Origin: Rhizobium sp. FKY42
Lineage (GTDB): Bacteria > Pseudomonadota > Alphaproteobacteria > Rhizobiales > Rhizobiaceae
Length of the DNA: 64,000 bases
Direction of reading: 5' to 3'
Assembly: GCF_005222835.1 (NCBI RefSeq)
Contig: NZ_STGA01000029.1
Span: forward strand, 186,001 to 250,000
Below the pieces are notes generated by a model that did not search any database, had not been told where the DNA came from, and saw nothing but the letters and a program-made list of their open reading frames with translations. Shown here piece by piece: positions 1 to 64,000 of this stretch. A program made the translations under genes and the position numbers. The number at the start of each line of letters is the position of its first letter. Positions within the stretch are counted from its first letter, which is position 1.

Positions 1-817
1 CCGCGGAAGAGTTCGATTTGGAACAGATCGTATTCGACTCGCGGTTAAATTCCTGTGCAAGAAAATCAAGACGGCGGCCAACCGGGCCACCTTTCTGCAG
101 AAGTTCCTCGACTGCGCCGACATGGGCCTTCAACCGATCGATCTCCTCGCGCAGATCAGCCTTGGTCGCAAGCAGCGCGACTTCTGCGTAAAGCCGCTCA
201 CGCTCCAGCCCACCGTTGCCATCGAGGAGGCTTCCGACATGAGCTGCCAAGCGCCGGGCGATCTCCTCCGGCGAACGGGAAGCATCCGACTCTATAACCG
301 TCGTCAGGCGCGCGATTGTTTCCAAATGCTGGCGCAAAACCGAAGCAAGCGCATTTCCCTCATTGATCCGCATGGACACCAAATCGGAGAGAGCCGTTTC
401 CAAACCTGCGAGAATGTCCCGATCCCTGATCTCGAGTGCTGCTGGCTCCTCGCCTGCTTCCCGAATATCCACAAGTCCACGGATAGAAAGCACAGTGTCG
501 AGCTTGAGCGGCGCGCTATCGACCAGATCTCCCAACTCTTCTCGAAGTTTAAGAACGGCTTCCAGCGCGTCTCGATTGAGAACGGCCTCCATTCTGGATT
601 CTGCCACGGAGACGGAGAGCGTCGCCTGAATATTGCCACGGCTCAGATGCTTCGAGGCACGCGCCTTGATTTCGCCTTCCATGGCTTCGAAACCTGGCGG
701 CAGACGCAGACGGAAATCCAGGCCCTTGCCGTTGACGGAACGCAACTCCCAGACCCAACGAAAGCGACCACTGGTGCCCTCGCAGCGGGCAAACCCTGTC
801 ATGGATTGTACAGTCAT
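1..817 (-). CDS. yicC: YicC family endoribonuclease, 3' end cut by window edge
   Basis: The minus-strand frame begins MTVQSMTGFARCEG, the typical YicC opening, and stays open for about 272 codons to the window edge. Near the end it reads GRRLDFLAQEFNRESNT, which belongs to the conserved C-terminal YicC-like (DUF1732) region, so perhaps 20-25 residues are missing. Family knowledge: YicC proteins are roughly 290-residue RNA-cleaving proteins linked to small-RNA turnover and stationary-phase fitness. It lies just downstream of mltG on the same strand, about 100 bases away, the order seen in many alphaproteobacteria (fab genes, mltG, yicC, usually then gmk). It is likely co-transcribed with mltG. 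Identity is secure from wording; activity is inferred. Confidence 0.9.
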   Translation of the reverse strand, partial: MTVQSMTGFARCEGTSGRFRWVWELRSVNGKGLDFRLRLPPGFEAMEGEIKARASKHLSRGNIQATLSVSVAESRMEAVLNRDALEAVLKLREELGDLVDSAPLKLDTVLSIRGLVDIREAGEEPAALEIRDRDILAGLETALSDLVSMRINEGNALASVLRQHLETIARLTTVIESDASRSPEEIARRLAAHVGSLLDGNGGLERERLYAEVALLATKADLREEIDRLKAHVGAVEELLQKGGPVGRRLDFLAQEFNRESNTICSKSNSSA

Positions 818-915
818 ATCTGGCCTCAGAATTCATGCAGCAGCCGGAACCGGCTAGTTCGATAAAGAAAAGCGCCGCCGGAGCGACGCCTGGAATTTGT
901 TATGTGAACGCCGCG

Positions 916-2127
916 TCAGTTGCCCTTCGGCGGCTTCTCGGCATCGGCACCACCCGGTGAACCGCCGTTGAGCGTATCACCCGAGGCGTTGGCCCGCTCG
1001 GCCTCGATCTTGCGCCAACGCCGTACATTGGCATTGTGCTCGTCGAGCGTCGCCGCAAAAGCGTGCCCGCCGGTTCCATCCGCGACGAAATACAGGTCAT
1101 TCGTCCGCCACGGATTGGCGACGGCTTCCAGTGCTGCCCGACCGGGGTTTGCGATCGGTGTCGGAGGAAGCCCCTTGATCTGATAGGTATTGAATGGTGT
1201 CTGCTTGTCGATGTCAGAGCGCATGATCGGGCGATCGGCAGGACGCCCAGCGCCACCAAACAGGCCATACAGGATCGTTGGATCCGATTGCAGGCGCATG
1301 CCTTTGTTCAAACGGTTCATGAAGACCGAAGCGACATGCGCGCGCTCGTCGTCCTTACCGGTTTCCTTTTCCACGATCGAGGCGAGCGTTACGAATTCCT
1401 GCTTTGTCTTGATCGGAAGATCGGGGTCGCGCTTGGCCCAGATCTGATCGATCAGCTTTTCCTGCGCTGCCCGCATCTGAGCCAGGATTTCGCCGCGGGT
1501 CGTGCCGCGCGAGAACTTATAGGTATCCGGACGCAGGCTTCCTTCTGGCGGCAATTCGTTGGGAACGGGTCCCTCCAGAACCGGGTCGTCTGCCAGACGC
1601 TTGACCATCTGCTGAACGGTCAACCCTTCCGGCATGGAGACCGAATAGAGAATGGACTTGCCGGATTCCAGCAGCAGGGCAATGTCCTTCATCGACATTC
1701 CTGCCTTGATCTCGTACTCGCCCGCCTTCAGAGTCTGCTCCTTATGGAGATAACTCGCCGTCATGTAACGGAAGACACGCGCATCGGAGACGATGCCATT
1801 GCGCTCCAGCATTTGCGAGATCTGGGCGAGACCCGCACCATCCGGCACGACGAAATGGGTGTTCGTGGCGAGGGGTCCGGGTTGCTGGTAAGCGGATATT
1901 ACGTAATAGAACGCGGCAACGGCCACAACACTGACGAGAACGATCAAGGTCATCAGGAAATTCAGGAAGATGACCAGCTGGCTTCGTGCCTTGCGGGAAC
2001 GACGCGGTGGCTCGGGCACCCGCTCCGGCTTGAGAGCCTCGTTTGGCGACTTTGGCACGAACGGGCCACTGCCGGAGCTGCTGCCGTTTGCCGAATTCGG
2101 TTCGCTTGTGCTGTTCGTATCGGTCAC
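916..2127 (-). CDS. mltG: Endolytic murein transglycosylase MltG (YceG-like)
   Basis: 403 residues. A low-complexity Ser/Pro/Arg cytoplasmic tail is followed by one membrane segment at about 50-76 and a periplasmic YceG/MltG domain. The catalytic glutamate lies in LASIVEKETG (E253), followed by the family strings MRLQSDPTILYG and PIANPGRAALEAV. MltG cleaves nascent peptidoglycan glycan strands inside the chain and so sets their length near the synthesis machinery. The C-terminal tail is Gly/Pro/Lys rich and probably disordered. It follows fabF on the same strand after a gap of 110 bases and precedes yicC, a standard alphaproteobacterial arrangement. Confidence 0.95.
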   Translation of the reverse strand: MTDTNSTSEPNSANGSSSGSGPFVPKSPNEALKPERVPEPPRRSRKARSQLVIFLNFLMTLIVLVSVVAVAAFYYVISAYQQPGPLATNTHFVVPDGAGLAQISQMLERNGIVSDARVFRYMTASYLHKEQTLKAGEYEIKAGMSMKDIALLLESGKSILYSVSMPEGLTVQQMVKRLADDPVLEGPVPNELPPEGSLRPDTYKFSRGTTRGEILAQMRAAQEKLIDQIWAKRDPDLPIKTKQEFVTLASIVEKETGKDDERAHVASVFMNRLNKGMRLQSDPTILYGLFGGAGRPADRPIMRSDIDKQTPFNTYQIKGLPPTPIANPGRAALEAVANPWRTNDLYFVADGTGGHAFAATLDEHNANVRRWRKIEAERANASGDTLNGGSPGGADAEKPPKGN

Positions 2128-2237
2128 CGCTACTCCTTAAATCAGCTCAACAATGCCGGTCTGTGACCAAGCAATGCGGCGAAAACAGGGATTAAAAGCG
2201 GGAATCGGTCAATCACGACGCGGCTCCCACTTCGAAA

Positions 2238-3500
2238 TCAGCCTTCGTAGCGACGCAGGACCAATGATGCGTTCGTGCCGCCGAAGCCGAAGGAGTTGGA
2301 GAGTGCCACGTTGATTTCGCGCTTGCGCGCGACATGCGGCACCAGATCGATGGCCGTTTCTACGTCCGGATTATCCAGATTGAGCGTCGGCGGCGCGATG
2401 TTGTCGCGGATCGCAAGCGTCGAGAAAATCGCTTCGATTGCCCCGGCCGCGCCAAGCAGATGGCCCACGGCCGACTTGGTCGAGGACATGGAGATCCTGG
2501 AAGCCGCATTACCCACCAGCCGCTCCACCGCGCCAAGCTCGATCGTATCGGCCATGGTCGATGTCCCATGCGCATTGATGTAATCGAGTTCGGAGGCGCT
2601 GATCCCTGCCCGCTTCAAGGCAGCCGTCATGCAGCGGAAAGCCCCGTCACCATCTTCAGAAGGTGCGGTAATATGGAAAGCATCGCCAGAGAGCCCATAG
2701 CCAACGACTTCGGCATAGATCTTGGCGCCGCGCGCCTTGGCATGCTCCAGCTCTTCAAGCACGACGATGCCCGCGCCCTCGCCCATAACAAAACCGTCAC
2801 GGTCGCGATCGTAAGGGCGCGAAGCCTTCTGCGGATTGTCATTGTGTTGCGTGGAGAGCGCCTTGCAGGCAGCGAAGCCAGCAAGCGAGATGCGGCAGAT
2901 CGGCGATTCTGCACCGCCGGCCACCATGACATCTGCGTCACCAAGCGCGATAAGCCGCGCCGCATCGCCGATGGCATGCGCGCCAGTTGAGCAGGCGGTG
3001 ACGACGGCGTGGTTTGGACCACGCAGCTTGTGCTTGATCGATACCTGACCGGAGACCAGATTGATCAGACGGCCAGGAATGAAGAAGGGGGATATGCGCC
3101 GAGGGCCTTTGTCGCGCAGCGTATAGCCTGCTTCGACGATGCCTTCGAGGCCACCGATACCGGAACCAATCAGAACGCCCGTGGCGCACTGGTCATCATC
3201 TGTTTTCGGATGCCAGCCAGCATCTGCCAGCGCCATGTCGGCAGCCGCCACACCGTAGACGATGAACGGATCGACCTTGCGCTGTTCCTTGGGCTCCATC
3301 CAGTCATCAGGATTGAAAGCACCTTCGATGGACGGATCTGTGGGAATGCGGCAGGCAATTTTTGCGGGGAGATCTTCGACCTCAAACTCCGTAACCAGCC
3401 TTGCTGCGTTTTGACCGGCAATCAGCCTGGACCAGCTGATTTCCGTACCACAGCCGAGAGGAGATACCATACCGGTACCGGTGATAACGACACGCCTCAT
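2238..3500 (-). CDS. fabF: 3-oxoacyl-[ACP] synthase II (FabF)
   Basis: Beta-ketoacyl-ACP synthase II elongates acyl chains by condensing malonyl-ACP with acyl-ACP. The Cys-His-His triad is visible: C170 in TACSTGAHAIG, H311 in INAHGTSTMAD and H347 in KSAVGHLLGAAGAIEA. I chose the start MRRVVITGTGMVSP, which gives 420 residues, the family's normal length and N-terminus, preceded by a G-rich GGGTGGGG. The frame is open for 12 more codons upstream but that ATG has no Shine-Dalgarno. The gene follows acpP in the cluster fabD-fabG-acpP-fabF. A perfect 9-bp hairpin separates it from acpP and may set relative expression of the two. Confidence 0.96.
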   Translation of the reverse strand: MRRVVITGTGMVSPLGCGTEISWSRLIAGQNAARLVTEFEVEDLPAKIACRIPTDPSIEGAFNPDDWMEPKEQRKVDPFIVYGVAAADMALADAGWHPKTDDDQCATGVLIGSGIGGLEGIVEAGYTLRDKGPRRISPFFIPGRLINLVSGQVSIKHKLRGPNHAVVTACSTGAHAIGDAARLIALGDADVMVAGGAESPICRISLAGFAACKALSTQHNDNPQKASRPYDRDRDGFVMGEGAGIVVLEELEHAKARGAKIYAEVVGYGLSGDAFHITAPSEDGDGAFRCMTAALKRAGISASELDYINAHGTSTMADTIELGAVERLVGNAASRISMSSTKSAVGHLLGAAGAIEAIFSTLAIRDNIAPPTLNLDNPDVETAIDLVPHVARKREINVALSNSFGFGGTNASLVLRRYEG

Positions 3501-3544
3501 GCCAGCGCCCCACCCGCCAAGAATTGATGATGTCATATGACTGA

Positions 3545-3569
3545 AACGGCCCGAACATGCCGGGCCGTT
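3545..3569. other. Hairpin between acpP and fabF
   Basis: Perfect inverted repeat aacggcccg / cgggccgtt with a 7-base loop, placed between the acpP stop and the fabF start. There is no T-run on either side, so it is not a classical terminator. It may be an mRNA-stabilising or processing structure that lets acpP accumulate above fabF, as is usual for acyl carrier protein mRNA; that role is inference. Confidence 0.5.
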
Positions 3570-3614
3570 GAAGAGCGACCGCCATCAAGGCGTGCTCCAG
3601 CTCTTGAGTTCAGA

Positions 3615-3851
3615 TCAGGCCTGAGCCTTCTCGATGAACTTCACGGCATCGCCGACGGTCAGGATGGAGTCAGCAGCGTCATCCGGAATTTCAACGCCGA
3701 ACTCTTCTTCAAAAGCCATGACCAGTTCGACCGTGTCGAGGGAGTCAGCGCCCAGATCATCGATGAAGCTCGCGCCTTCGACAACCTTGTCGGCATCGAC
3801 GCCGAGATGATCAATGACAATTTTCTTAACGCGCTCTGCGATATCGCTCAT
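3615..3851 (-). CDS. acpP: Acyl carrier protein AcpP
   Basis: 78 residues, highly acidic. Ser37 in [10 protein letters not shown] is the site for the 4'-phosphopantetheine arm, attached by holo-ACP synthase, whose gene acpS is also in this window near 57.3-57.7 kb. The wording (opening [19 protein letters not shown], ending KFIEKAQA) matches the Rhizobium/Agrobacterium type more than the Brucella type, and is one of the clues to the family of the host. It sits between fabG and fabF. The 290-base gap upstream suggests a promoter of its own. Confidence 0.97.
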
Positions 3852-3963
3852 GTCGGTTTCCTCGACCTTTATCTTTTCGGACCGCCCTCACGGCAGCCGT
3901 ACCCTGTTGGAACCCTTGGCCGTCTTTTGCAGAACGGCTCCCGGGCAAACTCGCTCAACCCGA

Positions 3964-3992
3964 AGCTAGACTGCGACCTTGTCATGCGTCAA
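3964..3992 (-). promoter_or_regulatory. Candidate acpP promoter
   Basis: On the minus strand TTGACG is followed after 17 bases by CTAGCT, about 110 bases upstream of the acpP ATG, in the 290-base gap between fabG and acpP. The -35 is good for a sigma-70 type alphaproteobacterial promoter; the -10 is weak. No gene is visible elsewhere in this gap. Confidence 0.4.
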
Positions 3993-4141
3993 TCGCACCG
4001 AGGAGGTCCGCATTCGGGGTGACTGTAGACAGTCATTGGCCCGATTAACACGGTTTCACCGCGCCGCAAAGCCAGAAAATGACCACTTTCACCACCGCCA
4101 ACAGCCAAACCTGTGGGCGGAAGCAAAGGAATGCAAGCTGT

Positions 4142-4879
4142 TCAGATCATTGCCATGCCGCCGTTCACGTGCAGGGTCTGACCCGTCACGTATCCGGCTT
4201 CATTCGAAGCAAGGTAGACAACAGCCGTAGCGATGTCGGCGCCGATTCCCATGCGCTTCATGGGAATTGCGCCCAGAATGGCTTCTTTTTGCTTGTCATT
4301 GAGCTTTCCGGTCATCGCACTTTCGATGAAGCCCGGAGCGATGCAGTTGACCGTCACGTTACGCGTGGCGATTTCCTGAGCCAGCGACTTTGAAAAGCCG
4401 ATCATGCCTGCCTTGGAGGCACAATAGTTTGCCTGACCCGGGTTACCGGTCACGCCGACCACCGACGTGATGTTGATGATGCGACCGAACCGGCGGCGCA
4501 TCATCGGATGTGTCAGTTCGCGGGTCAGGCGGAAGGTGGAGGTCAGGTTGACTTCCAGGACATTGTCCCAGTCCTCGTCGCTCATGCGTACAAAGAGGCC
4601 ATCCTTGGTGATGCCGGCATTGTTCACAAGAATGTCCACGCCGCCAAGCTCGGCTTCGGCCTTTTCGCCAAGCGCCTTGACGGCATCACGGTCACCGAGA
4701 TTTGCCGGGAACACATAGGCGCGCTCGCCAAGCTCGGTTGCCAAGGCTTCGAGCTTCTCGGCGCGCGTTCCGTGCAGACCAACGATGGCGCCCTGAGCAT
4801 GAAGGGCACGGGCGATCTCTTCGCCAATACCGCCAGTCGCACCCGTCACAAGAGCCTTGCGGCCAGTCAGATCAAACAT
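4142..4879 (-). CDS. fabG: 3-oxoacyl-[ACP] reductase FabG
   Basis: 245-residue classical short-chain dehydrogenase. The NADPH-binding TGATGGIG motif is at residues 12-19, NNAG at 86-89, and the catalytic Ser139, Tyr152 and Lys156 lie in ITSVVG and NYCASK. FabG reduces 3-oxoacyl-ACP to 3-hydroxyacyl-ACP, the first reduction in type II fatty acid elongation. Position between fabD and acpP fixes the assignment among the many SDR paralogues. It starts 18 bases after the fabD stop, so the two are co-transcribed. Confidence 0.96.
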   Translation of the reverse strand: MFDLTGRKALVTGATGGIGEEIARALHAQGAIVGLHGTRAEKLEALATELGERAYVFPANLGDRDAVKALGEKAEAELGGVDILVNNAGITKDGLFVRMSDEDWDNVLEVNLTSTFRLTRELTHPMMRRRFGRIINITSVVGVTGNPGQANYCASKAGMIGFSKSLAQEIATRNVTVNCIAPGFIESAMTGKLNDKQKEAILGAIPMKRMGIGADIATAVVYLASNEAGYVTGQTLHVNGGMAMI

Positions 4880-4897
4880 GTTCGTAATCCTTCGAGA

Positions 4898-5842
4898 TCA
4901 GCCGAGCAGCGTCTTCAGCGCCGCATCAATATCAGCAGGTGTGTTGACGGCAATGCCTGTCACGTTCTTGTCGATGCGACGCGCCAGACCGGTCAGAACC
5001 TTGCCGGAGCCCAGCTCGTACAATGTCGTCACGCCGTTTGCACCAAACCATTCGACGGTTTCACGCCAGCGAACCTGACCGGTGACCTGCGCGACCAGCA
5101 GCTTGACGATCTCGTCCGCGTTGATAACAGGGGCCGCGCGCACATTGGCGACGACCGGAACGACCGGGTCCTGCTTGGCTACCTTGTCCAAGGCATGCGC
5201 CATGGCTGTCGCGGCAGGTGCCATCAGATCGGAATGGAACGGCGCGGAGACGGGCAGCATGATGGCGCGCTTTGCGCCCTTTTCGGTTGCCAGAGCGGCA
5301 GCCTTCTCGACCGCAGCCTTGGAGCCGGAAATCACGAGCTGCCCGCCGCCATTATCATTGGCAATCTGGCAGACACCCGCCGCCTTCGCCTCTTCGCATG
5401 CCGCCTGAACGTCAGCATGTTCGAGACCAATGATGGCTGCCATGGCACCCTCGCCCACAGGCACTGCAGACTGCATCGCATCACCGCGAATGCGCAGCAG
5501 GCGCGCGGTATCGGCTATGGAAAATGTTCCGGCAGCCGCGAGGGCAGAATACTCGCCCAGAGAGTGACCAGCCACATGGGAAACCTTGTCGGCAAGCTTA
5601 AGGCCGCCAGCCTCCAGAACGCGAATAACCGCCATGGAAACCGCCATCAATGCGGGCTGGGCATTGGCCGTCAGCGTCAGCTGATCTTCCGGACCATTCC
5701 ACATGATGTCGGAGAGTTTTTGACCAAGCGCATCGTCGACTTCCTGAAAGACGGCGCGCGCTTCCGGAAATGCATCGGCAAGATCCTTGCCCATGCCGAC
5801 AGCCTGGCTGCCCTGACCGGGGAATGTGAAAGCAATGCTCAT
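4898..5842 (-). CDS. fabD: Malonyl-CoA:ACP transacylase FabD
   Basis: 314 residues. The nucleophile elbow GHSLGEYS holds Ser94, and the partner His203 lies in SAPFHSDLM; the N-terminal FTFPGQGSQ is the family signature. FabD loads malonyl groups from CoA onto ACP, feeding the FabF and FabG enzymes encoded just downstream. It is the first gene of the fab run. The 227-base region upstream is shared with a divergent aldo/keto reductase gene. Confidence 0.96.
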   Translation of the reverse strand: MSIAFTFPGQGSQAVGMGKDLADAFPEARAVFQEVDDALGQKLSDIMWNGPEDQLTLTANAQPALMAVSMAVIRVLEAGGLKLADKVSHVAGHSLGEYSALAAAGTFSIADTARLLRIRGDAMQSAVPVGEGAMAAIIGLEHADVQAACEEAKAAGVCQIANDNGGGQLVISGSKAAVEKAAALATEKGAKRAIMLPVSAPFHSDLMAPAATAMAHALDKVAKQDPVVPVVANVRAAPVINADEIVKLLVAQVTGQVRWRETVEWFGANGVTTLYELGSGKVLTGLARRIDKNVTGIAVNTPADIDAALKTLLG

Positions 5843-5871
5843 CGGGCCTGTATCCTTCCCTATTTTTGCCT

Positions 5872-5900
5872 TCCATTCACATTCTGGCCGAGCAAGTCAA
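5872..5900 (-). promoter_or_regulatory. Candidate fabD promoter
   Basis: Minus-strand TTGACT with a 17-base spacer to AATGGA, 30-60 bases upstream of the fabD ATG. Only the -35 is convincing. Confidence 0.33.
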
Positions 5901-5959
5901 GACTTTCGGCCAATGGACTAGGCCTGGAGACCAGCTAGACCACACTTTATGAACGTCCA

Positions 5960-5979
5960 CGAGAAAGACGGCTTTCTCG
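5960..5979. repeat. 8-bp inverted repeat in the fabD / aldo-keto reductase divergent region
   Basis: Perfect cgagaaag / ctttctcg with a 4-base spacer, in the middle of the 227 bases between two divergent genes. It could be an operator for either gene or a small mRNA hairpin. Confidence 0.45.
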
Positions 5980-6002
5980 AAGTTGCAATTTCGGGGCGCG
6001 TC

Positions 6003-6030
6003 TTGTGTTGCCTGAGAAGCGGCCTACATT
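6003..6030 (+). promoter_or_regulatory. Candidate promoter of the aldo/keto reductase gene
   Basis: TTGTGT, 16-base spacer, TACATT, ending 39 bases before the ATG at 6070. Reasonable but not strong. Confidence 0.33.
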
Positions 6031-6069
6031 GCAGCCGCCCTCCCATCATGGCCACCACGGATATACCTC

Positions 6070-7113
6070 ATGAAATTCAAGAAACTTGGACGAACCGACA
6101 TTTCCGTTTCGGAAATCTGCCTCGGAACGATGACCTGGGGTTCGCAGAATAGCGAAGCCGAGGCGTTCGAACAGATGGACTATGCGCTCGACCATCAGGT
6201 CAATTTCTTCGATACGGCAGAACTCTATCCGACCACGCCTCTTTCCGCCGAGACCTATGCCGATACCGAGCGCATGATCGGCAACTGGTTCCAGAAGACC
6301 GGCAAAAGAGACAAGGTCGTTCTGGCAACCAAGGTCGCCGGTGCCGGACGCCCGTATATTCGCGGCGGCGCACCGATCACGGCACAGGCTATACAGGACG
6401 CTGTGGATGCAAGCCTCAAGCGCCTGAAGACCGACTACATCGATCTCTACCAGATCCACTGGCCGAATCGTGGCAGCTATCACTTCCGCGCCAACTGGGG
6501 TTACGATCCCTTCAAGCAGGACAAATCGCAGACGCTGGCAGAGATCGAAGAAAAGCTGGATGTGCTGGGCGCCTGCATGAAGGCCGGCAAGATCCGCGCC
6601 ATTGGTCTTTCCAACGAGACGACCTGGGGCACGCAGAAATTCCTCTCGCTTGCCGAAGAGAAGGGTCTGCCGCGCGTTGCCACCATCCAGAATGAGTACA
6701 GCCTGCTGTGCAGGCATTTCGATCTGGACCTCGCAGAGCTCGCCCATCATGAAGATGTGGGCCTTCTTGCCTATTCACCGCTCGCAGGCGGTATTCTTTC
6801 CGGCAAATATCTCTCCGGTGAAAAGCCAGCCGGTTCACGCGGCGCCATCAATGGCGATATCGGCGGGCGTCTTGTCCAGCACCAGCAGGCGGCAACGCAG
6901 GCCTATGTGGATCTGGCGGCAAGGCACGGGATCGACCCTTCGCAACTGGCACTGGCCTTCTGCCTCACCCGCCCCTTCATGGCGGCAGCAATCATCGGGG
7001 CAACCTCGATGGAACAGTTGAAGATCAATATCGGTGCGGCTGACGTCACACTGTCCGACGAGATCCTGCGGGAGATCAACAAGATCCACCGTCAGTATCC
7101 GATGCCGATCTGA
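6070..7113 (+). CDS. Aldo/keto reductase, Tas-like
   Basis: 347 residues, a (beta/alpha)8-barrel NADP(H)-dependent oxidoreductase. The wording FDTAELYP, YIDLYQIHWP, AGKIRAIGLSNET and LLAYSPLAGGILSGKYL follows the E. coli Tas / YghZ branch; the catalytic Asp and Tyr are in the FDTAELY string, and the cofactor-end string IIGATSMEQL is near the C-terminus. Substrate cannot be told from sequence. It stands alone: divergent from fabD and followed by a strong hairpin, so probably a single-gene unit. Confidence 0.92.
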   Translation: MKFKKLGRTDISVSEICLGTMTWGSQNSEAEAFEQMDYALDHQVNFFDTAELYPTTPLSAETYADTERMIGNWFQKTGKRDKVVLATKVAGAGRPYIRGGAPITAQAIQDAVDASLKRLKTDYIDLYQIHWPNRGSYHFRANWGYDPFKQDKSQTLAEIEEKLDVLGACMKAGKIRAIGLSNETTWGTQKFLSLAEEKGLPRVATIQNEYSLLCRHFDLDLAELAHHEDVGLLAYSPLAGGILSGKYLSGEKPAGSRGAINGDIGGRLVQHQQAATQAYVDLAARHGIDPSQLALAFCLTRPFMAAAIIGATSMEQLKINIGAADVTLSDEILREINKIHRQYPMPI

Positions 7114-7137
7114 CAATAAGCACAGAAACTAAACAAC

Positions 7138-7170
7138 ACGGCAGCCCTCTTCAGCGGCTGCCGTTTCACT
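7138..7170 (+). terminator. Terminator after the aldo/keto reductase gene
   Basis: Perfect 9-bp stem acggcagcc / ggctgccgt, 9-base loop, followed by a short T-rich run. It starts about 25 bases after the stop codon. Confidence 0.7.
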
Positions 7171-7242
7171 GAATGCTAACCTATTCCCATAGTGTTGCTG
7201 GATCGTCTCAAGCCCGGATTGTAAGCTCGGGAAAGCACCTCC

Positions 7243-7268
7243 GCGCAATCCGTTCAGCGCAATCCGTT
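7243..7268. repeat. 12-bp tandem direct repeat upstream of the RTX-like gene
   Basis: gcgcaatccgtt occurs twice, separated by two bases, 41 bases before the start of the RTX-like gene. The 14-base period places both copies on roughly the same side of the helix, as for a tandem regulator site. Confidence 0.6.
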
Positions 7269-7308
7269 ATGAGGCTGCAGTATCGATCTGTCCGGGGAGC
7301 AGGCATTC

Positions 7309-8190
7309 ATGAGCACGATCAGCGGCTTCTTTCGCAGCCCCAGCGCCGCGCGCGACATAGATCTGCTGTTTTCACCCCCCAAAGCTGCCAGTGGCACCTT
7401 ATATTCCAGCAGTCGTCCGCCTGCCGTGCAAACTGATACTGCGCCAACCGCAAGCCAGCGCGCGCTCTCTCGGATTATCGAGATCATCACTCTCAATTCC
7501 TCTGAAGCGCAGGACAAGGCGACCATGGAGGAACAGTTGGGCTATGTCACCTCTGGCACTGGTGGCGAGGGTGACGATACGCTGACGGTCACGGGTCGCG
7601 GCATCACCAACATCGATGCAGGTGCAGGCAATGACAGCCTTATCCTCAAGAGTGATTCCATTTCGGACATTCGCGCGGGCAGCGGCGATGATAGCATCAA
7701 GGCGGCAGGCACCTTTGTCGGATCGATTGACGGCGGCGACGGCAATGACGATATTCAGATCAAGGCAAAACTCGCTCTCGACCTCCTCGGCGGGGCTGGC
7801 GATGATACGATGAAGGTCGCAGCCGACACGATCCGCAATCTGGATTCTGGAGACGGCAACGACAATCTGGTGCTGGAAGGCAACCGGATCTTTGCGCGCG
7901 GCGGCCTGGGTAATGACACTGTCAGCCTCAAGGCCACCGGCGCCGATTCCCTGATCGAGTATGGCTTCGGACGCGGCGACGGACAGGACACCGTTCGCAG
8001 CACGTCGGGTCTTGCCATCGCACTCGGAGGCCTCACGGCAAATGATCTGGACATCGCAGTTTCCGGAAACACGCTGACTGCATCCATCAAGGGCAGCGAG
8101 GATCGCATCACCGTCACGCTGGACGGCAAGACCACCGCCAGCTTCAGCTTTGCCGTCAAGGACGGACAGACGATGCTTCGGATAAACTGA
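7309..8190 (+). CDS. RTX-like calcium-binding repeat protein
   Basis: 293 residues with no signal peptide. Residues 1-80 are unrecognised and Ser/Ala/Pro rich. Residues 84-203 hold seven Gly/Asp motifs (GGEGDD, AGAGND, AGSGDD, GGDGND, GGAGDD, SGDGND, GGLGND) starting at 85, 104, 123, 142, 161, 180 and 198, so spaced 19, 19, 19, 19, 19 and 18. Canonical RTX repeats run every 9 residues. The tail YGFGRGDGQDTV ... LGGLTANDLDI resembles the haemolysin-type calcium-binding related domain that follows RTX arrays. Such proteins leave by type I secretion through a C-terminal signal, but no secretion gene is nearby. Function unknown; preceded by a 12-bp tandem repeat. Confidence 0.8.
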   Translation: MSTISGFFRSPSAARDIDLLFSPPKAASGTLYSSSRPPAVQTDTAPTASQRALSRIIEIITLNSSEAQDKATMEEQLGYVTSGTGGEGDDTLTVTGRGITNIDAGAGNDSLILKSDSISDIRAGSGDDSIKAAGTFVGSIDGGDGNDDIQIKAKLALDLLGGAGDDTMKVAADTIRNLDSGDGNDNLVLEGNRIFARGGLGNDTVSLKATGADSLIEYGFGRGDGQDTVRSTSGLAIALGGLTANDLDIAVSGNTLTASIKGSEDRITVTLDGKTTASFSFAVKDGQTMLRIN

Positions 8191-8220
8191 GCCCACAAGG
8201 CGGTAATTTCCCCTGAAGGC

Positions 8221-8248
8221 TTGCATTCGCGTGAAATGAGCGTATAAG
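8221..8248 (+). promoter_or_regulatory. Candidate promoter of the rpsF operon
   Basis: TTGCAT, 16-base spacer, TATAAG. Transcription from here would give an mRNA leader of about 220 bases before rpsF, containing a ggaacc / ggttcc hairpin near 8322-8338. In other bacteria the rpsF leader can bind the S6:S18 complex for feedback control; I cannot confirm that motif by eye. Confidence 0.5.
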
Positions 8249-8474
8249 CCCGCCTGTTCGAAATGCCCGGTCTTCTGGCTGGTGGCTGAACGGAGGGCCG
8301 GTTTCGCAAATGGAACCGTTGGAACCACAAGGGTTCCGGCCTCCCGTGTCTCCGCTCTCGACCGTCTCGATCGTAACGCTTTTCTTGCTTGGGCTTTTGC
8401 TCTTTCCAAGACCAGTCGTTGAGGCTTAGCCGCCGATTACCGGGCCAAGACAACCGCAAGAAAGGCAAGCTACA

Positions 8475-8930
8475 ATGGCTCTTTACGAACATGTATTCCT
8501 TGCCCGGCAGGATATGTCCGCTCAGCAGGTTGACGCCCTCGTAGAACAGTACAAGGGTGTTATCGAAGCTAACGGCGGCAAGGTCGGGCGCATTGAAAAC
8601 TGGGGCCTCAAGTCCCTGACGTACCGCATCAAGAAGAACCGCAAGGCTCACTACGCTCTCCTCGACATCGATGCACCGGCTGCTGCCGTGCACGAAATGG
8701 AGCGCCAGATGCGCATCAACGAAGACGTTCTTCGTTACATGACGATTGCTGTCGAAAAGCACGAAGAAGGCGCGTCTGCCATGATGCAGAAGCGTGACCG
8801 TGACGATCGTCCGCGTCGTGATGGTGATGACCGTGGCCCGCGTCGTGACTTCGGCGATCGTGGTCCGCGTCCGCCGCGTGATGGCGACCGTGACCGTGGT
8901 CCGCGCGCTCCGCGCGAAGACCGTGCGTAA
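8475..8930 (+). CDS. rpsF: 30S ribosomal protein S6
   Basis: 151 residues. The S6 fold covers about residues 1-100 ([32 protein letters not shown]). A rhizobial C-terminal extension rich in Arg, Asp, Gly and Pro follows (repeats such as RDRDD and DRGPR), a highly charged disordered tail. S6 pairs with S18 on the 30S platform, and rpsR follows after 26 bases. The start has the Shine-Dalgarno AAGAAAGG. First gene of the operon rpsF-rpsR-DUF2232-rplI. Confidence 0.97.
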
Positions 8931-8956
8931 TTTCGAGAGCTTAAGGAGAATTACCA

Positions 8957-9205
8957 ATGGCTGACTCATCCTCTGCTCCGGCACGCCGCCCCTTCCACCG
9001 CCGTCGCAAGACCTGCCCCTTCTCGGGCGCCAATGCACCGCGGATCGACTACAAGGACGTTCGTCTTCTGCAGCGCTACATTTCCGAGCGCGGCAAGATT
9101 GTTCCTTCGCGTATCACAGCAGTTTCCCAGAAGAAGCAGCGCGAACTGGCCCAGGCCATCAAGCGCGCCCGCTTCCTCGGCCTGCTGCCTTACGTCGTTT
9201 CCTAA
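8957..9205 (+). CDS. rpsR: 30S ribosomal protein S18
   Basis: 82 residues, basic, with [15 protein letters not shown] and the conserved core [19 protein letters not shown] ending LPYVVS. Shine-Dalgarno AAGGAG lies 7 bases before the ATG. It binds S6 and 16S rRNA helix 23 on the platform. A weak 6-bp hairpin (cgccgc / gcggcg, 9216-9245) follows the stop and may trim read-through to the downstream membrane-protein gene. Confidence 0.97.
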
Positions 9206-9363
9206 ATGAAACAGTCGCCGCTGGAGCTTTCAGTCTTCGGCGGCGTCTCCCTTCCGCGATGGGCGCGGATCGGAACCTTTAAAACCCATGTTGGGGACCA
9301 CGCGACCTGAGGCTATGATTCAGGTGCCTCCCCTAACTGCTTGAACTGGCAGGACAGCGAGAC

Positions 9364-10329
9364 GTGAACGGATTGAACCAGACAGTGCTGACGACCGGCA
9401 TCATCGCCGGTATTGCCGCAACGCTGCTCGTGATGGGCGCGAATGCGCAGCCGTCTTTTGCGTCTGTCCTCTATGCCTCCTCCGCGCTTCCCGTTCTTGT
9501 GGCCGGTCTCGGCTGGGGGAATCGTACGGCGATCATCGCCATTATCACGGCAGCAATTCTGGGCGCGGTTCTCGTCACGCCCATGTTCGCACTGGCCATG
9601 GCAATCTTCACCTTGATCCCTGCTGGCTGGCTTTCGCATCTCGCCAATCTTGCTCGCCCTGCCTCGGAACTTGGCGGTCCAGACCATTTGATGGCCTGGT
9701 ACCCGATCTCAGACATCCTGCTGCATCTGTGCGGACTGGTAACGGCCGCTGTCATCATCCTGGGCATGGTCATCGGCTACGGCCCACACTTGACGGACCG
9801 CATGGTCGACCTGATGGCGGAGAGCTTCAACCAGCAGAGTCCGGGGCTTGCACCGAATGCAGAAAGCCTCGCCCAGACCAAGGTTCTAATCGTTCTGATG
9901 CTGCCGATGATCCAGGGCGGCATCTGGGTGACCTTGCTGTTTACCGCCTTTTATCTAGCCATCCGCATCGTATCCCGCAGCGGTCGCGCGCTTCGCCCAC
10001 GTGAAGACATGCCATCTGCGCTGCGCATGAACCGCAATGCGATCTTCGTTTTCCTCGCCGGCATCGTCCTGATGTTTGCAGGTGGCGTGCCAGCCATGGT
10101 CGGAGCCACGATCTGCGGCACGTTCGGCGCCGGTTTCCTAATGGCCGGATTTGCTTCGCTGCATTTTCGGCTGCGCGGCAAGGACTGGCGCGTGCCTGCG
10201 CTCGTCCTGGCCTATCTCTCGACCATGATGCTATTGCCGATGATCGCCATCTTGGTCGTCGGACTTTCCGATACGCGGCGCACAATCGCATTGACGCCTG
10301 CCCGCCCCACTGACAACAAAGACACCTAA
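9364..10329 (+). CDS. DUF2232 family membrane protein
   Basis: 321 residues with about eight hydrophobic segments, starting at GTG. It matches the DUF2232 (YybS-like) proteins that lie between rpsR and rplI in many alphaproteobacteria. Family function is not established. The N-terminus [26 protein letters not shown] is the first membrane helix, and the C-terminus is a short polar tail. Position inside a ribosomal-protein operon is conserved, but no ribosomal role is known. Confidence 0.85.
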
Positions 10330-10354
10330 ATTAGAACTCGAAAGGACAACGAAG

Positions 10355-10930
10355 ATGGACGTCATTCTTCTTGAACGCATTGCCAAGCTCGGCCAGATGG
10401 GCGAAACCGTAAAGGTTCGCGATGGCTACGCCCGTAACTTCCTGCTGCCGCAGGGCAAGGCGCTGCGCGCCAACGAAGCCAACAAGAAGCGCTTCGAAGC
10501 CGAGCGTGCAACGCTTGAAGCCCGTAACCTCGAGCGCAAGTCCGAAGCCCAGAAGGTTGCTGAAGTCCTCGAAGGCAAGAGCTTCATCGTGGTTCGCGCT
10601 GCTGGCGAAACCGGTCAGTTGTACGGTTCTGTCGCTGCTCGTGACGTTGTTGACGTTCTGGCCGCAAACGGCTTCAACGTTGGCCGTAACCAGGTCGACC
10701 TGAACAACCCGATCAAGGAAATCGGCCTGCACAAGGTTACGCTGCATCTGCATGCTGAAGTCGAGCTGGAAGTTGAACTGAACGTTGCCCGTTCCGCTGA
10801 AGAAGCCGAGCGTCAGGCCAAGGGTGAGAGTCTCACCTCTGCCGATGCCATCTACGGCGTTGACGAAGACGCGCTTCGTCCGGAAGACTTCTTCGATCCG
10901 GATGCAGACCGCGACGAAGACGAAGCGTGA
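10355..10930 (+). CDS. rplI: 50S ribosomal protein L9
   Basis: 191 residues. The N-terminal L9 domain reads [19 protein letters not shown] and [16 protein letters not shown], joined by a long charged helix (residues about 45-75) to the C-terminal domain. An acidic tail, ending in [11 protein letters not shown], extends it beyond the 150 residues of E. coli L9, as is usual in rhizobia. Shine-Dalgarno GAAAGGA. It is the last gene of the rpsF operon and is followed by a strong intrinsic terminator. Confidence 0.97.
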
Positions 10931-10955
10931 TTGCTTCCGCCATTTCTGGCGCAAC

Positions 10956-10987
10956 AAACCCCGGTTCCTTCGAACCGGGGTTTTTGT
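10956..10987 (+). terminator. Strong intrinsic terminator after rplI
   Basis: Perfect 9-bp stem ccccggttc / gaaccgggg with a cttc tetraloop, flanked by aaa upstream and ttttt downstream. It ends the rpsF operon. Confidence 0.92.
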
Positions 10988-11007
10988 TTCCGCGAGAATG
11001 ATTATTT

Positions 11008-12069
11008 TTAGTTGGCCGCGGTTCTAACCGGTGGCTCGGTCTTGTCGACGCGGACGACGACGGATAGTCCCGGCTGAAGATCTTCGACCGCAGACTGGTC
11101 CGCATCCAGTTTCACGCGAACACCGACACGTTGCGCGATCTTGACGAAGTTGCCCGTCGCGTTGTCCGATCTGATGACAGCAAACTCGGAAGCCGCAGCC
11201 GGGGAAAAGCGTTCAATTGTACCGCGCAGTTCACGATGGCCAAGAGCATCGACGCTGACCTGGACCGGTTGGCCTACCTGCATGCCTTGCAACTGGGTTT
11301 CCTTGAAATTGGCGATGATCCACACGTCATCCTGCACAATCGCCATCAACTGGGTGCCGGCCGTGGCATACTGGCCGATACGCGCGCCCACCTCACCAAC
11401 CCGCCCGTCCCGTGGTGCATGGATTTCGGTGTTGGCAAGGTCGATCTTCGCGAGCTGTACGGTTGCCTCTGCGCTTGAGACGGCTGCCTCCAGCGAACCG
11501 CGATTCACAACAATCGTTTGCAACTGCTGGCGGGAAACCTCAAGAGCGGCTTCTGCCTGCTGAACGCCAGCCCTCGCCTTTTCCAGTGCGGCCTCCGCCT
11601 GTTCCTGCACACTGGTCGTGCCAACACCGCTGCGGCTGAGATTCTGCTGTCGCTCGCTGGCGAGACTTGCCTGCGTCAGGGCCGCATTCGCACTGGTCAG
11701 CGATGCTTCGCTGGACGTGATGTTTGCCTTGGCTGAGACTTCCTGCTGGTGCGAATTATCCAGTGCGGCTTTCTGGCTGGCCAAGGTCGCCTGCGCCTGC
11801 GCCAGCTTCTGCTGGTATATACGATCATCAATCCTGGCCAGCACGTCGCCCGCCTTGACCTTCTGATAGTCCATGATCGGAACGTCGACTACATAGCCGC
11901 TAACCTGTGGGCTGAGTGTCGTCACGTAGCCGCGGACATAGGCGTTGTCTGTCAGCTCCACGCTACTGGTAAACGGCGGCAGCCTCCAGGCGTAAAGAAC
12001 GAGGCCAAAACCAATCAGGCCCACGAGCAGGATGAGAAGCGTGACCGGGGAAAATAGTTTCTTCAACAT
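11008..12069 (-). CDS. HlyD/EmrA-type membrane fusion protein
   Basis: 353 residues from MLKKLFSPVTLLILL. I prefer this start to one 51 bases upstream because it sits 4 bases after the MFS stop and has AGG upstream; the longer form would overlap the pump gene. One membrane anchor at about 7-27, then the first barrel half-motif (YVRGYVTTLSPQVSGYV), a long alpha-helical coiled-coil with ALDNSHQQEV and AEAALEKARAG, and the second half (DGRVGEVGARIGQYATAGTQ). It bridges the inner-membrane pump encoded just upstream to the periplasm and an outer-membrane channel, which is not encoded here. Third gene of a marR-MFS-hlyD operon. Confidence 0.9.
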   Translation of the reverse strand: MLKKLFSPVTLLILLVGLIGFGLVLYAWRLPPFTSSVELTDNAYVRGYVTTLSPQVSGYVVDVPIMDYQKVKAGDVLARIDDRIYQQKLAQAQATLASQKAALDNSHQQEVSAKANITSSEASLTSANAALTQASLASERQQNLSRSGVGTTSVQEQAEAALEKARAGVQQAEAALEVSRQQLQTIVVNRGSLEAAVSSAEATVQLAKIDLANTEIHAPRDGRVGEVGARIGQYATAGTQLMAIVQDDVWIIANFKETQLQGMQVGQPVQVSVDALGHRELRGTIERFSPAAASEFAVIRSDNATGNFVKIAQRVGVRVKLDADQSAVEDLQPGLSVVVRVDKTEPPVRTAAN

Positions 12070-12073
12070 GTCT

Positions 12074-13801
12074 TTATACCTGAGATGGAACTGTTGCCTC
12101 GTCCTGAGAGGTTTTCGCAAGGTGTCGCGCAGCCAATGCCGCTTTCGCGCTATCCCAGGAGAGGTGAATGAGGAGACCGATCAGTGCGGCCGTCGTGGCA
12201 ATGCCGATCAGAAGGAAGGTGTCGTTGTAAGCGAGGATATAGGCTTCTCGCGAAACCTGCCGGCCGAGAAGCACCAGACCTTCGGCATTTAAAAGCGTTT
12301 TGTCCGTCAGCGCCTTCGCATAGCCCGCAGACAATTGCGCAACCCTCTGGGCAACATCGGGGTCGGTGAGAAGTATGTTTTCCACCAGAATGCTGGAGTG
12401 AAACTTCTCACGTATTGTCACGAAGGTGCCGAGCAGACCCGTTGCAATAACCGAACCGCTGATCTGGGTGAACAGGAAGATCGCGATGAAATTCACCAGA
12501 TAGGGAGCCCCCTTCTGAATGGCCGCAGCAAAGCCACGCGCCATGACGGGAGGCAGGAACATGGCTGCGCCGAAGGCGATCAAGGACTGGCTGACATAGA
12601 ACTGTTCCGGCCTGGTGAGGTTCGTCGACTGGCTGTCCAGGAATGCGCCGGTCGCAATCATGGCGAGCGCGATGAAGTGGGCGGTGCCCAGATATTGCCG
12701 CGACATCAGGAAGGCGCAGACCGCACCGCCGACAAGCGAGGCAAGCAGGATGTAGCCAAAGAGAACACCCATCTGGTCGTTCTGGATTCCGAGCTGCTGC
12801 AGGAAGCCGACCATGGTGCTGGACTGCTCCGCAGTAACAGCACGAAAGATGATGAGAACCGCCGCCAGATGGAGGTTCTGCCAGGAGAAGATCCAGCGCA
12901 GATCCAGCAAGGGATTGGCACGGTGCAGCTCGATCATGGCAAAGACCGTCAACGTCGCAACGCTGGTCGCCAACAGGATGCCGAGCCATGGGGCCTCGAA
13001 CCACCAATAGAAGCGACCGAGCGTGAAGAAGACAGCGAAAGAGCCAAGACCGACTGCCAAAAGCATGTAGGTGAAGACATCCATGCGTTCGATTGCCTTG
13101 ACGCGAGGCGGCGCTGTGAGAGGCAGAACGAAAATCAGCGGCAGAGCCAGCAAAGCAAGGCCCAGCTCCATCGTATAGAGCGTCTGGTAGCCATCAATAT
13201 CCATGAGAACCGGAGAAATGATCCGCGCGACGGGCGCTGCGAGCAGTGTTCCAGTCAGGGCGATGCTGAGGCCGACAGTCAGTTTCTTCTGCACAGGGAA
13301 TGCTTCCAGAATGTAGAGAAAGCCGAGAGACGACAGCGGAGCCGCCGCCATGCCGCTGACAAAGCGGACGACAAGCGCTGAATGGAAATCAGTCACGAAA
13401 AGATTGAGGCAGGAGGCCAGAACAAAGGCGGCGATACTCAGTTCAGCAAAGGGACGCAGGCCATACTGCACGCGGATCTTGAAGAGCGCGAGCGAAAGGC
13501 TGGCATAGGGCGCCATGTATGCCGCAGACAGGGCGGCGACTTCGGCTATTGTTGCTGAGAAGGTTCCCTGCAACTGATAGATATTGGCGGTAACAATGTT
13601 CATACCCAGACCCTGGGTCAGGAACATTAGAAGCCCAGAAAAGATATAGGCAAGCGTCAACCAGACCGGTCGCTCTTCAACCGGCACAGGCTGGCGCGGA
13701 CGAAAGGTGGAAGACAGGAAGCCAACCGGCGTCGGCGAGGGTTCGCTGACGGCTTTGGGCGTGTCCGCCTGACGTTCCATCGTTGCACTGACACTGCTCA
13801 T
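12074..13801 (-). CDS. MFS multidrug efflux pump, DHA2/EmrB-like
   Basis: 575 residues with about 14 hydrophobic segments, the size and topology of the DHA2 drug:H+ antiporters. The motif AAYMAPYASLSLALFKIRVQYG occupies the place of motif A after the second helix, but the usual G-x-x-x-D-R-x-G-R/K-R/K is eroded. The pairing with an HlyD adaptor 4 bases downstream and a MarR regulator overlapping upstream by ATGA indicates a regulated tripartite exporter. Substrate unknown; fatty acids or phenolics are usual for such modules. The overlap means translation is coupled to the regulator. Confidence 0.9.
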   Translation of the reverse strand: MSSVSATMERQADTPKAVSEPSPTPVGFLSSTFRPRQPVPVEERPVWLTLAYIFSGLLMFLTQGLGMNIVTANIYQLQGTFSATIAEVAALSAAYMAPYASLSLALFKIRVQYGLRPFAELSIAAFVLASCLNLFVTDFHSALVVRFVSGMAAAPLSSLGFLYILEAFPVQKKLTVGLSIALTGTLLAAPVARIISPVLMDIDGYQTLYTMELGLALLALPLIFVLPLTAPPRVKAIERMDVFTYMLLAVGLGSFAVFFTLGRFYWWFEAPWLGILLATSVATLTVFAMIELHRANPLLDLRWIFSWQNLHLAAVLIIFRAVTAEQSSTMVGFLQQLGIQNDQMGVLFGYILLASLVGGAVCAFLMSRQYLGTAHFIALAMIATGAFLDSQSTNLTRPEQFYVSQSLIAFGAAMFLPPVMARGFAAAIQKGAPYLVNFIAIFLFTQISGSVIATGLLGTFVTIREKFHSSILVENILLTDPDVAQRVAQLSAGYAKALTDKTLLNAEGLVLLGRQVSREAYILAYNDTFLLIGIATTAALIGLLIHLSWDSAKAALAARHLAKTSQDEATVPSQV

Positions 13802-14253
13802 AAACGCTGCTCCTCGGCGCTCGAAACGGCAAGGTTCCGGTTGAGTTGCAAGAGAACGCGCAGAGTGACTTCCAGATCCTCAGGCGAAATGTTTTCCACA
13901 AGTCGTGCCCTCAGATCGCGCGCCAGGGTCTGAACCGCACGTCCGGCAATCTCTCCTTCCGCGGTTACATGGATCTCCTTGACTCGTCGGTCACCCTCGC
14001 CAGCGCGTCGTTCGATAAGGTTCTGCTTCTCCATGCCGTCGAGCACGCGAACCAGTGTCGGCGTTTCGATCTCGAGTTCCTGTGCCAGATCCTTTTGCGA
14101 AAGATGACCCCGCCGGCTCAGCGCAAAAAGCGCCCTCGCCCGCGTCAACGTCAGGCCCATCTCGCGCGTTCGCATGTCGAACATCGCACGCAGTCGCCTG
14201 TTGAAGGCCGACATCTCGTCGAACAGCCGCTCATTAATCGTGTGACGCGACAT
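13798..14253 (-). CDS. MarR family transcriptional regulator
   Basis: 151 residues. A winged helix-turn-helix lies at about 45-110, with RARALFALSRRGHLSQKDLA, the recognition helix TPTLVRVLDGMEKQNLI and the wing RRAGEGDRRVKEIHVT. MarR proteins bind as dimers to palindromes and are released by small phenolic or lipophilic ligands. As the first gene of the operon it probably represses itself and the pump. An attag / ctaat palindrome 19 bases upstream of its start is the obvious operator candidate. Confidence 0.93.
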   Translation of the reverse strand: MSRHTINERLFDEMSAFNRRLRAMFDMRTREMGLTLTRARALFALSRRGHLSQKDLAQELEIETPTLVRVLDGMEKQNLIERRAGEGDRRVKEIHVTAEGEIAGRAVQTLARDLRARLVENISPEDLEVTLRVLLQLNRNLAVSSAEEQRL

Positions 14254-14271
14254 TGTTATTGATCCCTGATG

Positions 14272-14285
14272 ATTAGGTTACTAAT
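14272..14285. promoter_or_regulatory. Candidate MarR operator
   Basis: Perfect palindrome attag-gtta-ctaat between the TATAAT-like -10 (14312-14317, minus strand) and the marR start, so a bound repressor would block transcription of the efflux operon. Confidence 0.5.
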
Positions 14286-14420
14286 GATTTACAACCTACG
14301 TATGTCAGGGAATTATAATATTCAACAATTCATGTCAGGGCACAGCTATGCAAATTTGACAGGGATCAAAGACGTCCCATGCGCGCGTTCACCAAGTTTT
14401 GCAAAAGATGCAACCGACAT

Positions 14421-14449
14421 CTGCACCGGGGGAAAGAGATCTCTATAAT
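14421..14449 (+). promoter_or_regulatory. Candidate dnaB promoter
   Basis: CTGCAC, 17-base spacer, perfect TATAAT. Transcription would start near 14456 and give a leader of about 180 bases. Confidence 0.55.
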
Positions 14450-14634
14450 ATGACCTCCGCGACCTGATTCGGGGAAAAGCACAGTCAACGGAAAACTCGC
14501 ATCACTCACGCTTTTCCGTCATTCGGCGGTTGGGGGCTGTGAATCGATGTGAGTTATGCGCTGGCGTCTGTTATCTCCTTCCGGGACAGGTAAAGTGGCA
14601 GCACACCGAACATGATCATGATTGGATCGAAACG

Positions 14635-16131
14635 ATGAACGAAGCCGCGCGCAAACTTGCGCCCGCTCTCTCTAACGAGCCTCACTACCGCGAAGCCCCA
14701 AGCAATCTTGAGGCAGAACAGGCTCTGCTGGGCGCAATCCTGGTCAATAATGACGCCTATTATCGCGTTTCCGATTTCCTGAAGCCGGGCCATTTCTATG
14801 AACCGTTGCACCGAAAGATCTTTGAGGTTGCAGGCGACATCATTCGCATGGGCAAGATCGCCCATCCTGTGACGATCAAGACCTTTCTTCCCGCCGAAAC
14901 CAAGGTTGGCGATCTGACGCTGGCGCAATACCTCGGTCGTCTAGCCGGGGAAGCCGTCACCATCATCAATGCGGAAGACTATGGCCGCGCGATCTATGAT
15001 CTGGCGCTCCGGCGTGCACTAATCACCATCGGCGAAGACATGGTGAACATCGCTTATGACGCGCCGCTCGACATGCCGCCCCAGACGCAGATCGAGGATA
15101 CCGAGCGGCGTCTGTTCGAACTGGCGGAGACTGGTCGCTATGATGGTGGCTTCCAGACCTTTTCTGACGCCGTTGCGCAGGCCATTGATATGGCAGGTGC
15201 TGCATTCGAGCGAGACGGCCATCTGTCCGGCATCTCGACCGGTATCATGTCGCTGGATGCGAAGATGGGCGGGCTGCAAAGGTCTGACTTGATCGTTCTC
15301 GCCGGGCGCCCCGGCATGGGTAAAACCTCTTTGGCTACGAATATTGCCTACAATATTGCGGCAGCCTATGAGCCGGAAGTGCTTCCAGACGGCTCCTTCA
15401 AAGCCAAGAATGGCGGCGTTGTTGGCTTCTATTCGCTCGAAATGTCCTCCGAACAGCTGGCCACCCGTATCATCTCCGAACAGACGGAGGTCTCATCCTC
15501 GAAGATCCGCCGTGGTGACATCACCGAGGCAGATTTCGAGAAACTGGTTGCCTGCAGCCAGATGATGCAGAAGGTGCCGCTGTTCATCGACCAGACCGGT
15601 GGTATTTCCATCGCGCAGCTTTCCGCACGTGCCCGACGCCTGAAGCGCCAGCGCGGTCTTGATGTTCTGGTTGTGGACTATATCCAGCTGATGACCGGCT
15701 CCGGCAAATCCGGCGAAAACCGCGTGCAGGAAGTGACGCAGATTACGACCGGCCTGAAAGCGCTCGGCAAGGAGCTGAATGTGCCGATCATTGCGCTTTC
15801 GCAGCTCTCGCGTCAGGTGGAAAGCCGGGAAGACAAGCGTCCGCAGCTTTCCGACCTTCGCGAATCCGGTTCGATCGAGCAGGATGCCGACGTGGTTCTC
15901 TTCGTATTCCGCGAAGAATACTACGTGAAGAACATGGAGCCACGTGACATCAGCGACCCCAAATACCCTGAGTGGGAACAGCAAATGGAAAAGGTGAAGG
16001 GCACGGCTGACGTGATCATCGCCAAGCAACGTCACGGACCCACCGGTACGGTCAAGCTCGCGTTCCAGTCTGAATTCACGCGCTTTGCCGATCTGGCTGA
16101 CCCGAGTTTTATTCAATACGAAGAACATTGA
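14635..16131 (+). CDS. dnaB: Replicative DNA helicase DnaB
   Basis: 498 residues from MNEAARKLAPAL; the frame is open 35 codons further upstream, but that Cys/Trp-rich stretch is unlike DnaB. The N-terminal DnaB domain (APSNLEAEQALLGAILV) is followed by the RecA-like helicase core, with Walker A GRPGMGKTS at 224-232, Walker B LDVLVVDYIQLM and the DLRESGSIEQDADVV string. The hexamer unwinds DNA ahead of the replisome and recruits primase. Transcribed alone, with its own promoter and a strong terminator. Confidence 0.97.
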   Translation: MNEAARKLAPALSNEPHYREAPSNLEAEQALLGAILVNNDAYYRVSDFLKPGHFYEPLHRKIFEVAGDIIRMGKIAHPVTIKTFLPAETKVGDLTLAQYLGRLAGEAVTIINAEDYGRAIYDLALRRALITIGEDMVNIAYDAPLDMPPQTQIEDTERRLFELAETGRYDGGFQTFSDAVAQAIDMAGAAFERDGHLSGISTGIMSLDAKMGGLQRSDLIVLAGRPGMGKTSLATNIAYNIAAAYEPEVLPDGSFKAKNGGVVGFYSLEMSSEQLATRIISEQTEVSSSKIRRGDITEADFEKLVACSQMMQKVPLFIDQTGGISIAQLSARARRLKRQRGLDVLVVDYIQLMTGSGKSGENRVQEVTQITTGLKALGKELNVPIIALSQLSRQVESREDKRPQLSDLRESGSIEQDADVVLFVFREEYYVKNMEPRDISDPKYPEWEQQMEKVKGTADVIIAKQRHGPTGTVKLAFQSEFTRFADLADPSFIQYEEH

Positions 16132-16145
16132 TGCGTGAGGATGAG

Positions 16146-16175
16146 CGCCCCGATCACAATCGGGGCGTTTTCGTT
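16146..16175 (+). terminator. Intrinsic terminator after dnaB
   Basis: Perfect 9-bp stem cgccccgat / atcggggcg with a caca loop and tttt. It begins 14 bases after the dnaB stop and lies between dnaB and the convergent azlD. Confidence 0.88.
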
Positions 16176-16476
16176 ACAGGCCGACGGCTCTCAGACCGGC
16201 AACGGTCAAGACGCCCGCCCCTGCGGCTGGAAGAAGCGGCAGGCGGAGAGCTGCAAGGGCGGTGACACCGCAGGCAACGGTTTCCGCAATGCCGGTCGCC
16301 AAGGCTGTTGGCGCGACCACCGCCATCAAGACGGCGGGCGGAACCGTTTTCAGCGCTCTTTCGGTTCGGGTTGAAAGGCTTATCCGGCCGATCAGAAACG
16401 CGCCAAACAAGCGGGTGAAAACAGTTGCCAACATCATGGCGAGTACGGCGGCAAGGGTTGCAGCGTTGAGCGTCAT
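16174..16476 (-). CDS. azlD: AzlD family branched-chain amino acid exporter subunit
   Basis: 100 residues with three to four hydrophobic segments, opening MTLNAATLAAVLAMMLATVF with ALKTVPPAVLMAVV in the middle. AzlD is the small partner of AzlC; the pair exports branched-chain amino acids or azaleucine in characterised cases. It overlaps the azlC stop by ATGA, so the two are translationally coupled. Downstream is the dnaB terminator in convergent orientation. Confidence 0.9.
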   Translation of the reverse strand: MTLNAATLAAVLAMMLATVFTRLFGAFLIGRISLSTRTERALKTVPPAVLMAVVAPTALATGIAETVACGVTALAALRLPLLPAAGAGVLTVAGLRAVGL

Positions 16477-17174
16477 GCCCGCACCTCCGCCCTGCGATCC
16501 GGCATTAGCGCTGCTGCCAGCCCGGCCAATGCACCGGCGGCGATATACCAGGCACCCGGAACAAGCGTGTGAACGGCAAGCGACGCCGAGGCGCTGGCAA
16601 GCAGCACAAGCCCCGTCTGCCTACCCTTCCAGAAGCCCATCAGCAGCACGATGAATACGGCAGGAAAAGCGAAGTCCAGGCCATAGACCGCCAGATCTCC
16701 CAGAAGTGTGCCGAACAGGGCGCCACTGAGACTTGCCATGATCCAGCCCAGATAGAAGGGCAGCGCAAGACCAAGATAGAAGGCTGGCGTTAACGCCTGC
16801 CTGTTGGCACGCGCTTCCGCCAGTGCCCAGTTTTCATCCGCCATCACCAGCAAGGCCGGTATTTTTTGCCAGATCCTGAACAGGCCGAGGCTCCGCGCCA
16901 AGGATGCGCCCATGAGAATATGGCGCAGATTGACCAGAAGCGCGGCAAGGCCAAGCGCGCTCCAGGACGCCGGATGCTGCCAGAGATCCATCGCGACGAA
17001 TTGCGAGCCGCCTGCGAAAACGAGTGCGCTCATCAAGGTCGTTTCGAGCGGAGAGAGCCCGTTGCCGCTTGCGACCGTGCCAAATACAAAGCCGATCGGC
17101 AGAGCAGCCAGCACAAGGGGAAGAATTGATTTGATGCCTGCAGAAAACTCTGCCCGGCGCGAGTGATGATGCAT
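16473..17174 (-). CDS. azlC: AzlC family branched-chain amino acid exporter
   Basis: 233 residues starting MHHHSRRAEFSAG, chosen over an ATG four codons upstream because GGAGG lies 5 bases before it and falls inside the longer reading frame. Several membrane segments; family strings LPIGFVFGTVASG, VFAGGSQFVAMDLW and NLRHILMGASLA. AzlC works with AzlD in efflux of branched-chain amino acids. The adjacent AraC-type gene on the same strand, 65 bases upstream, is likely its regulator. Confidence 0.92.
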   Translation of the reverse strand: MHHHSRRAEFSAGIKSILPLVLAALPIGFVFGTVASGNGLSPLETTLMSALVFAGGSQFVAMDLWQHPASWSALGLAALLVNLRHILMGASLARSLGLFRIWQKIPALLVMADENWALAEARANRQALTPAFYLGLALPFYLGWIMASLSGALFGTLLGDLAVYGLDFAFPAVFIVLLMGFWKGRQTGLVLLASASASLAVHTLVPGAWYIAAGALAGLAAALMPDRRAEVRA

Positions 17175-17239
17175 CGATGCCTCCATTCGAAGGAGGCTTT
17201 AGCCATCACGTACCAATCGGTCTTGAACGAAAGTGATGT

Positions 17240-18097
17240 TCAACCGGCTCTGAAGACAGCTGGGGTCAGGCCTGTGCGGGCTTTGAAGTGACGGGTCAGG
17301 TGCGCCTGGTCGGCAAATCCACAGGCAAGGGCCGTATCCGACGGAGTTGCTCCCCCTCGTAGCAAATGACGCGCGTGCCGGATCCGGAGATCGGTCTGAT
17401 AGGCATGCGGTGTAATGAAATAATGCTTGCGGAAAGCGCGGATCATATGGGCACGGCTGAGGCCGGCAATGCGGGCCAAGGCTTCAAGCCCGATATCCTG
17501 ATCGAAATTCTGGGCGATATAGTCTCGCACCCGGCGCATGGCGACCGGCTCACTGTAATCCGGCAGATGGATGATGGCGCTGCCATGCCTCTTGAACATG
17601 TTGGCGAGCACCCCATACATGCCTTGCTCTCCGGCAAGCCCTGTCTCTTCTTCCACGGCGCGATGGGCGCAATTGAAAGCTGCAGCCAGTGGCGCATCTG
17701 TGAGCAACTGCCGGGAAAAACTCGGAGATCCGTGAAAGGCACGCCCTGTCATATCCTCGATGATATCGACCAGAAGCGCCGTATCCGGATAGATCATACG
17801 GTAACGATAGCCCTCCGGTCCGCCTGGCTGGCCGTCATGGATCTCGCCGGGATTGATGAGGTACAAGGCACCAGGACCCGTTGCTTCCCGCTCTCCCCGA
17901 ATGTTAGCGACCTGACATCCGTTTTCTATGGCACCGATCGAAAACGTATCATGCGAGTGCGGAGAAAATTCATGCGTAATGAAGGAGGCGGTCAGGCACT
18001 CCATGTTCCGAAAGTGCCTTGCCCGCCAGAAGCGTGTTCTTTCCGTCCCCGATACGGGCGTTGCCTCGGCGGCTTGCTGCTGCGAAACATTGTGCAT
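17240..18097 (-). CDS. AraC family transcriptional regulator with cupin sensor domain
   Basis: 285 residues. The N-terminal AraC-type ligand-binding (cupin) domain covers about 30-165, with HEFSPHSHDTFSIG and LYLINPGEIHDGQP. The C-terminal pair of helix-turn-helices has IGLEALARIAGLSRAHMIRA and PSDTALACGFADQAHLTRHF. Similar regulators often control amino acid exporters such as LysE or AzlCD; here azlCD lies directly downstream. The ligand is unknown. It is divergent from alr with 81 bases between. Confidence 0.9.
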   Translation of the reverse strand: MHNVSQQQAAEATPVSGTERTRFWRARHFRNMECLTASFITHEFSPHSHDTFSIGAIENGCQVANIRGEREATGPGALYLINPGEIHDGQPGGPEGYRYRMIYPDTALLVDIIEDMTGRAFHGSPSFSRQLLTDAPLAAAFNCAHRAVEEETGLAGEQGMYGVLANMFKRHGSAIIHLPDYSEPVAMRRVRDYIAQNFDQDIGLEALARIAGLSRAHMIRAFRKHYFITPHAYQTDLRIRHARHLLRGGATPSDTALACGFADQAHLTRHFKARTGLTPAVFRAG

Positions 18098-18178
18098 GAC
18101 TGCAGAATAGACGTGTTCGTTATGATCGTCTTGAACAAAAGTGATAGGGTCCGCAGGACGTAGCAGAAGGATCCAAGA

Positions 18179-19345
18179 ATGCCCGACACCGAGCCGCCGA
18201 TCGAAGAAGCCGATCCGTTCGACATTGCGCCGGTGCGCCTGACCGTCGATCTGGCGGCTTTGGCCGAGAACTGGGTCGAGCTTTCCAAACGCTCCGGTCG
18301 CGCAAGAACCGGCGCCGTGCTGAAGGCCGATGCCTACGGTCTCGGCATCGAAGATTGCGGTCTGACACTCTACGAAGCCGGTGCACGGGACTTCTTCGTG
18401 GCCGCCGCTTCCGAAGGCGCAACGCTTCGTGCCTATGCGCCCGATGCCAGGATCTTCGTTCTATCGGGGATCTGGCCCGGACAGGAGCGCCTGTTTCTGG
18501 AGCACGACCTGGTGCCCGTTCTCGCCTCTGAAGAGCAGATGACGCACTGGATGTCCGTCATTGCCGAGGTGGGTGCCTATCCGTGCGCGGTACAGGTGGA
18601 CACCGGCTTCAACCGGCTCGGGCTTTCCTTTGACGACGCGATGGCCTTGGCGCAGGATGTCTCTCGCCCGGCGAGTTTCGATCCGGTCCTCGTGCTCTCC
18701 CACCTGCACACAGCCGATGCCGCCGATGCGGAGACGACACGCAACCAGCTTGATCTTTTCCAGCAGGTTAGCGCCGCTTTCGAAGGTGTCGAATCAAGCC
18801 TCTCAGCGTCTGCCGGAATTTTCCTCGGACCGCGCTATCACTTCGATCTCACGCGACCCGGAATAGCACTCTACGGAGGTAAGGCTTCGCTGGCGATGGA
18901 CCGCCCTTTGAGAACCGTGGCGACCGCGGAGGCACGTATCGTGCAGATCCGGGATGCGAAGGCGGGCGAGACAGTCAGTTATGGCGGTACGCACCGGCTT
19001 CTCCGCGACAGTCGGCTTGCTGTTGCTTCCGTTGGATATGCAGACGGCTATATGCGTTCGCTATCAGGCTCAGGTATTCCCTTGCGCAACGGACCAATTG
19101 GCGGCGCTGCTGCCGCGTTTGACGGGTACAAATTGCCGGTTCTTGGGCGCATCACCATGGATCTGGCGGTCTTCGATGCGACGGATCTACCGAGCGGAGC
19201 TTTGCGAACCGGCGATTATGTCGAACTTGTCGGGCCGAACATGCCGCTGGATGACGTTGCAGAAGCAGGCGGCACCATCGGCTACGAACTCCTAACAGGT
19301 TTCGGCCTGCGCTATGAGCGTCGGTATACCGGCGACGAGGTCTGA
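18179..19345 (+). CDS. alr: Alanine racemase
   Basis: 388 residues. The PLP lysine K49 lies in AVLKADAYGLG and the second catalytic base Y268 in ETVSYGGTHR; GYADGY and LGRITMDLAVFD are also family strings. It makes D-alanine for peptidoglycan. One oddity: the strand usually reading SHxACAD reads SHLHTAD. Shine-Dalgarno AAGGA with 7-base spacing. It lies upstream of radA, 114 bases apart, and divergent from the AraC gene. Being the only alr in view, it could be the biosynthetic or the catabolic copy. Confidence 0.93.
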   Translation: MPDTEPPIEEADPFDIAPVRLTVDLAALAENWVELSKRSGRARTGAVLKADAYGLGIEDCGLTLYEAGARDFFVAAASEGATLRAYAPDARIFVLSGIWPGQERLFLEHDLVPVLASEEQMTHWMSVIAEVGAYPCAVQVDTGFNRLGLSFDDAMALAQDVSRPASFDPVLVLSHLHTADAADAETTRNQLDLFQQVSAAFEGVESSLSASAGIFLGPRYHFDLTRPGIALYGGKASLAMDRPLRTVATAEARIVQIRDAKAGETVSYGGTHRLLRDSRLAVASVGYADGYMRSLSGSGIPLRNGPIGGAAAAFDGYKLPVLGRITMDLAVFDATDLPSGALRTGDYVELVGPNMPLDDVAEAGGTIGYELLTGFGLRYERRYTGDEV

Positions 19346-19459
19346 GCTTTCCAATTCTCCGGTTCCGGTGCTCTTGCAAAGTTGCCGCCAAGAGGATACG
19401 AGAACAAAACATGATCAAAATGGGCCGTTAATTCCGAGGCCTGCAAGCATTGGATAGTC

Positions 19460-20860
19460 ATGGCCAAGGCAAAAACGCAATTCGTCTGCCAGAACTGCGG
19501 CACGGTGCACACGCGCTGGGCCGGCAAATGCGATGGCTGCGGCGAATGGAACACAATCATTGAGGATGATCCGCTGGGCGGCATCGGCGGCGGCCCTGGC
19601 AAGACACCCAAGAAGGGCCGTGCCGTTGCGCTGACGACGCTTTCCGGGGAAACCGAAGAGGCACCTCGCGTCCAGACAGGCATCAGCGAACTGGATCGCG
19701 TGACAGGCGGCGGCTTCGTGAGGGGCTCTGCGGTGCTGGTGGGAGGTGATCCCGGCATCGGCAAATCGACCCTGCTCATGCAGGCGGCGGCAGCCCTCTC
19801 CAGGCGCGGGCACAGGATCATCTATGTCTCGGGGGAAGAGGCCGTGGCGCAGGTGCGGCTTCGGGCGCAGCGCCTTGGGGCGGCGTCGACCGATGTGCTT
19901 CTGGCTGCCGAAACCAATGTCGAAGATATCCTCGCCACGCTTGCCGAGGGCAAGCGGCCGGACCTCGTCATCATTGATTCCATTCAGACACTGTGGAGCG
20001 ATATTGTCGATTCGGCACCCGGTACGGTGACGCAGGTGCGCACGGGTGTTCAGGCCATGATCCGATTTGCCAAACAGACCGGTGCCGCCATGGTTCTGGT
20101 GGGCCATGTGACGAAAGAAGGGCAGATCGCAGGACCTCGTGTGGTCGAGCACATGGTGGATGCCGTGCTATACTTCGAAGGCGATCGCGGCCATCACTAC
20201 CGGATCCTGCGCACGGTGAAGAATCGCTTTGGCCCGACCGATGAAATCGGCGTCTTCGAAATGTCCGATAAGGGTCTGAGGGAAGTGACCAATCCGTCCG
20301 AGCTTTTCCTCGGCGAACGCAACACCAAGGCCCCCGGTGCTGCCGTATTCGCCGGAATGGAGGGAACGCGTCCGGTTCTGGTTGAGGTGCAGGCGCTCGT
20401 TGCACCGACCTCGCTTGGCACGGCACGCCGTGCAGTGGTCGGATGGGATGGATCCCGGCTCGCCATGATCCTGGCCGTCCTTGAGGCGCATTGTGGCGTT
20501 CGGCTCGGACAACACGATGTTTACCTGAATGTTGCCGGTGGATACAGGATCAGCGAACCGGCTGCGGATGTTGCCGTGGCTGCGGCCCTTGTCTCGTCGC
20601 TTGCCAGCACGCCCTTGCCCGTCGATTCGGTCTTCTTCGGCGAGGTAAGCCTTTCGGGAGCGGTGCGTCCCGTTTCACAAACCGCGCAACGTCTGAAGGA
20701 AGCGGAGAAGCTTGGTTTTGCACGTGCAACGCTGCCTGCATCGTCTGCCGAACTGCCAAAGGGTCGTAAAGGCCTGACCGAAATCGAGGGGCTGCCCGAT
20801 CTCGTGGTGCAGATTGCAGGTTCCGCCCGCAAGTTCGGCAAGCAGACAGATGAGGATTGA
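19460..20860 (+). CDS. radA: DNA repair protein RadA (Sms)
   Basis: 466 residues. N-terminal zinc finger with Cys10, 13, 24 and 27 (FVCQNCG, KCDGCGEW), a RecA-like ATPase with Walker A GGDPGIGKS at 95-103, the RadA motif KNRFGPTDEIGVFEM, and a C-terminal Lon-protease-like domain (VYLNVAGGYRISEPAADVAV). RadA drives branch migration of recombination intermediates. It is followed by cvpA and purF on the same strand, the usual alphaproteobacterial order. Confidence 0.97.
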   Translation: MAKAKTQFVCQNCGTVHTRWAGKCDGCGEWNTIIEDDPLGGIGGGPGKTPKKGRAVALTTLSGETEEAPRVQTGISELDRVTGGGFVRGSAVLVGGDPGIGKSTLLMQAAAALSRRGHRIIYVSGEEAVAQVRLRAQRLGAASTDVLLAAETNVEDILATLAEGKRPDLVIIDSIQTLWSDIVDSAPGTVTQVRTGVQAMIRFAKQTGAAMVLVGHVTKEGQIAGPRVVEHMVDAVLYFEGDRGHHYRILRTVKNRFGPTDEIGVFEMSDKGLREVTNPSELFLGERNTKAPGAAVFAGMEGTRPVLVEVQALVAPTSLGTARRAVVGWDGSRLAMILAVLEAHCGVRLGQHDVYLNVAGGYRISEPAADVAVAAALVSSLASTPLPVDSVFFGEVSLSGAVRPVSQTAQRLKEAEKLGFARATLPASSAELPKGRKGLTEIEGLPDLVVQIAGSARKFGKQTDED

Positions 20861-20983
20861 TCTTCCCCCGGCCTCGCCACTGTTGTAAGAGGAGCGCAAA
20901 ATTCTTGCCTTTCTGCGGAGTTCCGCTAAGGCCACATCATGCATCCCCGCCGCGGGACCGATCAGTCTTGGAGTAGATCATCT

Positions 20984-21565
20984 ATGCCCATCACGATTTT
21001 TGACGGCATTGTTCTTGGCGTCACGCTTTTCTCGGCGGTTCTTGCCATGGTTCGCGGCTTCTCCCGCGAAGTGCTGTCCATCGCAAGCTGGGCGGGCTCC
21101 ATAGCAGCAGCCTACTATCTGCACCCGCTGCTCTTGCCCTATGCCAAGAATTATACAGCCGACGACCGTATCGCACTCGCGGGATCCGCAGGCGTTATCT
21201 TTCTCGTTGCGCTGATCATCATCACTTTCATTACGACACGCATTGCCGATTTCATCATCGACAGCCGGATCGGTGCGCTGGATCGCACGCTTGGCTTCCT
21301 GTTTGGTGCAGCGCGCGGCATTCTGCTGCTCGTCGTTGCCGTCGCCTTCTGGAACTGGCTGGTCGATGTAAGGTCGCAGCCGGCCTGGGTTACGCAGGCC
21401 AAGTCAAAGCCGTTTCTGGATACGCTCGTTTCACGGCTTGAGACCGTTCTGCCGACGGATATCGAGCCTCAGATCCGCGCCCGCATCCTGGGACGTGGCG
21501 AGGCGAAGGGCAATGAGGCGGCTCCGTCTGACGAAGCTCCGAACGCACCTGTTACAAATAATTGA
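20984..21565 (+). CDS. cvpA: CvpA family membrane protein
   Basis: 193 residues from MPITIFDGIVLGVTLFSAVL, the family N-terminus; the frame is open 15 codons further upstream but without a better start, and GGAG precedes this one. Four hydrophobic segments are followed by a polar C-terminal region ending in Ala/Pro/Asn. CvpA was named for colicin V production; current work ties it to envelope integrity. Its position just before purF is widely conserved. Confidence 0.9.
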   Translation: MPITIFDGIVLGVTLFSAVLAMVRGFSREVLSIASWAGSIAAAYYLHPLLLPYAKNYTADDRIALAGSAGVIFLVALIIITFITTRIADFIIDSRIGALDRTLGFLFGAARGILLLVVAVAFWNWLVDVRSQPAWVTQAKSKPFLDTLVSRLETVLPTDIEPQIRARILGRGEAKGNEAAPSDEAPNAPVTNN

Positions 21566-21625
21566 CGAACCTGGACTACCGAGGGAAGCCAAAAGCCTCC
21601 ATTTGTGTTACAACCCCATGACAGA

Positions 21626-21675
21626 AGGCCGGATGATGTTCTTAGCGAACCCTACCGGCCTCTTTCAGTTTTTTC
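21626..21675 (+). terminator. Weak terminator-like hairpin between cvpA and purF
   Basis: aggccgg / ccggcct with a 22-base loop, followed by ctttcagttttttc. It would lie in the leader of purF or end the cvpA transcript; the long loop makes it doubtful. Confidence 0.35.
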
Positions 21676-21696
21676 TGAGTTGGCAAGGACCTGCAG

Positions 21697-23187
21697 ATGA
21701 ATCAGCCGGTTTCGCATGACGCATTCCATGATCTTGATGGTGACACTCTGCATGAAGAATGCGGCGTGTTTGGTATTCTCGGTCATCCCGATGCAGCAAC
21801 ACTGACAGCACTCGGCCTGCATGCCCTGCAGCATCGCGGTCAGGAAGCAGCGGGTATCGTGTGCTTTGATGGAACACAGTTCCATACCGAAAAGCATATG
21901 GGTCTGGTGGGCGACCACTACACCAACCCTGCGACGCTGGCGAAACTGCCGGGTGACATGGCGATTGGCCACACGCGCTATTCGACGACCGGCGAAGTTG
22001 CTCTGCGCAACGTGCAGCCGCTGTTTGCAGAACTCGAAGTCGGCGGCATTGCGGTCGCCCATAACGGCAATTTCACCAATGGCCTGACACTGCGCCGTCA
22101 GTTAATCGCCGGTGGCGCCATCTGTCAGTCCACGTCCGATACGGAAGTGGTTCTACACCTCATCGCCCGCTCCCGCTACACATCGACGACAGATCGGTTC
22201 ATCGATGCCATACGCCAGATGGAGGGTGGCTATTCCATGCTGGCGCTGACCCGCACGAAGCTGATTGCTGCGCGCGATCCCACGGGCATCCGTCCACTGG
22301 TGATGGGCGAACTCGACGGCAAGCCGATCTTCTGCTCGGAGACCTGTGCGCTGGATATTATCGGCGCCAAATATGTCCGTGATGTTGAGAACGGCGAAAT
22401 CATCATTTGCGAAATCCAACCGGACGGCTCGATCGAGATCGATTCGCGCAAGTCGCCAACAGCACAGCCGGAGCGGCTCTGCCTGTTCGAATATGTCTAT
22501 TTTGCCCGCCCCGATTCAGTAGTCGGCGGTCGTAGCGTTTATGTTTCCCGCAAGAACATGGGCATCAATCTTGCCAAGGAAGCACCGGTCGAGGCGGATG
22601 TCGTTGTGCCCGTGCCCGATGGCGGCACACCGGCGGCACTTGGCTATGCGCAGGAAAGCGGCATTCCCTTCGAGTATGGCATCATCCGCAACCATTATGT
22701 TGGCCGCACCTTCATTGAGCCCACCCAGCAGATCCGCGCTTTCGGCGTCAAGCTCAAGCATTCGGCCAATCGGGCGATGATCGAAGGCAAGCGCGTTGTG
22801 CTGGTGGATGATTCCATCGTTCGCGGCACGACTTCACTGAAGATCGTTCAGATGATCCGCGATGCGGGCGCCAAGGAAGTGCACTTGCGTGTTGCCAGCC
22901 CGATGATCTTCCATCCGGATTTCTACGGTATCGATACGCCGGACGCGGAAAAGCTGCTGGCAAATCAGTATGACGGCGTCGAAGCCATGTGCCGCTATAT
23001 CGGCGCAGACAGCCTGCAGTTCCTGTCCATCAACGGCCTTTATCGTGCCGTTGGCGGTGAAGACCGCAACCCGGCCCGTCCGCAATTTACCGACCACTAC
23101 TTTACCGGCGACTATCCGACGCGCCTGCTTGACAAAGCAGCCGAGACGATGGGACGGAAGGTTTCGGTTCTCGCCAGCAACGGCTGA
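21697..23187 (+). CDS. purF: Amidophosphoribosyltransferase
   Basis: 496 residues. After a 21-residue propeptide the N-terminal nucleophile C22 opens the glutaminase domain (ECGVFGILGH), with IGHTRYSTTG and VAHNGNFTN. The phosphoribosyltransferase domain carries the PRPP loop VVLVDDSIVRGTT. It makes 5-phosphoribosylamine from PRPP and glutamine, the first committed step of purine synthesis. Shine-Dalgarno AAGGA, 7 bases before ATG. An SDR gene follows 54 bases later and may be co-transcribed. Confidence 0.97.
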   Translation: MNQPVSHDAFHDLDGDTLHEECGVFGILGHPDAATLTALGLHALQHRGQEAAGIVCFDGTQFHTEKHMGLVGDHYTNPATLAKLPGDMAIGHTRYSTTGEVALRNVQPLFAELEVGGIAVAHNGNFTNGLTLRRQLIAGGAICQSTSDTEVVLHLIARSRYTSTTDRFIDAIRQMEGGYSMLALTRTKLIAARDPTGIRPLVMGELDGKPIFCSETCALDIIGAKYVRDVENGEIIICEIQPDGSIEIDSRKSPTAQPERLCLFEYVYFARPDSVVGGRSVYVSRKNMGINLAKEAPVEADVVVPVPDGGTPAALGYAQESGIPFEYGIIRNHYVGRTFIEPTQQIRAFGVKLKHSANRAMIEGKRVVLVDDSIVRGTTSLKIVQMIRDAGAKEVHLRVASPMIFHPDFYGIDTPDAEKLLANQYDGVEAMCRYIGADSLQFLSINGLYRAVGGEDRNPARPQFTDHYFTGDYPTRLLDKAAETMGRKVSVLASNG

Positions 23188-23241
23188 GACAATCCGGCGG
23201 GGTGCATTGCCCTCCGCCGGATCATTCATAGTGGGACGGAT

Positions 23242-23982
23242 ATGAGCATTGACTTGAAGGGCAGGATCGCGCTGGTCACTGGCGCATCGCGAGGTATTGG
23301 CTATTTTACGGCCTTGGCGCTGGCCAAAGCTGGCGCGCATGTGATTGCCTGTGCGCGCACAGTAGGCGGACTGGAAGAGCTGGATGATGCGATACAGGCG
23401 GCGGGCGGCACGGCAACCCTGGTTCCCTTCGACATTACCGACATGCAGGCGATCGATCGGCTGGGCGCTTCGATTTTCGAACGCTGGGGCAAGCTCGATA
23501 TCCTCGTGGCCAATGCCGGTATCCTGGGCGTTATTTCGCCCGTCGGCCATATCGAAGCCAAGGTCTTCGAGAAGGTGATGCTGACCAATGTTACAGCCAC
23601 CTGGCGGCTTATCCGCTCGGTCGAGCCGCTGTTGCTGAAGTCTGACGCGGGGCGCGCGCTGATTTTGTCTTCAGGTGTCGCTACCAATGCCCGTCCCTTC
23701 TGGGGTGCCTATGCCACCAGCAAGGCGGCGGTGGAAATGCTGGGTCGCACCTGGGCTGCGGAAACCGAACACACGAAGCTACGTGTCAACAACGTGAACC
23801 CCGGTGCAACACGCACCGCCATGCGCGCGCAAGCGATGCCCGGGGAAGACCCGTCAACGCTGCCACATCCTTCCGAAGTGGCGGAAAAGCTTTTGCCGCT
23901 TTGCGATCCGGCAATGACGGAAACAGGCCGCCTCTATGTGGTACGTGAGGGTAAGTTCGTAGATTATAAAATGCCGGAATAA
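23242..23982 (+). CDS. Short-chain dehydrogenase/reductase
   Basis: 246 residues. Cofactor motif TGASRGIG at about 14-21, VANAG, and catalytic Ser/Tyr/Lys in LILSSGVATNARPFWGAYATSK. Substrate unknown. The same gene follows purF in several rhizobial genomes as I recall, which suggests a conserved but undefined link. A DMT exporter gene follows 25 bases downstream. Confidence 0.9.
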   Translation: MSIDLKGRIALVTGASRGIGYFTALALAKAGAHVIACARTVGGLEELDDAIQAAGGTATLVPFDITDMQAIDRLGASIFERWGKLDILVANAGILGVISPVGHIEAKVFEKVMLTNVTATWRLIRSVEPLLLKSDAGRALILSSGVATNARPFWGAYATSKAAVEMLGRTWAAETEHTKLRVNNVNPGATRTAMRAQAMPGEDPSTLPHPSEVAEKLLPLCDPAMTETGRLYVVREGKFVDYKMPE

Positions 23983-24007
23983 TCCGGCGTCGAATTCAGA
24001 TCATCCC

Positions 24008-24895
24008 ATGCGCCCTCGCGACATCCTCGTCTATATCTTTCTTTCGGTCGCATGGGGGCTCTCGTTTCTGCTGCTTCTGCATGTGATTGCGGCCTTCGGT
24101 TGGGTGGGTTCGGTCACCTTTCGCTGCCTTCTCGCGGGCATTCTGCTTTTTGTGCTGGCGCGTCTGACCAATCGCAGACTGCGTTTTCCCAACAGCTGGA
24201 AGCCGCTTGCAGTCGTTGGCGCAACAACCGTTGCCGGTCAGCTGATCGGCATTTCCTACGCAACGCCCCTGATCGGCACCGCAATGGCCGCCATCTTCGT
24301 GGCGACCATACCCCTCTTCTCCATGTTGATTGCCCGGTTATGGGGGACGGAGTTGATCACGCCCGCGAGAGTGGCAGGGCTTGTTCTGGGAACCATTGGC
24401 ATCATCATGCTCGTTGGTTTTCCGGCGGTGCCTATCGACCGGAATTTCATTCTCGGCTGCGTTGCCATGGTCTTCAGCACCTTCTGCGCCGCCTTTGGCA
24501 GCAATTATGCCAGCCGCCACCTGAGCGACACTGGTCCCTGGGAAGTCACCATCGGCGCCTTCCTGTTTGGCGGGGTCATGGCGCTGCCGCTGCTGTTTCT
24601 CGTTCCGGTTCCGGGTGTGCCGCAGGCAATCGATTATCTCTATCTGCTCGTTCAGGCAGGCGTCATGAGCGCCCTCACCTATGTGCTCTACTTCGGCCTC
24701 GTCAGCAGCATCGGGGCAACGCGGGCTATCAGCGTCGAGTTTGTGGTGACCGTGATCGCTGTGCTGGTTGGAGCCTTCGCCTTGCATGAGCCGCTGACCC
24801 TGCTGCAGTTTGCGGGAGGAGGTGTCATCATTGCCGGATGCGCCCTGGTGCTCGGCATTTTTCCCGCCAAGGACAAAATCCCGCTTCAGCCCTGA
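24008..24895 (+). CDS. EamA/DMT family transporter
   Basis: 295 residues with ten hydrophobic segments in two EamA repeats, opening MRPRDILVYIFLSVAWGLSF. Repeat signatures include GTAMAAIFVATIPLFSMLIA and SSIGATRAISVEFVVTVIA. Members export metabolites and amino acids; the substrate here is unknown. It lies 25 bases after the SDR and probably belongs to its transcript. The cysS leader follows. Confidence 0.88.
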   Translation: MRPRDILVYIFLSVAWGLSFLLLLHVIAAFGWVGSVTFRCLLAGILLFVLARLTNRRLRFPNSWKPLAVVGATTVAGQLIGISYATPLIGTAMAAIFVATIPLFSMLIARLWGTELITPARVAGLVLGTIGIIMLVGFPAVPIDRNFILGCVAMVFSTFCAAFGSNYASRHLSDTGPWEVTIGAFLFGGVMALPLLFLVPVPGVPQAIDYLYLLVQAGVMSALTYVLYFGLVSSIGATRAISVEFVVTVIAVLVGAFALHEPLTLLQFAGGGVIIAGCALVLGIFPAKDKIPLQP

Positions 24896-24978
24896 GCTTC
24901 TCTCCAGCGCTTGCAGTCTGCTAGAAAGAATATTCTGTCGGGATCGGATACAGCGAACGTTTGCGCCTTGACGCCCCC

Positions 24979-25007
24979 TTGACCATTACTGGCTCTCGCG
25001 CCATAAG
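24979..25007 (+). promoter_or_regulatory. Promoter of the cysS leader
   Basis: CTTGACC with a 17-base spacer to CATAAG. The predicted start, about 25013-25015, lies only 2-4 bases before the leader ATG at 25017, so the leader peptide would be read from a leaderless or nearly leaderless mRNA, as is known for trpL in Sinorhizobium. Confidence 0.6.
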
Positions 25008-25016
25008 CTTTGCCCC

Positions 25017-25064
25017 ATGAACAAGGCCAACTGCTGCATCATTTGCGGGATTATTATTCGCTAG
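25017..25064 (+). CDS. Cys-rich leader peptide of cysS
   Basis: Fifteen codons and a stop: [15 protein letters not shown]. Three Cys codons, all TGC, lie at 25032, 25035 and 25044, just upstream of the gene for cysteinyl-tRNA synthetase. No Shine-Dalgarno precedes it, but the promoter would start transcription within 2-4 bases of its ATG. The stop codon lies in a 7-bp hairpin (25060-25076). This is the layout of a leader peptide whose translation reports the level of charged cysteinyl-tRNA. The reading frame is seen; the regulatory role is inference. Confidence 0.6.
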
Positions 25065-25157
25065 CGTTTCGCTGGCCTGGCCGTTCTCGTCTCTCGAAAT
25101 TCCAAGAAGACAAGGGAACCGGTTCCGGCCGGTGGGGGAATTTCATTCGGGAGAGAC
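25060..25157 (+). promoter_or_regulatory. Candidate translational attenuator of cysS
   Basis: Hairpin 1: gctagcg / cgctggc (25060-25066 / 25070-25076). Sequestering helix: 25089-25095 gtctctc pairs with 25151-25157 gagagac, and 25096-25103 gaaattcc pairs with 25137-25144 ggaatttc: 15 pairs with a 6-base bulge, covering the cysS Shine-Dalgarno GGGAGAG (25149-25155). Competing pairs: aggcca (25024-25029) with tggcct (25073-25078), and ctggccg (25077-25083) with cggccgg (25126-25132); the latter would open the helix. There is no T-run, so control would be at translation. All pairing was done by eye. Confidence 0.5.
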
Positions 25158-25162
25158 TGTCC

Positions 25163-26614
25163 ATGAGCCTCAAGCTCAAGCTTTACAACACGCTGACCCG
25201 CGAGAAGGCTGAATTCCAGCCAATCGACCCGAACAATGTGCGCATGTATGTCTGCGGTCCCACCGTTTATGATTTCGCGCATATTGGTAATGCGCGCCCG
25301 GTCATCGTGTTCGATGTTCTCTTCCGTCTGCTGCGCCATGTTTATGGCGAGGGACAGGTGACCTATGCCCGCAACATCACCGACGTGGATGACAAGATCA
25401 ACGCGCGGGCTTTGCGCGATCATCCGGGCCTGCCTCTCAACGAAGCGATCCGTGCCGTCACCGAGCGCACCGAGCAGCAGTTCCAGGCGGATGTGAAGGC
25501 ACTTGGCTGCCTGGAGCCGACCGTGCAGCCGCGTGCCACTGACAACATTACCCAGATGATCGACATCATCGAGAAGCTGATTGCCCGCGGCCATGCCTAT
25601 GCGGCAGAAGGCGAAGTGCTGTTCGATACGCGCTCCATGAGCGATTACGGCCAGCTTTCCAAGCGTCCGCTGGATGAGCAGCAGGCCGGTGCGCGCATCG
25701 CCGTCGATGCTCACAAGAAGAACCCCGGCGATTTCGTGCTCTGGAAGGCTTCCAGCGAAAGCGAACCCGGCTGGCCAAGCCCCTGGGGTCGTGGCCGTCC
25801 CGGCTGGCATATCGAATGCTCGGCAATGAGCGCACGCTATCTGGGCGAAACCTTCGATATTCATGGCGGTGGACTGGATCTCATCTTCCCGCATCATGAA
25901 AACGAAATTGCCCAGTCCCGCTGCGCACACGACACGCATGTGATGGCCAATGTGTGGATGCACAATGGCTTCGTGCAGGTCGAAGGCCGCAAGATGTCGA
26001 AGTCGGAAGGCAATTTCGTGACCATCAACGAACTTCTGGAAACGGAAAAGTTCGGCGGTCGCAAATGGCCAGGCGAAGTGCTGCGCCTTGCCATGCTGAT
26101 GACGCATTACAGCGAGCCGATCGACTTTTCCGTCAAGCGGCTGGAAGAGGCAGAAAAAATTTTCAAAAAATGGGCTGACACCCTTCGGTTGGTGGAATCA
26201 CGAGCAATTGTGCCTTGGAAGAATTCCATCGGCCCCGCACATTTTGGTCCGGTAGGGACGCAGTTGCTTATGTATCTACAAGAAGACTTGAATACCCCTG
26301 CATTGATTGCGGCAATTAGCAGGCTTGGCAGGGAAATCGCCGCTGGAGAGCTTGAAGCAGTTGACGATTTTATCAACTTGATTGACTTGTTGGGTTTTGA
26401 TTTCGCTCTTTTCTTCGAAGGTGAGGAAACCTCTCCCGCAGAGCAAAATTTCATCTTCACAAAAGTCCAAGAGCGCCTCGAACTGCTGAAAGCCAAGAAT
26501 TTCGCAGAAGCAGATCGAATTCGCGATGAGCTGGCAGCCAAGGGCATCCAGCTGAAGGACAGCAAAGACAAGGATACCGGCGAACGCGTCACCACCTGGG
26601 ACATGAAGCGCTAA
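25163..26614 (+). CDS. cysS: Cysteinyl-tRNA synthetase
   Basis: 483 residues from [11 protein letters not shown] with Shine-Dalgarno GGGAGAG; the frame is open 51 codons upstream, but that part is leader RNA. Class I synthetase: HIGN at 40-43, KMSKS at 277-281, zinc ligands C31, C219, H244 and E248 ([21 protein letters not shown]). It charges tRNA-Cys. The first 325 codons look like their neighbours, but from about 26,140 to 26,530 (residues about 326-455, the helical C-terminal part) the DNA turns AT-rich; one 60-base line has 25 G+C. A 38-residue membrane peptide gene follows after 15 bases. Confidence 0.97.
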
Positions 26615-26629
26615 CAGGACAGAAGGCCG

Positions 26630-26746
26630 ATGGCTGAGAACCCGAACACCAAAATGCCGAAATGGCTGCTTTACGGGCTCATTGCAAAAGGTGTTCTGGT
26701 TGCCGCGATCACGATCGGCGTGGTTGTCTATGTAAGTTTGAGGTAG
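26630..26746 (+). CDS. Small single-pass membrane protein (38 aa)
   Basis: Short frame MAENPNTKMPKW ... VYVSLR with one hydrophobic helix from about residue 12 to 36 and a short polar N-terminus. AAGG lies 5 bases before the ATG. It starts 15 bases after cysS and ends 7 bases before the first GFA-family gene, so it sits tightly in the operon. I do not recognise a family. Likely a real small inner-membrane peptide given the spacing, the start signal and the well-formed helix. Confidence 0.6.
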   Translation: MAENPNTKMPKWLLYGLIAKGVLVAAITIGVVVYVSLR

Positions 26747-26753
26747 GAGAGGC

Positions 26754-27221
26754 ATGATGGAAGGCGTATTTACCGGCGGATGCCAGTGTGGCGCGGTTCG
26801 CTTTCGGGCTGAAAAGCTTGGAAGGGCCTCGATCTGTCATTGCCGCATGTGCCAGAAGCAGTTCGGCAGCTTCTTCGGTGCGCTCGTCACGGCTGATCAG
26901 GCACATCTCACATGGACGCGTGGGCAGCCTAGCCTCTTTCGCTCATCCGCCAAGGTGAAGCGTGGTTTTTGCCCGAAATGCGGAACGCCCCTCACCTATC
27001 AATCTGATGAGGGGGTAGAGATCGCCATCGGCGCATTCGACCACCCGGAACTCATCGAGCCGGAAATCCAGGTAAACTATAGCCATCGCTTGCCCTGGAT
27101 CGATCACCTGTTTGAGAAGACGCAGTTTTCTAGTCCTGAATACGATGCAAAATGGGCATCAGTCGAAAGCTACCAGCACCCGGACCACGATACGGCCGAG
27201 TGGCCGCCGAAGGACGAATAG
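26754..27221 (+). CDS. GFA family protein, copy 1
   Basis: 155 residues of the glutathione-dependent formaldehyde-activating (GFA) / CENP-V fold. Zinc-binding cysteines are in GGCQCGAVRF, CHCRMCQK and FCPKCGTPL. Starts at ATG ATG after AGGAGAGG; either Met is possible. Despite the family name, most members have no proven substrate. The next gene is a paralogue, and the two share an identical 16-residue C-terminus, [16 protein letters not shown], encoded by almost the same DNA. Confidence 0.9.
   Translation: MMEGVFTGGCQCGAVRFRAEKLGRASICHCRMCQKQFGSFFGALVTADQAHLTWTRGQPSLFRSSAKVKRGFCPKCGTPLTYQSDEGVEIAIGAFDHPELIEPEIQVNYSHRLPWIDHLFEKTQFSSPEYDAKWASVESYQHPDHDTAEWPPKDE
27171..27218 (+). repeat. Direct repeat copy A, 3' end of GFA gene 1
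   Basis: 48 bases that recur at 27647-27694 with two synonymous differences (ggac/ggat and gag/gaa). Encodes [16 protein letters not shown]. Confidence 0.85.
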
Positions 27222-27223
27222 CG

Positions 27224-28658
<1,435 letters not shown>

Positions 28659-28719
28659 AGCAAGCTTTTGGCCCGGATGGGCCGGTGACAAAATTCTGCG
28701 GCCCGGGGAGGCGCAACTG

Positions 28720-30336
28720 ATGAGTATGGAACGCATCTATCTTTTCGACACGACACTTCGTGACGGGCAGCAGACGCCCGGCATCGATTTTTCCGTTGAA
28801 GACAAGATCGCGATTTCGAAGCTTCTCGACGAGTTCGGCATCGATTATGTGGAAGGCGGCTACCCCGGTGCCAACCCAACCGACACCGCATTTTTCGCAC
28901 GCAAGCAAACGCATGCGGCCAAATTTACTGCATTCGGCATGACGAAACGTGCGGGGGTCTCGGCTGCCAACGATCCTGGTCTGGTTGCTCTTTTACAATC
29001 GAAAGCCGATGCGATCTGTCTTGTCGCGAAGAGCTGGGACTATCATGTCGCAGTGGCTCTCGGCTGCACCAACGAAGAAAATATTGAGTCGATCCGGGAC
29101 AGCGTAAAGGCTGTGATAGCCTCAGGTCGTGAAAGCCTGATTGACTGCGAGCACTTTTTCGATGGCTACAAGGCCAATCCGGACTATGCGCTGGCCTGTG
29201 CAAAGACGGCCTATGAGGCGGGTGCGCGCTGGGTGGTTCTCTGTGATACGAATGGCGGTACCCAGCCGGACGAAGTGCGCAGAATCGTTTCCGCCGTCAT
29301 CGCATCCGGCATTCCCGGCGCGTCATTGGGAATCCATGCGCATGACGATACAGGTCAGGCCATTGCCAATTCGCTGGCTGCAGTGGAGGCCGGTGTTCGC
29401 CAGATCCAGGGAACGCTAAATGGCATTGGCGAGCGTTGCGGCAATGCAAATCTCATCACGCTGATCCCCACCCTCGCCTTGAAGAAGGTTTACTCGGACC
29501 GATTTGAAACTGCGATCGATGCTGATCGCCTAACCGGCCTCACCCGACTGTCTCATGCCTTCGATGAATTGCTGAACCGCTCGCCGCATGCGCAGGCACC
29601 TTATGTGGGCGCATCCGCCTTCGCGACAAAAGCAGGCATTCATGCCTCCGCTCTGCTGAAAGACCCGCGTACCTACGAGCATGTGGTGCCGGAAAGCGTT
29701 GGCAACTTTCGCAAGGTCATGGTGTCTGACCAGGGAGGCAAGTCCAACTTCCTTAACGCCCTGAAGCGCATCGGGCTGGACGTCGCGAAAGATGACCCGC
29801 GTCTCGATACGCTGATTTCCATCGTCAAGGAGCGCGAGGCCCAAGGCTATGCCTATGAAGGGGCAGATGCGAGCTTCGAGCTTCTGGCCAGACGCACTCT
29901 CGGCACCATTCCGCATTTCTTCGATATCGAAGGTTTCCGCGTGATGGTGGAACGGCGGTTTGACGCAAATGGACAGTTGAAGACCGTGTCGGAGGCTGTG
30001 GTTCGCCTGATCATCGACGGTCACCGCATTATGTCAGTCGCTGAGGGTGACGGTCCGGTCAACGCGCTGGATCTGGCCTTGCGCAAGGATCTTGGCAAAT
30101 TCAACAGAGAGATCGAAGAACTCGAACTGGTGGATTACAAGGTGCGCATTCTCAATGGCGGCACCGAGGCGATCACCCGCGTTCTCATCGAATCCATGGA
30201 TGGCGACGGAACTCGTTGGTGGACCGTGGGCGTTTCGGAAAACATAATCGACGCCTCCTTCCAGGCGCTGATCGATTCCATCATCTACAAGCTGATGAAG
30301 AACCGGCACATGGCAGGCAAGATCGCGGCAGAATAA
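28720..30336 (+). CDS. cimA: (R)-citramalate synthase
   Basis: 538 residues from MSMERIYLFDTTLRDGQQ, with GGGGAGG upstream. Catalytic-domain strings DTTLRDGQQTPGIDFSVEDK and LGIHAHDDTGQA supply the metal ligands; the C-terminal LeuA-type regulatory domain follows (VKEREAQGYAYEGADASFELL). The long GIDFSVEDK form separates CimA from isopropylmalate synthase. It condenses pyruvate with acetyl-CoA to citramalate, giving 2-oxobutyrate for isoleucine without threonine. Homocitrate-synthase-like activity is a less likely alternative. Confidence 0.92.
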   Translation: MSMERIYLFDTTLRDGQQTPGIDFSVEDKIAISKLLDEFGIDYVEGGYPGANPTDTAFFARKQTHAAKFTAFGMTKRAGVSAANDPGLVALLQSKADAICLVAKSWDYHVAVALGCTNEENIESIRDSVKAVIASGRESLIDCEHFFDGYKANPDYALACAKTAYEAGARWVVLCDTNGGTQPDEVRRIVSAVIASGIPGASLGIHAHDDTGQAIANSLAAVEAGVRQIQGTLNGIGERCGNANLITLIPTLALKKVYSDRFETAIDADRLTGLTRLSHAFDELLNRSPHAQAPYVGASAFATKAGIHASALLKDPRTYEHVVPESVGNFRKVMVSDQGGKSNFLNALKRIGLDVAKDDPRLDTLISIVKEREAQGYAYEGADASFELLARRTLGTIPHFFDIEGFRVMVERRFDANGQLKTVSEAVVRLIIDGHRIMSVAEGDGPVNALDLALRKDLGKFNREIEELELVDYKVRILNGGTEAITRVLIESMDGDGTRWWTVGVSENIIDASFQALIDSIIYKLMKNRHMAGKIAAE

Positions 30337-30392
30337 TCGGCTGCGGCAAAGCTTCACATTCTGGAATATTCGCTTCAGCGAAATGAATTGGT

Positions 30393-30413
30393 TACGCCTG
30401 TGGATCAGGCGTA
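30393..30413. other. Hairpin between cimA and rarD
   Basis: Perfect 8-bp stem tacgcctg / caggcgta with a 5-base loop; no T-run follows, so a weak or Rho-assisted end at most. Confidence 0.4.
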
Positions 30414-30448
30414 GACGGTTGCGCTTGCGGCAAAGAAAGGCATGCAGA

Positions 30449-31357
30449 ATGGCAAGCAGCGAAACAAACCCTGCCCTGAATGGCGACACGCCGAAGGGAT
30501 TTGCCTATGCCTTTGCCGCCTATGGCCTCTGGGGCTTCATGCCAATCTACCTCAAGATGCTTTCGCATCTTTCGCCTTTTGAAGTGTTGGCACACCGTGT
30601 CGTGTGGTCCTTGCCGCTGGCAGCAGTTGTTCTGCTTGTTACCCGCCGCATTGGTGACCTGAAGGCAGCGGTCCACTCTGGCAAGACCATGGCCATGGCT
30701 CTGGTGACGGCATGCCTGATTACCGTGAACTGGTGCACCTATGTCTATGCGGTGGGTTCAGGGCATGCGATCGAGGCGGCGCTCGGCTATTTCATCAATC
30801 CGCTTTTCAGCATCATGCTAGGGGCGATATTGCTGAAGGAGCGAATGACGAATGCCCAGAAGGCTGCCATCTCACTTGCATTCGTGGCCGTTGGTATCCT
30901 GACATGGGACGCCGGTCGTCTGCCATGGATCTCGCTGACTCTCAGCATCAGCTGGGGCTTTTACGCCCTGTTTCGCAAGACACTGCCCGTGGGGCCCAAT
31001 CAGGGGTTCTTTCTCGAAGTTGCAATCCTCACAGTTTTTGCCTTGCCGTATATTGTCTGGCTCGAAGTCCATGGCGTGGGCCACCTGACCAATGGAACAG
31101 AATCGGACAGCTGGCTTCTGGCTTCCGCTGGCCTGTTCACTGCTATTCCGCTGATGATTTACGCCAATGCGGCAAAGCTTCTCAGACTATCCACCATTGG
31201 CATCATGCAATATATGACGCCAACCTTCGTGTTCCTGATTGCGATCTTCGTCTTCCATGAGCCGATGAACCCCGTAAAGCTGTTTGCCTTCGTTCTCATC
31301 TGGTCAGCTCTGGCTCTCTATAGCGTATCGATGCTACGAAACTACCGCGCGCGCTAA
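30449..31357 (+). CDS. rarD: RarD family EamA transporter
   Basis: 302 residues from MASSETNPALNGD, chosen for AAAGG upstream; the open frame before it is Arg-rich leader sequence. Ten hydrophobic segments, opening GFAYAFAAYGLWGFMPIYLK, with the RarD strings ALGYFINPLFSIMLGAILL and GIMQYMTPTFVFLIAIFVF. RarD is named for chloramphenicol resistance in Pseudomonas, but physiological substrates are unknown. A DHCW cupin gene follows 15 bases downstream. Confidence 0.92.
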   Translation: MASSETNPALNGDTPKGFAYAFAAYGLWGFMPIYLKMLSHLSPFEVLAHRVVWSLPLAAVVLLVTRRIGDLKAAVHSGKTMAMALVTACLITVNWCTYVYAVGSGHAIEAALGYFINPLFSIMLGAILLKERMTNAQKAAISLAFVAVGILTWDAGRLPWISLTLSISWGFYALFRKTLPVGPNQGFFLEVAILTVFALPYIVWLEVHGVGHLTNGTESDSWLLASAGLFTAIPLMIYANAAKLLRLSTIGIMQYMTPTFVFLIAIFVFHEPMNPVKLFAFVLIWSALALYSVSMLRNYRAR

Positions 31358-31372
31358 GACGGGAGGTGCGTC

Positions 31373-31702
31373 ATGAAAATGTCCAATATTCCGTTCGGGA
31401 CGACGGACTGGTCGCAGATTGAGCGCACCGAGCATTTCGGCGAAACGGGTCGGGCCTACTGGCGAACGCAGAAGTTTGGCGACATCCGTGTTCGTATGGT
31501 GGAATATACGCCGGGCTACAGGGCGGATCACTGGTGCGAGAAGGGCCATATCCTTCTGTGCCTGGAAGGCGAGATGGTCACCGAACTTGCAGATGGACGC
31601 GTATTTACCCTGAAGCCCGGCACAAGTTACCAGGTCGCTGATCATGCCGAGCCTCACCGGTCCTACACCAAAACAGGTGCGTTGCTGTTTATCGTGGATT
31701 AA
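31373..31702 (+). CDS. DHCW motif cupin fold protein
   Basis: 109 residues, all one cupin barrel. The family motif appears as RADHWCEKGHILLCLEGEM with HAEPHRS later; His, Cys and Glu here would bind metal. GGGAGG lies 7 bases before the ATG. Function unknown. Its stop codon and that of the convergent LOG-family gene share the four bases TTAA, so the genes overlap tail to tail. Confidence 0.88.
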   Translation: MKMSNIPFGTTDWSQIERTEHFGETGRAYWRTQKFGDIRVRMVEYTPGYRADHWCEKGHILLCLEGEMVTELADGRVFTLKPGTSYQVADHAEPHRSYTKTGALLFIVD

Positions 31703-32304
31703 AGGCGCTCGATCACGCTGCTGTCACCTTTTGCCAAAGGAGCATCGCCCCAGGCATCCATGATTGCGGGAACGATATCCTCCACATTATCGATGACAAG
31801 TGGCTGAACCAGATTGGCGTTGTGGATGAAGCCCTGCCTCTTCATGTGATCGATGAGTTCCAGCATTGGATCCCAGAATCCGCCGATATTGGCAAACACC
31901 ATCGGCTTTCCATGGCGGCCAAGCTGCGCCCAGGTCATGATTTCTACGATCTCCTCCAGGGTTCCAATTCCACCCGGCAGTGTGACGAAGGCATCGGCGC
32001 GCTCGAACATCTTGTGTTTGCGCTCGTGCATATCCGCGGTGATGATAAGCTCATTCAGTTGGCCGAGAGAATGGCGCGTTGCCTCCATATCCACGAGGAA
32101 TTCCGGGATGATGCCGGTGACTTTTCCGCCATTGGAGAGAACGCCAGAGGCGACCGCCCCCATGATGCCTTTTGTACCGCCGCCATAGACCAGATTGAGG
32201 CCATGTGCAGCGATGGACCTGCCCAGTGTTCTACCCGCCGAAACATAGGCGGGGTCTCGTCCCGGCTGTGAGCCACAGTAAGCACAAATGGATCGAATTG
32301 GCAC
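31699..32304 (-). CDS. LOG family protein (cytokinin nucleotide phosphoribohydrolase-like)
   Basis: 201 residues. Rossmann-like LOG fold with the diagnostic GGGTKGIMG and PGGIGTLEE motifs, and YCGSQPGRDPAY near the N-terminus. LOG enzymes hydrolyse nucleoside 5'-monophosphates; in plants and some plant-associated bacteria they release active cytokinins, while many bacterial members act mainly on AMP. In a rhizobial relative both are possible. Divergent from the LysM gene with 167 bases between; no confident promoter found there. Confidence 0.92.
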   Translation of the reverse strand: MPIRSICAYCGSQPGRDPAYVSAGRTLGRSIAAHGLNLVYGGGTKGIMGAVASGVLSNGGKVTGIIPEFLVDMEATRHSLGQLNELIITADMHERKHKMFERADAFVTLPGGIGTLEEIVEIMTWAQLGRHGKPMVFANIGGFWDPMLELIDHMKRQGFIHNANLVQPLVIDNVEDIVPAIMDAWGDAPLAKGDSSVIERL

Positions 32305-32471
32305 AGCGTTCTCCGTATTTCATGTATCGGATGCCGAAGTTCACGGCCCTGTCGCCAAAAGTGACGGGGAATCAAGCTGTGAGCAAGTGCAAAAGACGGC
32401 GAATCCTTGTTAACTCTCGATGAACACTGTAATCCGGAACCGTTGGCGCGGTGACGCCAGGAGAGGTTTTG

Positions 32472-34310
32472 ATGATCCATAATCGTGCCGGTTGGCTCGC
32501 TCTTGCTGTTCTTGCTGTCGCAACCCTGTTGATGGTGTTTTTCGTCATGCCCCGGCTATCGGGCGATGAGAAGCCGCAGACGACTGCAATGACCCCTGCA
32601 GCACCGGCAACCCAGGCGCCGACACCGGCCGCAACGGAAAGTTCGGCATCACAAACCACGACGGCAGACAAGGGTGCAAAACCGCAGGCCGAGGCGAAGC
32701 AGGATGTCCTGCCCACACCAGAAAAGCCCGCGACGGCACCGGCTTCGCCTGCACCGCAGAAGGCCGAGGCTCCTGTCATCATTCCGACATTCGACGTTCT
32801 TCGCGTCGAGCCCGATGGCTCCACGGTAATTGCAGGTCGCGCGGCTCCAGGCTCCAAGCTGGAAGTCACTGATCAAGCGAACACGGTTGCCACGACCACA
32901 GTCGACAAGGCTGGTGAGTTCGTGGCCATTCTTGACAAGCCGCTTTCTCCGGGCGACCACCAACTGGTCCTCAAAGCCACGAGCCCAGATGGCAAGACGG
33001 TGATCTCCGAAGAAATAGCGACAGTCTCCGTTCCCCAGGGCAAGGAAACAGAATTGCTGGCCATGGTCACAAAGCCGGGCGAAGCCAGCCGCATCATCGC
33101 CAAGCCGACGGCGCCCGCGAAGACCGACCGTGTCGCAACAACTGCGCCTGATGCATCGTCCGCACAGCCATCGGCCGAACCTGCGAAACCTGCCCCACAG
33201 GTCATGAATGCTCCGGTTGCCCAACCGTCTACCAAGCCTCAGCAGCAACAGCCGACGGTCGCAGCGCCTGCAACAGGCACAGCTCCAGCACAGCAAAACG
33301 CGAGTCCCCAGGCTGCGGCAACTGCGGCGCCAAAATCGCCGGACGCGGGCAAGGCTGATCTTCAAATTAGTGCCGTAGAGGTCGAGGGAAGCAAGCTTTT
33401 CGTCGCGGGCGTCGCAAAGCCCGGTTCGCGTCTCAAGGCGTATGCTGATGGACAGGTCATTGGCCAGACAATCGCAGGCAGTGACGGAAGTTTTGTCATT
33501 GACGGCGTTCGCGAACTCACGGTCGGGCAGCATACAATTGCCGTCGATCAGATCGGCGCAGACGACAAGATCATTGTTCGCGTCGAAGTTCCGTTCAACC
33601 GTCCCGCCGGAGATCAGGTGGCTGCCGTTGCGACGCAACAGAATTCTGCGGCGAGCCTGACACCCATCGACGCCGGGGCCTTCGACAAACTGCGCAACGA
33701 AGTGGCCAAGGCCTTCCAACTGCTGCAGAACCTCTACGCCAACAATGCGACGCCAAGTCTTGAGCAGGTCGCAGCAGCGCGTTCCGCCGTGACCATTTCA
33801 CTACGGTCGCTGACGGAGTACCGTCTGCCGGCCGGTGTCAGCGCCAACGCCGCAGGGATTGCGGACACAACGATCAAGGCCGCGGCGGATGCTCTGGCTG
33901 CCCTTGAAGCGCTACCGAAAGATGTCGAAGCCATTCGAAAGAACTTGGGGACACTGAGCGCAATGATCGCGCGCGTTACCTCTTCCACCCTGCCGTCTGC
34001 GCCTTCGACAGCCCAGGCAACCCCACCTGCGACCAATCAGGATACGGGCGCGCCCAGGACAATTGCGCAGGCTCCTTTGACGCAGAGCGATGCGGCGTCG
34101 GTGATCATTCGCCGTGGGGATACGCTCTGGCAGATTTCCCGTCGCGTCTACGGCCAGGGTGTCCGCTACACGACTATCTATCTGGCAAACCAGGATCAGA
34201 TTGCAAACCCGGACATTATCCAGCCAGGCCAGATATTTGGCGTCCCGAAGGACGCCATGCCGGAAACAGAGGCAGAAAAACTGCATAGGCAGCGCTTGAA
34301 CAAGACCTGA
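32472..34310 (+). CDS. LysM-domain envelope protein with Ig-like/BON-type repeats
   Basis: 612 residues from MIHNRAGWLALAVL with AGGAGAGG upstream. One N-terminal membrane anchor at about 8-26, then a long Ala/Pro/Thr linker, a beta domain VEPDGSTVIAGRAAPGSKLE (about 115), a second linker, a similar beta domain VEGSKLFVAGVAKPGSRLKA (about 300), a helical segment, and a C-terminal LysM domain (RRGDTLWQISRRVYGQ, about 550-598). The LysM should hold peptidoglycan, so the protein spans the periplasm. The same architecture occurs across rhizobia; function unproven. Confidence 0.88.
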   Translation: MIHNRAGWLALAVLAVATLLMVFFVMPRLSGDEKPQTTAMTPAAPATQAPTPAATESSASQTTTADKGAKPQAEAKQDVLPTPEKPATAPASPAPQKAEAPVIIPTFDVLRVEPDGSTVIAGRAAPGSKLEVTDQANTVATTTVDKAGEFVAILDKPLSPGDHQLVLKATSPDGKTVISEEIATVSVPQGKETELLAMVTKPGEASRIIAKPTAPAKTDRVATTAPDASSAQPSAEPAKPAPQVMNAPVAQPSTKPQQQQPTVAAPATGTAPAQQNASPQAAATAAPKSPDAGKADLQISAVEVEGSKLFVAGVAKPGSRLKAYADGQVIGQTIAGSDGSFVIDGVRELTVGQHTIAVDQIGADDKIIVRVEVPFNRPAGDQVAAVATQQNSAASLTPIDAGAFDKLRNEVAKAFQLLQNLYANNATPSLEQVAAARSAVTISLRSLTEYRLPAGVSANAAGIADTTIKAAADALAALEALPKDVEAIRKNLGTLSAMIARVTSSTLPSAPSTAQATPPATNQDTGAPRTIAQAPLTQSDAASVIIRRGDTLWQISRRVYGQGVRYTTIYLANQDQIANPDIIQPGQIFGVPKDAMPETEAEKLHRQRLNKT

Positions 34311-34319
34311 AACGAGATT

Positions 34320-34346
34320 GGAGCCGCTTCTGCGGCTCTGATTTTA
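34320..34346 (+). terminator. Terminator after the LysM gene
   Basis: gagccgc / gcggctc with a ttct loop, followed by tgatttta, 10 bases after the stop codon. Confidence 0.75.
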
Positions 34347-34432
34347 TGATGAACTGCTTCCCGGCCTATGCCTGAATTGCGTTGCGATCAGCGTAAGCAG
34401 GCCTTAAACAGAACCTCCTTCCGGAGGCAGTC

Positions 34433-36319
34433 ATGCAGAACAAACAGAAGACCGTATCGGCGGACGCAAGCAATCCGTTCGCAACGATCGTGAACCTTTG
34501 GCCGTACATGTGGCCAGCAGGACGAAGCGATCTGAAAGCGCGTGTCGTTTGGGCGACGGTCTTTCTGATTGTTGCGAAGCTGGTGCTGATCGGGGTTCCC
34601 TACTTCTTCAAGTGGGCCACCGATGCCCTGAACGGCAAGCTGGATATGGTTGGCGTACTGCCGATGTTCCTCCTGGGCGCCGTCGCTTTGGTCATTGCCT
34701 ATAATGTAACGCGAATCATCCAGCTCGGCCTCAACCAGTTGCGCGATTCGCTGTTTGCCAGCGTTGGCCAGTATGCGGTGCGCCAGCTTGCCTATCGTAC
34801 CTTCGTGCACATGCATCAACTGTCTCTGCGCTTCCATCTGGAGCGCAAGACAGGCGGCCTTTCGCGTATCATCGAGCGCGGAACCAAGGGGATCGAAACG
34901 ATCGTCCGCTTCACCATTCTCAATTCAGCGCCCACGCTGATCGAGTTTATTCTGACAGCGGCCATCTTCTGGATCAGCTACGGCTTTACCTATGTGGCAA
35001 TTACGGCAGTAACCGTATGGGCCTATATCTGGTTCACCGTGAAGGCCAGCGATTGGCGCATCAGCATTCGCCGCTCCATGAATGCGAGCGATACCGACGC
35101 CAACACAAAGGCTATCGATTCGCTGCTGAACTTCGAGACCGTCAAATACTTCGGCAACGAGAAGATGGAAGCCGAGCGTTTCGACGCCTCCATGGCGCGC
35201 TATGAAAAATCCGCAACCCAGGTCTGGACATCTCTCGGCTGGCTGAACTTCGGTCAGGGCGTAATTTTTGGTCTCGGCACGACGATCATGATGGTGATGT
35301 CGGCGCTTGCCGTTCAACGCGGGGAACAGACAATCGGCGATTTCGTGTTCGTGAATGCCTTGCTCATTCAGCTCTCGGTGCCGCTCAATTTCATCGGTTT
35401 CGTTTATCGCGAAATTCGCCAGGGCCTGACGGATATCGAGCAGATGTTTGACCTGCTGGATGTGAAGGCGGAAGTTGTCGACAAGCCGGATGCGAAGCCG
35501 CTGGCAATTGCGCAGGGTGCCATTCGCTTCGAGAATGTTCATTTTGCCTATGATTCCGAGCGTCCGATCCTGAAGGGCATTTCCTTCGAGGTTCCGTCCG
35601 GGAAAACGGTCGCCATCGTCGGGCCATCGGGTGCAGGAAAATCCACGATTTCGCGGTTGCTTTACCGGTTCTACGATATTCAGCAGGGTGCCATAACAAT
35701 CGACGGGCAGGATGTGCGCGATGTGACCCAGACCAGCCTGCGATCCGTCATCGGCATGGTTCCGCAGGACACGGTGCTGTTCAACGACACGATTGCCTAC
35801 AACATTCGCTATGGACGAATTTCCGCCAGCGAAGACGAGGTGCTGAAGGCCGCGGAAATAGCACAGATCGGCACCTTCATCCGCAGCCTGCCGGACGGTT
35901 TCAAAACCATGGTCGGTGAAAGAGGCCTCAAGCTTTCCGGCGGCGAAAAGCAGCGCGTCGCAATCGCCCGGACCATCCTCAAGGCGCCACCGATCCTCAT
36001 CCTCGATGAAGCCACATCCGCGCTTGATACGACCACGGAACAGGAAATTCAGTCTGCGCTTGATCTGGTTTCAAAGAACCGCACGACGCTCGTCATCGCG
36101 CACCGGCTTTCGACCGTCATCAATGCAGATGAAATCATCGTCTTGCGTCACGGTGAGATCGCTGAACGCGGCACACATGCCGCACTTCTGGAGCAGAACG
36201 GTCTTTACGCCTCCATGTGGAACAGGCAGCGGGAAGCAACGCAGGCCGAAGAGCATCTTCGTCAGGTGCGTGAAAGTGACGACATGGGCGTGGTCGTGCG
36301 CCGGGAGCCTGCGAACTAA
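34433..36319 (+). CDS. Atm1/HMT1-type ABC transporter (membrane-ATPase half transporter)
   Basis: 628 residues. Six-helix membrane domain (about 40-330) followed by an ATPase: Walker A GPSGAGKST at about 397-405, signature LSGGEKQRV near 500, Walker B ILILDEATSALD near 521 and H-loop AHRLST. The membrane-domain strings YFFKWATDALNG, LSRIIERGTKGIETI and LLNFETVKYFGNE mark the Atm1/ABCB7 branch, which exports glutathione-bound metals or sulfur species from the cytoplasm. Works as a homodimer. Followed by its own terminator. Confidence 0.95.
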   Translation: MQNKQKTVSADASNPFATIVNLWPYMWPAGRSDLKARVVWATVFLIVAKLVLIGVPYFFKWATDALNGKLDMVGVLPMFLLGAVALVIAYNVTRIIQLGLNQLRDSLFASVGQYAVRQLAYRTFVHMHQLSLRFHLERKTGGLSRIIERGTKGIETIVRFTILNSAPTLIEFILTAAIFWISYGFTYVAITAVTVWAYIWFTVKASDWRISIRRSMNASDTDANTKAIDSLLNFETVKYFGNEKMEAERFDASMARYEKSATQVWTSLGWLNFGQGVIFGLGTTIMMVMSALAVQRGEQTIGDFVFVNALLIQLSVPLNFIGFVYREIRQGLTDIEQMFDLLDVKAEVVDKPDAKPLAIAQGAIRFENVHFAYDSERPILKGISFEVPSGKTVAIVGPSGAGKSTISRLLYRFYDIQQGAITIDGQDVRDVTQTSLRSVIGMVPQDTVLFNDTIAYNIRYGRISASEDEVLKAAEIAQIGTFIRSLPDGFKTMVGERGLKLSGGEKQRVAIARTILKAPPILILDEATSALDTTTEQEIQSALDLVSKNRTTLVIAHRLSTVINADEIIVLRHGEIAERGTHAALLEQNGLYASMWNRQREATQAEEHLRQVRESDDMGVVVRREPAN

Positions 36320-36366
36320 AGCGCGGCGCACCTTATTGGATTCAGTAGAGCCGCGCTTTCGATCTT
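36318..36366 (+). terminator. Terminator after the Atm1-type gene
   Basis: aaagcgcggc / gccgcgcttt, 10-bp perfect stem with a 22-base loop, overlapping the stop codon and followed by cgatctttt. Confidence 0.6.
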
Positions 36367-36376
36367 TTCTTGCCGC

Positions 36377-36422
36377 ATGTACGTTATCGTTCAATCGAGG
36401 ACGATTGAACGATAACGTACAT
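36377..36422. repeat. Perfect 21-bp inverted repeat
   Basis: Arms at 36377-36397 and 36402-36422 are exact reverse complements, 21 bases each (the left arm starts atgtacgttatcg), around an agga loop. A second hairpin follows at 36423-36449 (accgt ... acggt, enclosing gggt / accc). No T-run on either strand, so not an ordinary terminator. It lies between the Atm1-type gene and psd. Confidence 0.9.
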
Positions 36423-36562
36423 ACCGTAGGGTCAAAACCCAATCACGGTCTTTCTCGGGATCTCGTGAATGTGCCGAACCCAGGAACCGGATTGCCCCCA
36501 AAACGGTTTGCCTGTAGTCAGCTAAGCCAAGCATCAAGAAGCTCGACATTCTGGAGACACCA

Positions 36563-37264
36563 TTGGTCAATCTGCTCGACACGATCCGCAACACGCTGGT
36601 TCCGATTCACAAGGAAGGCTATGTCTTTGTGATCGCCTTCTTCGTAGCGTCCCTGCTGCTCGGCCTCATTGCCGCGCCGCTGTTCTGGATTGGCCTTGTT
36701 CTAACGCTCTGGTGTGCCTACTTCTTCCGGGACCCGGAGCGCGTGATCCCGCAGGATGACGACATTATCGTCAGCCCGGCAGATGGCCGTGTGTCCTCGG
36801 TACAAATGGTCGTTCCTCCAGCCGAGCTCGACCTTGGCTCCGAGCCGATGCTGCGTATCTCCGTGTTCATGAACGTATTCGATTGCCATGTGAACCGCTC
36901 GCCCGCACGCGGACGCGTGTCACAGATCGTTTATCGCCCCGGCCAGTTCGTCAATGCGGAACTGGACAAGGCGAGCGTCGATAATGAACGCAATGGCCTG
37001 GTGATCGAAACAAAGCATGGCAAGCTGGGTGTCGTGCAGATCGCCGGTCTCGTTGCGCGTCGCATTCTCTGCTTTGTGCATCAGAACGAGCCGCTGGATG
37101 CGGGTGAACGTTTCGGCCTTATCCGCTTCGGCTCTCGCCTTGACATTTACGTGCCGGAAGGTGGTCAGCCGCGTGTATCTCTGGGACAACGCACAATCTG
37201 CGGCGAAACGGTCATAGCCGAGTTCAACTCGGGCAAGGGCCCAACCATCAGCCGTCGCAACTGA
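36563..37264 (+). CDS. psd: Phosphatidylserine decarboxylase proenzyme
   Basis: 233 residues, TTG start with GGAG 8 bases upstream. The short PSD-A type: a membrane helix pair at about 21-53, the conserved [21 protein letters not shown] and AGLVARRI, and the self-cleavage site GS at 190-191 in [10 protein letters not shown], where the Ser becomes the pyruvoyl group. It converts phosphatidylserine to phosphatidylethanolamine. pssA follows 25 bases later, giving a two-step phospholipid operon. Confidence 0.95.
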
Positions 37265-37289
37265 TCAGGATCAAGAGCAGGACATCGCC

Positions 37290-38105
37290 ATGCAGGATCA
37301 GGCCAGAACGGATCAGCAGGACAATGATGACGCACGTGGCCCGCGCCTGAGGGAAATTCCCCTTCGGCTGATGGTGCCCAACCTCATCACCGTGCTGGCA
37401 ATCTGCGCAGGCCTGACCGGCATTCGGCTGGCCTTCGAAAGCCGCTTCGAACTCGCAGTCGCCATGGTCCTGCTGGCAGCCTTTCTGGATGGAATTGACG
37501 GACGCGTCGCGCGCGCGCTGAAGGCGACGTCTAAATTCGGCGTCCAGATGGATTCGCTCGCCGACATCATCAACTTCGGCGTGGCGCCCGCGCTGGTTCT
37601 CTATGTTTTCATTCTCGACAAGGTCGGCTCTATCGGCTGGATCGCGGCACTCATCTACGCCATTGCGGCCGGCCTGCGGCTCGCGCGCTTCAACGTGATG
37701 GCCGAGCGTGAGTATAAGGCAAAATGGCAATCCGAGTTTTTCGTCGGCGTGCCTGCACCCATGGGAGCAATGCTCGTCATGCTGCCGGTCTATCTCGGCT
37801 TTCTCGGCCTCGAACTTGACCGATCATTCGCCATTCTTGCGACCGGCTATACGCTCCTGATTGGCTATCTGCTTGTCAGCCGTGTTCCCGTATGGTCTGG
37901 CAAATCCGAAACGCGCGTGAGACGCGATCTGATGCTGCCCCTCCTCCTAAGCGTTGTTGTCTATGTCGCCCTGCTGATGAGCTTTACCTGGCAGATCCTG
38001 GCCCTGACTGCCGCGGCCTATCTCTGCTTTCTGCCCTTCTCTGCCAGTGCCTGGAAGAAGCGGTATGGCACACTGACAATTGAAGACGACCACGCCAATG
38101 TTTGA
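37290..38105 (+). CDS. pssA: CDP-diacylglycerol-serine O-phosphatidyltransferase
   Basis: 271 residues. CDP-alcohol phosphotransferase motif D-G-x2-A-R-x8-G-x3-D-x3-D is visible as DGRVARALKATSKFGVQMD. About seven to eight membrane segments, preceded by a polar N-terminal tail of about 28 residues. It makes phosphatidylserine, the substrate of Psd encoded just upstream. A 9-bp hairpin (tgcagtgca / tgcactgca, 38106-38133) follows the stop directly. Confidence 0.95.
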   Translation: MQDQARTDQQDNDDARGPRLREIPLRLMVPNLITVLAICAGLTGIRLAFESRFELAVAMVLLAAFLDGIDGRVARALKATSKFGVQMDSLADIINFGVAPALVLYVFILDKVGSIGWIAALIYAIAAGLRLARFNVMAEREYKAKWQSEFFVGVPAPMGAMLVMLPVYLGFLGLELDRSFAILATGYTLLIGYLLVSRVPVWSGKSETRVRRDLMLPLLLSVVVYVALLMSFTWQILALTAAAYLCFLPFSASAWKKRYGTLTIEDDHANV

Positions 38106-38133
38106 TGCAGTGCAGCAGCAATGTTGCACTGCA
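38106..38133 (+). other. Hairpin after pssA
   Basis: Perfect 9-bp stem tgcagtgca / tgcactgca, 10-base loop, starting at the base after the stop. No T-run. Probably protects or ends the psd-pssA mRNA. Confidence 0.5.
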
Positions 38134-38301
38134 ATGCCAGGGAATAATTAACGTCACTCTCACTAAATAACGAATTATTAATATTTAAAAAAATATATCA
38201 AATTTTATTCTGACTCTGGACAAGACAAATTTTCGCCTGTTTCCTCTTCGAAACAGTCCGCCCGCACAGGCGGCAAAAGAATCATTTTTGGAGGAAAACT
38301 C
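38134..38301 (+). promoter_or_regulatory. AT-rich region and structured leader of the 43-aa gene
   Basis: 38150-38220 is the most AT-rich stretch of the window (runs such as attaatatttaaaaaa), likely an UP element or promoter. Two hairpins follow: ctgtttc / gaaacag (38237-38256) and ccgcc / ggcgg (38258-38273). Then the Shine-Dalgarno GGAGGAAAA at 38290. Confidence 0.45.
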
Positions 38302-38433
38302 ATGAGCCAGAATGCAACACAGACGCTGAACCCGAAAACCGCTGAACTCCACACCCCTCTTCGTCCCCTGGGTATCAAAGCAGTTGTTGCTGCCGCTCTG
38401 ATGCTGAAGCGCAATGTCCTGAAGAAGGCATAA
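38302..38433 (+). CDS. Small basic protein (43 aa)
   Basis: Frame opening MSQNATQTLNPKTAELH, with the hydrophobic patch GIKAVVAAALML and the basic end KRNVLKKA. The Shine-Dalgarno TTGGAGGAAAA is among the strongest in the window, with 6-8 base spacing. It has its own AT-rich promoter region and a structured leader, so it looks like a highly expressed small protein. No family recognised. The C-terminal half could form a short amphipathic helix. Convergent with the SRAP gene. Confidence 0.65.
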   Translation: MSQNATQTLNPKTAELHTPLRPLGIKAVVAAALMLKRNVLKKA

Positions 38434-38492
38434 TTGCTTAACGCTTGAAAATCACTTGGGAGAACGGCCTGCGCCATATGGCGCGGGGCTGA

Positions 38493-39257
38493 CTAGAACA
38501 GAGACAGTTGATCGCTTCCCGGTTTCGCCGCTGTCACGGCCTTGAGCTTCACGCTTGGCTCTACGGGCGTCTGAACGTCAGGCCCCATGTTCGAAACCTT
38601 GTTCACCAGATCTGATACAGGGATTGCTTCAAAGAAATCTGCCTGCGTTGGCTGCATCAGATGCTCGATATCGCGCGGCTCCTGCGTCTTGCAATCAAGC
38701 CACTGCTCGAAATCCTGCGGCTGGATGACAACTGGCATCCGGTTGTGGATGGGCGCGATTGATGCGTTTGCATGGGTTGTGAGGATAGCGGCGGTATCCA
38801 CTTCCGAACCATCCGCAGAACTCCATGTTTCCATGAGACCGGCGAAGGCGACCACGGCACCGTTGCGAGGACGGATCCAGTAGGCTTGCGCCTTTCCGCC
38901 CTCCTCCTTTGAAGGTCTATGCCATTCGTAGAAGCCCGATGCCGGGACAAGGACGCGCCGATGACGCATGGCAGCACGAAACGATGCCTTGCCGATGGCC
39001 GTTTCAGCGCGTGCATTGATGAGCAATGGGAAATCCTTGGGATCCTTCACCCATCCGGGCAAGAACCCCCAACGCGCCAGTACGGCACGACGCTCTGGAA
39101 GATTGCTTCCGGGTGCCATTTTTTCGCCAGCCACGACGAGCAGGATAGGCTGTGTTGGCGCGATATTGTAGCGCTTGGGAAAGTCATCGATGTCGATGAC
39201 GCTGAGGAATTCGAGGATCTCCTCCGGCGTCGCGGTCAAGGCATAGCGTCCACACAT
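38493..39257 (-). CDS. SRAP domain protein (YedK/HMCES-like abasic site processing)
   Basis: 254 residues starting MCGRYALTATPEE. Cys2 is the residue that forms a covalent thiazolidine link to abasic sites, and that requirement decides the start, although the frame is open for 53 codons upstream. Other active-site strings: YNIAPTQPI, LINARAETA, GFYEWHRP and PIHNRMPVVI. The family shields abasic sites in single-stranded DNA during replication and is often SOS-linked. No LexA box seen upstream by eye. Confidence 0.93.
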   Translation of the reverse strand: MCGRYALTATPEEILEFLSVIDIDDFPKRYNIAPTQPILLVVAGEKMAPGSNLPERRAVLARWGFLPGWVKDPKDFPLLINARAETAIGKASFRAAMRHRRVLVPASGFYEWHRPSKEEGGKAQAYWIRPRNGAVVAFAGLMETWSSADGSEVDTAAILTTHANASIAPIHNRMPVVIQPQDFEQWLDCKTQEPRDIEHLMQPTQADFFEAIPVSDLVNKVSNMGPDVQTPVEPSVKLKAVTAAKPGSDQLSLF

Positions 39258-39437
39258 GAAACTGAGATGGCATCGCGGGGATGAGGCGTCAAGCCGCGCA
39301 GTTCGTCGACGGTGCGCGTGACCTCTCGCTTTCAAGGGTCGAAAAGAGAAGATAGGTTTTCGTGATTCGTGCGTATCGACTGTCGTTACACACAAGCGAT
39401 CGGCGCTGGATCCCATTCAACGGAGTGATCAAAGTTC

Positions 39438-39863
39438 ATGCCTGAACAGCCGCGGCTTGCTTCCTCTGCCATCCTGGAACGCGACGGCCGATTTCTGTTG
39501 ATCCGCCGCCGGAACCCGCCGTCTGCGGACCTGTTTGCATTTCCGGGAGGTCGCGCAGAACCGGGAGAGACGCCAGAGGAAACAGCCGTGCGGGAATTTG
39601 AGGAAGAGACCGGGATTCCCGTCCGCGACCCTAAGCTTTTCGCGACCTATGATCTTCCGACCCGCGCCGAAAATGGCCAGATGACAAGTCCCTTCCTGCT
39701 CTCCGTATTTCTGGTGCAGAGCGATTCCTGCGATGAGGCGATCGCCGCGGATGATGCAAGCGATGCCGGATGGTATACGGCGGAAGAGATCAGGTCCCTT
39801 CCCGTTCCGGCCAGTGTACTGGAATGCGCGGAACGTCTCGCTCAACGCGGAAAAACGAAGTGA
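39438..39863 (+). CDS. Nudix hydrolase
   Basis: 141 residues. The full Nudix box G-x5-E-x7-R-E-x-x-E-E-x-G runs from residue 38 to 60 (GRAEPGETPEE then AVREFEEETGI). Family members hydrolyse nucleoside diphosphates linked to another group; the similarity is to ADP-ribose or NADH pyrophosphatases, but the substrate is not fixed by sequence. The TIGR02301 gene starts about 10 bases after its stop. Confidence 0.9.
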   Translation: MPEQPRLASSAILERDGRFLLIRRRNPPSADLFAFPGGRAEPGETPEETAVREFEEETGIPVRDPKLFATYDLPTRAENGQMTSPFLLSVFLVQSDSCDEAIAADDASDAGWYTAEEIRSLPVPASVLECAERLAQRGKTK

Positions 39864-39873
39864 GGATATGTTG

Positions 39874-40311
39874 GTGACTGGGATTACAAGAATGCCAAGG
39901 CTCATCCTCTTTATTGTCCTGGCAGGGCTTTTCGGGCAGCCCGCGCTCGCGCAGAAGAAGCCGACCCCGCAGCCGACAGTAACGACGCCGCCCCAAACTG
40001 AGGAAAAGCCGACGCCTTATGACGGCCAACTGGCGCGGCTAGCGGAAGTCCTTGGTTCCATACACTATTTGCGGTCTCTGTGCGGCGCGGCCTCCGGTGA
40101 CTGGCGCAGTGCGATGCAAACTTTGCTCGACACGGAAACCATAAATGAACCCCATAGACGGGAAAAATTGACGGCGGCCTTCAATCGAGGCTACAGGGCA
40201 TTTGCAGCGGTGCACACGTCGTGCACACCCGCCGCACGTACAGCCGAAGAACGCTACCGTAACGAAGGTGCAACACTTTCTGGCGAAATCGCCACACGTT
40301 ACGGAAATTAA
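39874..40311 (+). CDS. TIGR02301 family secreted protein
   Basis: 145 residues. Signal peptide TRMPRLILFIVLAGLFGQPALAQ, then a Pro/Thr linker and a helical domain with LARLAEVLGSIHYLRSLCG, AFNRGYRAFAAVH and CTPAARTAEERY; two cysteines could bridge. The start is uncertain: GTG at 39874 has GAGG at 8 bases, while ATG at 39868 sits only 2 bases from it. The family is restricted to alphaproteobacteria, and its function is unknown. It probably shares a transcript with the Nudix gene. Confidence 0.82.
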   Translation: MTGITRMPRLILFIVLAGLFGQPALAQKKPTPQPTVTTPPQTEEKPTPYDGQLARLAEVLGSIHYLRSLCGAASGDWRSAMQTLLDTETINEPHRREKLTAAFNRGYRAFAAVHTSCTPAARTAEERYRNEGATLSGEIATRYGN

Positions 40312-40367
40312 GGTTTTATTAGCCTCTTTCGCGGTGCGGGCGTGTCGTTTTGATAAAAGGCTGCTAG

Positions 40368-40392
40368 TGTTGTTAACGTGCCGGTAACAACA
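40368..40392. promoter_or_regulatory. 8-bp inverted repeat upstream of the 85-aa gene
   Basis: tgttgtta / taacaaca with a 9-base spacer, 26 bases before the ATG at 40419; it would overlap the promoter and could be an operator. Confidence 0.45.
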
Positions 40393-40418
40393 GGCACCAC
40401 CTTGTAAGAGGAATACAC

Positions 40419-40676
40419 ATGCAGACTGCGCGCAACGACATCGACGACATGATTGTGCACGAGAAGATGCAGGTGGCGCTCGAGTATCAGAACGAGGCCT
40501 GGGCGGATGGCCGCGCCGATGGCATCGAGCCTGAGATCATCGCGGACGCTGCAATTGCACTTGCCATGCGCGAAACAATTCGTCTGCATGGGGAAGCTGG
40601 CGCGGAAGCAATGCTGGATTCTCTTCGTGAGCGCATGCTCGCGGGCGAATTCTCCCCCGAACGCAAGATTCAGTGA
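40419..40676 (+). CDS. Hypothetical acidic protein (85 aa)
   Basis: 85 residues, helical and acidic, opening MQTARNDIDDMIVHEK, with EYQNEAWADGRADGIEPEII and LRERMLAGEFSPERK. No signal peptide or membrane segment. Shine-Dalgarno AGAGGAA. Framed by an upstream inverted repeat and a downstream terminator, so it is a separate unit. No family recognised. Confidence 0.75.
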   Translation: MQTARNDIDDMIVHEKMQVALEYQNEAWADGRADGIEPEIIADAAIALAMRETIRLHGEAGAEAMLDSLRERMLAGEFSPERKIQ

Positions 40677-40680
40677 ATAT

Positions 40681-40716
40681 GCTGCGTCAGTGAAAGACAC
40701 AGCGTTTCATTTTTTC
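40681..40716 (+). terminator. Terminator after the 85-aa gene
   Basis: gctgcgtc / gacacagc (one mismatch), 7-base loop, then gtttcatttttt. Confidence 0.7.
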
Positions 40717-40742
40717 TCCTCGAAAATGCCAGGGACTTCCTC

Positions 40743-41504
40743 ATGCCCAATGCATCGACGCAAGCGCGTATTGCGAAAGCGCTGATTGCCAGTGTCGCAT
40801 TGTCCTCGACCCTTCTGATCGGCGGCACATCGCCCGGTTGGAGCTTAAGCATTTCGCACATCGATGGAACACGTATGGCGCAGGCGGAAACGCCTGCCGC
40901 ACCCGCCGCGCCTGCGGCACCGGCCTCGCCTTCAGTACCTGCGGCACCGGTTGCACCATCTGCACCAGCCCCGTCGCCCGATGCTTCGTCTGCCCCTTCC
41001 CCGACAGACCCGGTTGCAACACCTGCGCAGGTCCAGTCCAGTGGAAAGGTGGAAATCATTCGTGATCTCTCCAAGCTTCCAGCGCCTGTTGCCCGGATGC
41101 GCAACCTGATCAACGAGGCGGCCGCGACGGGCGACATTGAAAGGCTTCGTCCCTTGGCTGCTTTCGATCCGGCCCAGATGCAGGTCGGCGCTGAAGGCGA
41201 CGCGATCGAGGCCATCAAAAGCCTGTCCGGCGATCCTGATGGTCAGGAAATAATGGCCATTCTGATGGACCTTCTGCAGACGGGGGCCGCCCATATCAAT
41301 GTGGGTAAACCAGACGAAATGTATGTCTGGCCCTACTTCGTCGGCAAGCCGCTCAATAAGCTGACCGGCCCCGAGCGCGTTGAACTGCTGCGCATCATCA
41401 CAGCAGGTGACCTGATGTCCATGGAAGAAGGCAACAACTACAATTTCTACCGCATTGGCATCACGCCGACCGGGCAGTGGAAAGTGTTCGCCGGCGGCGA
41501 TTGA
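40743..41504 (+). CDS. Exported protein with Ala/Pro-rich linker
   Basis: 253 residues. Signal-like N-terminus (KALIASVALSSTLLIGG), an Ala/Pro/Ser linker at about 50-95 (repeats of AAPAAP and APSP), then a globular domain with GAAHINVGKPDEMYVWPYFV, LTGPERVELLRIITAGD and FYRIGITPTGQWKVFAGGD. Homologues of this C-terminal domain occur in rhizobia as hypothetical periplasmic proteins. Shine-Dalgarno AGGGA. Function unknown. Confidence 0.8.
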   Translation: MPNASTQARIAKALIASVALSSTLLIGGTSPGWSLSISHIDGTRMAQAETPAAPAAPAAPASPSVPAAPVAPSAPAPSPDASSAPSPTDPVATPAQVQSSGKVEIIRDLSKLPAPVARMRNLINEAAATGDIERLRPLAAFDPAQMQVGAEGDAIEAIKSLSGDPDGQEIMAILMDLLQTGAAHINVGKPDEMYVWPYFVGKPLNKLTGPERVELLRIITAGDLMSMEEGNNYNFYRIGITPTGQWKVFAGGD

Positions 41505-41587
41505 GCCAACACCTCCGCTCAATCCGGTGGCTTGCCTCAATGGTGAGTGCTGATTATCTGTGATGTTACAACACGGATACGAATCTC

Positions 41588-42430
41588 ATGCCTTCTGCCA
41601 GCCTTTCAGACCGAAGCTTCATCCATGTCGGCGGTGCCGATGCGCAGAGTTTTCTGCACAATCTCATCACGACCGACGTCAATGGTTTGCCCACAGGCGA
41701 AGCCCGCCCCGGTGCATTGCTGACCCCGCAAGGCAAGATCCTGTTCGACTTTCTGATCTGGCGGACCGGCGAAGGCTTCACCCTCGAATGCCCATCAGGA
41801 ATTGCCGATGCGCTGCTCAAGCGCCTGACCATGTACAAGCTTCGAGCCGCGGTTTCTCTTTCCGCAACGGCAGGTGGCGTGAGCCTGCTCTGGGGCGAGG
41901 AGGCTGACTCTGCGCAAGGCATATTGGACGCTGCCTTCGCCAAGGTAGGCCTCCGCGTCATTCGGCAACCCGAGACTGAAGCCTTTGACTCAAGGGAAGC
42001 CTATGATCGTCTTCGCATAGAAGCGGGCATTGTCACGGCACCACAGGATTACGCGCTTCAGGATGCCTTCCCGCATGATGTCCTGATGGATATGAATGGG
42101 GGTCTGTCCTTCCGCAAGGGCTGCTATGTGGGTCAGGAAGTGGTTTCGCGCATGCAGCACCGTGGCACGGCACGGCGCCGCGTTGTACAGGTCGTAGCAG
42201 ACGATGCACTTCCCGAAACGGGCACCGAGTTGACCGCAGACGGCAAGCCAATAGGTCAGCTGGGTACGGTGGTCGGGAACCGGGCACTGGCAATCGTGCG
42301 GATTGACCGGGCGGGCGATGCCATGGCCAATGCAGTGCCAATCCTCGCTGGCGCGGTGACGGTAAGGCTCGCACTACCGGGCTGGACCGGCCTCAGCTTC
42401 CCCACCAATGCGGACGGGACTGAGTCGTGA
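41588..42430 (+). CDS. ygfZ: tRNA-modifying / folate-binding protein YgfZ
   Basis: 280 residues. The family signature K-G-C-Y-x-G-Q-E is at 177-184 (KGCYVGQEVVSRM) with C179, and the N-terminal barrel reads IHVGGADAQSFLHNLITTDV. Related to the folate-binding part of GcvT. YgfZ/IBA57 proteins help assemble or repair Fe-S clusters in certain enzymes, using tetrahydrofolate. It overlaps the next gene by GTGA and begins a three-gene overlapping run. Confidence 0.93.
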   Translation: MPSASLSDRSFIHVGGADAQSFLHNLITTDVNGLPTGEARPGALLTPQGKILFDFLIWRTGEGFTLECPSGIADALLKRLTMYKLRAAVSLSATAGGVSLLWGEEADSAQGILDAAFAKVGLRVIRQPETEAFDSREAYDRLRIEAGIVTAPQDYALQDAFPHDVLMDMNGGLSFRKGCYVGQEVVSRMQHRGTARRRVVQVVADDALPETGTELTADGKPIGQLGTVVGNRALAIVRIDRAGDAMANAVPILAGAVTVRLALPGWTGLSFPTNADGTES

Positions 42431-43044
42431 CAACGGCATCTTCTACGCGCGCCTGGCAGCGCATGCTTTCCGGCCGAAGGCTGGATCTTCTCGACCCCTC
42501 GCCGCTGGATGTAGAGATTTCCGACATCGCCCATGGTCTTGCACGGGTGGCGCGTTGGAACGGCCAGACGCGCGGCGATCACGCCTATTCCGTTGCCCAG
42601 CACAGCTTGATGGTCGAGATCATCTTTCGCCAACAGAACCCTGCCGCATCGCCCATCGACTTACTGCTGACGCTTCTGCACGATGCACCGGAATATGTAA
42701 TCGGCGACATGATCTCCCCTTTCAAGGCGGTGGTCGGCGGCGGGTACAAGGCGGTGGAACATCGCCTGGAGGCGGCGGTGCACCTGCGTTTCGGCCTGCC
42801 TCCGCATCCTTCGCGAGAACTTAAGGTGAAGATCAAAAAGGCGGATACAATTGCTGCCTATTTCGAAGCCACGGAGCTTGCCGGCTTCTCTCAAGATGAG
42901 GCACGCAAGTTCTTTGGCCTGCCGCGCGGAATAACACGGGAAATGCTACCTCTCGAACCGATGTCGGCACTTGCGGCGCAGGCTGAGTTTTTAAGCCGTT
43001 TCAATGTGCTGGAAACGCAACGCGTGACGGGCGTTTCGACATGA
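42427..43044 (+). CDS. HD domain protein, YfbR-like 5'-nucleotidase
   Basis: 205 residues, GTG start overlapping the ygfZ stop. HD-domain metal ligands: H59 in VAQHS, H85-D86 in LLHDAPEYVIGDM and D140 in KKADTIAAYFEATE, in the order of YfbR-type 5'-deoxynucleotidases. Such enzymes dephosphorylate deoxynucleoside monophosphates. Overlaps the following phosphatase gene by ATGA. Co-translation with ygfZ is likely; the functional link is not known. Confidence 0.88.
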   Translation: MTTASSTRAWQRMLSGRRLDLLDPSPLDVEISDIAHGLARVARWNGQTRGDHAYSVAQHSLMVEIIFRQQNPAASPIDLLLTLLHDAPEYVIGDMISPFKAVVGGGYKAVEHRLEAAVHLRFGLPPHPSRELKVKIKKADTIAAYFEATELAGFSQDEARKFFGLPRGITREMLPLEPMSALAAQAEFLSRFNVLETQRVTGVST

Positions 43045-43571
43045 CCGGTTTCGTTGTAGGGCCGTTGGAGAAGATCGCGGAACTGGCGGTCAGGCACCGC
43101 TCCACCGAGATGGTGAGCCTGATTGCGGAGAACCAGGACTTCCATCGTCCAGGCGTCATTCGGGCCGACCGCCATCTCAAGCTGAAGATGAACGATATTG
43201 CCTTTGCGGGAACGGGCAATCTCTTCGCACCAGCAGAAGAGCACGTTTCCCAGTTGATCGATTTCGCGCAGAGCTGGGATCAATCGGCGCCGCTTCTCAT
43301 CCATTGCTGGATGGGAGTATCCCGGTCACCCGCCGCTGCGCTTATCGCCTGTCTTGCCATTGATCCTCATCAGGACGAGTTCGATCTCGCTGGCAGATTG
43401 CGCGAGGTCGCGCCACATGCCACGCCAAACACGAGATTGATCGAGTTCGGGGACCGCATTCTAAAACGTGAGGGTCGCCTGGTGGCAGCCGTAAAATCGA
43501 TGGGCCGCGGCGCTGACACCGATGGGCGGGCAAGTTTCATGTTACCGCTTTGCCGTGATCCAAATTCATGA
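43041..43571 (+). CDS. Tyrosine/dual-specificity phosphatase family protein
   Basis: 176 residues. The cysteine phosphatase signature H-C-x5-R-S appears as IHCWMGVSRSPAAA with C89 and R95. The acid loop is unclear; a likely Asp lies in MNDIAFAG. Cytoplasmic, no signal peptide. Found next to ygfZ and the HD gene, overlapping the latter by 4 bases. Protein substrate unknown; rhizobial homologues are annotated only generally as tyrosine phosphatases. Confidence 0.87.
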   Translation: MTGFVVGPLEKIAELAVRHRSTEMVSLIAENQDFHRPGVIRADRHLKLKMNDIAFAGTGNLFAPAEEHVSQLIDFAQSWDQSAPLLIHCWMGVSRSPAAALIACLAIDPHQDEFDLAGRLREVAPHATPNTRLIEFGDRILKREGRLVAAVKSMGRGADTDGRASFMLPLCRDPNS

Positions 43572-43651
43572 GCTGATTCAACATTGAGTGACTTTGTTTA
43601 AGTCAAGTAAATGCATCCTTTGGTAGAAACCACCACCAGAGGAGAATATTC

Positions 43652-44035
43652 ATGTATCAGAAACTTTCCGCATTTGCTTTGTTCATTGCCATTGCGACCC
43701 TGCCAACTTCAGGCCTATCTCAGTCAATTCCGTACAATCCCCGCGCCTTACAAATCCCGGAAGGGCATGTATCGATAAATGTGAGCCTTGGCCTATCCAA
43801 TCCCATTGTCGAGGGCACGGCGGTTGAGGAGCAGATAGAGGCAATCCAGAAGCGAGCCTACCAACTGGCTGGAAAGCAGTGCCAGATCATTACTCAGTCT
43901 ATAGCCGATAGCTGCAAGCTGCTTGGCATAACCACCAACATCAATACGCAGCGCCAGTCACCGATGTCGCAGATTGGAATCACCCTGCAGGTCAATCTTG
44001 CAATCCGTTTTCGTGATGAGATCAGCAAGCCCTGA
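43652..44035 (+). CDS. Small secreted protein with two cysteines
   Basis: 127 residues. Signal peptide MYQKLSAFALFIAIATLPTSGLSQ, then a mainly beta domain with one cysteine pair in KQCQIITQSIADSCKLLG, which probably forms a disulfide in the periplasm. Strong Shine-Dalgarno AGAGGAG. Base composition is more AT-rich than its neighbours. It loosely resembles the C-terminal part of SIMPL-type periplasmic proteins, but I cannot assign a family. Confidence 0.7.
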   Translation: MYQKLSAFALFIAIATLPTSGLSQSIPYNPRALQIPEGHVSINVSLGLSNPIVEGTAVEEQIEAIQKRAYQLAGKQCQIITQSIADSCKLLGITTNINTQRQSPMSQIGITLQVNLAIRFRDEISKP

Positions 44036-44130
44036 AGAGGCAAAAAGGTCGTGACCCAGCTCTCTTGATACCTCAAATGTCTGCCCCAATTAGCCTTCCG
44101 TAATCAATAACGATAGGCAACCTTCCCCGC

Positions 44131-44946
44131 ATGGATCAACAGGCTACCGATTTCGTCGTGGCAACACGCGCAGCACTCGCCCAGCTTTCCGCTCTCGCCG
44201 TTCAATATTCGTTTTCCGTGGTCGGCGCACTTCTGCTGCTCATCGTCGGCTGGCTTGCGGCGGGAATTTTTTCCCGCTGGGCGCATGAAGGACTCGGGCG
44301 TATTCGCGGTTTCGATGCAACGCTGGCGCAGTTCTTCGCCAACATCATCCGCTACGCCATTCTGATTATCGTCGTTGTGATGGTCCTTGGCCAATTTGGC
44401 GTGCAGACCGCATCCATTCTGGCGGCTCTCGGCGCCGTCGGTCTCGCCATTGGTCTCGCCCTGCAAGGCACGCTGCAAAACATTGCGGCGGGCATCATGC
44501 TGCTTGTCCTGCGCCCCTTGCGCGTTGGCGAATACATCGAAACACCGAGTGTGAGTGGCACCGTGCAGGATATCGGTCTCTTTGCGACAGAATTGAAGAC
44601 CTATGACGGTCTCTACCGACTGACCCCAAATTCCCTGCTCTGGAACGTGCCGGTGACAAACCACAGCCGCCTGCCGACGCGCATGCACGATCTGAAGCTG
44701 CACGTCGCCGATCAGGATGCGATCGAGCGCTCCATGCAGATGCTGCTCGACATGGCAACATCCGACGAGCGCGTTCTGAAGCAGCCCGCTCCTGTCGCCT
44801 TCGTGACCGACCTGACCGATGGTGGCGCCGTCATCTCGTTGCGGTACTGGGCCAATACGGGTGTCTGGTGGGCCGTATCGCGAGATATGACCAAGCGCGC
44901 AAAGGAAGCATTTCACACAGCGGGCATCACGGTGCGCACCGCATGA
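44131..44946 (+). CDS. mscS: Small-conductance mechanosensitive channel MscS
   Basis: 271 residues. Three membrane helices; the pore-lining third helix is visible as ALGAVGLAIGLALQGTLQN, with the Gly/Ala packing pattern of MscS. Cytoplasmic beta domain with LVLRPLRVGEYIE and DIGLFATELKTYDG. It opens under membrane tension and protects against hypo-osmotic shock. Short N-terminus of about 30 residues. Stands alone between the secreted protein and the convergent ABC importer. Confidence 0.93.
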   Translation: MDQQATDFVVATRAALAQLSALAVQYSFSVVGALLLLIVGWLAAGIFSRWAHEGLGRIRGFDATLAQFFANIIRYAILIIVVVMVLGQFGVQTASILAALGAVGLAIGLALQGTLQNIAAGIMLLVLRPLRVGEYIETPSVSGTVQDIGLFATELKTYDGLYRLTPNSLLWNVPVTNHSRLPTRMHDLKLHVADQDAIERSMQMLLDMATSDERVLKQPAPVAFVTDLTDGGAVISLRYWANTGVWWAVSRDMTKRAKEAFHTAGITVRTA

Positions 44947-44987
44947 AAATTGGAGATGGCGGCGAGCGAACTCGCCCCCAGCCTTGG

Positions 44988-45800
44988 TTACTGTGCCATC
45001 GTTGACCGGTGCGCCCAGCCGGTCATGCGGCGCTCAAGCCAGGCCATGATGGCGTACATGACGATGCCCTCGATCGCCAACATCAGCAGTCCCGCAAAAA
45101 CCAGCGGCACGTTGAACTGGCTCTGAGCTGAACTCATCATATTGCCGAGGCCATAATTGGAAGCGACAGTTTCCGACACCACCGATCCGACAAAAGCGAG
45201 CGTAATCGCCACCTTCAGGGAGCCAAAGAAATAGGGCATGGAGCGCGGGATACCCACCTTCAACATGATATCCATCTTCTTGGCACCGAGCGCCCGAAGC
45301 ACGTCCTCTGTTTCCGGTTCAATCGTCGCAAGGCCCGTGGCGACGTTGACGACAATCGGGAAGAAGGAAATCAGGAAGGCCGTCAAAACAGCCGGAACCG
45401 TGCCGATGCCAAACCAGATGACAAGGATCGGAACCAGCGCCACCTTCGGAATGGCATTGAAGCCAATCATCAGGGGGTAAAGACCGGCATAAATCGTCTT
45501 CGACCATCCAATGAACAGGCCAATAGCAAGCCCCGCAACGACCGCAATCGCGAAGCCAAGGGTCGTCGTGTAGAGCGTCTGGATGGAATTCTTCCAGATC
45601 GGAGACCAGTATTTGGCAATGGCGCCGAACACATCGGTCGGTGCGGGCAGCACTGTCGGCGGCATATCAAGCGCAATAACCAGCAGCTCCCAGGCGACGA
45701 AAAGCGCGATGGTGTAGAGCCAGGGCGCTGCCTTGACCCAGTTGATCCGCGCCATGACGGGCTTTGTGACAACGGGCGGGGTTTCCAGAACAGCACTCAT
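44988..45800 (-). CDS. ABC transporter permease (nitrate/sulfonate/taurine family)
   Basis: 270 residues with six hydrophobic segments and the EAA loop ATGLATIEPETEDVLRALGA. It belongs to the SsuC/TauC/ThiX permease family, with MIGFNAIPKVALVPILVIWFG. It is the last gene of an operon binding protein - ATPase - permease; it overlaps the ATPase gene by ATGA. The substrate depends on the binding protein and is not fixed here. Confidence 0.92.
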   Translation of the reverse strand: MSAVLETPPVVTKPVMARINWVKAAPWLYTIALFVAWELLVIALDMPPTVLPAPTDVFGAIAKYWSPIWKNSIQTLYTTTLGFAIAVVAGLAIGLFIGWSKTIYAGLYPLMIGFNAIPKVALVPILVIWFGIGTVPAVLTAFLISFFPIVVNVATGLATIEPETEDVLRALGAKKMDIMLKVGIPRSMPYFFGSLKVAITLAFVGSVVSETVASNYGLGNMMSSAQSQFNVPLVFAGLLMLAIEGIVMYAIMAWLERRMTGWAHRSTMAQ

Positions 45801-46585
45801 GCAGCCACCCTCGCCTTTGCGATTTCGCCGTGCAGCTCGTGCACCATGTCATTGAAAGCAGCCTGATACATGACTTCGAGATCACGGGGACGTTCAAACG
45901 GCACGCGATGCTCCTTCAAGATTCGGCCCGGCCTCGCACTCATGACGAAGATCTTGTCAGCGAGGAACACCGCCTCGCGCAGATCATGCGTTACCAGAAT
46001 GATCGTCACGCCCTGAGCGGCATGGAGATCACGGATCACGCACCAGAGTTCTTCGCGCGTGAACGCATCCAGAGCGCCGAATGGTTCATCCAGCATCAGC
46101 AGTTCCGGTTCGTGGATCAGCGCCCGGCAAAGGTTGGCACGCTGCTGCATGCCACCGGATAGCTGCCAGGGGAATTTCGATCCGAAACCTTTCAGACCCA
46201 CGATTTCCAGCAGCCGCTCCGCCTTTTCGACATACTCCTTCTTGTTGGCCCGCAGGCGATGCCGATGTTTTTCGACGATCTCCAGCGGCAGGAGAATGTT
46301 TTCAAGCGTGGTCCGCCACGGCAGCATGGTGGGATTTTGAAAGGCCATTCCGACAATCGAAACCGGTTTGGTAACCTGTTGTCCCGCAACGACGACAACG
46401 CCAGTCTGCGGAATATGGAGGCCGGTCACCAGCTTCATGAGCGTGGATTTACCGCAGCCCGATGGTCCGACGACCGCGGCAAACTCTCCCTTGTCGACCC
46501 GCATGGTCAGGCCGGATACCGCCAGCGTGCCGCTTGCGCCCCCGTAGCGCATATCGACATTATCGATGGAAACCAGATGAGACAT
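45797..46585 (-). CDS. ABC transporter ATPase (nitrate/sulfonate/taurine family)
   Basis: 262 residues. Walker A GPSGCGKST at about 40, signature LSGGMQQRANLCRA, Walker B LLMLDEPFGALD and H-loop ILVTHDLREAV. The wording is typical of SsuB/TauB/ThiZ-type ATPases. AAGGAG lies 6 bases before the ATG. It energises the permease encoded next; the binding-protein gene lies 32 bases upstream. Confidence 0.94.
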   Translation of the reverse strand: MSHLVSIDNVDMRYGGASGTLAVSGLTMRVDKGEFAAVVGPSGCGKSTLMKLVTGLHIPQTGVVVVAGQQVTKPVSIVGMAFQNPTMLPWRTTLENILLPLEIVEKHRHRLRANKKEYVEKAERLLEIVGLKGFGSKFPWQLSGGMQQRANLCRALIHEPELLMLDEPFGALDAFTREELWCVIRDLHAAQGVTIILVTHDLREAVFLADKIFVMSARPGRILKEHRVPFERPRDLEVMYQAAFNDMVHELHGEIAKARVAA

Positions 46586-46617
46586 GTTCTCTCCTTCGCA
46601 CTGGCGGTGTCGCTGCC

Positions 46618-47649
46618 TTACGGCAGCATCCGCTCGGCCTTCGGCGGCAGGTAGCTTGCATCGAAGACCTGCTCGGCCTTGACGTTGCCCTTCAGCCCCA
46701 TGGAAATCTTCAGCGTTTCGATCGAGGCACCGAGACGCGCCATATCCACGCCACCGAAGCCGTTTTCCTTCACATAAGGGGTCTTGATGTTCATGGCGTT
46801 TGCCATGTTAAGGCGCTCAAGCTCGATCTTGCTATCGAGGGTTTCGTTACGCTTCAGAACAGCTGCAACACCTTCTTCCGGTTTTGCCACGGCATCGGCA
46901 AAACCCTTCGCCAGTGCCTTCATGAAGCCCTTCACCGCAGCAGGGTTTTTCTGAGCGAAATCAGTATTGATCAACACGGCGTTGCCATAAAGATTCAAGC
47001 CATGTTCCGCCATCAGGATCGTGGAAATATCCTCATCCTTGATGCCCTGCTTCTTAAGGTTCAGGATGACCGAGAAGGCAAAGCCAAACACGGCATCCAC
47101 ATCGCCCTTGGCAAGCATGGGTTCGCGAACCGGGAAGCCGATCGATTCGATCTTGATCTTGCTGTCATCGATCTTGGCGACCTGCTTGAAAGCCTTCCAC
47201 TGGGCGAATGCACCATCCGGCGGCGGTGCGCCCAGCTTCTTGCCTTCCAGCGACTTGGGATCGGTGGTGATTCCGAGCGATTTACGGCCAACGACCGCAA
47301 AGGTTGGGCGCTCATAGACCATCATTGCTGCCTTGATCTTCTGGTTCGGATCTTCATCCAGGAACTTGATCAGCGAGTTGATGTCACCAAAGCCCATCTG
47401 GTAGGCACCTGTTGCAACGCGCGGGATGGCTTCGACCGATCCATTGCCGGTGTCAATCGTAACGTCCAGACCTTCCGCCTTGAAGTAACCCTTATCGACA
47501 GCCAGCAGAAAGCCTGCAGCCGGCCCTTCGAACTTCCAGTCGAGCGTAAACTTGATGGCTGTGTCTGCAAAGGCAGGCGCGGAAAACCCGGCGCTCAACG
47601 CCACTGCAGCGATGACCGGAAGCTTGGAAAACAGACGGCGCGTGAACAT
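46618..47649 (-). CDS. ABC transporter substrate-binding protein, NMT1/THI5-like
   Basis: 343 residues. Signal peptide RRLFSKLPVIAAVALSAG ... APAFA, then a two-lobed NMT1/SsuA-like domain: LDWKFEGPAAGFLLAVDKGY, IPRVATGAYQMGFGDINS and LEGKKLGAPPPDGA. Family members bind thiamine pyrimidine precursors, riboflavin precursors, nitrate, taurine or sulfonates; the opening LDWKFEGPAAGF leans to the THI5/pyrimidine side, but no TPP riboswitch is seen upstream. GGGGG lies 5 bases before the ATG. First gene of the importer operon. Confidence 0.9.
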   Translation of the reverse strand: MFTRRLFSKLPVIAAVALSAGFSAPAFADTAIKFTLDWKFEGPAAGFLLAVDKGYFKAEGLDVTIDTGNGSVEAIPRVATGAYQMGFGDINSLIKFLDEDPNQKIKAAMMVYERPTFAVVGRKSLGITTDPKSLEGKKLGAPPPDGAFAQWKAFKQVAKIDDSKIKIESIGFPVREPMLAKGDVDAVFGFAFSVILNLKKQGIKDEDISTILMAEHGLNLYGNAVLINTDFAQKNPAAVKGFMKALAKGFADAVAKPEEGVAAVLKRNETLDSKIELERLNMANAMNIKTPYVKENGFGGVDMARLGASIETLKISMGLKGNVKAEQVFDASYLPPKAERMLP

Positions 47650-47886
47650 TCATTCCCCCTGAAGGCGTTATTAGGATGCGCACATGAAAGCCGTTCATCA
47701 CGTCTGTTGCAAGCCTCATTTGCATAAAATATGGACATTTAAATTTTTTGTACTTTTTTTAGACTCCATGCCAATTACTTAGGCCGGACATGCTTTTCGC
47801 TTCGGCACCCATCCGGTGTTTTGCAGCCTTTCCTTTACGGCGTAGCAGACGATATAACGGGTTCCGAAACCGGACGCGGGGCGCCT

Positions 47887-50613
47887 ATGTACGAATTGCT
47901 GGTTCTTGTTAGTTTGCTGGCTCTCTTTGTCGGGCAGCGTCGCCTAACCAACCGGGTTCATCAGTTGGAAACGGAACTCAAGCTGCTGAAACTGCAGCGG
48001 GAAGCGGTTGACCCAGTCGGAGCCAGAATTCACGCGCCGGATCAGGCGACAGAGGAATCAGAGTTTGCTTCTGACGAGCCGCCTGGCGAGCCAAGCATTG
48101 CGGAGGCTGAGACTGAAGTTGAGGGAGCGACATCTCCTCTTCCGGTCGCGGCCAATTCAAGCCCAAGCGAAAGCCTTGAAAGCAGGCTCGGCGCGCAGTG
48201 GACGGTCTGGGTGGGCGGCCTGGCACTCGCTCTTGGCGGCGTTTTCCTTGTTCGCTATTCCATCGAAGCTGGCCTCCTGGGGCCAGCAGCGCGACTAACG
48301 CTTGCTACGATTTTCGGGCTTCTGCTGGCGGCAGGCGGTGAAATGTTGCGCAGGGGATCACTGCCCAGACTTCCACAGGCCTATAACAACGCCATGATTC
48401 CTGGTATTCTAACCGCCGCGGCAAGCGTGACCCTGCTGGCGACGGTGTTTACCGCACATGCCTTCTATGGCTTCCTCGGGCTGACAACGGCCTTTGTCCT
48501 TCTCGCACTTGTTTCCTTCGCCACGCTGGCACTTTCCTTGTTGCATGGGCAGGCGCTTGCGGGGCTCGGTCTGGTTGCGGGTCTGGTTTCGCCGCTACTT
48601 GTGTCCAGCGACGATCCGAGTTTCTACGTTCTGTTTGGCTATCTCACCACGGTTTGGTGCGCCGCGACGCTGGCTGCCCGGATTCGTGAGTGGCGCATTC
48701 TGCCCGTTTTCGCCAACGTCCTGATGATGTGCTGGATCATGTTCAGCTGGGGAAGCGCCTATATTCTGGAGCCCAGCGCCCTGCCACCACCGCCTGCCTC
48801 TGGCATCGCCTTGATGGTCATGATCGCAGGAACCGCCTTCTTCTGGCCAGGTCGCCGGTTTGAGGCAGACATAACGGAACCGGCAGCCGAACGCGGCCTG
48901 TGGCGCTATACGCGGCGACTGCTTTCGCGCTCGCCCAAGGCCATCATGATTTCAATCTCACTGGCGGTCATGTTGTCGGTGTTGACCATGGTTGCGGCGG
49001 ATCTTCCGACTCATGCAGATTCCGTGATGATCTTTGTGGCGGTCACGGGCTGCCTTGCGAGCCTCGGCGCTGGTCGCCGATCCGCGACAATTCCTGCAAT
49101 CTTTGCTGGGTTAACCGCCATCTGGGGCATCGCGCTCTTTGCGTTGCTGGATGCATCCCGCGTGGTCAGCTCCGCTTTGCCGCAGACTGCGGCTCATGGC
49201 TGGCTGAGCAGCATTGCACCGGAAGCAATGGGTGGCCTTGTCCTCGGCGGCGTCTTCACCCTATGCGGCTGCCTGTTCATTCGCCGCAATGACCGGATCG
49301 ACCCGGAATTCAGCGTGCTGTGGGCGCTTCTCGCATCGGTCATTCCCCTCGGTATCGCCTCCATCACGTTCATCAACTACGGAGCGCTGAACGGTGACTG
49401 GTGGCACGCCATTGCGATGCTGCTGACGGCAGGGGCGCTTCTCGCGACGGCATTGCGTATCTCGAAATCAGAGACCGAACCGGCGTTTGCGAACATGCCG
49501 CGTGACTTGTTCATACTGGGCTCGTTCGGCGCACTCACCCTTGCGCTGCATTGCCTGACCAAGGGGCTCATCACGACAATCGGCGTTCCGATCATCGGCG
49601 CAGCCTATGTGCTGGCGAGCGCGCGCTTCCACTGGCGCGGTCTGCCCTGGGCGATGATTGCCGCCGCCTTCGTGACACTGGTCCGGATCGGGTGGGAGCC
49701 GACCATCGTCGGGGCGCAAAATCTTTCGACGACGCCGGTCTTCAACCAGTTGCTGGCGGGATACGGCGTTCCGGCCGCGCTGCTGACCTTTTCCGCATGG
49801 TATCTCCGGCGCTGGGACGGTCGGCGTACCTTGAACGCACTCCAGGGGCTGGCGGCGCTCATGGGGCTGATCGCGATTGCCATACTCGTTCGCCATGCCA
49901 TGAACGACGGCGTGCTGAACGATGCCGTGCCGACCCTTGGCGAACAGTCGATCTATACGCTGCTGCTGATCGGCTTGTCAGGCATTTTGATGACGCTGGA
50001 TTTTGGCAATCCATCCGGTGCTTTACGCTACGGCTCCATTCTCGCAGGCGTACTTGCAACGTTAAACGCACTCTTCCTGCATCTCGGTGCGCTCAATCCC
50101 TTCTTCACGGATGAAAGTCTTGGCACCTGGCCTTTGGTGAACCTGCTGCTGCCGGGCTATCTTCTTCCTGCGCTCGCCTATGCGGGGCTTGCCTATTATG
50201 CGCGTGACAAGCGCCCGCGCCCTTATGTGGTGATGCTGGCGATCGCCGCAGCGGTTCTTGTCTTCGCGTGGGCAACGCTGAGTGTTCGCTGGTTCTGGCA
50301 AGGGCCGCATATTGCGGAGTGGAAGGGCTTCCTCTCTGCCGAAACCTATACCTACTCCGTCGTGTGGCTGGCGATTGGAGTTGGCCTTCTGGTTCTCGGA
50401 TCGCGTTTCAATGCCAGAAGTTTGCGTCTTGCATCAGCCGTGCTGGTTCTGATCGCGGTCTGCAAGGCTTTTCTCATCGATATGTCCAATCTGGAAGGGA
50501 TTCTTCGCGCCCTCTCCTTCATCGGCCTCGGCGGCGTTCTGATCGGTATCGGCCTGTTCTATCAAAAGGTCTTGGCCCGCACAGCGCCAGCCCAGGATGA
50601 GCCAGCGGCATGA
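47887..50613 (+). CDS. DUF2339 family multi-pass membrane protein
   Basis: 908 residues from MYELLVLVSLLALFVG; the frame is open 22 codons further but lacks a start signal. An N-terminal helix, a short coiled-coil (RLTNRVHQLETELKLLKLQ), an acidic linker, and then some 25 hydrophobic segments from about residue 100 to the end, starting ESRLGAQWTVWVGGLALALG, the family signature. DUF2339 proteins are large uncharacterised membrane proteins. It overlaps the HD gene by ATGA and heads a three-gene run. Confidence 0.87.
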   Translation: MYELLVLVSLLALFVGQRRLTNRVHQLETELKLLKLQREAVDPVGARIHAPDQATEESEFASDEPPGEPSIAEAETEVEGATSPLPVAANSSPSESLESRLGAQWTVWVGGLALALGGVFLVRYSIEAGLLGPAARLTLATIFGLLLAAGGEMLRRGSLPRLPQAYNNAMIPGILTAAASVTLLATVFTAHAFYGFLGLTTAFVLLALVSFATLALSLLHGQALAGLGLVAGLVSPLLVSSDDPSFYVLFGYLTTVWCAATLAARIREWRILPVFANVLMMCWIMFSWGSAYILEPSALPPPPASGIALMVMIAGTAFFWPGRRFEADITEPAAERGLWRYTRRLLSRSPKAIMISISLAVMLSVLTMVAADLPTHADSVMIFVAVTGCLASLGAGRRSATIPAIFAGLTAIWGIALFALLDASRVVSSALPQTAAHGWLSSIAPEAMGGLVLGGVFTLCGCLFIRRNDRIDPEFSVLWALLASVIPLGIASITFINYGALNGDWWHAIAMLLTAGALLATALRISKSETEPAFANMPRDLFILGSFGALTLALHCLTKGLITTIGVPIIGAAYVLASARFHWRGLPWAMIAAAFVTLVRIGWEPTIVGAQNLSTTPVFNQLLAGYGVPAALLTFSAWYLRRWDGRRTLNALQGLAALMGLIAIAILVRHAMNDGVLNDAVPTLGEQSIYTLLLIGLSGILMTLDFGNPSGALRYGSILAGVLATLNALFLHLGALNPFFTDESLGTWPLVNLLLPGYLLPALAYAGLAYYARDKRPRPYVVMLAIAAAVLVFAWATLSVRWFWQGPHIAEWKGFLSAETYTYSVVWLAIGVGLLVLGSRFNARSLRLASAVLVLIAVCKAFLIDMSNLEGILRALSFIGLGGVLIGIGLFYQKVLARTAPAQDEPAA

Positions 50614-51269
50614 TGCACAAAATGACAGATCATTTTGCGCCGTTTCAGGATCTGGCGTCGGCGCTGCTGCCACATGCGTTTGATGTAGAAGATGGCGCAC
50701 ATGATGCGGCGCATCTCGCCCGCGTGTTCAAGAACGCCATGCGCATTCATGCGGCTGAAGGCGGGGATGCAGAGGTGATCGCCGCCGCCGTTCTTCTGCA
50801 TGATTGCGTGAATGTGGAGAAGAACTCTCCCGACCGTCCCCATGCATCACGTATGGCAGCGCGAAAAGCGAGTGTGCTCATCCAAAACCTTGGCGGCTTC
50901 ACAGATAGAGTCGATAAAGTCGCCCATGCTATTGAAGCACATAGTTTTTCGGCAGACATCCAGCCGGAAACCATTGAAGCTAAAATCCTTCAGGATGCCG
51001 ACAGGCTGGATGCAATTGGTATGATAGGAGCCGCCCGCTGCTTCTACATATCAGGCTGCATGGGCAGCAGTCTCTACGATCCCGCCGATCCGCGGGCCTT
51101 GCATCGCGATATCAACGGCAGCCGTTTTACGCTGGATCACTTCCCCGAGAAGCTGTTCAAACTCACCGAGGGCTTTCAAACGCAAACCGGGCAGGCCCTT
51201 GCGCAAACGCGGCATGCGCGACTAAAGCTTGTCTACGATATACTTCTGGACGAGATCGAGAACGGCTGA
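50610..51269 (+). CDS. HD domain phosphohydrolase, YedJ-like
   Basis: 219 residues. HD metal ligands: H35 in DGAHDAAHLARVF, H64-D65 in AAVLLHDCVNVE and D129/D131 in ILQDADRLDAIG. It follows the YedJ-like group, whose substrates are not settled. Starts inside the DUF2339 stop (ATGA), and its own stop overlaps the MOSC start (TGATG), so all three genes are translationally coupled. Confidence 0.88.
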   Translation: MMHKMTDHFAPFQDLASALLPHAFDVEDGAHDAAHLARVFKNAMRIHAAEGGDAEVIAAAVLLHDCVNVEKNSPDRPHASRMAARKASVLIQNLGGFTDRVDKVAHAIEAHSFSADIQPETIEAKILQDADRLDAIGMIGAARCFYISGCMGSSLYDPADPRALHRDINGSRFTLDHFPEKLFKLTEGFQTQTGQALAQTRHARLKLVYDILLDEIENG

Positions 51270-52114
51270 TGCGTGTTTCCGCCCTGAATATTTTTCCGCT
51301 GAAAAGCGCCCGTGGCATCAGCCTTAACGAGGCCCAGGTGGATGCCTTCGGGCTGGCCGCTGACCGCCGCTGGATGGTGACCGAACCGAACGGAAAGTTC
51401 GTGACTCAACGTGACCTGCCGCAGCTGGCGCAGATATCCGCCTATGCAGACGAGAATGGCCTTACGCTGCGGATGGGTAGCGATGAGCCCTTCCTTGCGC
51501 CATCCTCTCCGGATCGCCGCAGACAAGACGTCATCATCTGGGACTCGACGGTGAGTGCGGCAGTTGCCGACGATGAGATGAACCAGACGCTCTCCCGCTG
51601 GATGGGGCGCCCTCTGCAGCTTGTCCATTTCGATGAGGCATCGCGCCGGACGGCGAGCGTGAACTGGGTGGGTGAGGAAACGCCGGTGGCCTTCGGTGAT
51701 GGCTATCAGGTGCTGATCACCAACACGGCCTCGCTGAACGCGCTGAACGAAAACATGGCGGCCCATGGTGAAACCACCGTGGGAATGGAGCGCTTCCGCG
51801 CCAATATCGTGCTGGAGCATGATGTAGCCTGGGCCGAGGACGGCTGGGAAGCCGTCAAAATCGGCGAAATTCTCTTCAGGCTCGTCAAACCCTGTGCACG
51901 CTGCATCATGACGACTCAGGATCAGGCAACTGGATCCCGCGACATTGCTTCGCCTGTGCCTGCCATGGGTCGGATCCGCATGTCAGCGGATCGAAGCGTG
52001 CCCGGTCCGCTTTTCGGCTGGAATGCCGTGCCTGTGGGTAACGGTACGATCAAAGTGGGCGATGAAGCGCAGCCCGTCGGCGCAAGAGAGCCATGGGCGA
52101 TCAAGAAGCGATAA
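51269..52114 (+). CDS. MOSC domain protein, YcbX-like
   Basis: 281 residues. N-terminal MOSC_N beta-barrel (MRVSALNIFPLKSARGISL) and the C-terminal MOSC domain with RFRANIV at 175-181 and the cofactor cysteine region VKPCARCIMTTQD (C209, C212). YcbX-type proteins carry molybdenum cofactor and reduce N-hydroxylated compounds such as base analogues. Start overlaps the HD gene. A redox partner, often a fused ferredoxin, is absent: the protein ends soon after the MOSC domain. Confidence 0.9.
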   Translation: MRVSALNIFPLKSARGISLNEAQVDAFGLAADRRWMVTEPNGKFVTQRDLPQLAQISAYADENGLTLRMGSDEPFLAPSSPDRRRQDVIIWDSTVSAAVADDEMNQTLSRWMGRPLQLVHFDEASRRTASVNWVGEETPVAFGDGYQVLITNTASLNALNENMAAHGETTVGMERFRANIVLEHDVAWAEDGWEAVKIGEILFRLVKPCARCIMTTQDQATGSRDIASPVPAMGRIRMSADRSVPGPLFGWNAVPVGNGTIKVGDEAQPVGAREPWAIKKR

Positions 52115-52230
52115 GGGAGAAGCACGCTTATCCGCTCATTCATCACAGAGTTGAATGTAAGCGATAAAGAAAACTCACTTGGTTTTGATCATGGCCCGGT
52201 TATTCTTCGGCGAAATGGGATGATACCGAT

Positions 52231-53460
52231 ATGACCAAGCCAAGTGCCGCCGTTTCACCAATGCCCTGGCTGATCATTGCCAGCGGCTCCCTTATTGTTA
52301 TGCTCATCTTCGGCCCCCGCTCGGCCATGGGCTTTTTCCAATTGCCGATGCTTTCGGAAACCGGTTGGGATCGCAGCACCTTTGGCCTTGCCATGGCGCT
52401 GCAAAACCTGTTCTGGGGTCTGAGCCAGCCCTTTTTCGGAGCAATCGCCGACCGCTTCGGCACGGCGCGTGTTCTTGTCGCTGCTGGTATTTTGTACGCG
52501 GCAGGTCTTTTACTCATGGCGCATGGCACGGCGCCCGTCTGGCTGCATGTTGGCGGCGGTATTCTGGTTGGTCTTGCCGTGGGCGCCGGTTCCTTCAGCG
52601 TAATCCTCTCGGCATTTGCCCGTAATGTGACCCCGCAGCAGCGTTCCATGGCTTTCGGCATTGGCACGGCGGCGGGTTCTGCTGGCATGTTCCTCTTCGC
52701 ACCGCTCAGCCAGACGCTGATCAATCTCTACGGCTGGTCGGATAGCCTGGTCATATTGGGCGGACTGATGCTCATCATTCCCTTGCTCGCCTTCCAGCTC
52801 AAGGGGAATGCCAATTCCGGCACTCAGAGCGCTTCCAGCGTTCAACAAAGTGTTGGGCAAGCGCTACGCGAGGCCTTTGCGCACCAGAGCTATCTGCTGC
52901 TGGTGAGCGGCTTTTTCGTCTGCGGTTTCCAGGTCGCGTTCATTACAGCACACTTTCCGGCCTATCTTGGCGATATCGGCATAGATGCGAAATACGCCGT
53001 GATCGCCATGGCGCTGATCGGCTTTTTTAACATCATCGGTTCACTGGGTGCAGGTTGGATCGGCCAGCGGTACTCAAAGCCTTACTTTCTGGCCTACATC
53101 TATATCGGCCGGTCTATCGCCGTGACAGCCTTCCTGCTTCTGCCGCAGACTCCGCTTTCGGTGATCATCTTCGCAACCGTCATGGGCCTGCTCTGGCTAT
53201 CCACGGTTCCGCCGACGAACGGTCTCGTGGCCATCATGTTCGGCACGCGGCATCTCGGCCTTCTGGGCGGCATGGTATTCCTCTCGCACCAGATCGGCTC
53301 CTTCCTCGGTGTGTGGATGGGCGGCTATCTGTACGATCACTTCGGTTCGTATGATCCGGTGTGGTGGCTGGGTGTCGGTCTCGGGATCTTTGCTGCAATC
53401 GTGCACTGGCCGATCCGCGAACGTCCGGTCGAACGGCTTCTGACCGCGAACCCGGCCTGA
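52231..53460 (+). CDS. MFS transporter, OFA/monocarboxylate-like
   Basis: 409 residues, twelve hydrophobic segments. Motif A-like GAIADRFGTARV after helix 2 and GWIGQRYSKPYFL in the second half. The shape and the opening (SGSLIVMLIFGPRSAMGFFQLPM) resemble the oxalate-formate/monocarboxylate family; the substrate is unknown. It ends one base before the convergent recO stop, with no room for a terminator. Confidence 0.88.
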   Translation: MTKPSAAVSPMPWLIIASGSLIVMLIFGPRSAMGFFQLPMLSETGWDRSTFGLAMALQNLFWGLSQPFFGAIADRFGTARVLVAAGILYAAGLLLMAHGTAPVWLHVGGGILVGLAVGAGSFSVILSAFARNVTPQQRSMAFGIGTAAGSAGMFLFAPLSQTLINLYGWSDSLVILGGLMLIIPLLAFQLKGNANSGTQSASSVQQSVGQALREAFAHQSYLLLVSGFFVCGFQVAFITAHFPAYLGDIGIDAKYAVIAMALIGFFNIIGSLGAGWIGQRYSKPYFLAYIYIGRSIAVTAFLLLPQTPLSVIIFATVMGLLWLSTVPPTNGLVAIMFGTRHLGLLGGMVFLSHQIGSFLGVWMGGYLYDHFGSYDPVWWLGVGLGIFAAIVHWPIRERPVERLLTANPA

Positions 53461-54228
53461 TCAAGCGTCCGGCGGAACCGGCTCGCTCGGCTTGTTCTTG
53501 CGCTCCAGCGCCTTTAGCGCTGCCTGGACGAAGCCGTCGCGGGCGGCGTTTTGCTGCAGGCCTCTGGGCTCGTAGACATGTCGGTGGAGAAAAAAACCGC
53601 TGAGGCGGAAGGCATCCGCCAGTTCACGCACGCCCGCCGGTTCGGAAGGCTCCGGTGAGAGAAATCCGGGAAGCGGCAGCATTCTGTCCGCATAGGGCGC
53701 ACCTGCATCGCGACTGACCGCGCGCCCGCTTTTCGGGGACACATAGATAAGCCCCTCCCGCGCACCCGTGGCCGCGCATTCGCCCAGATCGAGCCCGAAG
53801 CCGAGATCGTTCAGAACGGCAAGTTCGAAGCGAACATAGAGTTCGCCGGCCCCGGCGGGATCTTCCATATGATCGAGAATGGCATCCAGAGCATCGAACA
53901 GATGCGGATGCGGATCGCGCTCCGGCAGCAGGCGAAGCAGCGCCCCCATGGCCTGCACGCCATAAACCGCGGTCGCGCTTTCCATGAGACGCGCCGCCCG
54001 AAGGTGGATCGGCTCCAGTTTGTAATCGCCCAGGTGCTCGTCAAGCCTCGCGCGCCAGACCGCATCCACACGGTTCCCCGGTTGAAGCACTGGCTGCATG
54101 GTGCGGGAACGTCCACCGCGGACAAGGCCCATGTGGCGACCGCGCGTCTTCGTCATCAGTTCCGCAACGACGCTCGTTTCGCCATGGCGGCGAACACCGA
54201 TGACAATGCCTTCATCCTGCCACTGCAT
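53461..54228 (-). CDS. recO: DNA repair protein RecO
   Basis: 255 residues from [19 protein letters not shown], the standard RecO opening; the frame is open for 120 codons upstream, but those bases carry another gene. N-terminal OB-fold with [17 protein letters not shown], helical C-terminal part with [20 protein letters not shown]. The usual zinc cysteines are reduced to C-A-A, as in other rhizobia. RecO loads RecA onto SSB-coated DNA with RecR. It lies downstream of era, separated by a small gene on the other strand. Confidence 0.93.
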
Positions 54229-54391
54229 AGTGCCCGTATATTCCTTCTGAAACGCAGTTTCACCTGACATCGGGTCTACGCGCAATCGCGCAGACGTGCT
54301 GGAACAAAACATAGCATCAGGTGCCTGGAAGCGGGAACCAAACAGGGGGCTGATCGGTTGCTGCGCCGAGAGTAAAAATTCCGGAGAAACC

Positions 54392-54784
54392 ATGCGCAAC
54401 GCGTCGCTCGCAGTCCTTATCACCCTTCCCGCATTGATCTCCGTTGCGCCGCAAATGGCCCGCGCGCAATCCGTCGAACTGGAGCAGGCCTGTGTCGCAG
54501 TGGCCAAGAGCTTCATGCTGGTTCCGACGCTGAAGACCGGCGTCGTGCAATCCTTCCCAGAGCTTGACCCGCCGGGTGCACGCCTCACTTACTCTACACG
54601 GGCAAACCCGGAGCCGACCGACTATACGAACGAGATCAATTGCGAGTTCGAAAAGGCTCAAGCCCCGTACGGGCTCAAGCGCTTTTGTATTTCCAACACC
54701 TGTTATTCAGCAAGCGAGAAGGAAGACGAGAACCGCCGCCGCTTCCTGGAAGTGAAGGCGCTGATGGACCGTCAGAAGCGCTAA
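54392..54784 (+). CDS. Small secreted protein (130 aa)
   Basis: Start [16 protein letters not shown] with CGGAG upstream. Signal peptide ends near ARAQ; the mature part has four cysteines ([22 protein letters not shown]), so two disulfides are likely, and a charged helical end ([16 protein letters not shown]). It sits on the plus strand between recO and era, both minus. I do not recognise a family; function unknown. Confidence 0.75.
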
Positions 54785-54794
54785 CACAAGGGGC

Positions 54795-55748
54795 TCAGCC
54801 CCTCGGGAACTCCAGCCCCATCTCGCGGAAACGTTCCGGATCATCGCCCCAGTTTTCGCGAACCTTCACGAACAGAAACAGGTGAACGGGCTGTTCGAGG
54901 ATTTCGGACAGCTCCTTGCGGGACGCGGTGGAGATTGCCTTGATCGCTTCGCCACCCTTGCCAAGCGCGATTTTCTTCTGGCTGTCGCGCTCGACATAGA
55001 TCACCTGTTCGATGCGAACGGATCCATCCTTACGCTCTTCCCACTTCTCGGTTTCAACATGCGAGGAATAGGGAAGCTCCTGATGCAGGCGCAGAAACAG
55101 TTTTTCGCGCGTGATTTCGGCGGCAAGCTGGCGCATGGGCAGATCGGAAATCTGGTCTTCCGGATAGTACCACGGGCCTTCCGGCAGAACCTCTGCGAGG
55201 TGATCCATGAGATCTTCGCAGCCGGAACCCGTTGTTGCCGAAATCATGAATGTCCGCTCGAACTTGACCGATTCGTTCGCAGTCTGCGCCAGCTTGAGCA
55301 GATCCTCCGGCTTCACACGGTCAATCTTGTTCAGAACCAGTATCTTCGGCTGATGAACGTCCTTCAGACCTTCCAGGATAGCTTCCGCATCGCCCCGAAG
55401 GCCGCGCTCGCTATCGATCAGCAGCATGATGAAATCGGCATCCTTGGCACCGCCCCAGGCGGATGTCACCATCGCACGATCAAGACGCCTGCGCGGCTTG
55501 AAGATACCTGGTGTATCCATGAAAACGATCTGCGCGTTTTTGTGGATGGCAATCCCCCGCACGATAGCGCGCGTGGTCTGAACCTTGTGGCTGACGATCG
55601 AGACCTTGGCGCCGACCAGCCGATTGACCAGCGTAGACTTGCCAGCATTCGTCGCGCCGATCAGAGCCACGAAGCCGGAATGGGTTTTTGGCGCATCCGC
55701 CACTGGAGTGCCGACACCATCGTCGGCAATATTCTGTTCTTCGCTCAT
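54795..55748 (-). CDS. era: GTPase Era
   Basis: 317 residues. G1 GATNAGKST, G2 region QTTRAIVRGI, G3 DTPGIF, G4 NKID, and a C-terminal KH RNA-binding domain with GKGGEAIKAISTASRKEL. Era binds the 3' end of 16S rRNA and helps 30S assembly. It starts 10 bases after the rnc stop, in the conserved lepB-rnc-era order. Confidence 0.96.
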   Translation of the reverse strand: MSEEQNIADDGVGTPVADAPKTHSGFVALIGATNAGKSTLVNRLVGAKVSIVSHKVQTTRAIVRGIAIHKNAQIVFMDTPGIFKPRRRLDRAMVTSAWGGAKDADFIMLLIDSERGLRGDAEAILEGLKDVHQPKILVLNKIDRVKPEDLLKLAQTANESVKFERTFMISATTGSGCEDLMDHLAEVLPEGPWYYPEDQISDLPMRQLAAEITREKLFLRLHQELPYSSHVETEKWEERKDGSVRIEQVIYVERDSQKKIALGKGGEAIKAISTASRKELSEILEQPVHLFLFVKVRENWGDDPERFREMGLEFPRG

Positions 55749-55757
55749 CTTGACCCT

Positions 55758-56474
55758 TCAGCCTTCTTGTTCAGGCTTTTGCCAGATGCCTTCGCGCTCC
55801 AGCAGTTTCGTTGCTGCAACCTGCTCCGCCGCCCGCTTGGAGCGTTCGATACCGGTCTCGGGCTCCACACCCTCGATTTCGACCGTCACGGTGAATTGCG
55901 GTTCGTGGTCGGGACCGGAACGATCATCAACACGGTAGTGAGGCGTGCGACCGAACTTCGCGTGCGACCATTCCTGCAATTCCGTCTTGGCATCACGGCG
56001 GCCATTGGCAGAGCTTTTCGCCCGCTTTTCCCAATGCTTGAGAATGAAGCTTCTCGCAGCCTCCAGTCCAGCGTCAAGATAGATGGCAGCAATCAGGCTT
56101 TCCACAACGTCGGCCCGCACGTTCTGCATGCGCTTGCCGGTCAGCTTCTTTACATCGGAACCGGTTCGAATGAACTGGTGAAGACCGAGATCATCCGAAA
56201 CGCTGGCGCAGCTTTCCGCGCTGACCAACTGGTTCAGGCGAACGGAAAGTTCGCCCTCCGTCGCCATCGAATAGGTGCTGAACAACAGTTCTGCAACGCA
56301 CAGGCCAAGCACACGGTCGCCCAGAAACTCAAGCCGCTCGTAGTTCGATGCCTTGCCGCCGCCGGTGCTTGAATGCGTCAGCGCGCGATCCAGCCACTGC
56401 TTATCCGCAAACGTATGCCCGAGCGCCGTTTCCAGCTTTACGCGCTGATCTGCGGACAGGTTCGTCGCCTTCAT
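55758..56474 (-). CDS. rnc: Ribonuclease III
   Basis: 238 residues from MKATNLSADQRV, whose ATG overlaps the lepB stop as TAATG. The RNase III signature is NYERLEFLGDRVLG; metal ligands Glu and Asp lie there and in VVESLIAAIYLDAG. The C-terminal double-stranded RNA-binding domain has TELQEWSHAKFG and RAAEQVAATKLLE. It processes rRNA precursors and cleaves structured mRNA. Overlap implies translational coupling to lepB. Confidence 0.96.
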   Translation of the reverse strand: MKATNLSADQRVKLETALGHTFADKQWLDRALTHSSTGGGKASNYERLEFLGDRVLGLCVAELLFSTYSMATEGELSVRLNQLVSAESCASVSDDLGLHQFIRTGSDVKKLTGKRMQNVRADVVESLIAAIYLDAGLEAARSFILKHWEKRAKSSANGRRDAKTELQEWSHAKFGRTPHYRVDDRSGPDHEPQFTVTVEIEGVEPETGIERSKRAAEQVAATKLLEREGIWQKPEQEG

Positions 56475-57217
56475 TATTGAACGCCCTTGAAGAGACGATC
56501 CCAGCGCATGTTGACAGGCCACTTCCAGATTTCGCTGAAGGAGGTATCGTTGCCCAGCGAGAAGAAAATGATGCTGGCGCGACCAACAAGATTTTCCGCA
56601 GGAACGTAGCCGACATCAAAGCGGCTATCGAGAGAGTTGTCGCGATTATCGCCCATGAAGAAATAATGTCCCGCAGGAACGACGAACTCGCGTGTGTTAT
56701 CGCCACGACCGTCCTGGATCTGATCCAGCGTTTCGTAAGCCTTGCCGTTATCCAGCGTCTCACGAAAGACCGGCACATCCGTGCCTGGGTCGAGACGGTA
56801 GTCCGATGTGAATTTTCCATCAGGTTGCTTGGGAACCGGCTTGCCGTTCAAATGCAGGACACCGTTGATCATCTGAATGCGGTCACCCGGCAGGCCGATC
56901 AGGCGCTTGATGTAGTCCACATTCGGATCTGTCGGCAGACGGAAAACGATGACATCGCCGCGTGTCGGTTCGCTGGCCAGAATGCGCCCCGAAAACAGGT
57001 TTGGCGACAGGGGCAGCGAATACTTGGAGTAGCCGTAGGCGAACTTGTTGACGAAGATGTAGTCGCCCACCAGAAGCGTCGGCATCATCGAGCCTGACGG
57101 AATTGTAAAGGGTTGAAACAGTACAGTACGGATAACCAACGCCAGCAGAAGCGCCTGGATGATGACCTTGATGTTTTCCCAGAGGGCGCTCTGTGACTTT
57201 TCGGCTTTTTCGGACAC
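56474..57217 (-). CDS. lepB: Signal peptidase I
   Basis: 247 residues, GTG start. N-terminal membrane helix at about 15-35, box B IPSGSMMPTL with catalytic Ser43, box D RGDVIVFR then YIKRLIGLPGDRI with catalytic Lys104, and box E MGDNRDNSLDSR. It cuts signal peptides of exported proteins on the outer face of the inner membrane. It precedes rnc and follows acpS in the conserved cluster. Confidence 0.96.
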   Translation of the reverse strand: MSEKAEKSQSALWENIKVIIQALLLALVIRTVLFQPFTIPSGSMMPTLLVGDYIFVNKFAYGYSKYSLPLSPNLFSGRILASEPTRGDVIVFRLPTDPNVDYIKRLIGLPGDRIQMINGVLHLNGKPVPKQPDGKFTSDYRLDPGTDVPVFRETLDNGKAYETLDQIQDGRGDNTREFVVPAGHYFFMGDNRDNSLDSRFDVGYVPAENLVGRASIIFFSLGNDTSFSEIWKWPVNMRWDRLFKGVQ

Positions 57218-57282
57218 GGTTGACGTCTTTCGTTATCGGCTTTCGCGCTTCTCTAACCCCTTCCAGGGGAGCGGGCAATGCC

Positions 57283-57708
57283 TCAGCGCGACAGGATGGA
57301 GGCTTCACTAGAAATGGGGCGTGCCTCGATGATCACAAAGGCCTGAGCGTAAGGATATTCATCGGTAATGGTCAAATGAATCACAGCTTCGTGCCCGGCA
57401 GGCATCATCGATGCCAGATGCGCGCCCGCGCCGCCTGTCAGCAGCATTGTGGGTTTGCCCGATGGCAGGTTGACGACCCCCATGTCGCGCCAGAAGACAC
57501 CCTGCGCAATGCCGGTGCCCAAGGCCTTGGAGCAGGCTTCCTTGGCAGCGAAGCGTTTGGCGTAGGAGGCGGTACGCGTCTTGCGCCCGTCGGACTTGCG
57601 ACGTTCAATTTCCGTGAAACAGCGATGGGTAAAGCGCTCGCCGAAACGCTCGATGGATTTTTCAACCCTGCGGATATCGATCAGGTCGCTACCCATTCCA
57701 ATGATCAT
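57283..57708 (-). CDS. acpS: Holo-[acyl carrier protein] synthase
   Basis: 141 residues from [18 protein letters not shown] with AGGATCACC before the ATG. Asp8 and the Glu in [15 protein letters not shown] bind magnesium. AcpS transfers phosphopantetheine from CoA to Ser37 of the AcpP encoded at 3.7 kb. In many relatives pdxJ or pyrE lies just upstream; here 273 bases without a gene and a DUF3563 peptide gene take that place. Confidence 0.94.
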
Positions 57709-57981
57709 GGTGATCCTTTCGCCCTGGCCAACAAAGCCACCCTCAAGATGGGTCTGTGCCGCATGCTGGCGCTCAAGCGACAAAGGCCGCACGCCAGCCC
57801 CTCAAGGCGATACCGCAAGGACGCATATTCTGCAATCACCGAACGGCGCCAAACAGGCAAGAGCGCCGCGCTACTCATCCCGAAAGTGCGCTCCCAGGCG
57901 GAGCCATGCACCTATCGGACCTTCAGTCATGTATTTTGCACCGCACCATGATTGTGCGAAGCAGGTTGTTGATCGTCCTGC
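57709..57981. other. Non-coding stretch upstream of acpS
   Basis: 273 bases with no supported gene. The open frames here (for example on the minus strand from 57911) have no homology I recognise and no start signal. Presumably it holds the acpS promoter and the end of the DUF3563 transcript. Confidence 0.4.
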
Positions 57982-58134
57982 TCAGAAGGACTTGCGGAAC
58001 ATACCACGATCGACCTGACGCATGCGGTATTCGAGTTCGATTGCGTCGCTTGCGTCGTTCAAATAGGCCATTTCACGTTCCTGAACGGTCGGAGCGCGAA
58101 GGGCGCGGGCGAGCTGTCTCATAGGCTTGAACAT
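57982..58134 (-). CDS. DUF3563 family small protein (50 aa)
   Basis: 50 residues from MFKPMRQLARALRAP, with the strong Shine-Dalgarno AAGGAG 8 bases upstream. The core REMAYLNDASDAIELEYRMRQ is the DUF3563 wording: an amphipathic helix with a Y-L-x-x-x-x-D pattern. These peptides are common in proteobacteria, and their function is unknown. The frame is open 27 codons upstream without a better start. Separate from rsh, which ends 134 bases upstream. Confidence 0.82.
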   Translation of the reverse strand: MFKPMRQLARALRAPTVQEREMAYLNDASDAIELEYRMRQVDRGMFRKSF

Positions 58135-58210
58135 GTGTTCGTCTCCTTGTTGCGATGCACAAAACATAAGACGAACCGATTGAAACCACCAGAGCCAGTG
58201 CGCTTCAGCT

Positions 58211-58231
58211 GCCATGCATTACGCGCATGGC
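58211..58231. other. Hairpin between rsh and the DUF3563 gene
   Basis: gccatgc / gcatggc, 7-bp perfect stem with a 7-base loop, 38 bases after the rsh stop. No T-run. Confidence 0.4.
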
Positions 58232-58268
58232 TTGATTAGAAGAATGGCAACGAGCGATTAACGAATGA

Positions 58269-60509
58269 TCAATCGTACAGCCGCTTGACCGTGGAGATGC
58301 AATCCAGTTCCTTCAACTGCGACAGCAGCTGATTCAACTGACGCAAATCCCAGACTTCCAGTTCCAGCGCCAGTTCCGAGAAGTCGGTCGCGACACGACC
58401 CATGGTCATCATGCGGATGTTGATGTCGAGGCGGGCAATCGTCTGGGCAACGGTGGCCAGAGTACCGGGCTCGTTCAGGGCATTGATGACAACCTTGGCC
58501 ATGAAGCGCGACTTGTTGGCCTCATCGAGATCCCAGCGAACATCGATCCAGCGTTCCGGCTGATCATCGAAGCGTTGAAGCGCGGAAGACTGGATTGGGT
58601 AGATAGTCAGGCCCTTCCCCTCCTCCATGATACCCACGATGCGATCTCCGGGCACCGCACCGGACGGGGCAAACTGCACCTCGATATGATCGGCCAGGCC
58701 GCGGATCGGCAAAGGATCGGGACCAGAGCCATTCGCTACTGCCGCTTCACTTGCCTCTTGCGCCGTGCGCTCGCGACCCGGAAGACGGAACATCATGCCT
58801 GAAGCGCTCTGCATGTTGAACCAGCCCTGATCAGCCGCTGGCTTGATGGTGGCGCGCTCGTCCTTGTAATCGGGGAAGACGGCCCGGAAGACATCGAGCG
58901 AGGAGAGCTCGCCGCGCCCGACAGACGCAATCGCGTCTTCCACATCCTTGTGGCCAAGTCTAAAAAGAGCTGGCTTGAGGATATCACGCGAGAACTGTTT
59001 GCCTGCACGCTCGAATGTGCGCTCCAGAATGCGATAACCAAGCCCTGCATATTGCTTGCGGATTGCCATGCGGGTCGCGCGCCGGATGGCGGCACGCGCC
59101 TTGCCAGTCACCACAATCTCTTCCCAGGCAGCAGGCGGAACCTGCACGCCGGACCGAATGATCTCGACTTCATCGCCATTGTTCAGGCGGGTGACAAGCG
59201 GCATGATGCGGCCATTGATCTTGGCACCGACTGTCGTATCGCCAATGTTTGTATGGACCGCGTAGGCGAAATCGATCGGAGTGGCGCCGCGCGGCAGGGC
59301 AATCAACTTACCCTTTGGCGTGAAGCAGAAAACCTGATCCTGGAACAGCTCGAGCTTGGTATGTTCGAGAAATTCTTCCGGATTGTCCCCTTCCGCCAGC
59401 GCCTCAATCGTATGGCGCAGCCAGGAATAGGCGTTGGATTCCTTCGAGAGAAGCTCGCCTCCCTCCGTGTTTTCGCCATCCTTATAGAGGCTATGCGCCG
59501 CGATACCGAATTCCGCTATCTCATGCATACGCCGCGTGCGGATTTGCAGTTCGATACGCTGCCGCGACGGGCCAACGATCGTGGTGTGGATGGAGCGATA
59601 ATCGTTCTGCTTCGGGGTCGATATATAGTCCTTGAAACGGCCTGGAACGACGCGCCAGCGGGTATGGACGATACCAAGCGCACGGTAACAGGCTGGGATG
59701 TCGTCGACCAGGATACGAAAGCCATAGACATCCGAAAGCTGTTCGAAGGACAGGGATTTGGACTGCATCTTGCGGAAGACGGAATAAGGCTTCTTCTGTC
59801 GCCCTTTCACGTAAGGGTTCAGCAATCCGTTGGCGACGAGAAGCTCGCGCAATTCCTCCTCGATCTTCGAGATGAGCCCTTCGTTGCGCGAAGAGAGCTC
59901 TGCCAGACGCTTCGTGACCGTCTCGTAGGCTTCGGGATTCAAATAGCGGAACGAGAGATCCTCAAGCTCGTCACGCATGTCCTGCATACCCATGCGGCCC
60001 GCAAGCGGCGCATAGATATCCATGGTTTCTTCGGAAATACGGGCGCGCTTGTCGTCACGCATGTGCTCAAGCGTGCGCATGTTGTGCAGGCGATCGGCAA
60101 GCTTGACCAGAAGAACGCGCACATCATCGGAGATCGCGAGAAGCAGCTTGCGAAGGTTCTCTGCCTGCTTGGCTTTCTTGGAAACGAGATCAAGACGCTT
60201 GAGCTTGGTCAGACCTTCGACGAGCCGACCAATATCCTCGCCGAAGAGTTCATCGATTTCGGCACGGGTCGCGGTGGTATCTTCGATCGTATCGTGCAGG
60301 AGAGCCACGGCAATGGTCGACTCATCCAGATGCATATCGGTCAGGATGGCGGCAACTTCCAGCGGATGGGAAATGTAAGGGTCGCCGCTGGCACGCTTCT
60401 GCTGGCCATGTTTCTGCATGGCGTAGACATAGGCTTTGTTAAGCAGAGCTTCGTTTGCGTCGGGCTTGTACTTCTGGACGCGCTCAACGAGCTCGTATTG
60501 CCGCATCAT
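58269..60509 (-). CDS. rsh: Bifunctional (p)ppGpp synthetase/hydrolase Rsh
   Basis: 746 residues. Hydrolase domain: H48 in YISHPLE, H72-D73 and E76-D77 in LLHDTIEDT, with LVKLADRLHNMRTL. Synthetase domain: GRQKKPYSVFRKMQSK and DVYGFRILVDD. Then TGS (CFTPKGKLIALPRGATPIDF) and a C-terminal ACT domain. With an intact HD site this is the single RelA/SpoT-type enzyme of alphaproteobacteria, making and removing ppGpp. Two Met codons open the frame; either may start. It follows rpoZ, whose product helps RNA polymerase sense ppGpp. Confidence 0.95.
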   Translation of the reverse strand: MMRQYELVERVQKYKPDANEALLNKAYVYAMQKHGQQKRASGDPYISHPLEVAAILTDMHLDESTIAVALLHDTIEDTTATRAEIDELFGEDIGRLVEGLTKLKRLDLVSKKAKQAENLRKLLLAISDDVRVLLVKLADRLHNMRTLEHMRDDKRARISEETMDIYAPLAGRMGMQDMRDELEDLSFRYLNPEAYETVTKRLAELSSRNEGLISKIEEELRELLVANGLLNPYVKGRQKKPYSVFRKMQSKSLSFEQLSDVYGFRILVDDIPACYRALGIVHTRWRVVPGRFKDYISTPKQNDYRSIHTTIVGPSRQRIELQIRTRRMHEIAEFGIAAHSLYKDGENTEGGELLSKESNAYSWLRHTIEALAEGDNPEEFLEHTKLELFQDQVFCFTPKGKLIALPRGATPIDFAYAVHTNIGDTTVGAKINGRIMPLVTRLNNGDEVEIIRSGVQVPPAAWEEIVVTGKARAAIRRATRMAIRKQYAGLGYRILERTFERAGKQFSRDILKPALFRLGHKDVEDAIASVGRGELSSLDVFRAVFPDYKDERATIKPAADQGWFNMQSASGMMFRLPGRERTAQEASEAAVANGSGPDPLPIRGLADHIEVQFAPSGAVPGDRIVGIMEEGKGLTIYPIQSSALQRFDDQPERWIDVRWDLDEANKSRFMAKVVINALNEPGTLATVAQTIARLDINIRMMTMGRVATDFSELALELEVWDLRQLNQLLSQLKELDCISTVKRLYD

Positions 60510-60534
60510 GCCGTGGAAAATCCTGTCGAACTTG

Positions 60535-60574
60535 AAAACAAAAAAGGCGCGCCGACCTATGCGTCGACGCGACC
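60535..60574 (-). terminator. Terminator after rpoZ
   Basis: Read on the minus strand: an 11-bp stem (two G-U pairs, one bulged C) between gg-t-(c)-gcgtcgac and gtcggcgcgcc, 6-base loop gcatag, then TTTTTTGTTTT. Lies between rpoZ and rsh, so most transcripts should stop here. Confidence 0.75.
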
Positions 60575-60623
60575 ATCAATATATCCGCTACGCCGCATCA
60601 GATACAGCGTCGACTGATAAATA

Positions 60624-61034
60624 TCAGTAGTCGTCGCTCTTTTCCGGCGGAACGAGACCTTCGATACCGGCCAGCAAATCTTCTTCCGACATCTGGTCGA
60701 ACGTCAGCGTCTCAGGAAGATCGTCTTCGTCAAGCACCTTGTCCTGACCGGAAGCGCCTGCATTAGCGGCAATAAGGCTGGACGGATCGGGTTCCGGCTC
60801 ATCGACTTCAACATGCTTCTGAAGGGAATGGATCAGATCTTCCTTAAGGTCGTCGGGCGAAAGCGTCTCGTCGGCGATCTCGCGCAGTGCAACAACCGGG
60901 TTCTTGTCGTTGTCGCGATCAACGGTGATGGAGGCACCCTGAGAAATCTGACGTGCGCGATGGCTTGCCAGAAGCACAAGCTCAAAACGGTTATCGACTT
61001 TGTCGATGCAATCTTCTACTGTGACTCGAGCCAT
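60624..61034 (-). CDS. rpoZ: RNA polymerase omega subunit
   Basis: 136 residues. Omega core [29 protein letters not shown] to [11 protein letters not shown], followed by an acidic C-terminal extension (PEPDPSSL ... [10 protein letters not shown]) typical of alphaproteobacteria. Omega aids assembly of the beta' subunit and forms part of a ppGpp site, which fits its place beside rsh. A terminator separates the two genes. Confidence 0.96.
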
Positions 61035-61074
61035 AGCCTGTCCTTTACGGTCGGTATTTCAGGATTTGATATGC

Positions 61075-61103
61075 CGGATACAGGCAACGGCCCCGAAATT
61101 CAA
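61075..61103 (-). promoter_or_regulatory. Candidate rpoZ promoter
   Basis: Minus strand: TTGAAT, 17-base spacer, TATCCG, about 40 bases upstream of the rpoZ ATG. Confidence 0.42.
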
Positions 61104-61202
61104 GTTTTTCCTGTCGCGGCCGCGATTTACCCCCTTCTCACCACAAAGTCTATGGTATATTCAACCATAAGTTGCTTGGATAAATTTGAGCCGTGCCGTA
61201 AA

Positions 61203-61238
61203 GGCTGGTTATATGAAAATATCATAATGTTACCAGCC
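61203..61238. repeat. Nested inverted repeat between rpoZ and the NYN gene
   Basis: Outer arms ggctggt (61203-61209) / accagcc (61232-61238) enclose inner arms tatga / tcata around an AT-only centre. A smaller repeat, tatggt / accata, lies at 61151-61169. Candidate regulatory sites in the 289-base divergent region. Confidence 0.55.
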
Positions 61239-61253
61239 ATTTCTACAATTCTG

Positions 61254-61282
61254 TTGTGAAATTTTTCGTACGACAGACATAG
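61254..61282 (+). promoter_or_regulatory. Candidate promoter of the NYN gene
   Basis: TTGTGA, 17-base spacer, ACATAG, ending 41 bases before the ATG at 61324. Confidence 0.4.
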
Positions 61283-61323
61283 TGGCCGGGTCGCAGTAGG
61301 ATTTCTGGGACGGATGAGGATTT

Positions 61324-61902
61324 ATGTTTGACCCCCGCGAAAAAATAGCTCTCTTCATCGATGGCGCGAATCTTTACGCAGCCTCGAAAAGCCTTGGTTT
61401 TGACATTGATTATCGCAAATTGCTGAAGGCTTTTCAGAAGCGCGGCTATCTTTTGCGAGCCTACTATTACACAGCGCTTATCGAAGATCAGGAATATTCG
61501 TCCATTCGCCCGCTGATCGACTGGCTTGATTACAACGGCTACAAGGTTGTGACGAAGCCTGCCAAGGAATTCACCGATTCCATGGGCCGCCGAAAGGTAA
61601 AGGGCAATATGGACATCGAACTGGCTATCGATGCGATGGAACAGTCCGAGACCGTTGATCACCTTGTGCTGTTTTCCGGCGACGGCGATTTCACAACGCT
61701 TGTGGAAGCACTGCAGCGCAAGGGCCGCAAGGTATCTGTCGTCTCGACCATGGCGACGCAGCCACCGATGATCGCAGACGACCTGCGCCGTCAGGCGGAC
61801 CATTTCATCGATCTTCTGTCTCTGAAGACGGAAATCGGTCGCGATCCCTCCGAGCGCCCTGTGCGTCCACATGATGTCGGCGCAGATCTGCCGACCACCT
61901 GA
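61324..61902 (+). CDS. NYN domain (LabA/DUF88) RNase-like protein
   Basis: 192 residues, PIN-like NYN fold. Acidic active-site residues: D13 in LFIDGANLYAA, the Asp in KGNMDIELAIDAM and those in LFSGDGDFTTLVEAL. LabA-type proteins are putative magnesium-dependent RNases. The C-terminal 25 residues are polar and probably disordered. Located between rpoZ and smpB, a conserved rhizobial neighbourhood of translation and transcription genes. Ends with an intrinsic terminator. Confidence 0.92.
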   Translation: MFDPREKIALFIDGANLYAASKSLGFDIDYRKLLKAFQKRGYLLRAYYYTALIEDQEYSSIRPLIDWLDYNGYKVVTKPAKEFTDSMGRRKVKGNMDIELAIDAMEQSETVDHLVLFSGDGDFTTLVEALQRKGRKVSVVSTMATQPPMIADDLRRQADHFIDLLSLKTEIGRDPSERPVRPHDVGADLPTT

Positions 61903-61924
61903 TCTGCTTCATCATAATCCATTA

Positions 61925-61950
61925 AAGGGCGCCCAAATGGCGCCTTTTTC
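61925..61950 (+). terminator. Terminator after the NYN gene
   Basis: aagggcgcc / ggcgccttt around a caaat loop with ttttt, 22 bases after the stop. Confidence 0.85.
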
Positions 61951-62165
61951 CTGTTCGCGTGGTTTTGCGGCGCGACATTGATCATAAAACTTGATCTTAT
62001 CTATCTCAAACATTCGCTGGACGAATTGAAGCCGCAGCAGCATTGTCTGGCACAGAGCTTGCGGCAAAAGCCGCGCGTCATCAACCCCTCACCCCTTCGC
62101 CGATCCCCTGCCTGCATGCTGCAGAGCGGGCATCACCTCTTCGTGCCGTTTGAAAGGATATTGCC

Positions 62166-62456
62166 ATGCGCACGATCAGCCACGCTAATTCTCTCGTCAT
62201 CTCCGCAATCACGGAGACCAGCCGCGCGGTTTACGAAACCATTGCTATGCTTACGAGAGTGGCTCTTCGACGCCAGGTGAGGATCTCGAATAGCATTAGC
62301 GATCTCAACCCTAATCAAATGAAAGATCTCAATGCGGATCTGGAGGGGGAAAGCATGCGCAACAATCCGGCATTCCGCGCCTATGAGCAGGAGCGGGCCC
62401 TGTACGAAGCAAAGCAGAAGGCCCTGCTTTTTACGCTGGGCATGAGCGGAAGGTAA
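62166..62456 (+). CDS. Hypothetical protein (96 aa)
   Basis: Start MRTISHANSLVISAITETS with AAAGGA 8 bases before it. The N-terminal half is amphipathic and could be a membrane-associated helix; the C-terminal half is charged (NPAFRAYEQERALYEAKQ). No signal peptide cleavage site and no recognised family. The preceding 263 bases hold only the NYN terminator. It is convergent with smpB, 33 bases apart. Confidence 0.68.
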   Translation: MRTISHANSLVISAITETSRAVYETIAMLTRVALRRQVRISNSISDLNPNQMKDLNADLEGESMRNNPAFRAYEQERALYEAKQKALLFTLGMSGR

Positions 62457-62489
62457 CCCTCCCAACCAAACTCATAGGGCAGCAACAGA

Positions 62490-62966
62490 TTAGCCGGTCT
62501 TCAACAACCGGCTTTTCTGGCGATTCCAGTCGCGTTCCTTTTCGGTCTCGCGCTTGTCGTGCAGTTTCTTGCCCTTTGCCAGAGCGAGCTCCAGCTTGGC
62601 CCTGCCCTTTTCATTGAAATAGATCTTCAATGGCACAAGCGTCATGCCTTCACGATTGATACCTGCCCTCAGACGGCTGATTTCCCGCTTGTTGAGCAGC
62701 AGTTTACGGCGGCGCCGGGGCTCATGATTGAACCGGTTCGCCTGCAGATATTCCGGCAGATGCGAGTTGATCAGCCAGATCTCGTCACCCTCGTCCGAGG
62801 CGTAGGATTCGGCAATATTGGCTTTTCCATCGCGCAGAGATTTGACCTCCGTGCCGGTCAGAACCAGACCTGCCTCGTAGGTATCGACGATCTCATAGTT
62901 GAAGCGCGCCTTGCGGTTCTCCGCAACGATCTTGTTGACGACGCGCTGGCTGCCTCTGGGTGCCAT
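62490..62966 (-). CDS. smpB: SsrA-binding protein SmpB
   Basis: 158 residues. Family strings [36 protein letters not shown] and the basic C-terminal tail [18 protein letters not shown] that enters the empty mRNA channel. It binds tmRNA and is needed for trans-translation of stalled ribosomes. The tmRNA gene itself is not in the window. An agccggt / accggct hairpin lies in its last codons. Confidence 0.96.
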
Positions 62967-63035
62967 ATGCTTATTCCAGTTCCTGATGATCCGCCCGATA
63001 GCCGGACGATATCAATGATGTAGTGTGTCGCCTCG

Positions 63036-63071
63036 CAAAAGCAAAGACGGCAGCCAAGCAAGGGGCTGCCG
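63036..63071 (-). terminator. Terminator after dapA
   Basis: Minus strand: cggcagcc / ggctgccg, 8-base loop, then TCTTTGCTTTT. Begins 7 bases after the dapA stop. Confidence 0.85.
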
Positions 63072-63077
63072 ATCTTT

Positions 63078-63962
63078 TCAGTTCAGGAGACCTGCATGCT
63101 TGAGTGCCGCATCGATGGCAGCCTCGGTGGCGGGTTCAAGCGTAGACATGAGTGGCGAACGCGCATGGCGATTGAGGCCACGCGTGCGCGACAAAGCGTA
63201 CTTGGTGCCGCAGACACCCGGCTCCATGAAGATGGCCTTATGAAGTGGCATCAGGCGATCCTGGTATTCCAATGCCTTGGCGTAATCACCGGCCAGCGTC
63301 GCCTGCTGGAACTCTGCACAGAGGCGCGGCGCCACATTGGCAGACACTGATATGCAACCGACGCCGCCGTGGGCATTGAAACCGAGAGCCGTGCCATCTT
63401 CACCAGACAATTGGATGAATTGCTTGCCGCATGTCATGCGCTGTTCGGAAACACGATCGATCTTGCCGGTCGCATCCTTTACGCCCACGATGTTAGAATG
63501 TGCCTTGACCAAGGCCCCCATCGTTTCCGGCGTCATATCGATGACCGAACGCGGCGGAATGTTGTAGATGATGATAGGCAGCTTCACGGCCTCTGCAACG
63601 GCCGAGAAATGGGCAAACAAGCCCTTCTGCGTCGGCCTGTTGTAATAGGGCGTGACAACAAGAAGGCCATCAGCACCGGCAGCTTCCGCATGCTGGGCAA
63701 GTTCGATTGCTTCGCGCGTATTGTTGGAGCCGGCGCCCGCAATGACGGGCACACGCTTGCGAGTAACTTCGATGCACAGTTCAATGACGCGCTTGTGCTC
63801 ATCATGTGAGAGCGTAGGAGATTCGCCCGTGGTTCCGACCGGCACCAGACCAGTGCTGCCTTCCGTAACCTGCCACTCCACGTGAGCAGCAAACGCCTCC
63901 TCATCCACTGCGCCCGCATCGGTAAACGGCGTGATGAGCGCGGGCATGGACCCCTTGAACAT
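63078..63962 (-). CDS. dapA: 4-hydroxy-tetrahydrodipicolinate synthase
   Basis: 294 residues, (beta/alpha)8 barrel. Schiff-base Lys162 in [11 protein letters not shown], Tyr133 in IIYNIPPRS, and Thr44-Thr45 in [11 protein letters not shown] complete the triad. It condenses pyruvate with aspartate semialdehyde, the first step of lysine and diaminopimelate synthesis. GAGGAG precedes the ATG by 7 bases. A terminator separates it from smpB. The 38 bases upstream to the window edge show nothing. Confidence 0.96.
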
Positions 63963-64000
63963 GCAAAGTCTCCTCGGCGACCGTACTCATTCTTCGGCCG

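Follow-up and report, generated by a model that had tools for sequence, protein, structure and literature searches.

A Cys-codon leader frame upstream of cysS in Rhizobiaceae: a probable ribosome-mediated attenuator

The gene for cysteinyl-tRNA synthetase in the window (the whole stretch of 64,000 nucleotides of Rhizobium sp. FKY42 analysed here) is preceded by a 15-codon frame with three Cys codons and by a series of competing RNA pairings, which together probably form a ribosome-mediated attenuator. According to the scheme that we favour, a nearly leaderless mRNA would start at the AUG of the Cys-codon peptide. With enough Cys-tRNA, the ribosome would reach the UAG and mask segment A and the 5' part of segment B, segment 1 would pair with the 3' part of B, and A would pair with B after ribosome release; segment C would then not be held by B, and the cysS Shine-Dalgarno region would stay folded and masked. 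When charged Cys-tRNA runs short, the ribosome would stall on the Cys codons and cover segment 1 (and, in some relatives, also the edge of A), B would pair with C, the Shine-Dalgarno helix would be weakened and more CysS would be made. What we infer here is where transcription starts, that the frame is translated, that it responds to Cys-tRNA and that the output works by unmasking. If the scheme is true, rhizobia and many of their relatives sense Cys-tRNA directly in controlling an essential synthetase.

Layout of the leader in the window

The elements of the leader, with the evidence on which each is placed, are as follows.

24979-24984, + strand: -35 element TTGACC, 38 nt before the leader ATG (direct sequence reading)
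25002-25007, + strand: -10-like element CATAAG, separated from the -35 element by a 17-nt spacer (direct sequence reading)
25017-25064, + strand: leader frame of 15 codons, from the ATG at 25017 to the TAG at 25062-25064 (direct reading and conservation)
25032-25034, 25035-25037 and 25044-25046, + strand: TGC (Cys) codons 6, 7 and 10 of the leader (direct reading)
25019-25029, + strand: segment 1, the leader start, with its partner at 25078-25086 (folds; co-evolution, z = -13.5)
25060-25066, + strand: segment A (GCTAGCG), which spans the stop codon, with its partner at 25070-25076 (folds; co-evolution, z = -11.6)
25070-25086, + strand: segment B, for which 1, A and C compete in three rival helices (alignments; swap test)
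25089-25103, + strand: anti-Shine-Dalgarno strand GTCTCTCGAAATTCC (folds; loop:SD pairing, with a Z of the mean of -4.2 for Rhizobiaceae outside the genus)
25112-25133, + strand: segment C, which also forms a local hairpin with D (25118-25123 x 25128-25133), the edges of C being taken from relatives (folds; B:C co-evolution, z = -7.4)
25137-25157, + strand: Shine-Dalgarno side of the masking helix, with GGGAGA at 25149-25154 (direct reading and folds)
25163-26614, + strand: the presumed regulated gene, a cysteinyl-tRNA synthetase of 483 aa with its ATG at 25163 (open reading frame), which we take to be cysS as in an earlier, sequence-only reading of this DNA and which has one match in its own genome

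The 15-codon frame with three TGC codons had been proposed in the sequence-only reading and is found there on direct inspection, 98 nt from cysS (25163). Among the 470 ATG frames of 9-22 codons on both strands of the window, it is the sole one with at least two Cys codons and TTGAC 34-39 nt upstream. Two helices of the same reading reappear in the fold of the free RNA, namely a hairpin over the leader stop (25060-25066 x 25070-25076) and a 15-bp helix covering GGGAGA (25089-25095 x 25151-25157 plus 25096-25103 x 25137-25144); the outer AAATTCC of the anti-Shine-Dalgarno strand is present, among the leaders compared, only in the window and in L082/L083. The local hairpin between C and D had been missed, and the pairing of the leader start, initially placed at 25024-25029 x 25073-25078, is replaced by 25019-25022 x 25083-25086 plus 25025-25029 x 25078-25082, as seen in the fold and in relatives. 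Taken alone, the window fold is mildly unusual (z = -1.83), 8 of 200 shuffles being equally good.

Spread of the leader and of its promoter

Comparison across relatives establishes, at the level of sequence, the frame, its Cys codons, the promoter spacing, the place at cysS and the co-evolution of the pairings 1:B, A:B and B:C. As circularity was to be avoided, leaders were picked without any Cys rule: a locus needed the GCTGG..CGTT motif downstream and, 34-39 nt ahead of an in-frame ATG, a TTGA. Of 317 loci, 157 qualify; all 157 carry at least one Cys codon, and 64 carry exactly one. Frames are found in the same genus (e.g., MKTAISICGIIIR and MNTALCTICGIIIR), in other Rhizobiaceae (e.g., MKTVICIICRKIIR, MKTSFAICGICIIG and MKTPFAITGICIIG) and in the Roseovarius locus L036 (MTGTAIIICCCIIR). 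The 117 distinct peptides of these 157 leaders consist of 12.2% Cys and 30.1% Ile. The Ile at codon -3, which in the window is the middle one of three ATT codons (25053-25055), is encoded by ATT in 127 of 138 distinct frames, and that at codon -2 by ATT in 64 and ATC in 43; the bias at codon -3 points to a constraint at the RNA level, possibly a pairing, pause or footprint effect.

A strict rule (a Cys-codon frame with a -35 element at 33-41 nt) picks out 86 of the 108 family loci (L131-L238). Among these, at least L182, L210 and L215 appear to have been scored on a wrong frame, and L175, which has a clear leader, is missed. Outside the family, 41 of 60 chosen genomes of Hyphomicrobiales are flagged, at least L288 and L295 apparently on wrong frames (L288 has a real leader close by), and at least five more have a leader-like frame lacking the promoter rule; in a wider sample of 20 chosen genomes of the class, three are flagged, one of them doubtful. 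Ten family loci (L176, L179, L181, L200, L202, L209, L212, L222, L225 and L237) have cysS but lack any short, Cys-ended frame starting with ATG within 420 nt of it on the upstream side, a possible lineage loss of the leader.

A covariance model built from 56 leaders (R1), which is tuned to Rhizobiaceae and so misses diverged copies, gives a hit at E up to 0.01 in 115 of the 151 family genomes, and at E < 1e-5 in 114, leaving 37 genomes with no strong match in a search whose filters lose weak ones. All 114 strong matches adjoin cysS on its upstream side (112 by comparing coordinates by eye, G063 and G084 by sequence), and the window's own genome has a single match. Weaker extra matches in the family comprise three opposite-strand hits on the same cysS element (G108, G084 and G111) and four hits (L319-L322) in coding sequence that, by its look, is presumably flagellar flhA. 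Across 289 genomes of the class, R1 finds seven matches including the window's, four at cysS (the window, G444, G567 and G472) and three (L325-L327) that are unlike leaders on a brief look. Neither the family nor the class search with R1 found a second target gene for the element. No Rfam family reaches its gathering threshold in the window, and nine loci gave three weak, unrelated hits.

The promoter keeps its distance to the frame. Of 186 leaders picked by peptide alone, without a promoter rule, 143 have their closest match to TTGACA at a distance of 35-38 nt from the leader ATG (85 of them at 36 nt), compared with 10 of 186 shuffled sequences, and five of the six -35 bases are matched in 169; a NATAR begins 12-13 nt ahead of the ATG in 109 of the leaders and is absent from 58. 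Judging from the -35 spacing, the leader message is probably leaderless, in line with the promoter placement of the sequence-only reading, and transcription in the window would be expected to start at about 25013-25017, at the ATG or nearly so. A generic sigma-70 scan of the window reports no promoter at its threshold and misses this one because it demands T at the -10 end.

Competing pairings and the Shine-Dalgarno region

Alignments show five conserved blocks. Block 1, the leader start, is AUGAAAACG in most leaders; block A, over the stop, reads AUUAUY-SGC-UAG-CG; block B, CGCUGGYCCGGNCGUUUUCG, can pair with 1, A or C; block C, AAACGCCCCGGCCAGC, can pair with D; and block D contains the Shine-Dalgarno sequence in one Rhizobiaceae subgroup. 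In the window and its genus, the Shine-Dalgarno sequence GGGAGA can instead pair with GUCUCUCG, located in the loop between B and C (loop:SD).

The upstream alignment in Rhizobiaceae, suggested in the sequence-only reading as a check, keeps the start, the Cys codons and the pairing, but two-sided helix changes in it are few. Paired cells reach 98.9% and 91.5% in A2 and 88.9% and 87.0% in A3, compared with 25.9-60.5% for slid partners. Column covariation in the Rhizobiaceae finds no two-sided change in the B:C structures of A2 and A3; the OFF structure of A2 has two such pairs, no more than shuffles, and that of A3 has four pairs and 13 cells, reached by 25 and 10 of 500 shuffles. Such covariation is little informative within the family because A, B and C hardly vary, and partner swapping over a broader set was used in its place.

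When native partners were compared with swapped ones in 122 non-redundant leaders, which as sampled loci are related and not independent, z was -13.5 for 1:B, -11.6 for A:B, -7.4 for B:C, -3.9 for loop:SD and -2.8 for C:SD. Reversed-partner controls gave -2.7, -0.2, -2.4, -0.5 and -1.2 for the same pairings, and non-partner controls gave -0.8 (1:C), +1.1 (1:SD), +3.8 (A:SD), +1.0 (A:C) and -1.1 (B5:SD). Part of the B:C and 1:B values is background, since their reversed controls lie below zero (-2.4 and -2.7); shared ancestry may inflate the z values, by an amount whose rough size the reversed controls would indicate. Five loci judged to be spurious (L032, L037, L048, L113 and L313) were excluded from the 122-leader swap, stall-model, terminator and loop:SD tests, and keeping them leaves the swap values similar (A:B -11.9, B:C -7.3, 1:B -13.8, loop:SD -3.7). 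The co-evolution of three rival pairings supports a ribosome-stall switch and bears out the mutually exclusive pairings of the sequence-only reading.

Modelling predicts a stall-dependent shift to B:C. With the ribosome footprint on the last Cys codon rather than on the stop, B:C pairs go up in 106 of 185 leaders and down in 10, and leader-start:B pairs go down in 108 and up in 7, a shift of the kind foreseen in the sequence-only reading. The mean B:C change is 3.4-4.1 pairs, versus 1.1-1.3 with dinucleotide-shuffled spacers (122 leaders), and as it exceeds the latter the rise is not merely an effect of the mask.

Changes at the Shine-Dalgarno sequence are smaller: on stalling, its accessibility goes up in 39 of 185 leaders and down in 13, with a mean change of about +0.03, versus about -0.006 when shuffled (122 leaders). 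A first model of 160 leaders, with another footprint and 3' end, gave 13 of 82 up and 10 down in the family sample and 18 of 30 up and 2 down in the genus sample. For the window, the partition function gives an accessibility of 0.36 at termination, 0.61 with a stall on the first Cys codon and 0.41 on the last, and with the other footprint and 3' end a rise from 0.22 to 0.46-0.54. The Shine-Dalgarno sequence of the window is paired in the folds of the free RNA and of the terminating ribosome, and remains paired at minimum energy when the A site of a stalled ribosome holds Cys codon 6, 7 or 10. Compared with shuffles, loop:SD pairing stands out only in Rhizobiaceae, with a Z of the mean of -4.2 outside the genus (n=59); over all 122 leaders Z is -2.5. 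It is weak in the genus sample alone (Z -1.3, n=9), and gives no signal in other Hyphomicrobiales (Z +0.7, n=39) or in the remaining group (Z +1.1, n=15; 13 loci of L028-L063 with L299 and L310).

The Shine-Dalgarno release put forward in the sequence-only reading draws weak support from the Rhizobiaceae loop:SD signal and the small mean gain, but the stalled minimum-energy fold of the window, still paired, speaks against it. Overall, we consider the sensor well supported and Shine-Dalgarno masking the probable output in Rhizobiaceae, the only group to which we give that grade.

Alternative readings and known attenuators

The uORFC-8-2 motif, as presented in the published description consulted, is a Cys-codon AUG uORF upstream of cysS that comprises 145 examples and was reported as confined to Rhodobacterales. 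Its tandem Cys codons usually occupy positions 14 and 15, and its two stems with a 3' U-run are read as an intrinsic terminator, making it a ribosome-mediated transcriptional attenuator (PMC8632094). The same Cys-codon switch could also act on transcription in the leaders studied here: without B:C, the downstream hairpin would terminate before cysS, as proposed for that motif. We hold this to be unlikely. Beside the U-run published for Rhodobacterales (PMC8632094), the Methylovirgula locus L019 has a textbook terminator, a GC hairpin (GUCCCUG...AGGGAC) with T6 directly at the cysS ATG, and its output may have switched to transcription; terminator-like sites occur in 33 of 89 leaders of Rhizobiaceae outside the genus, versus a shuffled mean of 21.7 and maximum of 26. 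Two class loci both score as terminator-like. Against it, no T-run follows the masking helix of the window, whose leader has its only + strand terminator-like site inside the frame, and there is no excess of terminators in the genus (14/35, shuffled mean 14.3), in other Hyphomicrobiales (9/45, 7.0) or in the L026-L080 group (1/14, 2.6). Intrinsic terminators are not general across the leaders.

Rho-dependent or mRNA-decay attenuation appears improbable. The leader exposed after the ribosome leaves the uORF would be attacked by Rho or RNase and a stall would protect it, so that pairings would matter with no need for Shine-Dalgarno masking. Such a mechanism would fit the weak Shine-Dalgarno signals outside Rhizobiaceae, and Rho has been suggested for actinobacterial Cys leaders (PMC1262725); alone, however, it leaves unexplained both the co-evolution of B with its three partners and the Shine-Dalgarno complement of Rhizobiaceae. 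Still more improbable is a reading in which the Cys codons are secondary and what functions is the peptide itself, or the Ile-rich tail of it, whether as an arrest peptide or by acting in trans. The abundance of Ile and its biased codons -3 and -2 would be in keeping with this, but the preference for ATT points to RNA rather than peptide, the peptide varies in its first half and the element is tied to cysS. Finally, the modest z of the window fold alone could be cited for a frame that arose by chance in a 5' untranslated region of the ordinary kind, but conservation over many genera and families makes this very unlikely.

The ribosome-mediated attenuator that we favour has the general features of leader-peptide systems, namely a uORF containing codons for the amino acid that the regulated gene serves (Cys in 157 of 157) and mutually exclusive pairings 3' of these codons, seen in the swap test and the state model. 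Like uORFC-8-2, the window leader lies directly upstream of cysS and is an AUG frame with Cys codons. Its tandem Cys codons are the sixth and seventh of 15, and a single Cys is present in 64 of 157 relatives. It differs from the motif as described in its Shine-Dalgarno-masking helix with no U-run after it, and in its host outside Rhodobacterales, Rhizobium and Ensifer being the best named cysS matches among those listed; the published description consulted contains nothing on leaderlessness (PMC8632094). Fourteen leaders of L026-L080, judged to be mostly Rhodobacterales, share a 35-37 nt promoter spacing, a C..I-type ending and mostly a GGGCCG-like segment. Window-type leaders most likely belong to the same regulator lineage as uORFC-8-2, with a wider range and a different output in Rhizobiaceae, because target, frame kind and, in Rhodobacterales-like loci, promoter spacing are alike, a likeness drawn from the published description.

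More tentatively, all of these may descend from one ancient alphaproteobacterial device that controls cysS in both Hyphomicrobiales and Rhodobacterales. In this device the Cys-codon frame would be leaderless, and its start region would compete with two other partners for one segment. Many lineages would have reduced the sensor to a single Cys codon, and the output would have switched, with the sensor unchanged, between Shine-Dalgarno masking (Rhizobiaceae) and intrinsic termination (e.g., L019 and the published Rhodobacterales). If true, the published motif belongs to a wider family, which would provide natural cases for comparing how the same stall sensor acts on transcription or on translation, and a single-Cys leader would test the minimum codon number of a ribosome sensor.

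Leaderless polycysteine uORFs that respond to Cys by translation attenuation have reportedly been described in mycobacteria (Canestrari et al. 2020). They resemble the present leaders as leaderless short Cys-codon frames, but belong to cysteine biosynthetic genes in Actinobacteria and not to cysS; they would show that the principle works in translation. Within rhizobia, the trpL (rnTrpL) leader of Sinorhizobium meliloti is a leaderless, translated 14-codon leader peptide and part of an attenuator (PMC10117765), which makes it alike as a leaderless leader peptide in a rhizobium but different in lying upstream of trpE as a tryptophan (transcription) attenuator. The sequence-only reading knew of no translational leader-peptide attenuator described for cysS in rhizobia. 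A literature search of titles and abstract openings in an open-access library found no description of a rhizobial cysS leader, and the main text of the S. meliloti Ribo-seq paper mentions neither cysS nor cysteine; a cysS motif of Rhodobacterales has, however, already been published (PMC8632094). Apparently new beyond the published principle are the spread to Hyphomicrobiales, the leaderlessness, the frequent single-Cys sensors and the probable translational output.

Two further observations concern the neighbourhood of the element. Four loci of the same genus (L085, L097, L099 and L101) carry a palindromic, repeat-like insert of about 100-120 bp between segment C and the cysS Shine-Dalgarno sequence, the rest being conserved. 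Downstream of cysS in the window, at 26754-27697, two adjacent similar frames of 155 and 181 aa have an identical 16-residue ending, which suggests a tandem duplication.
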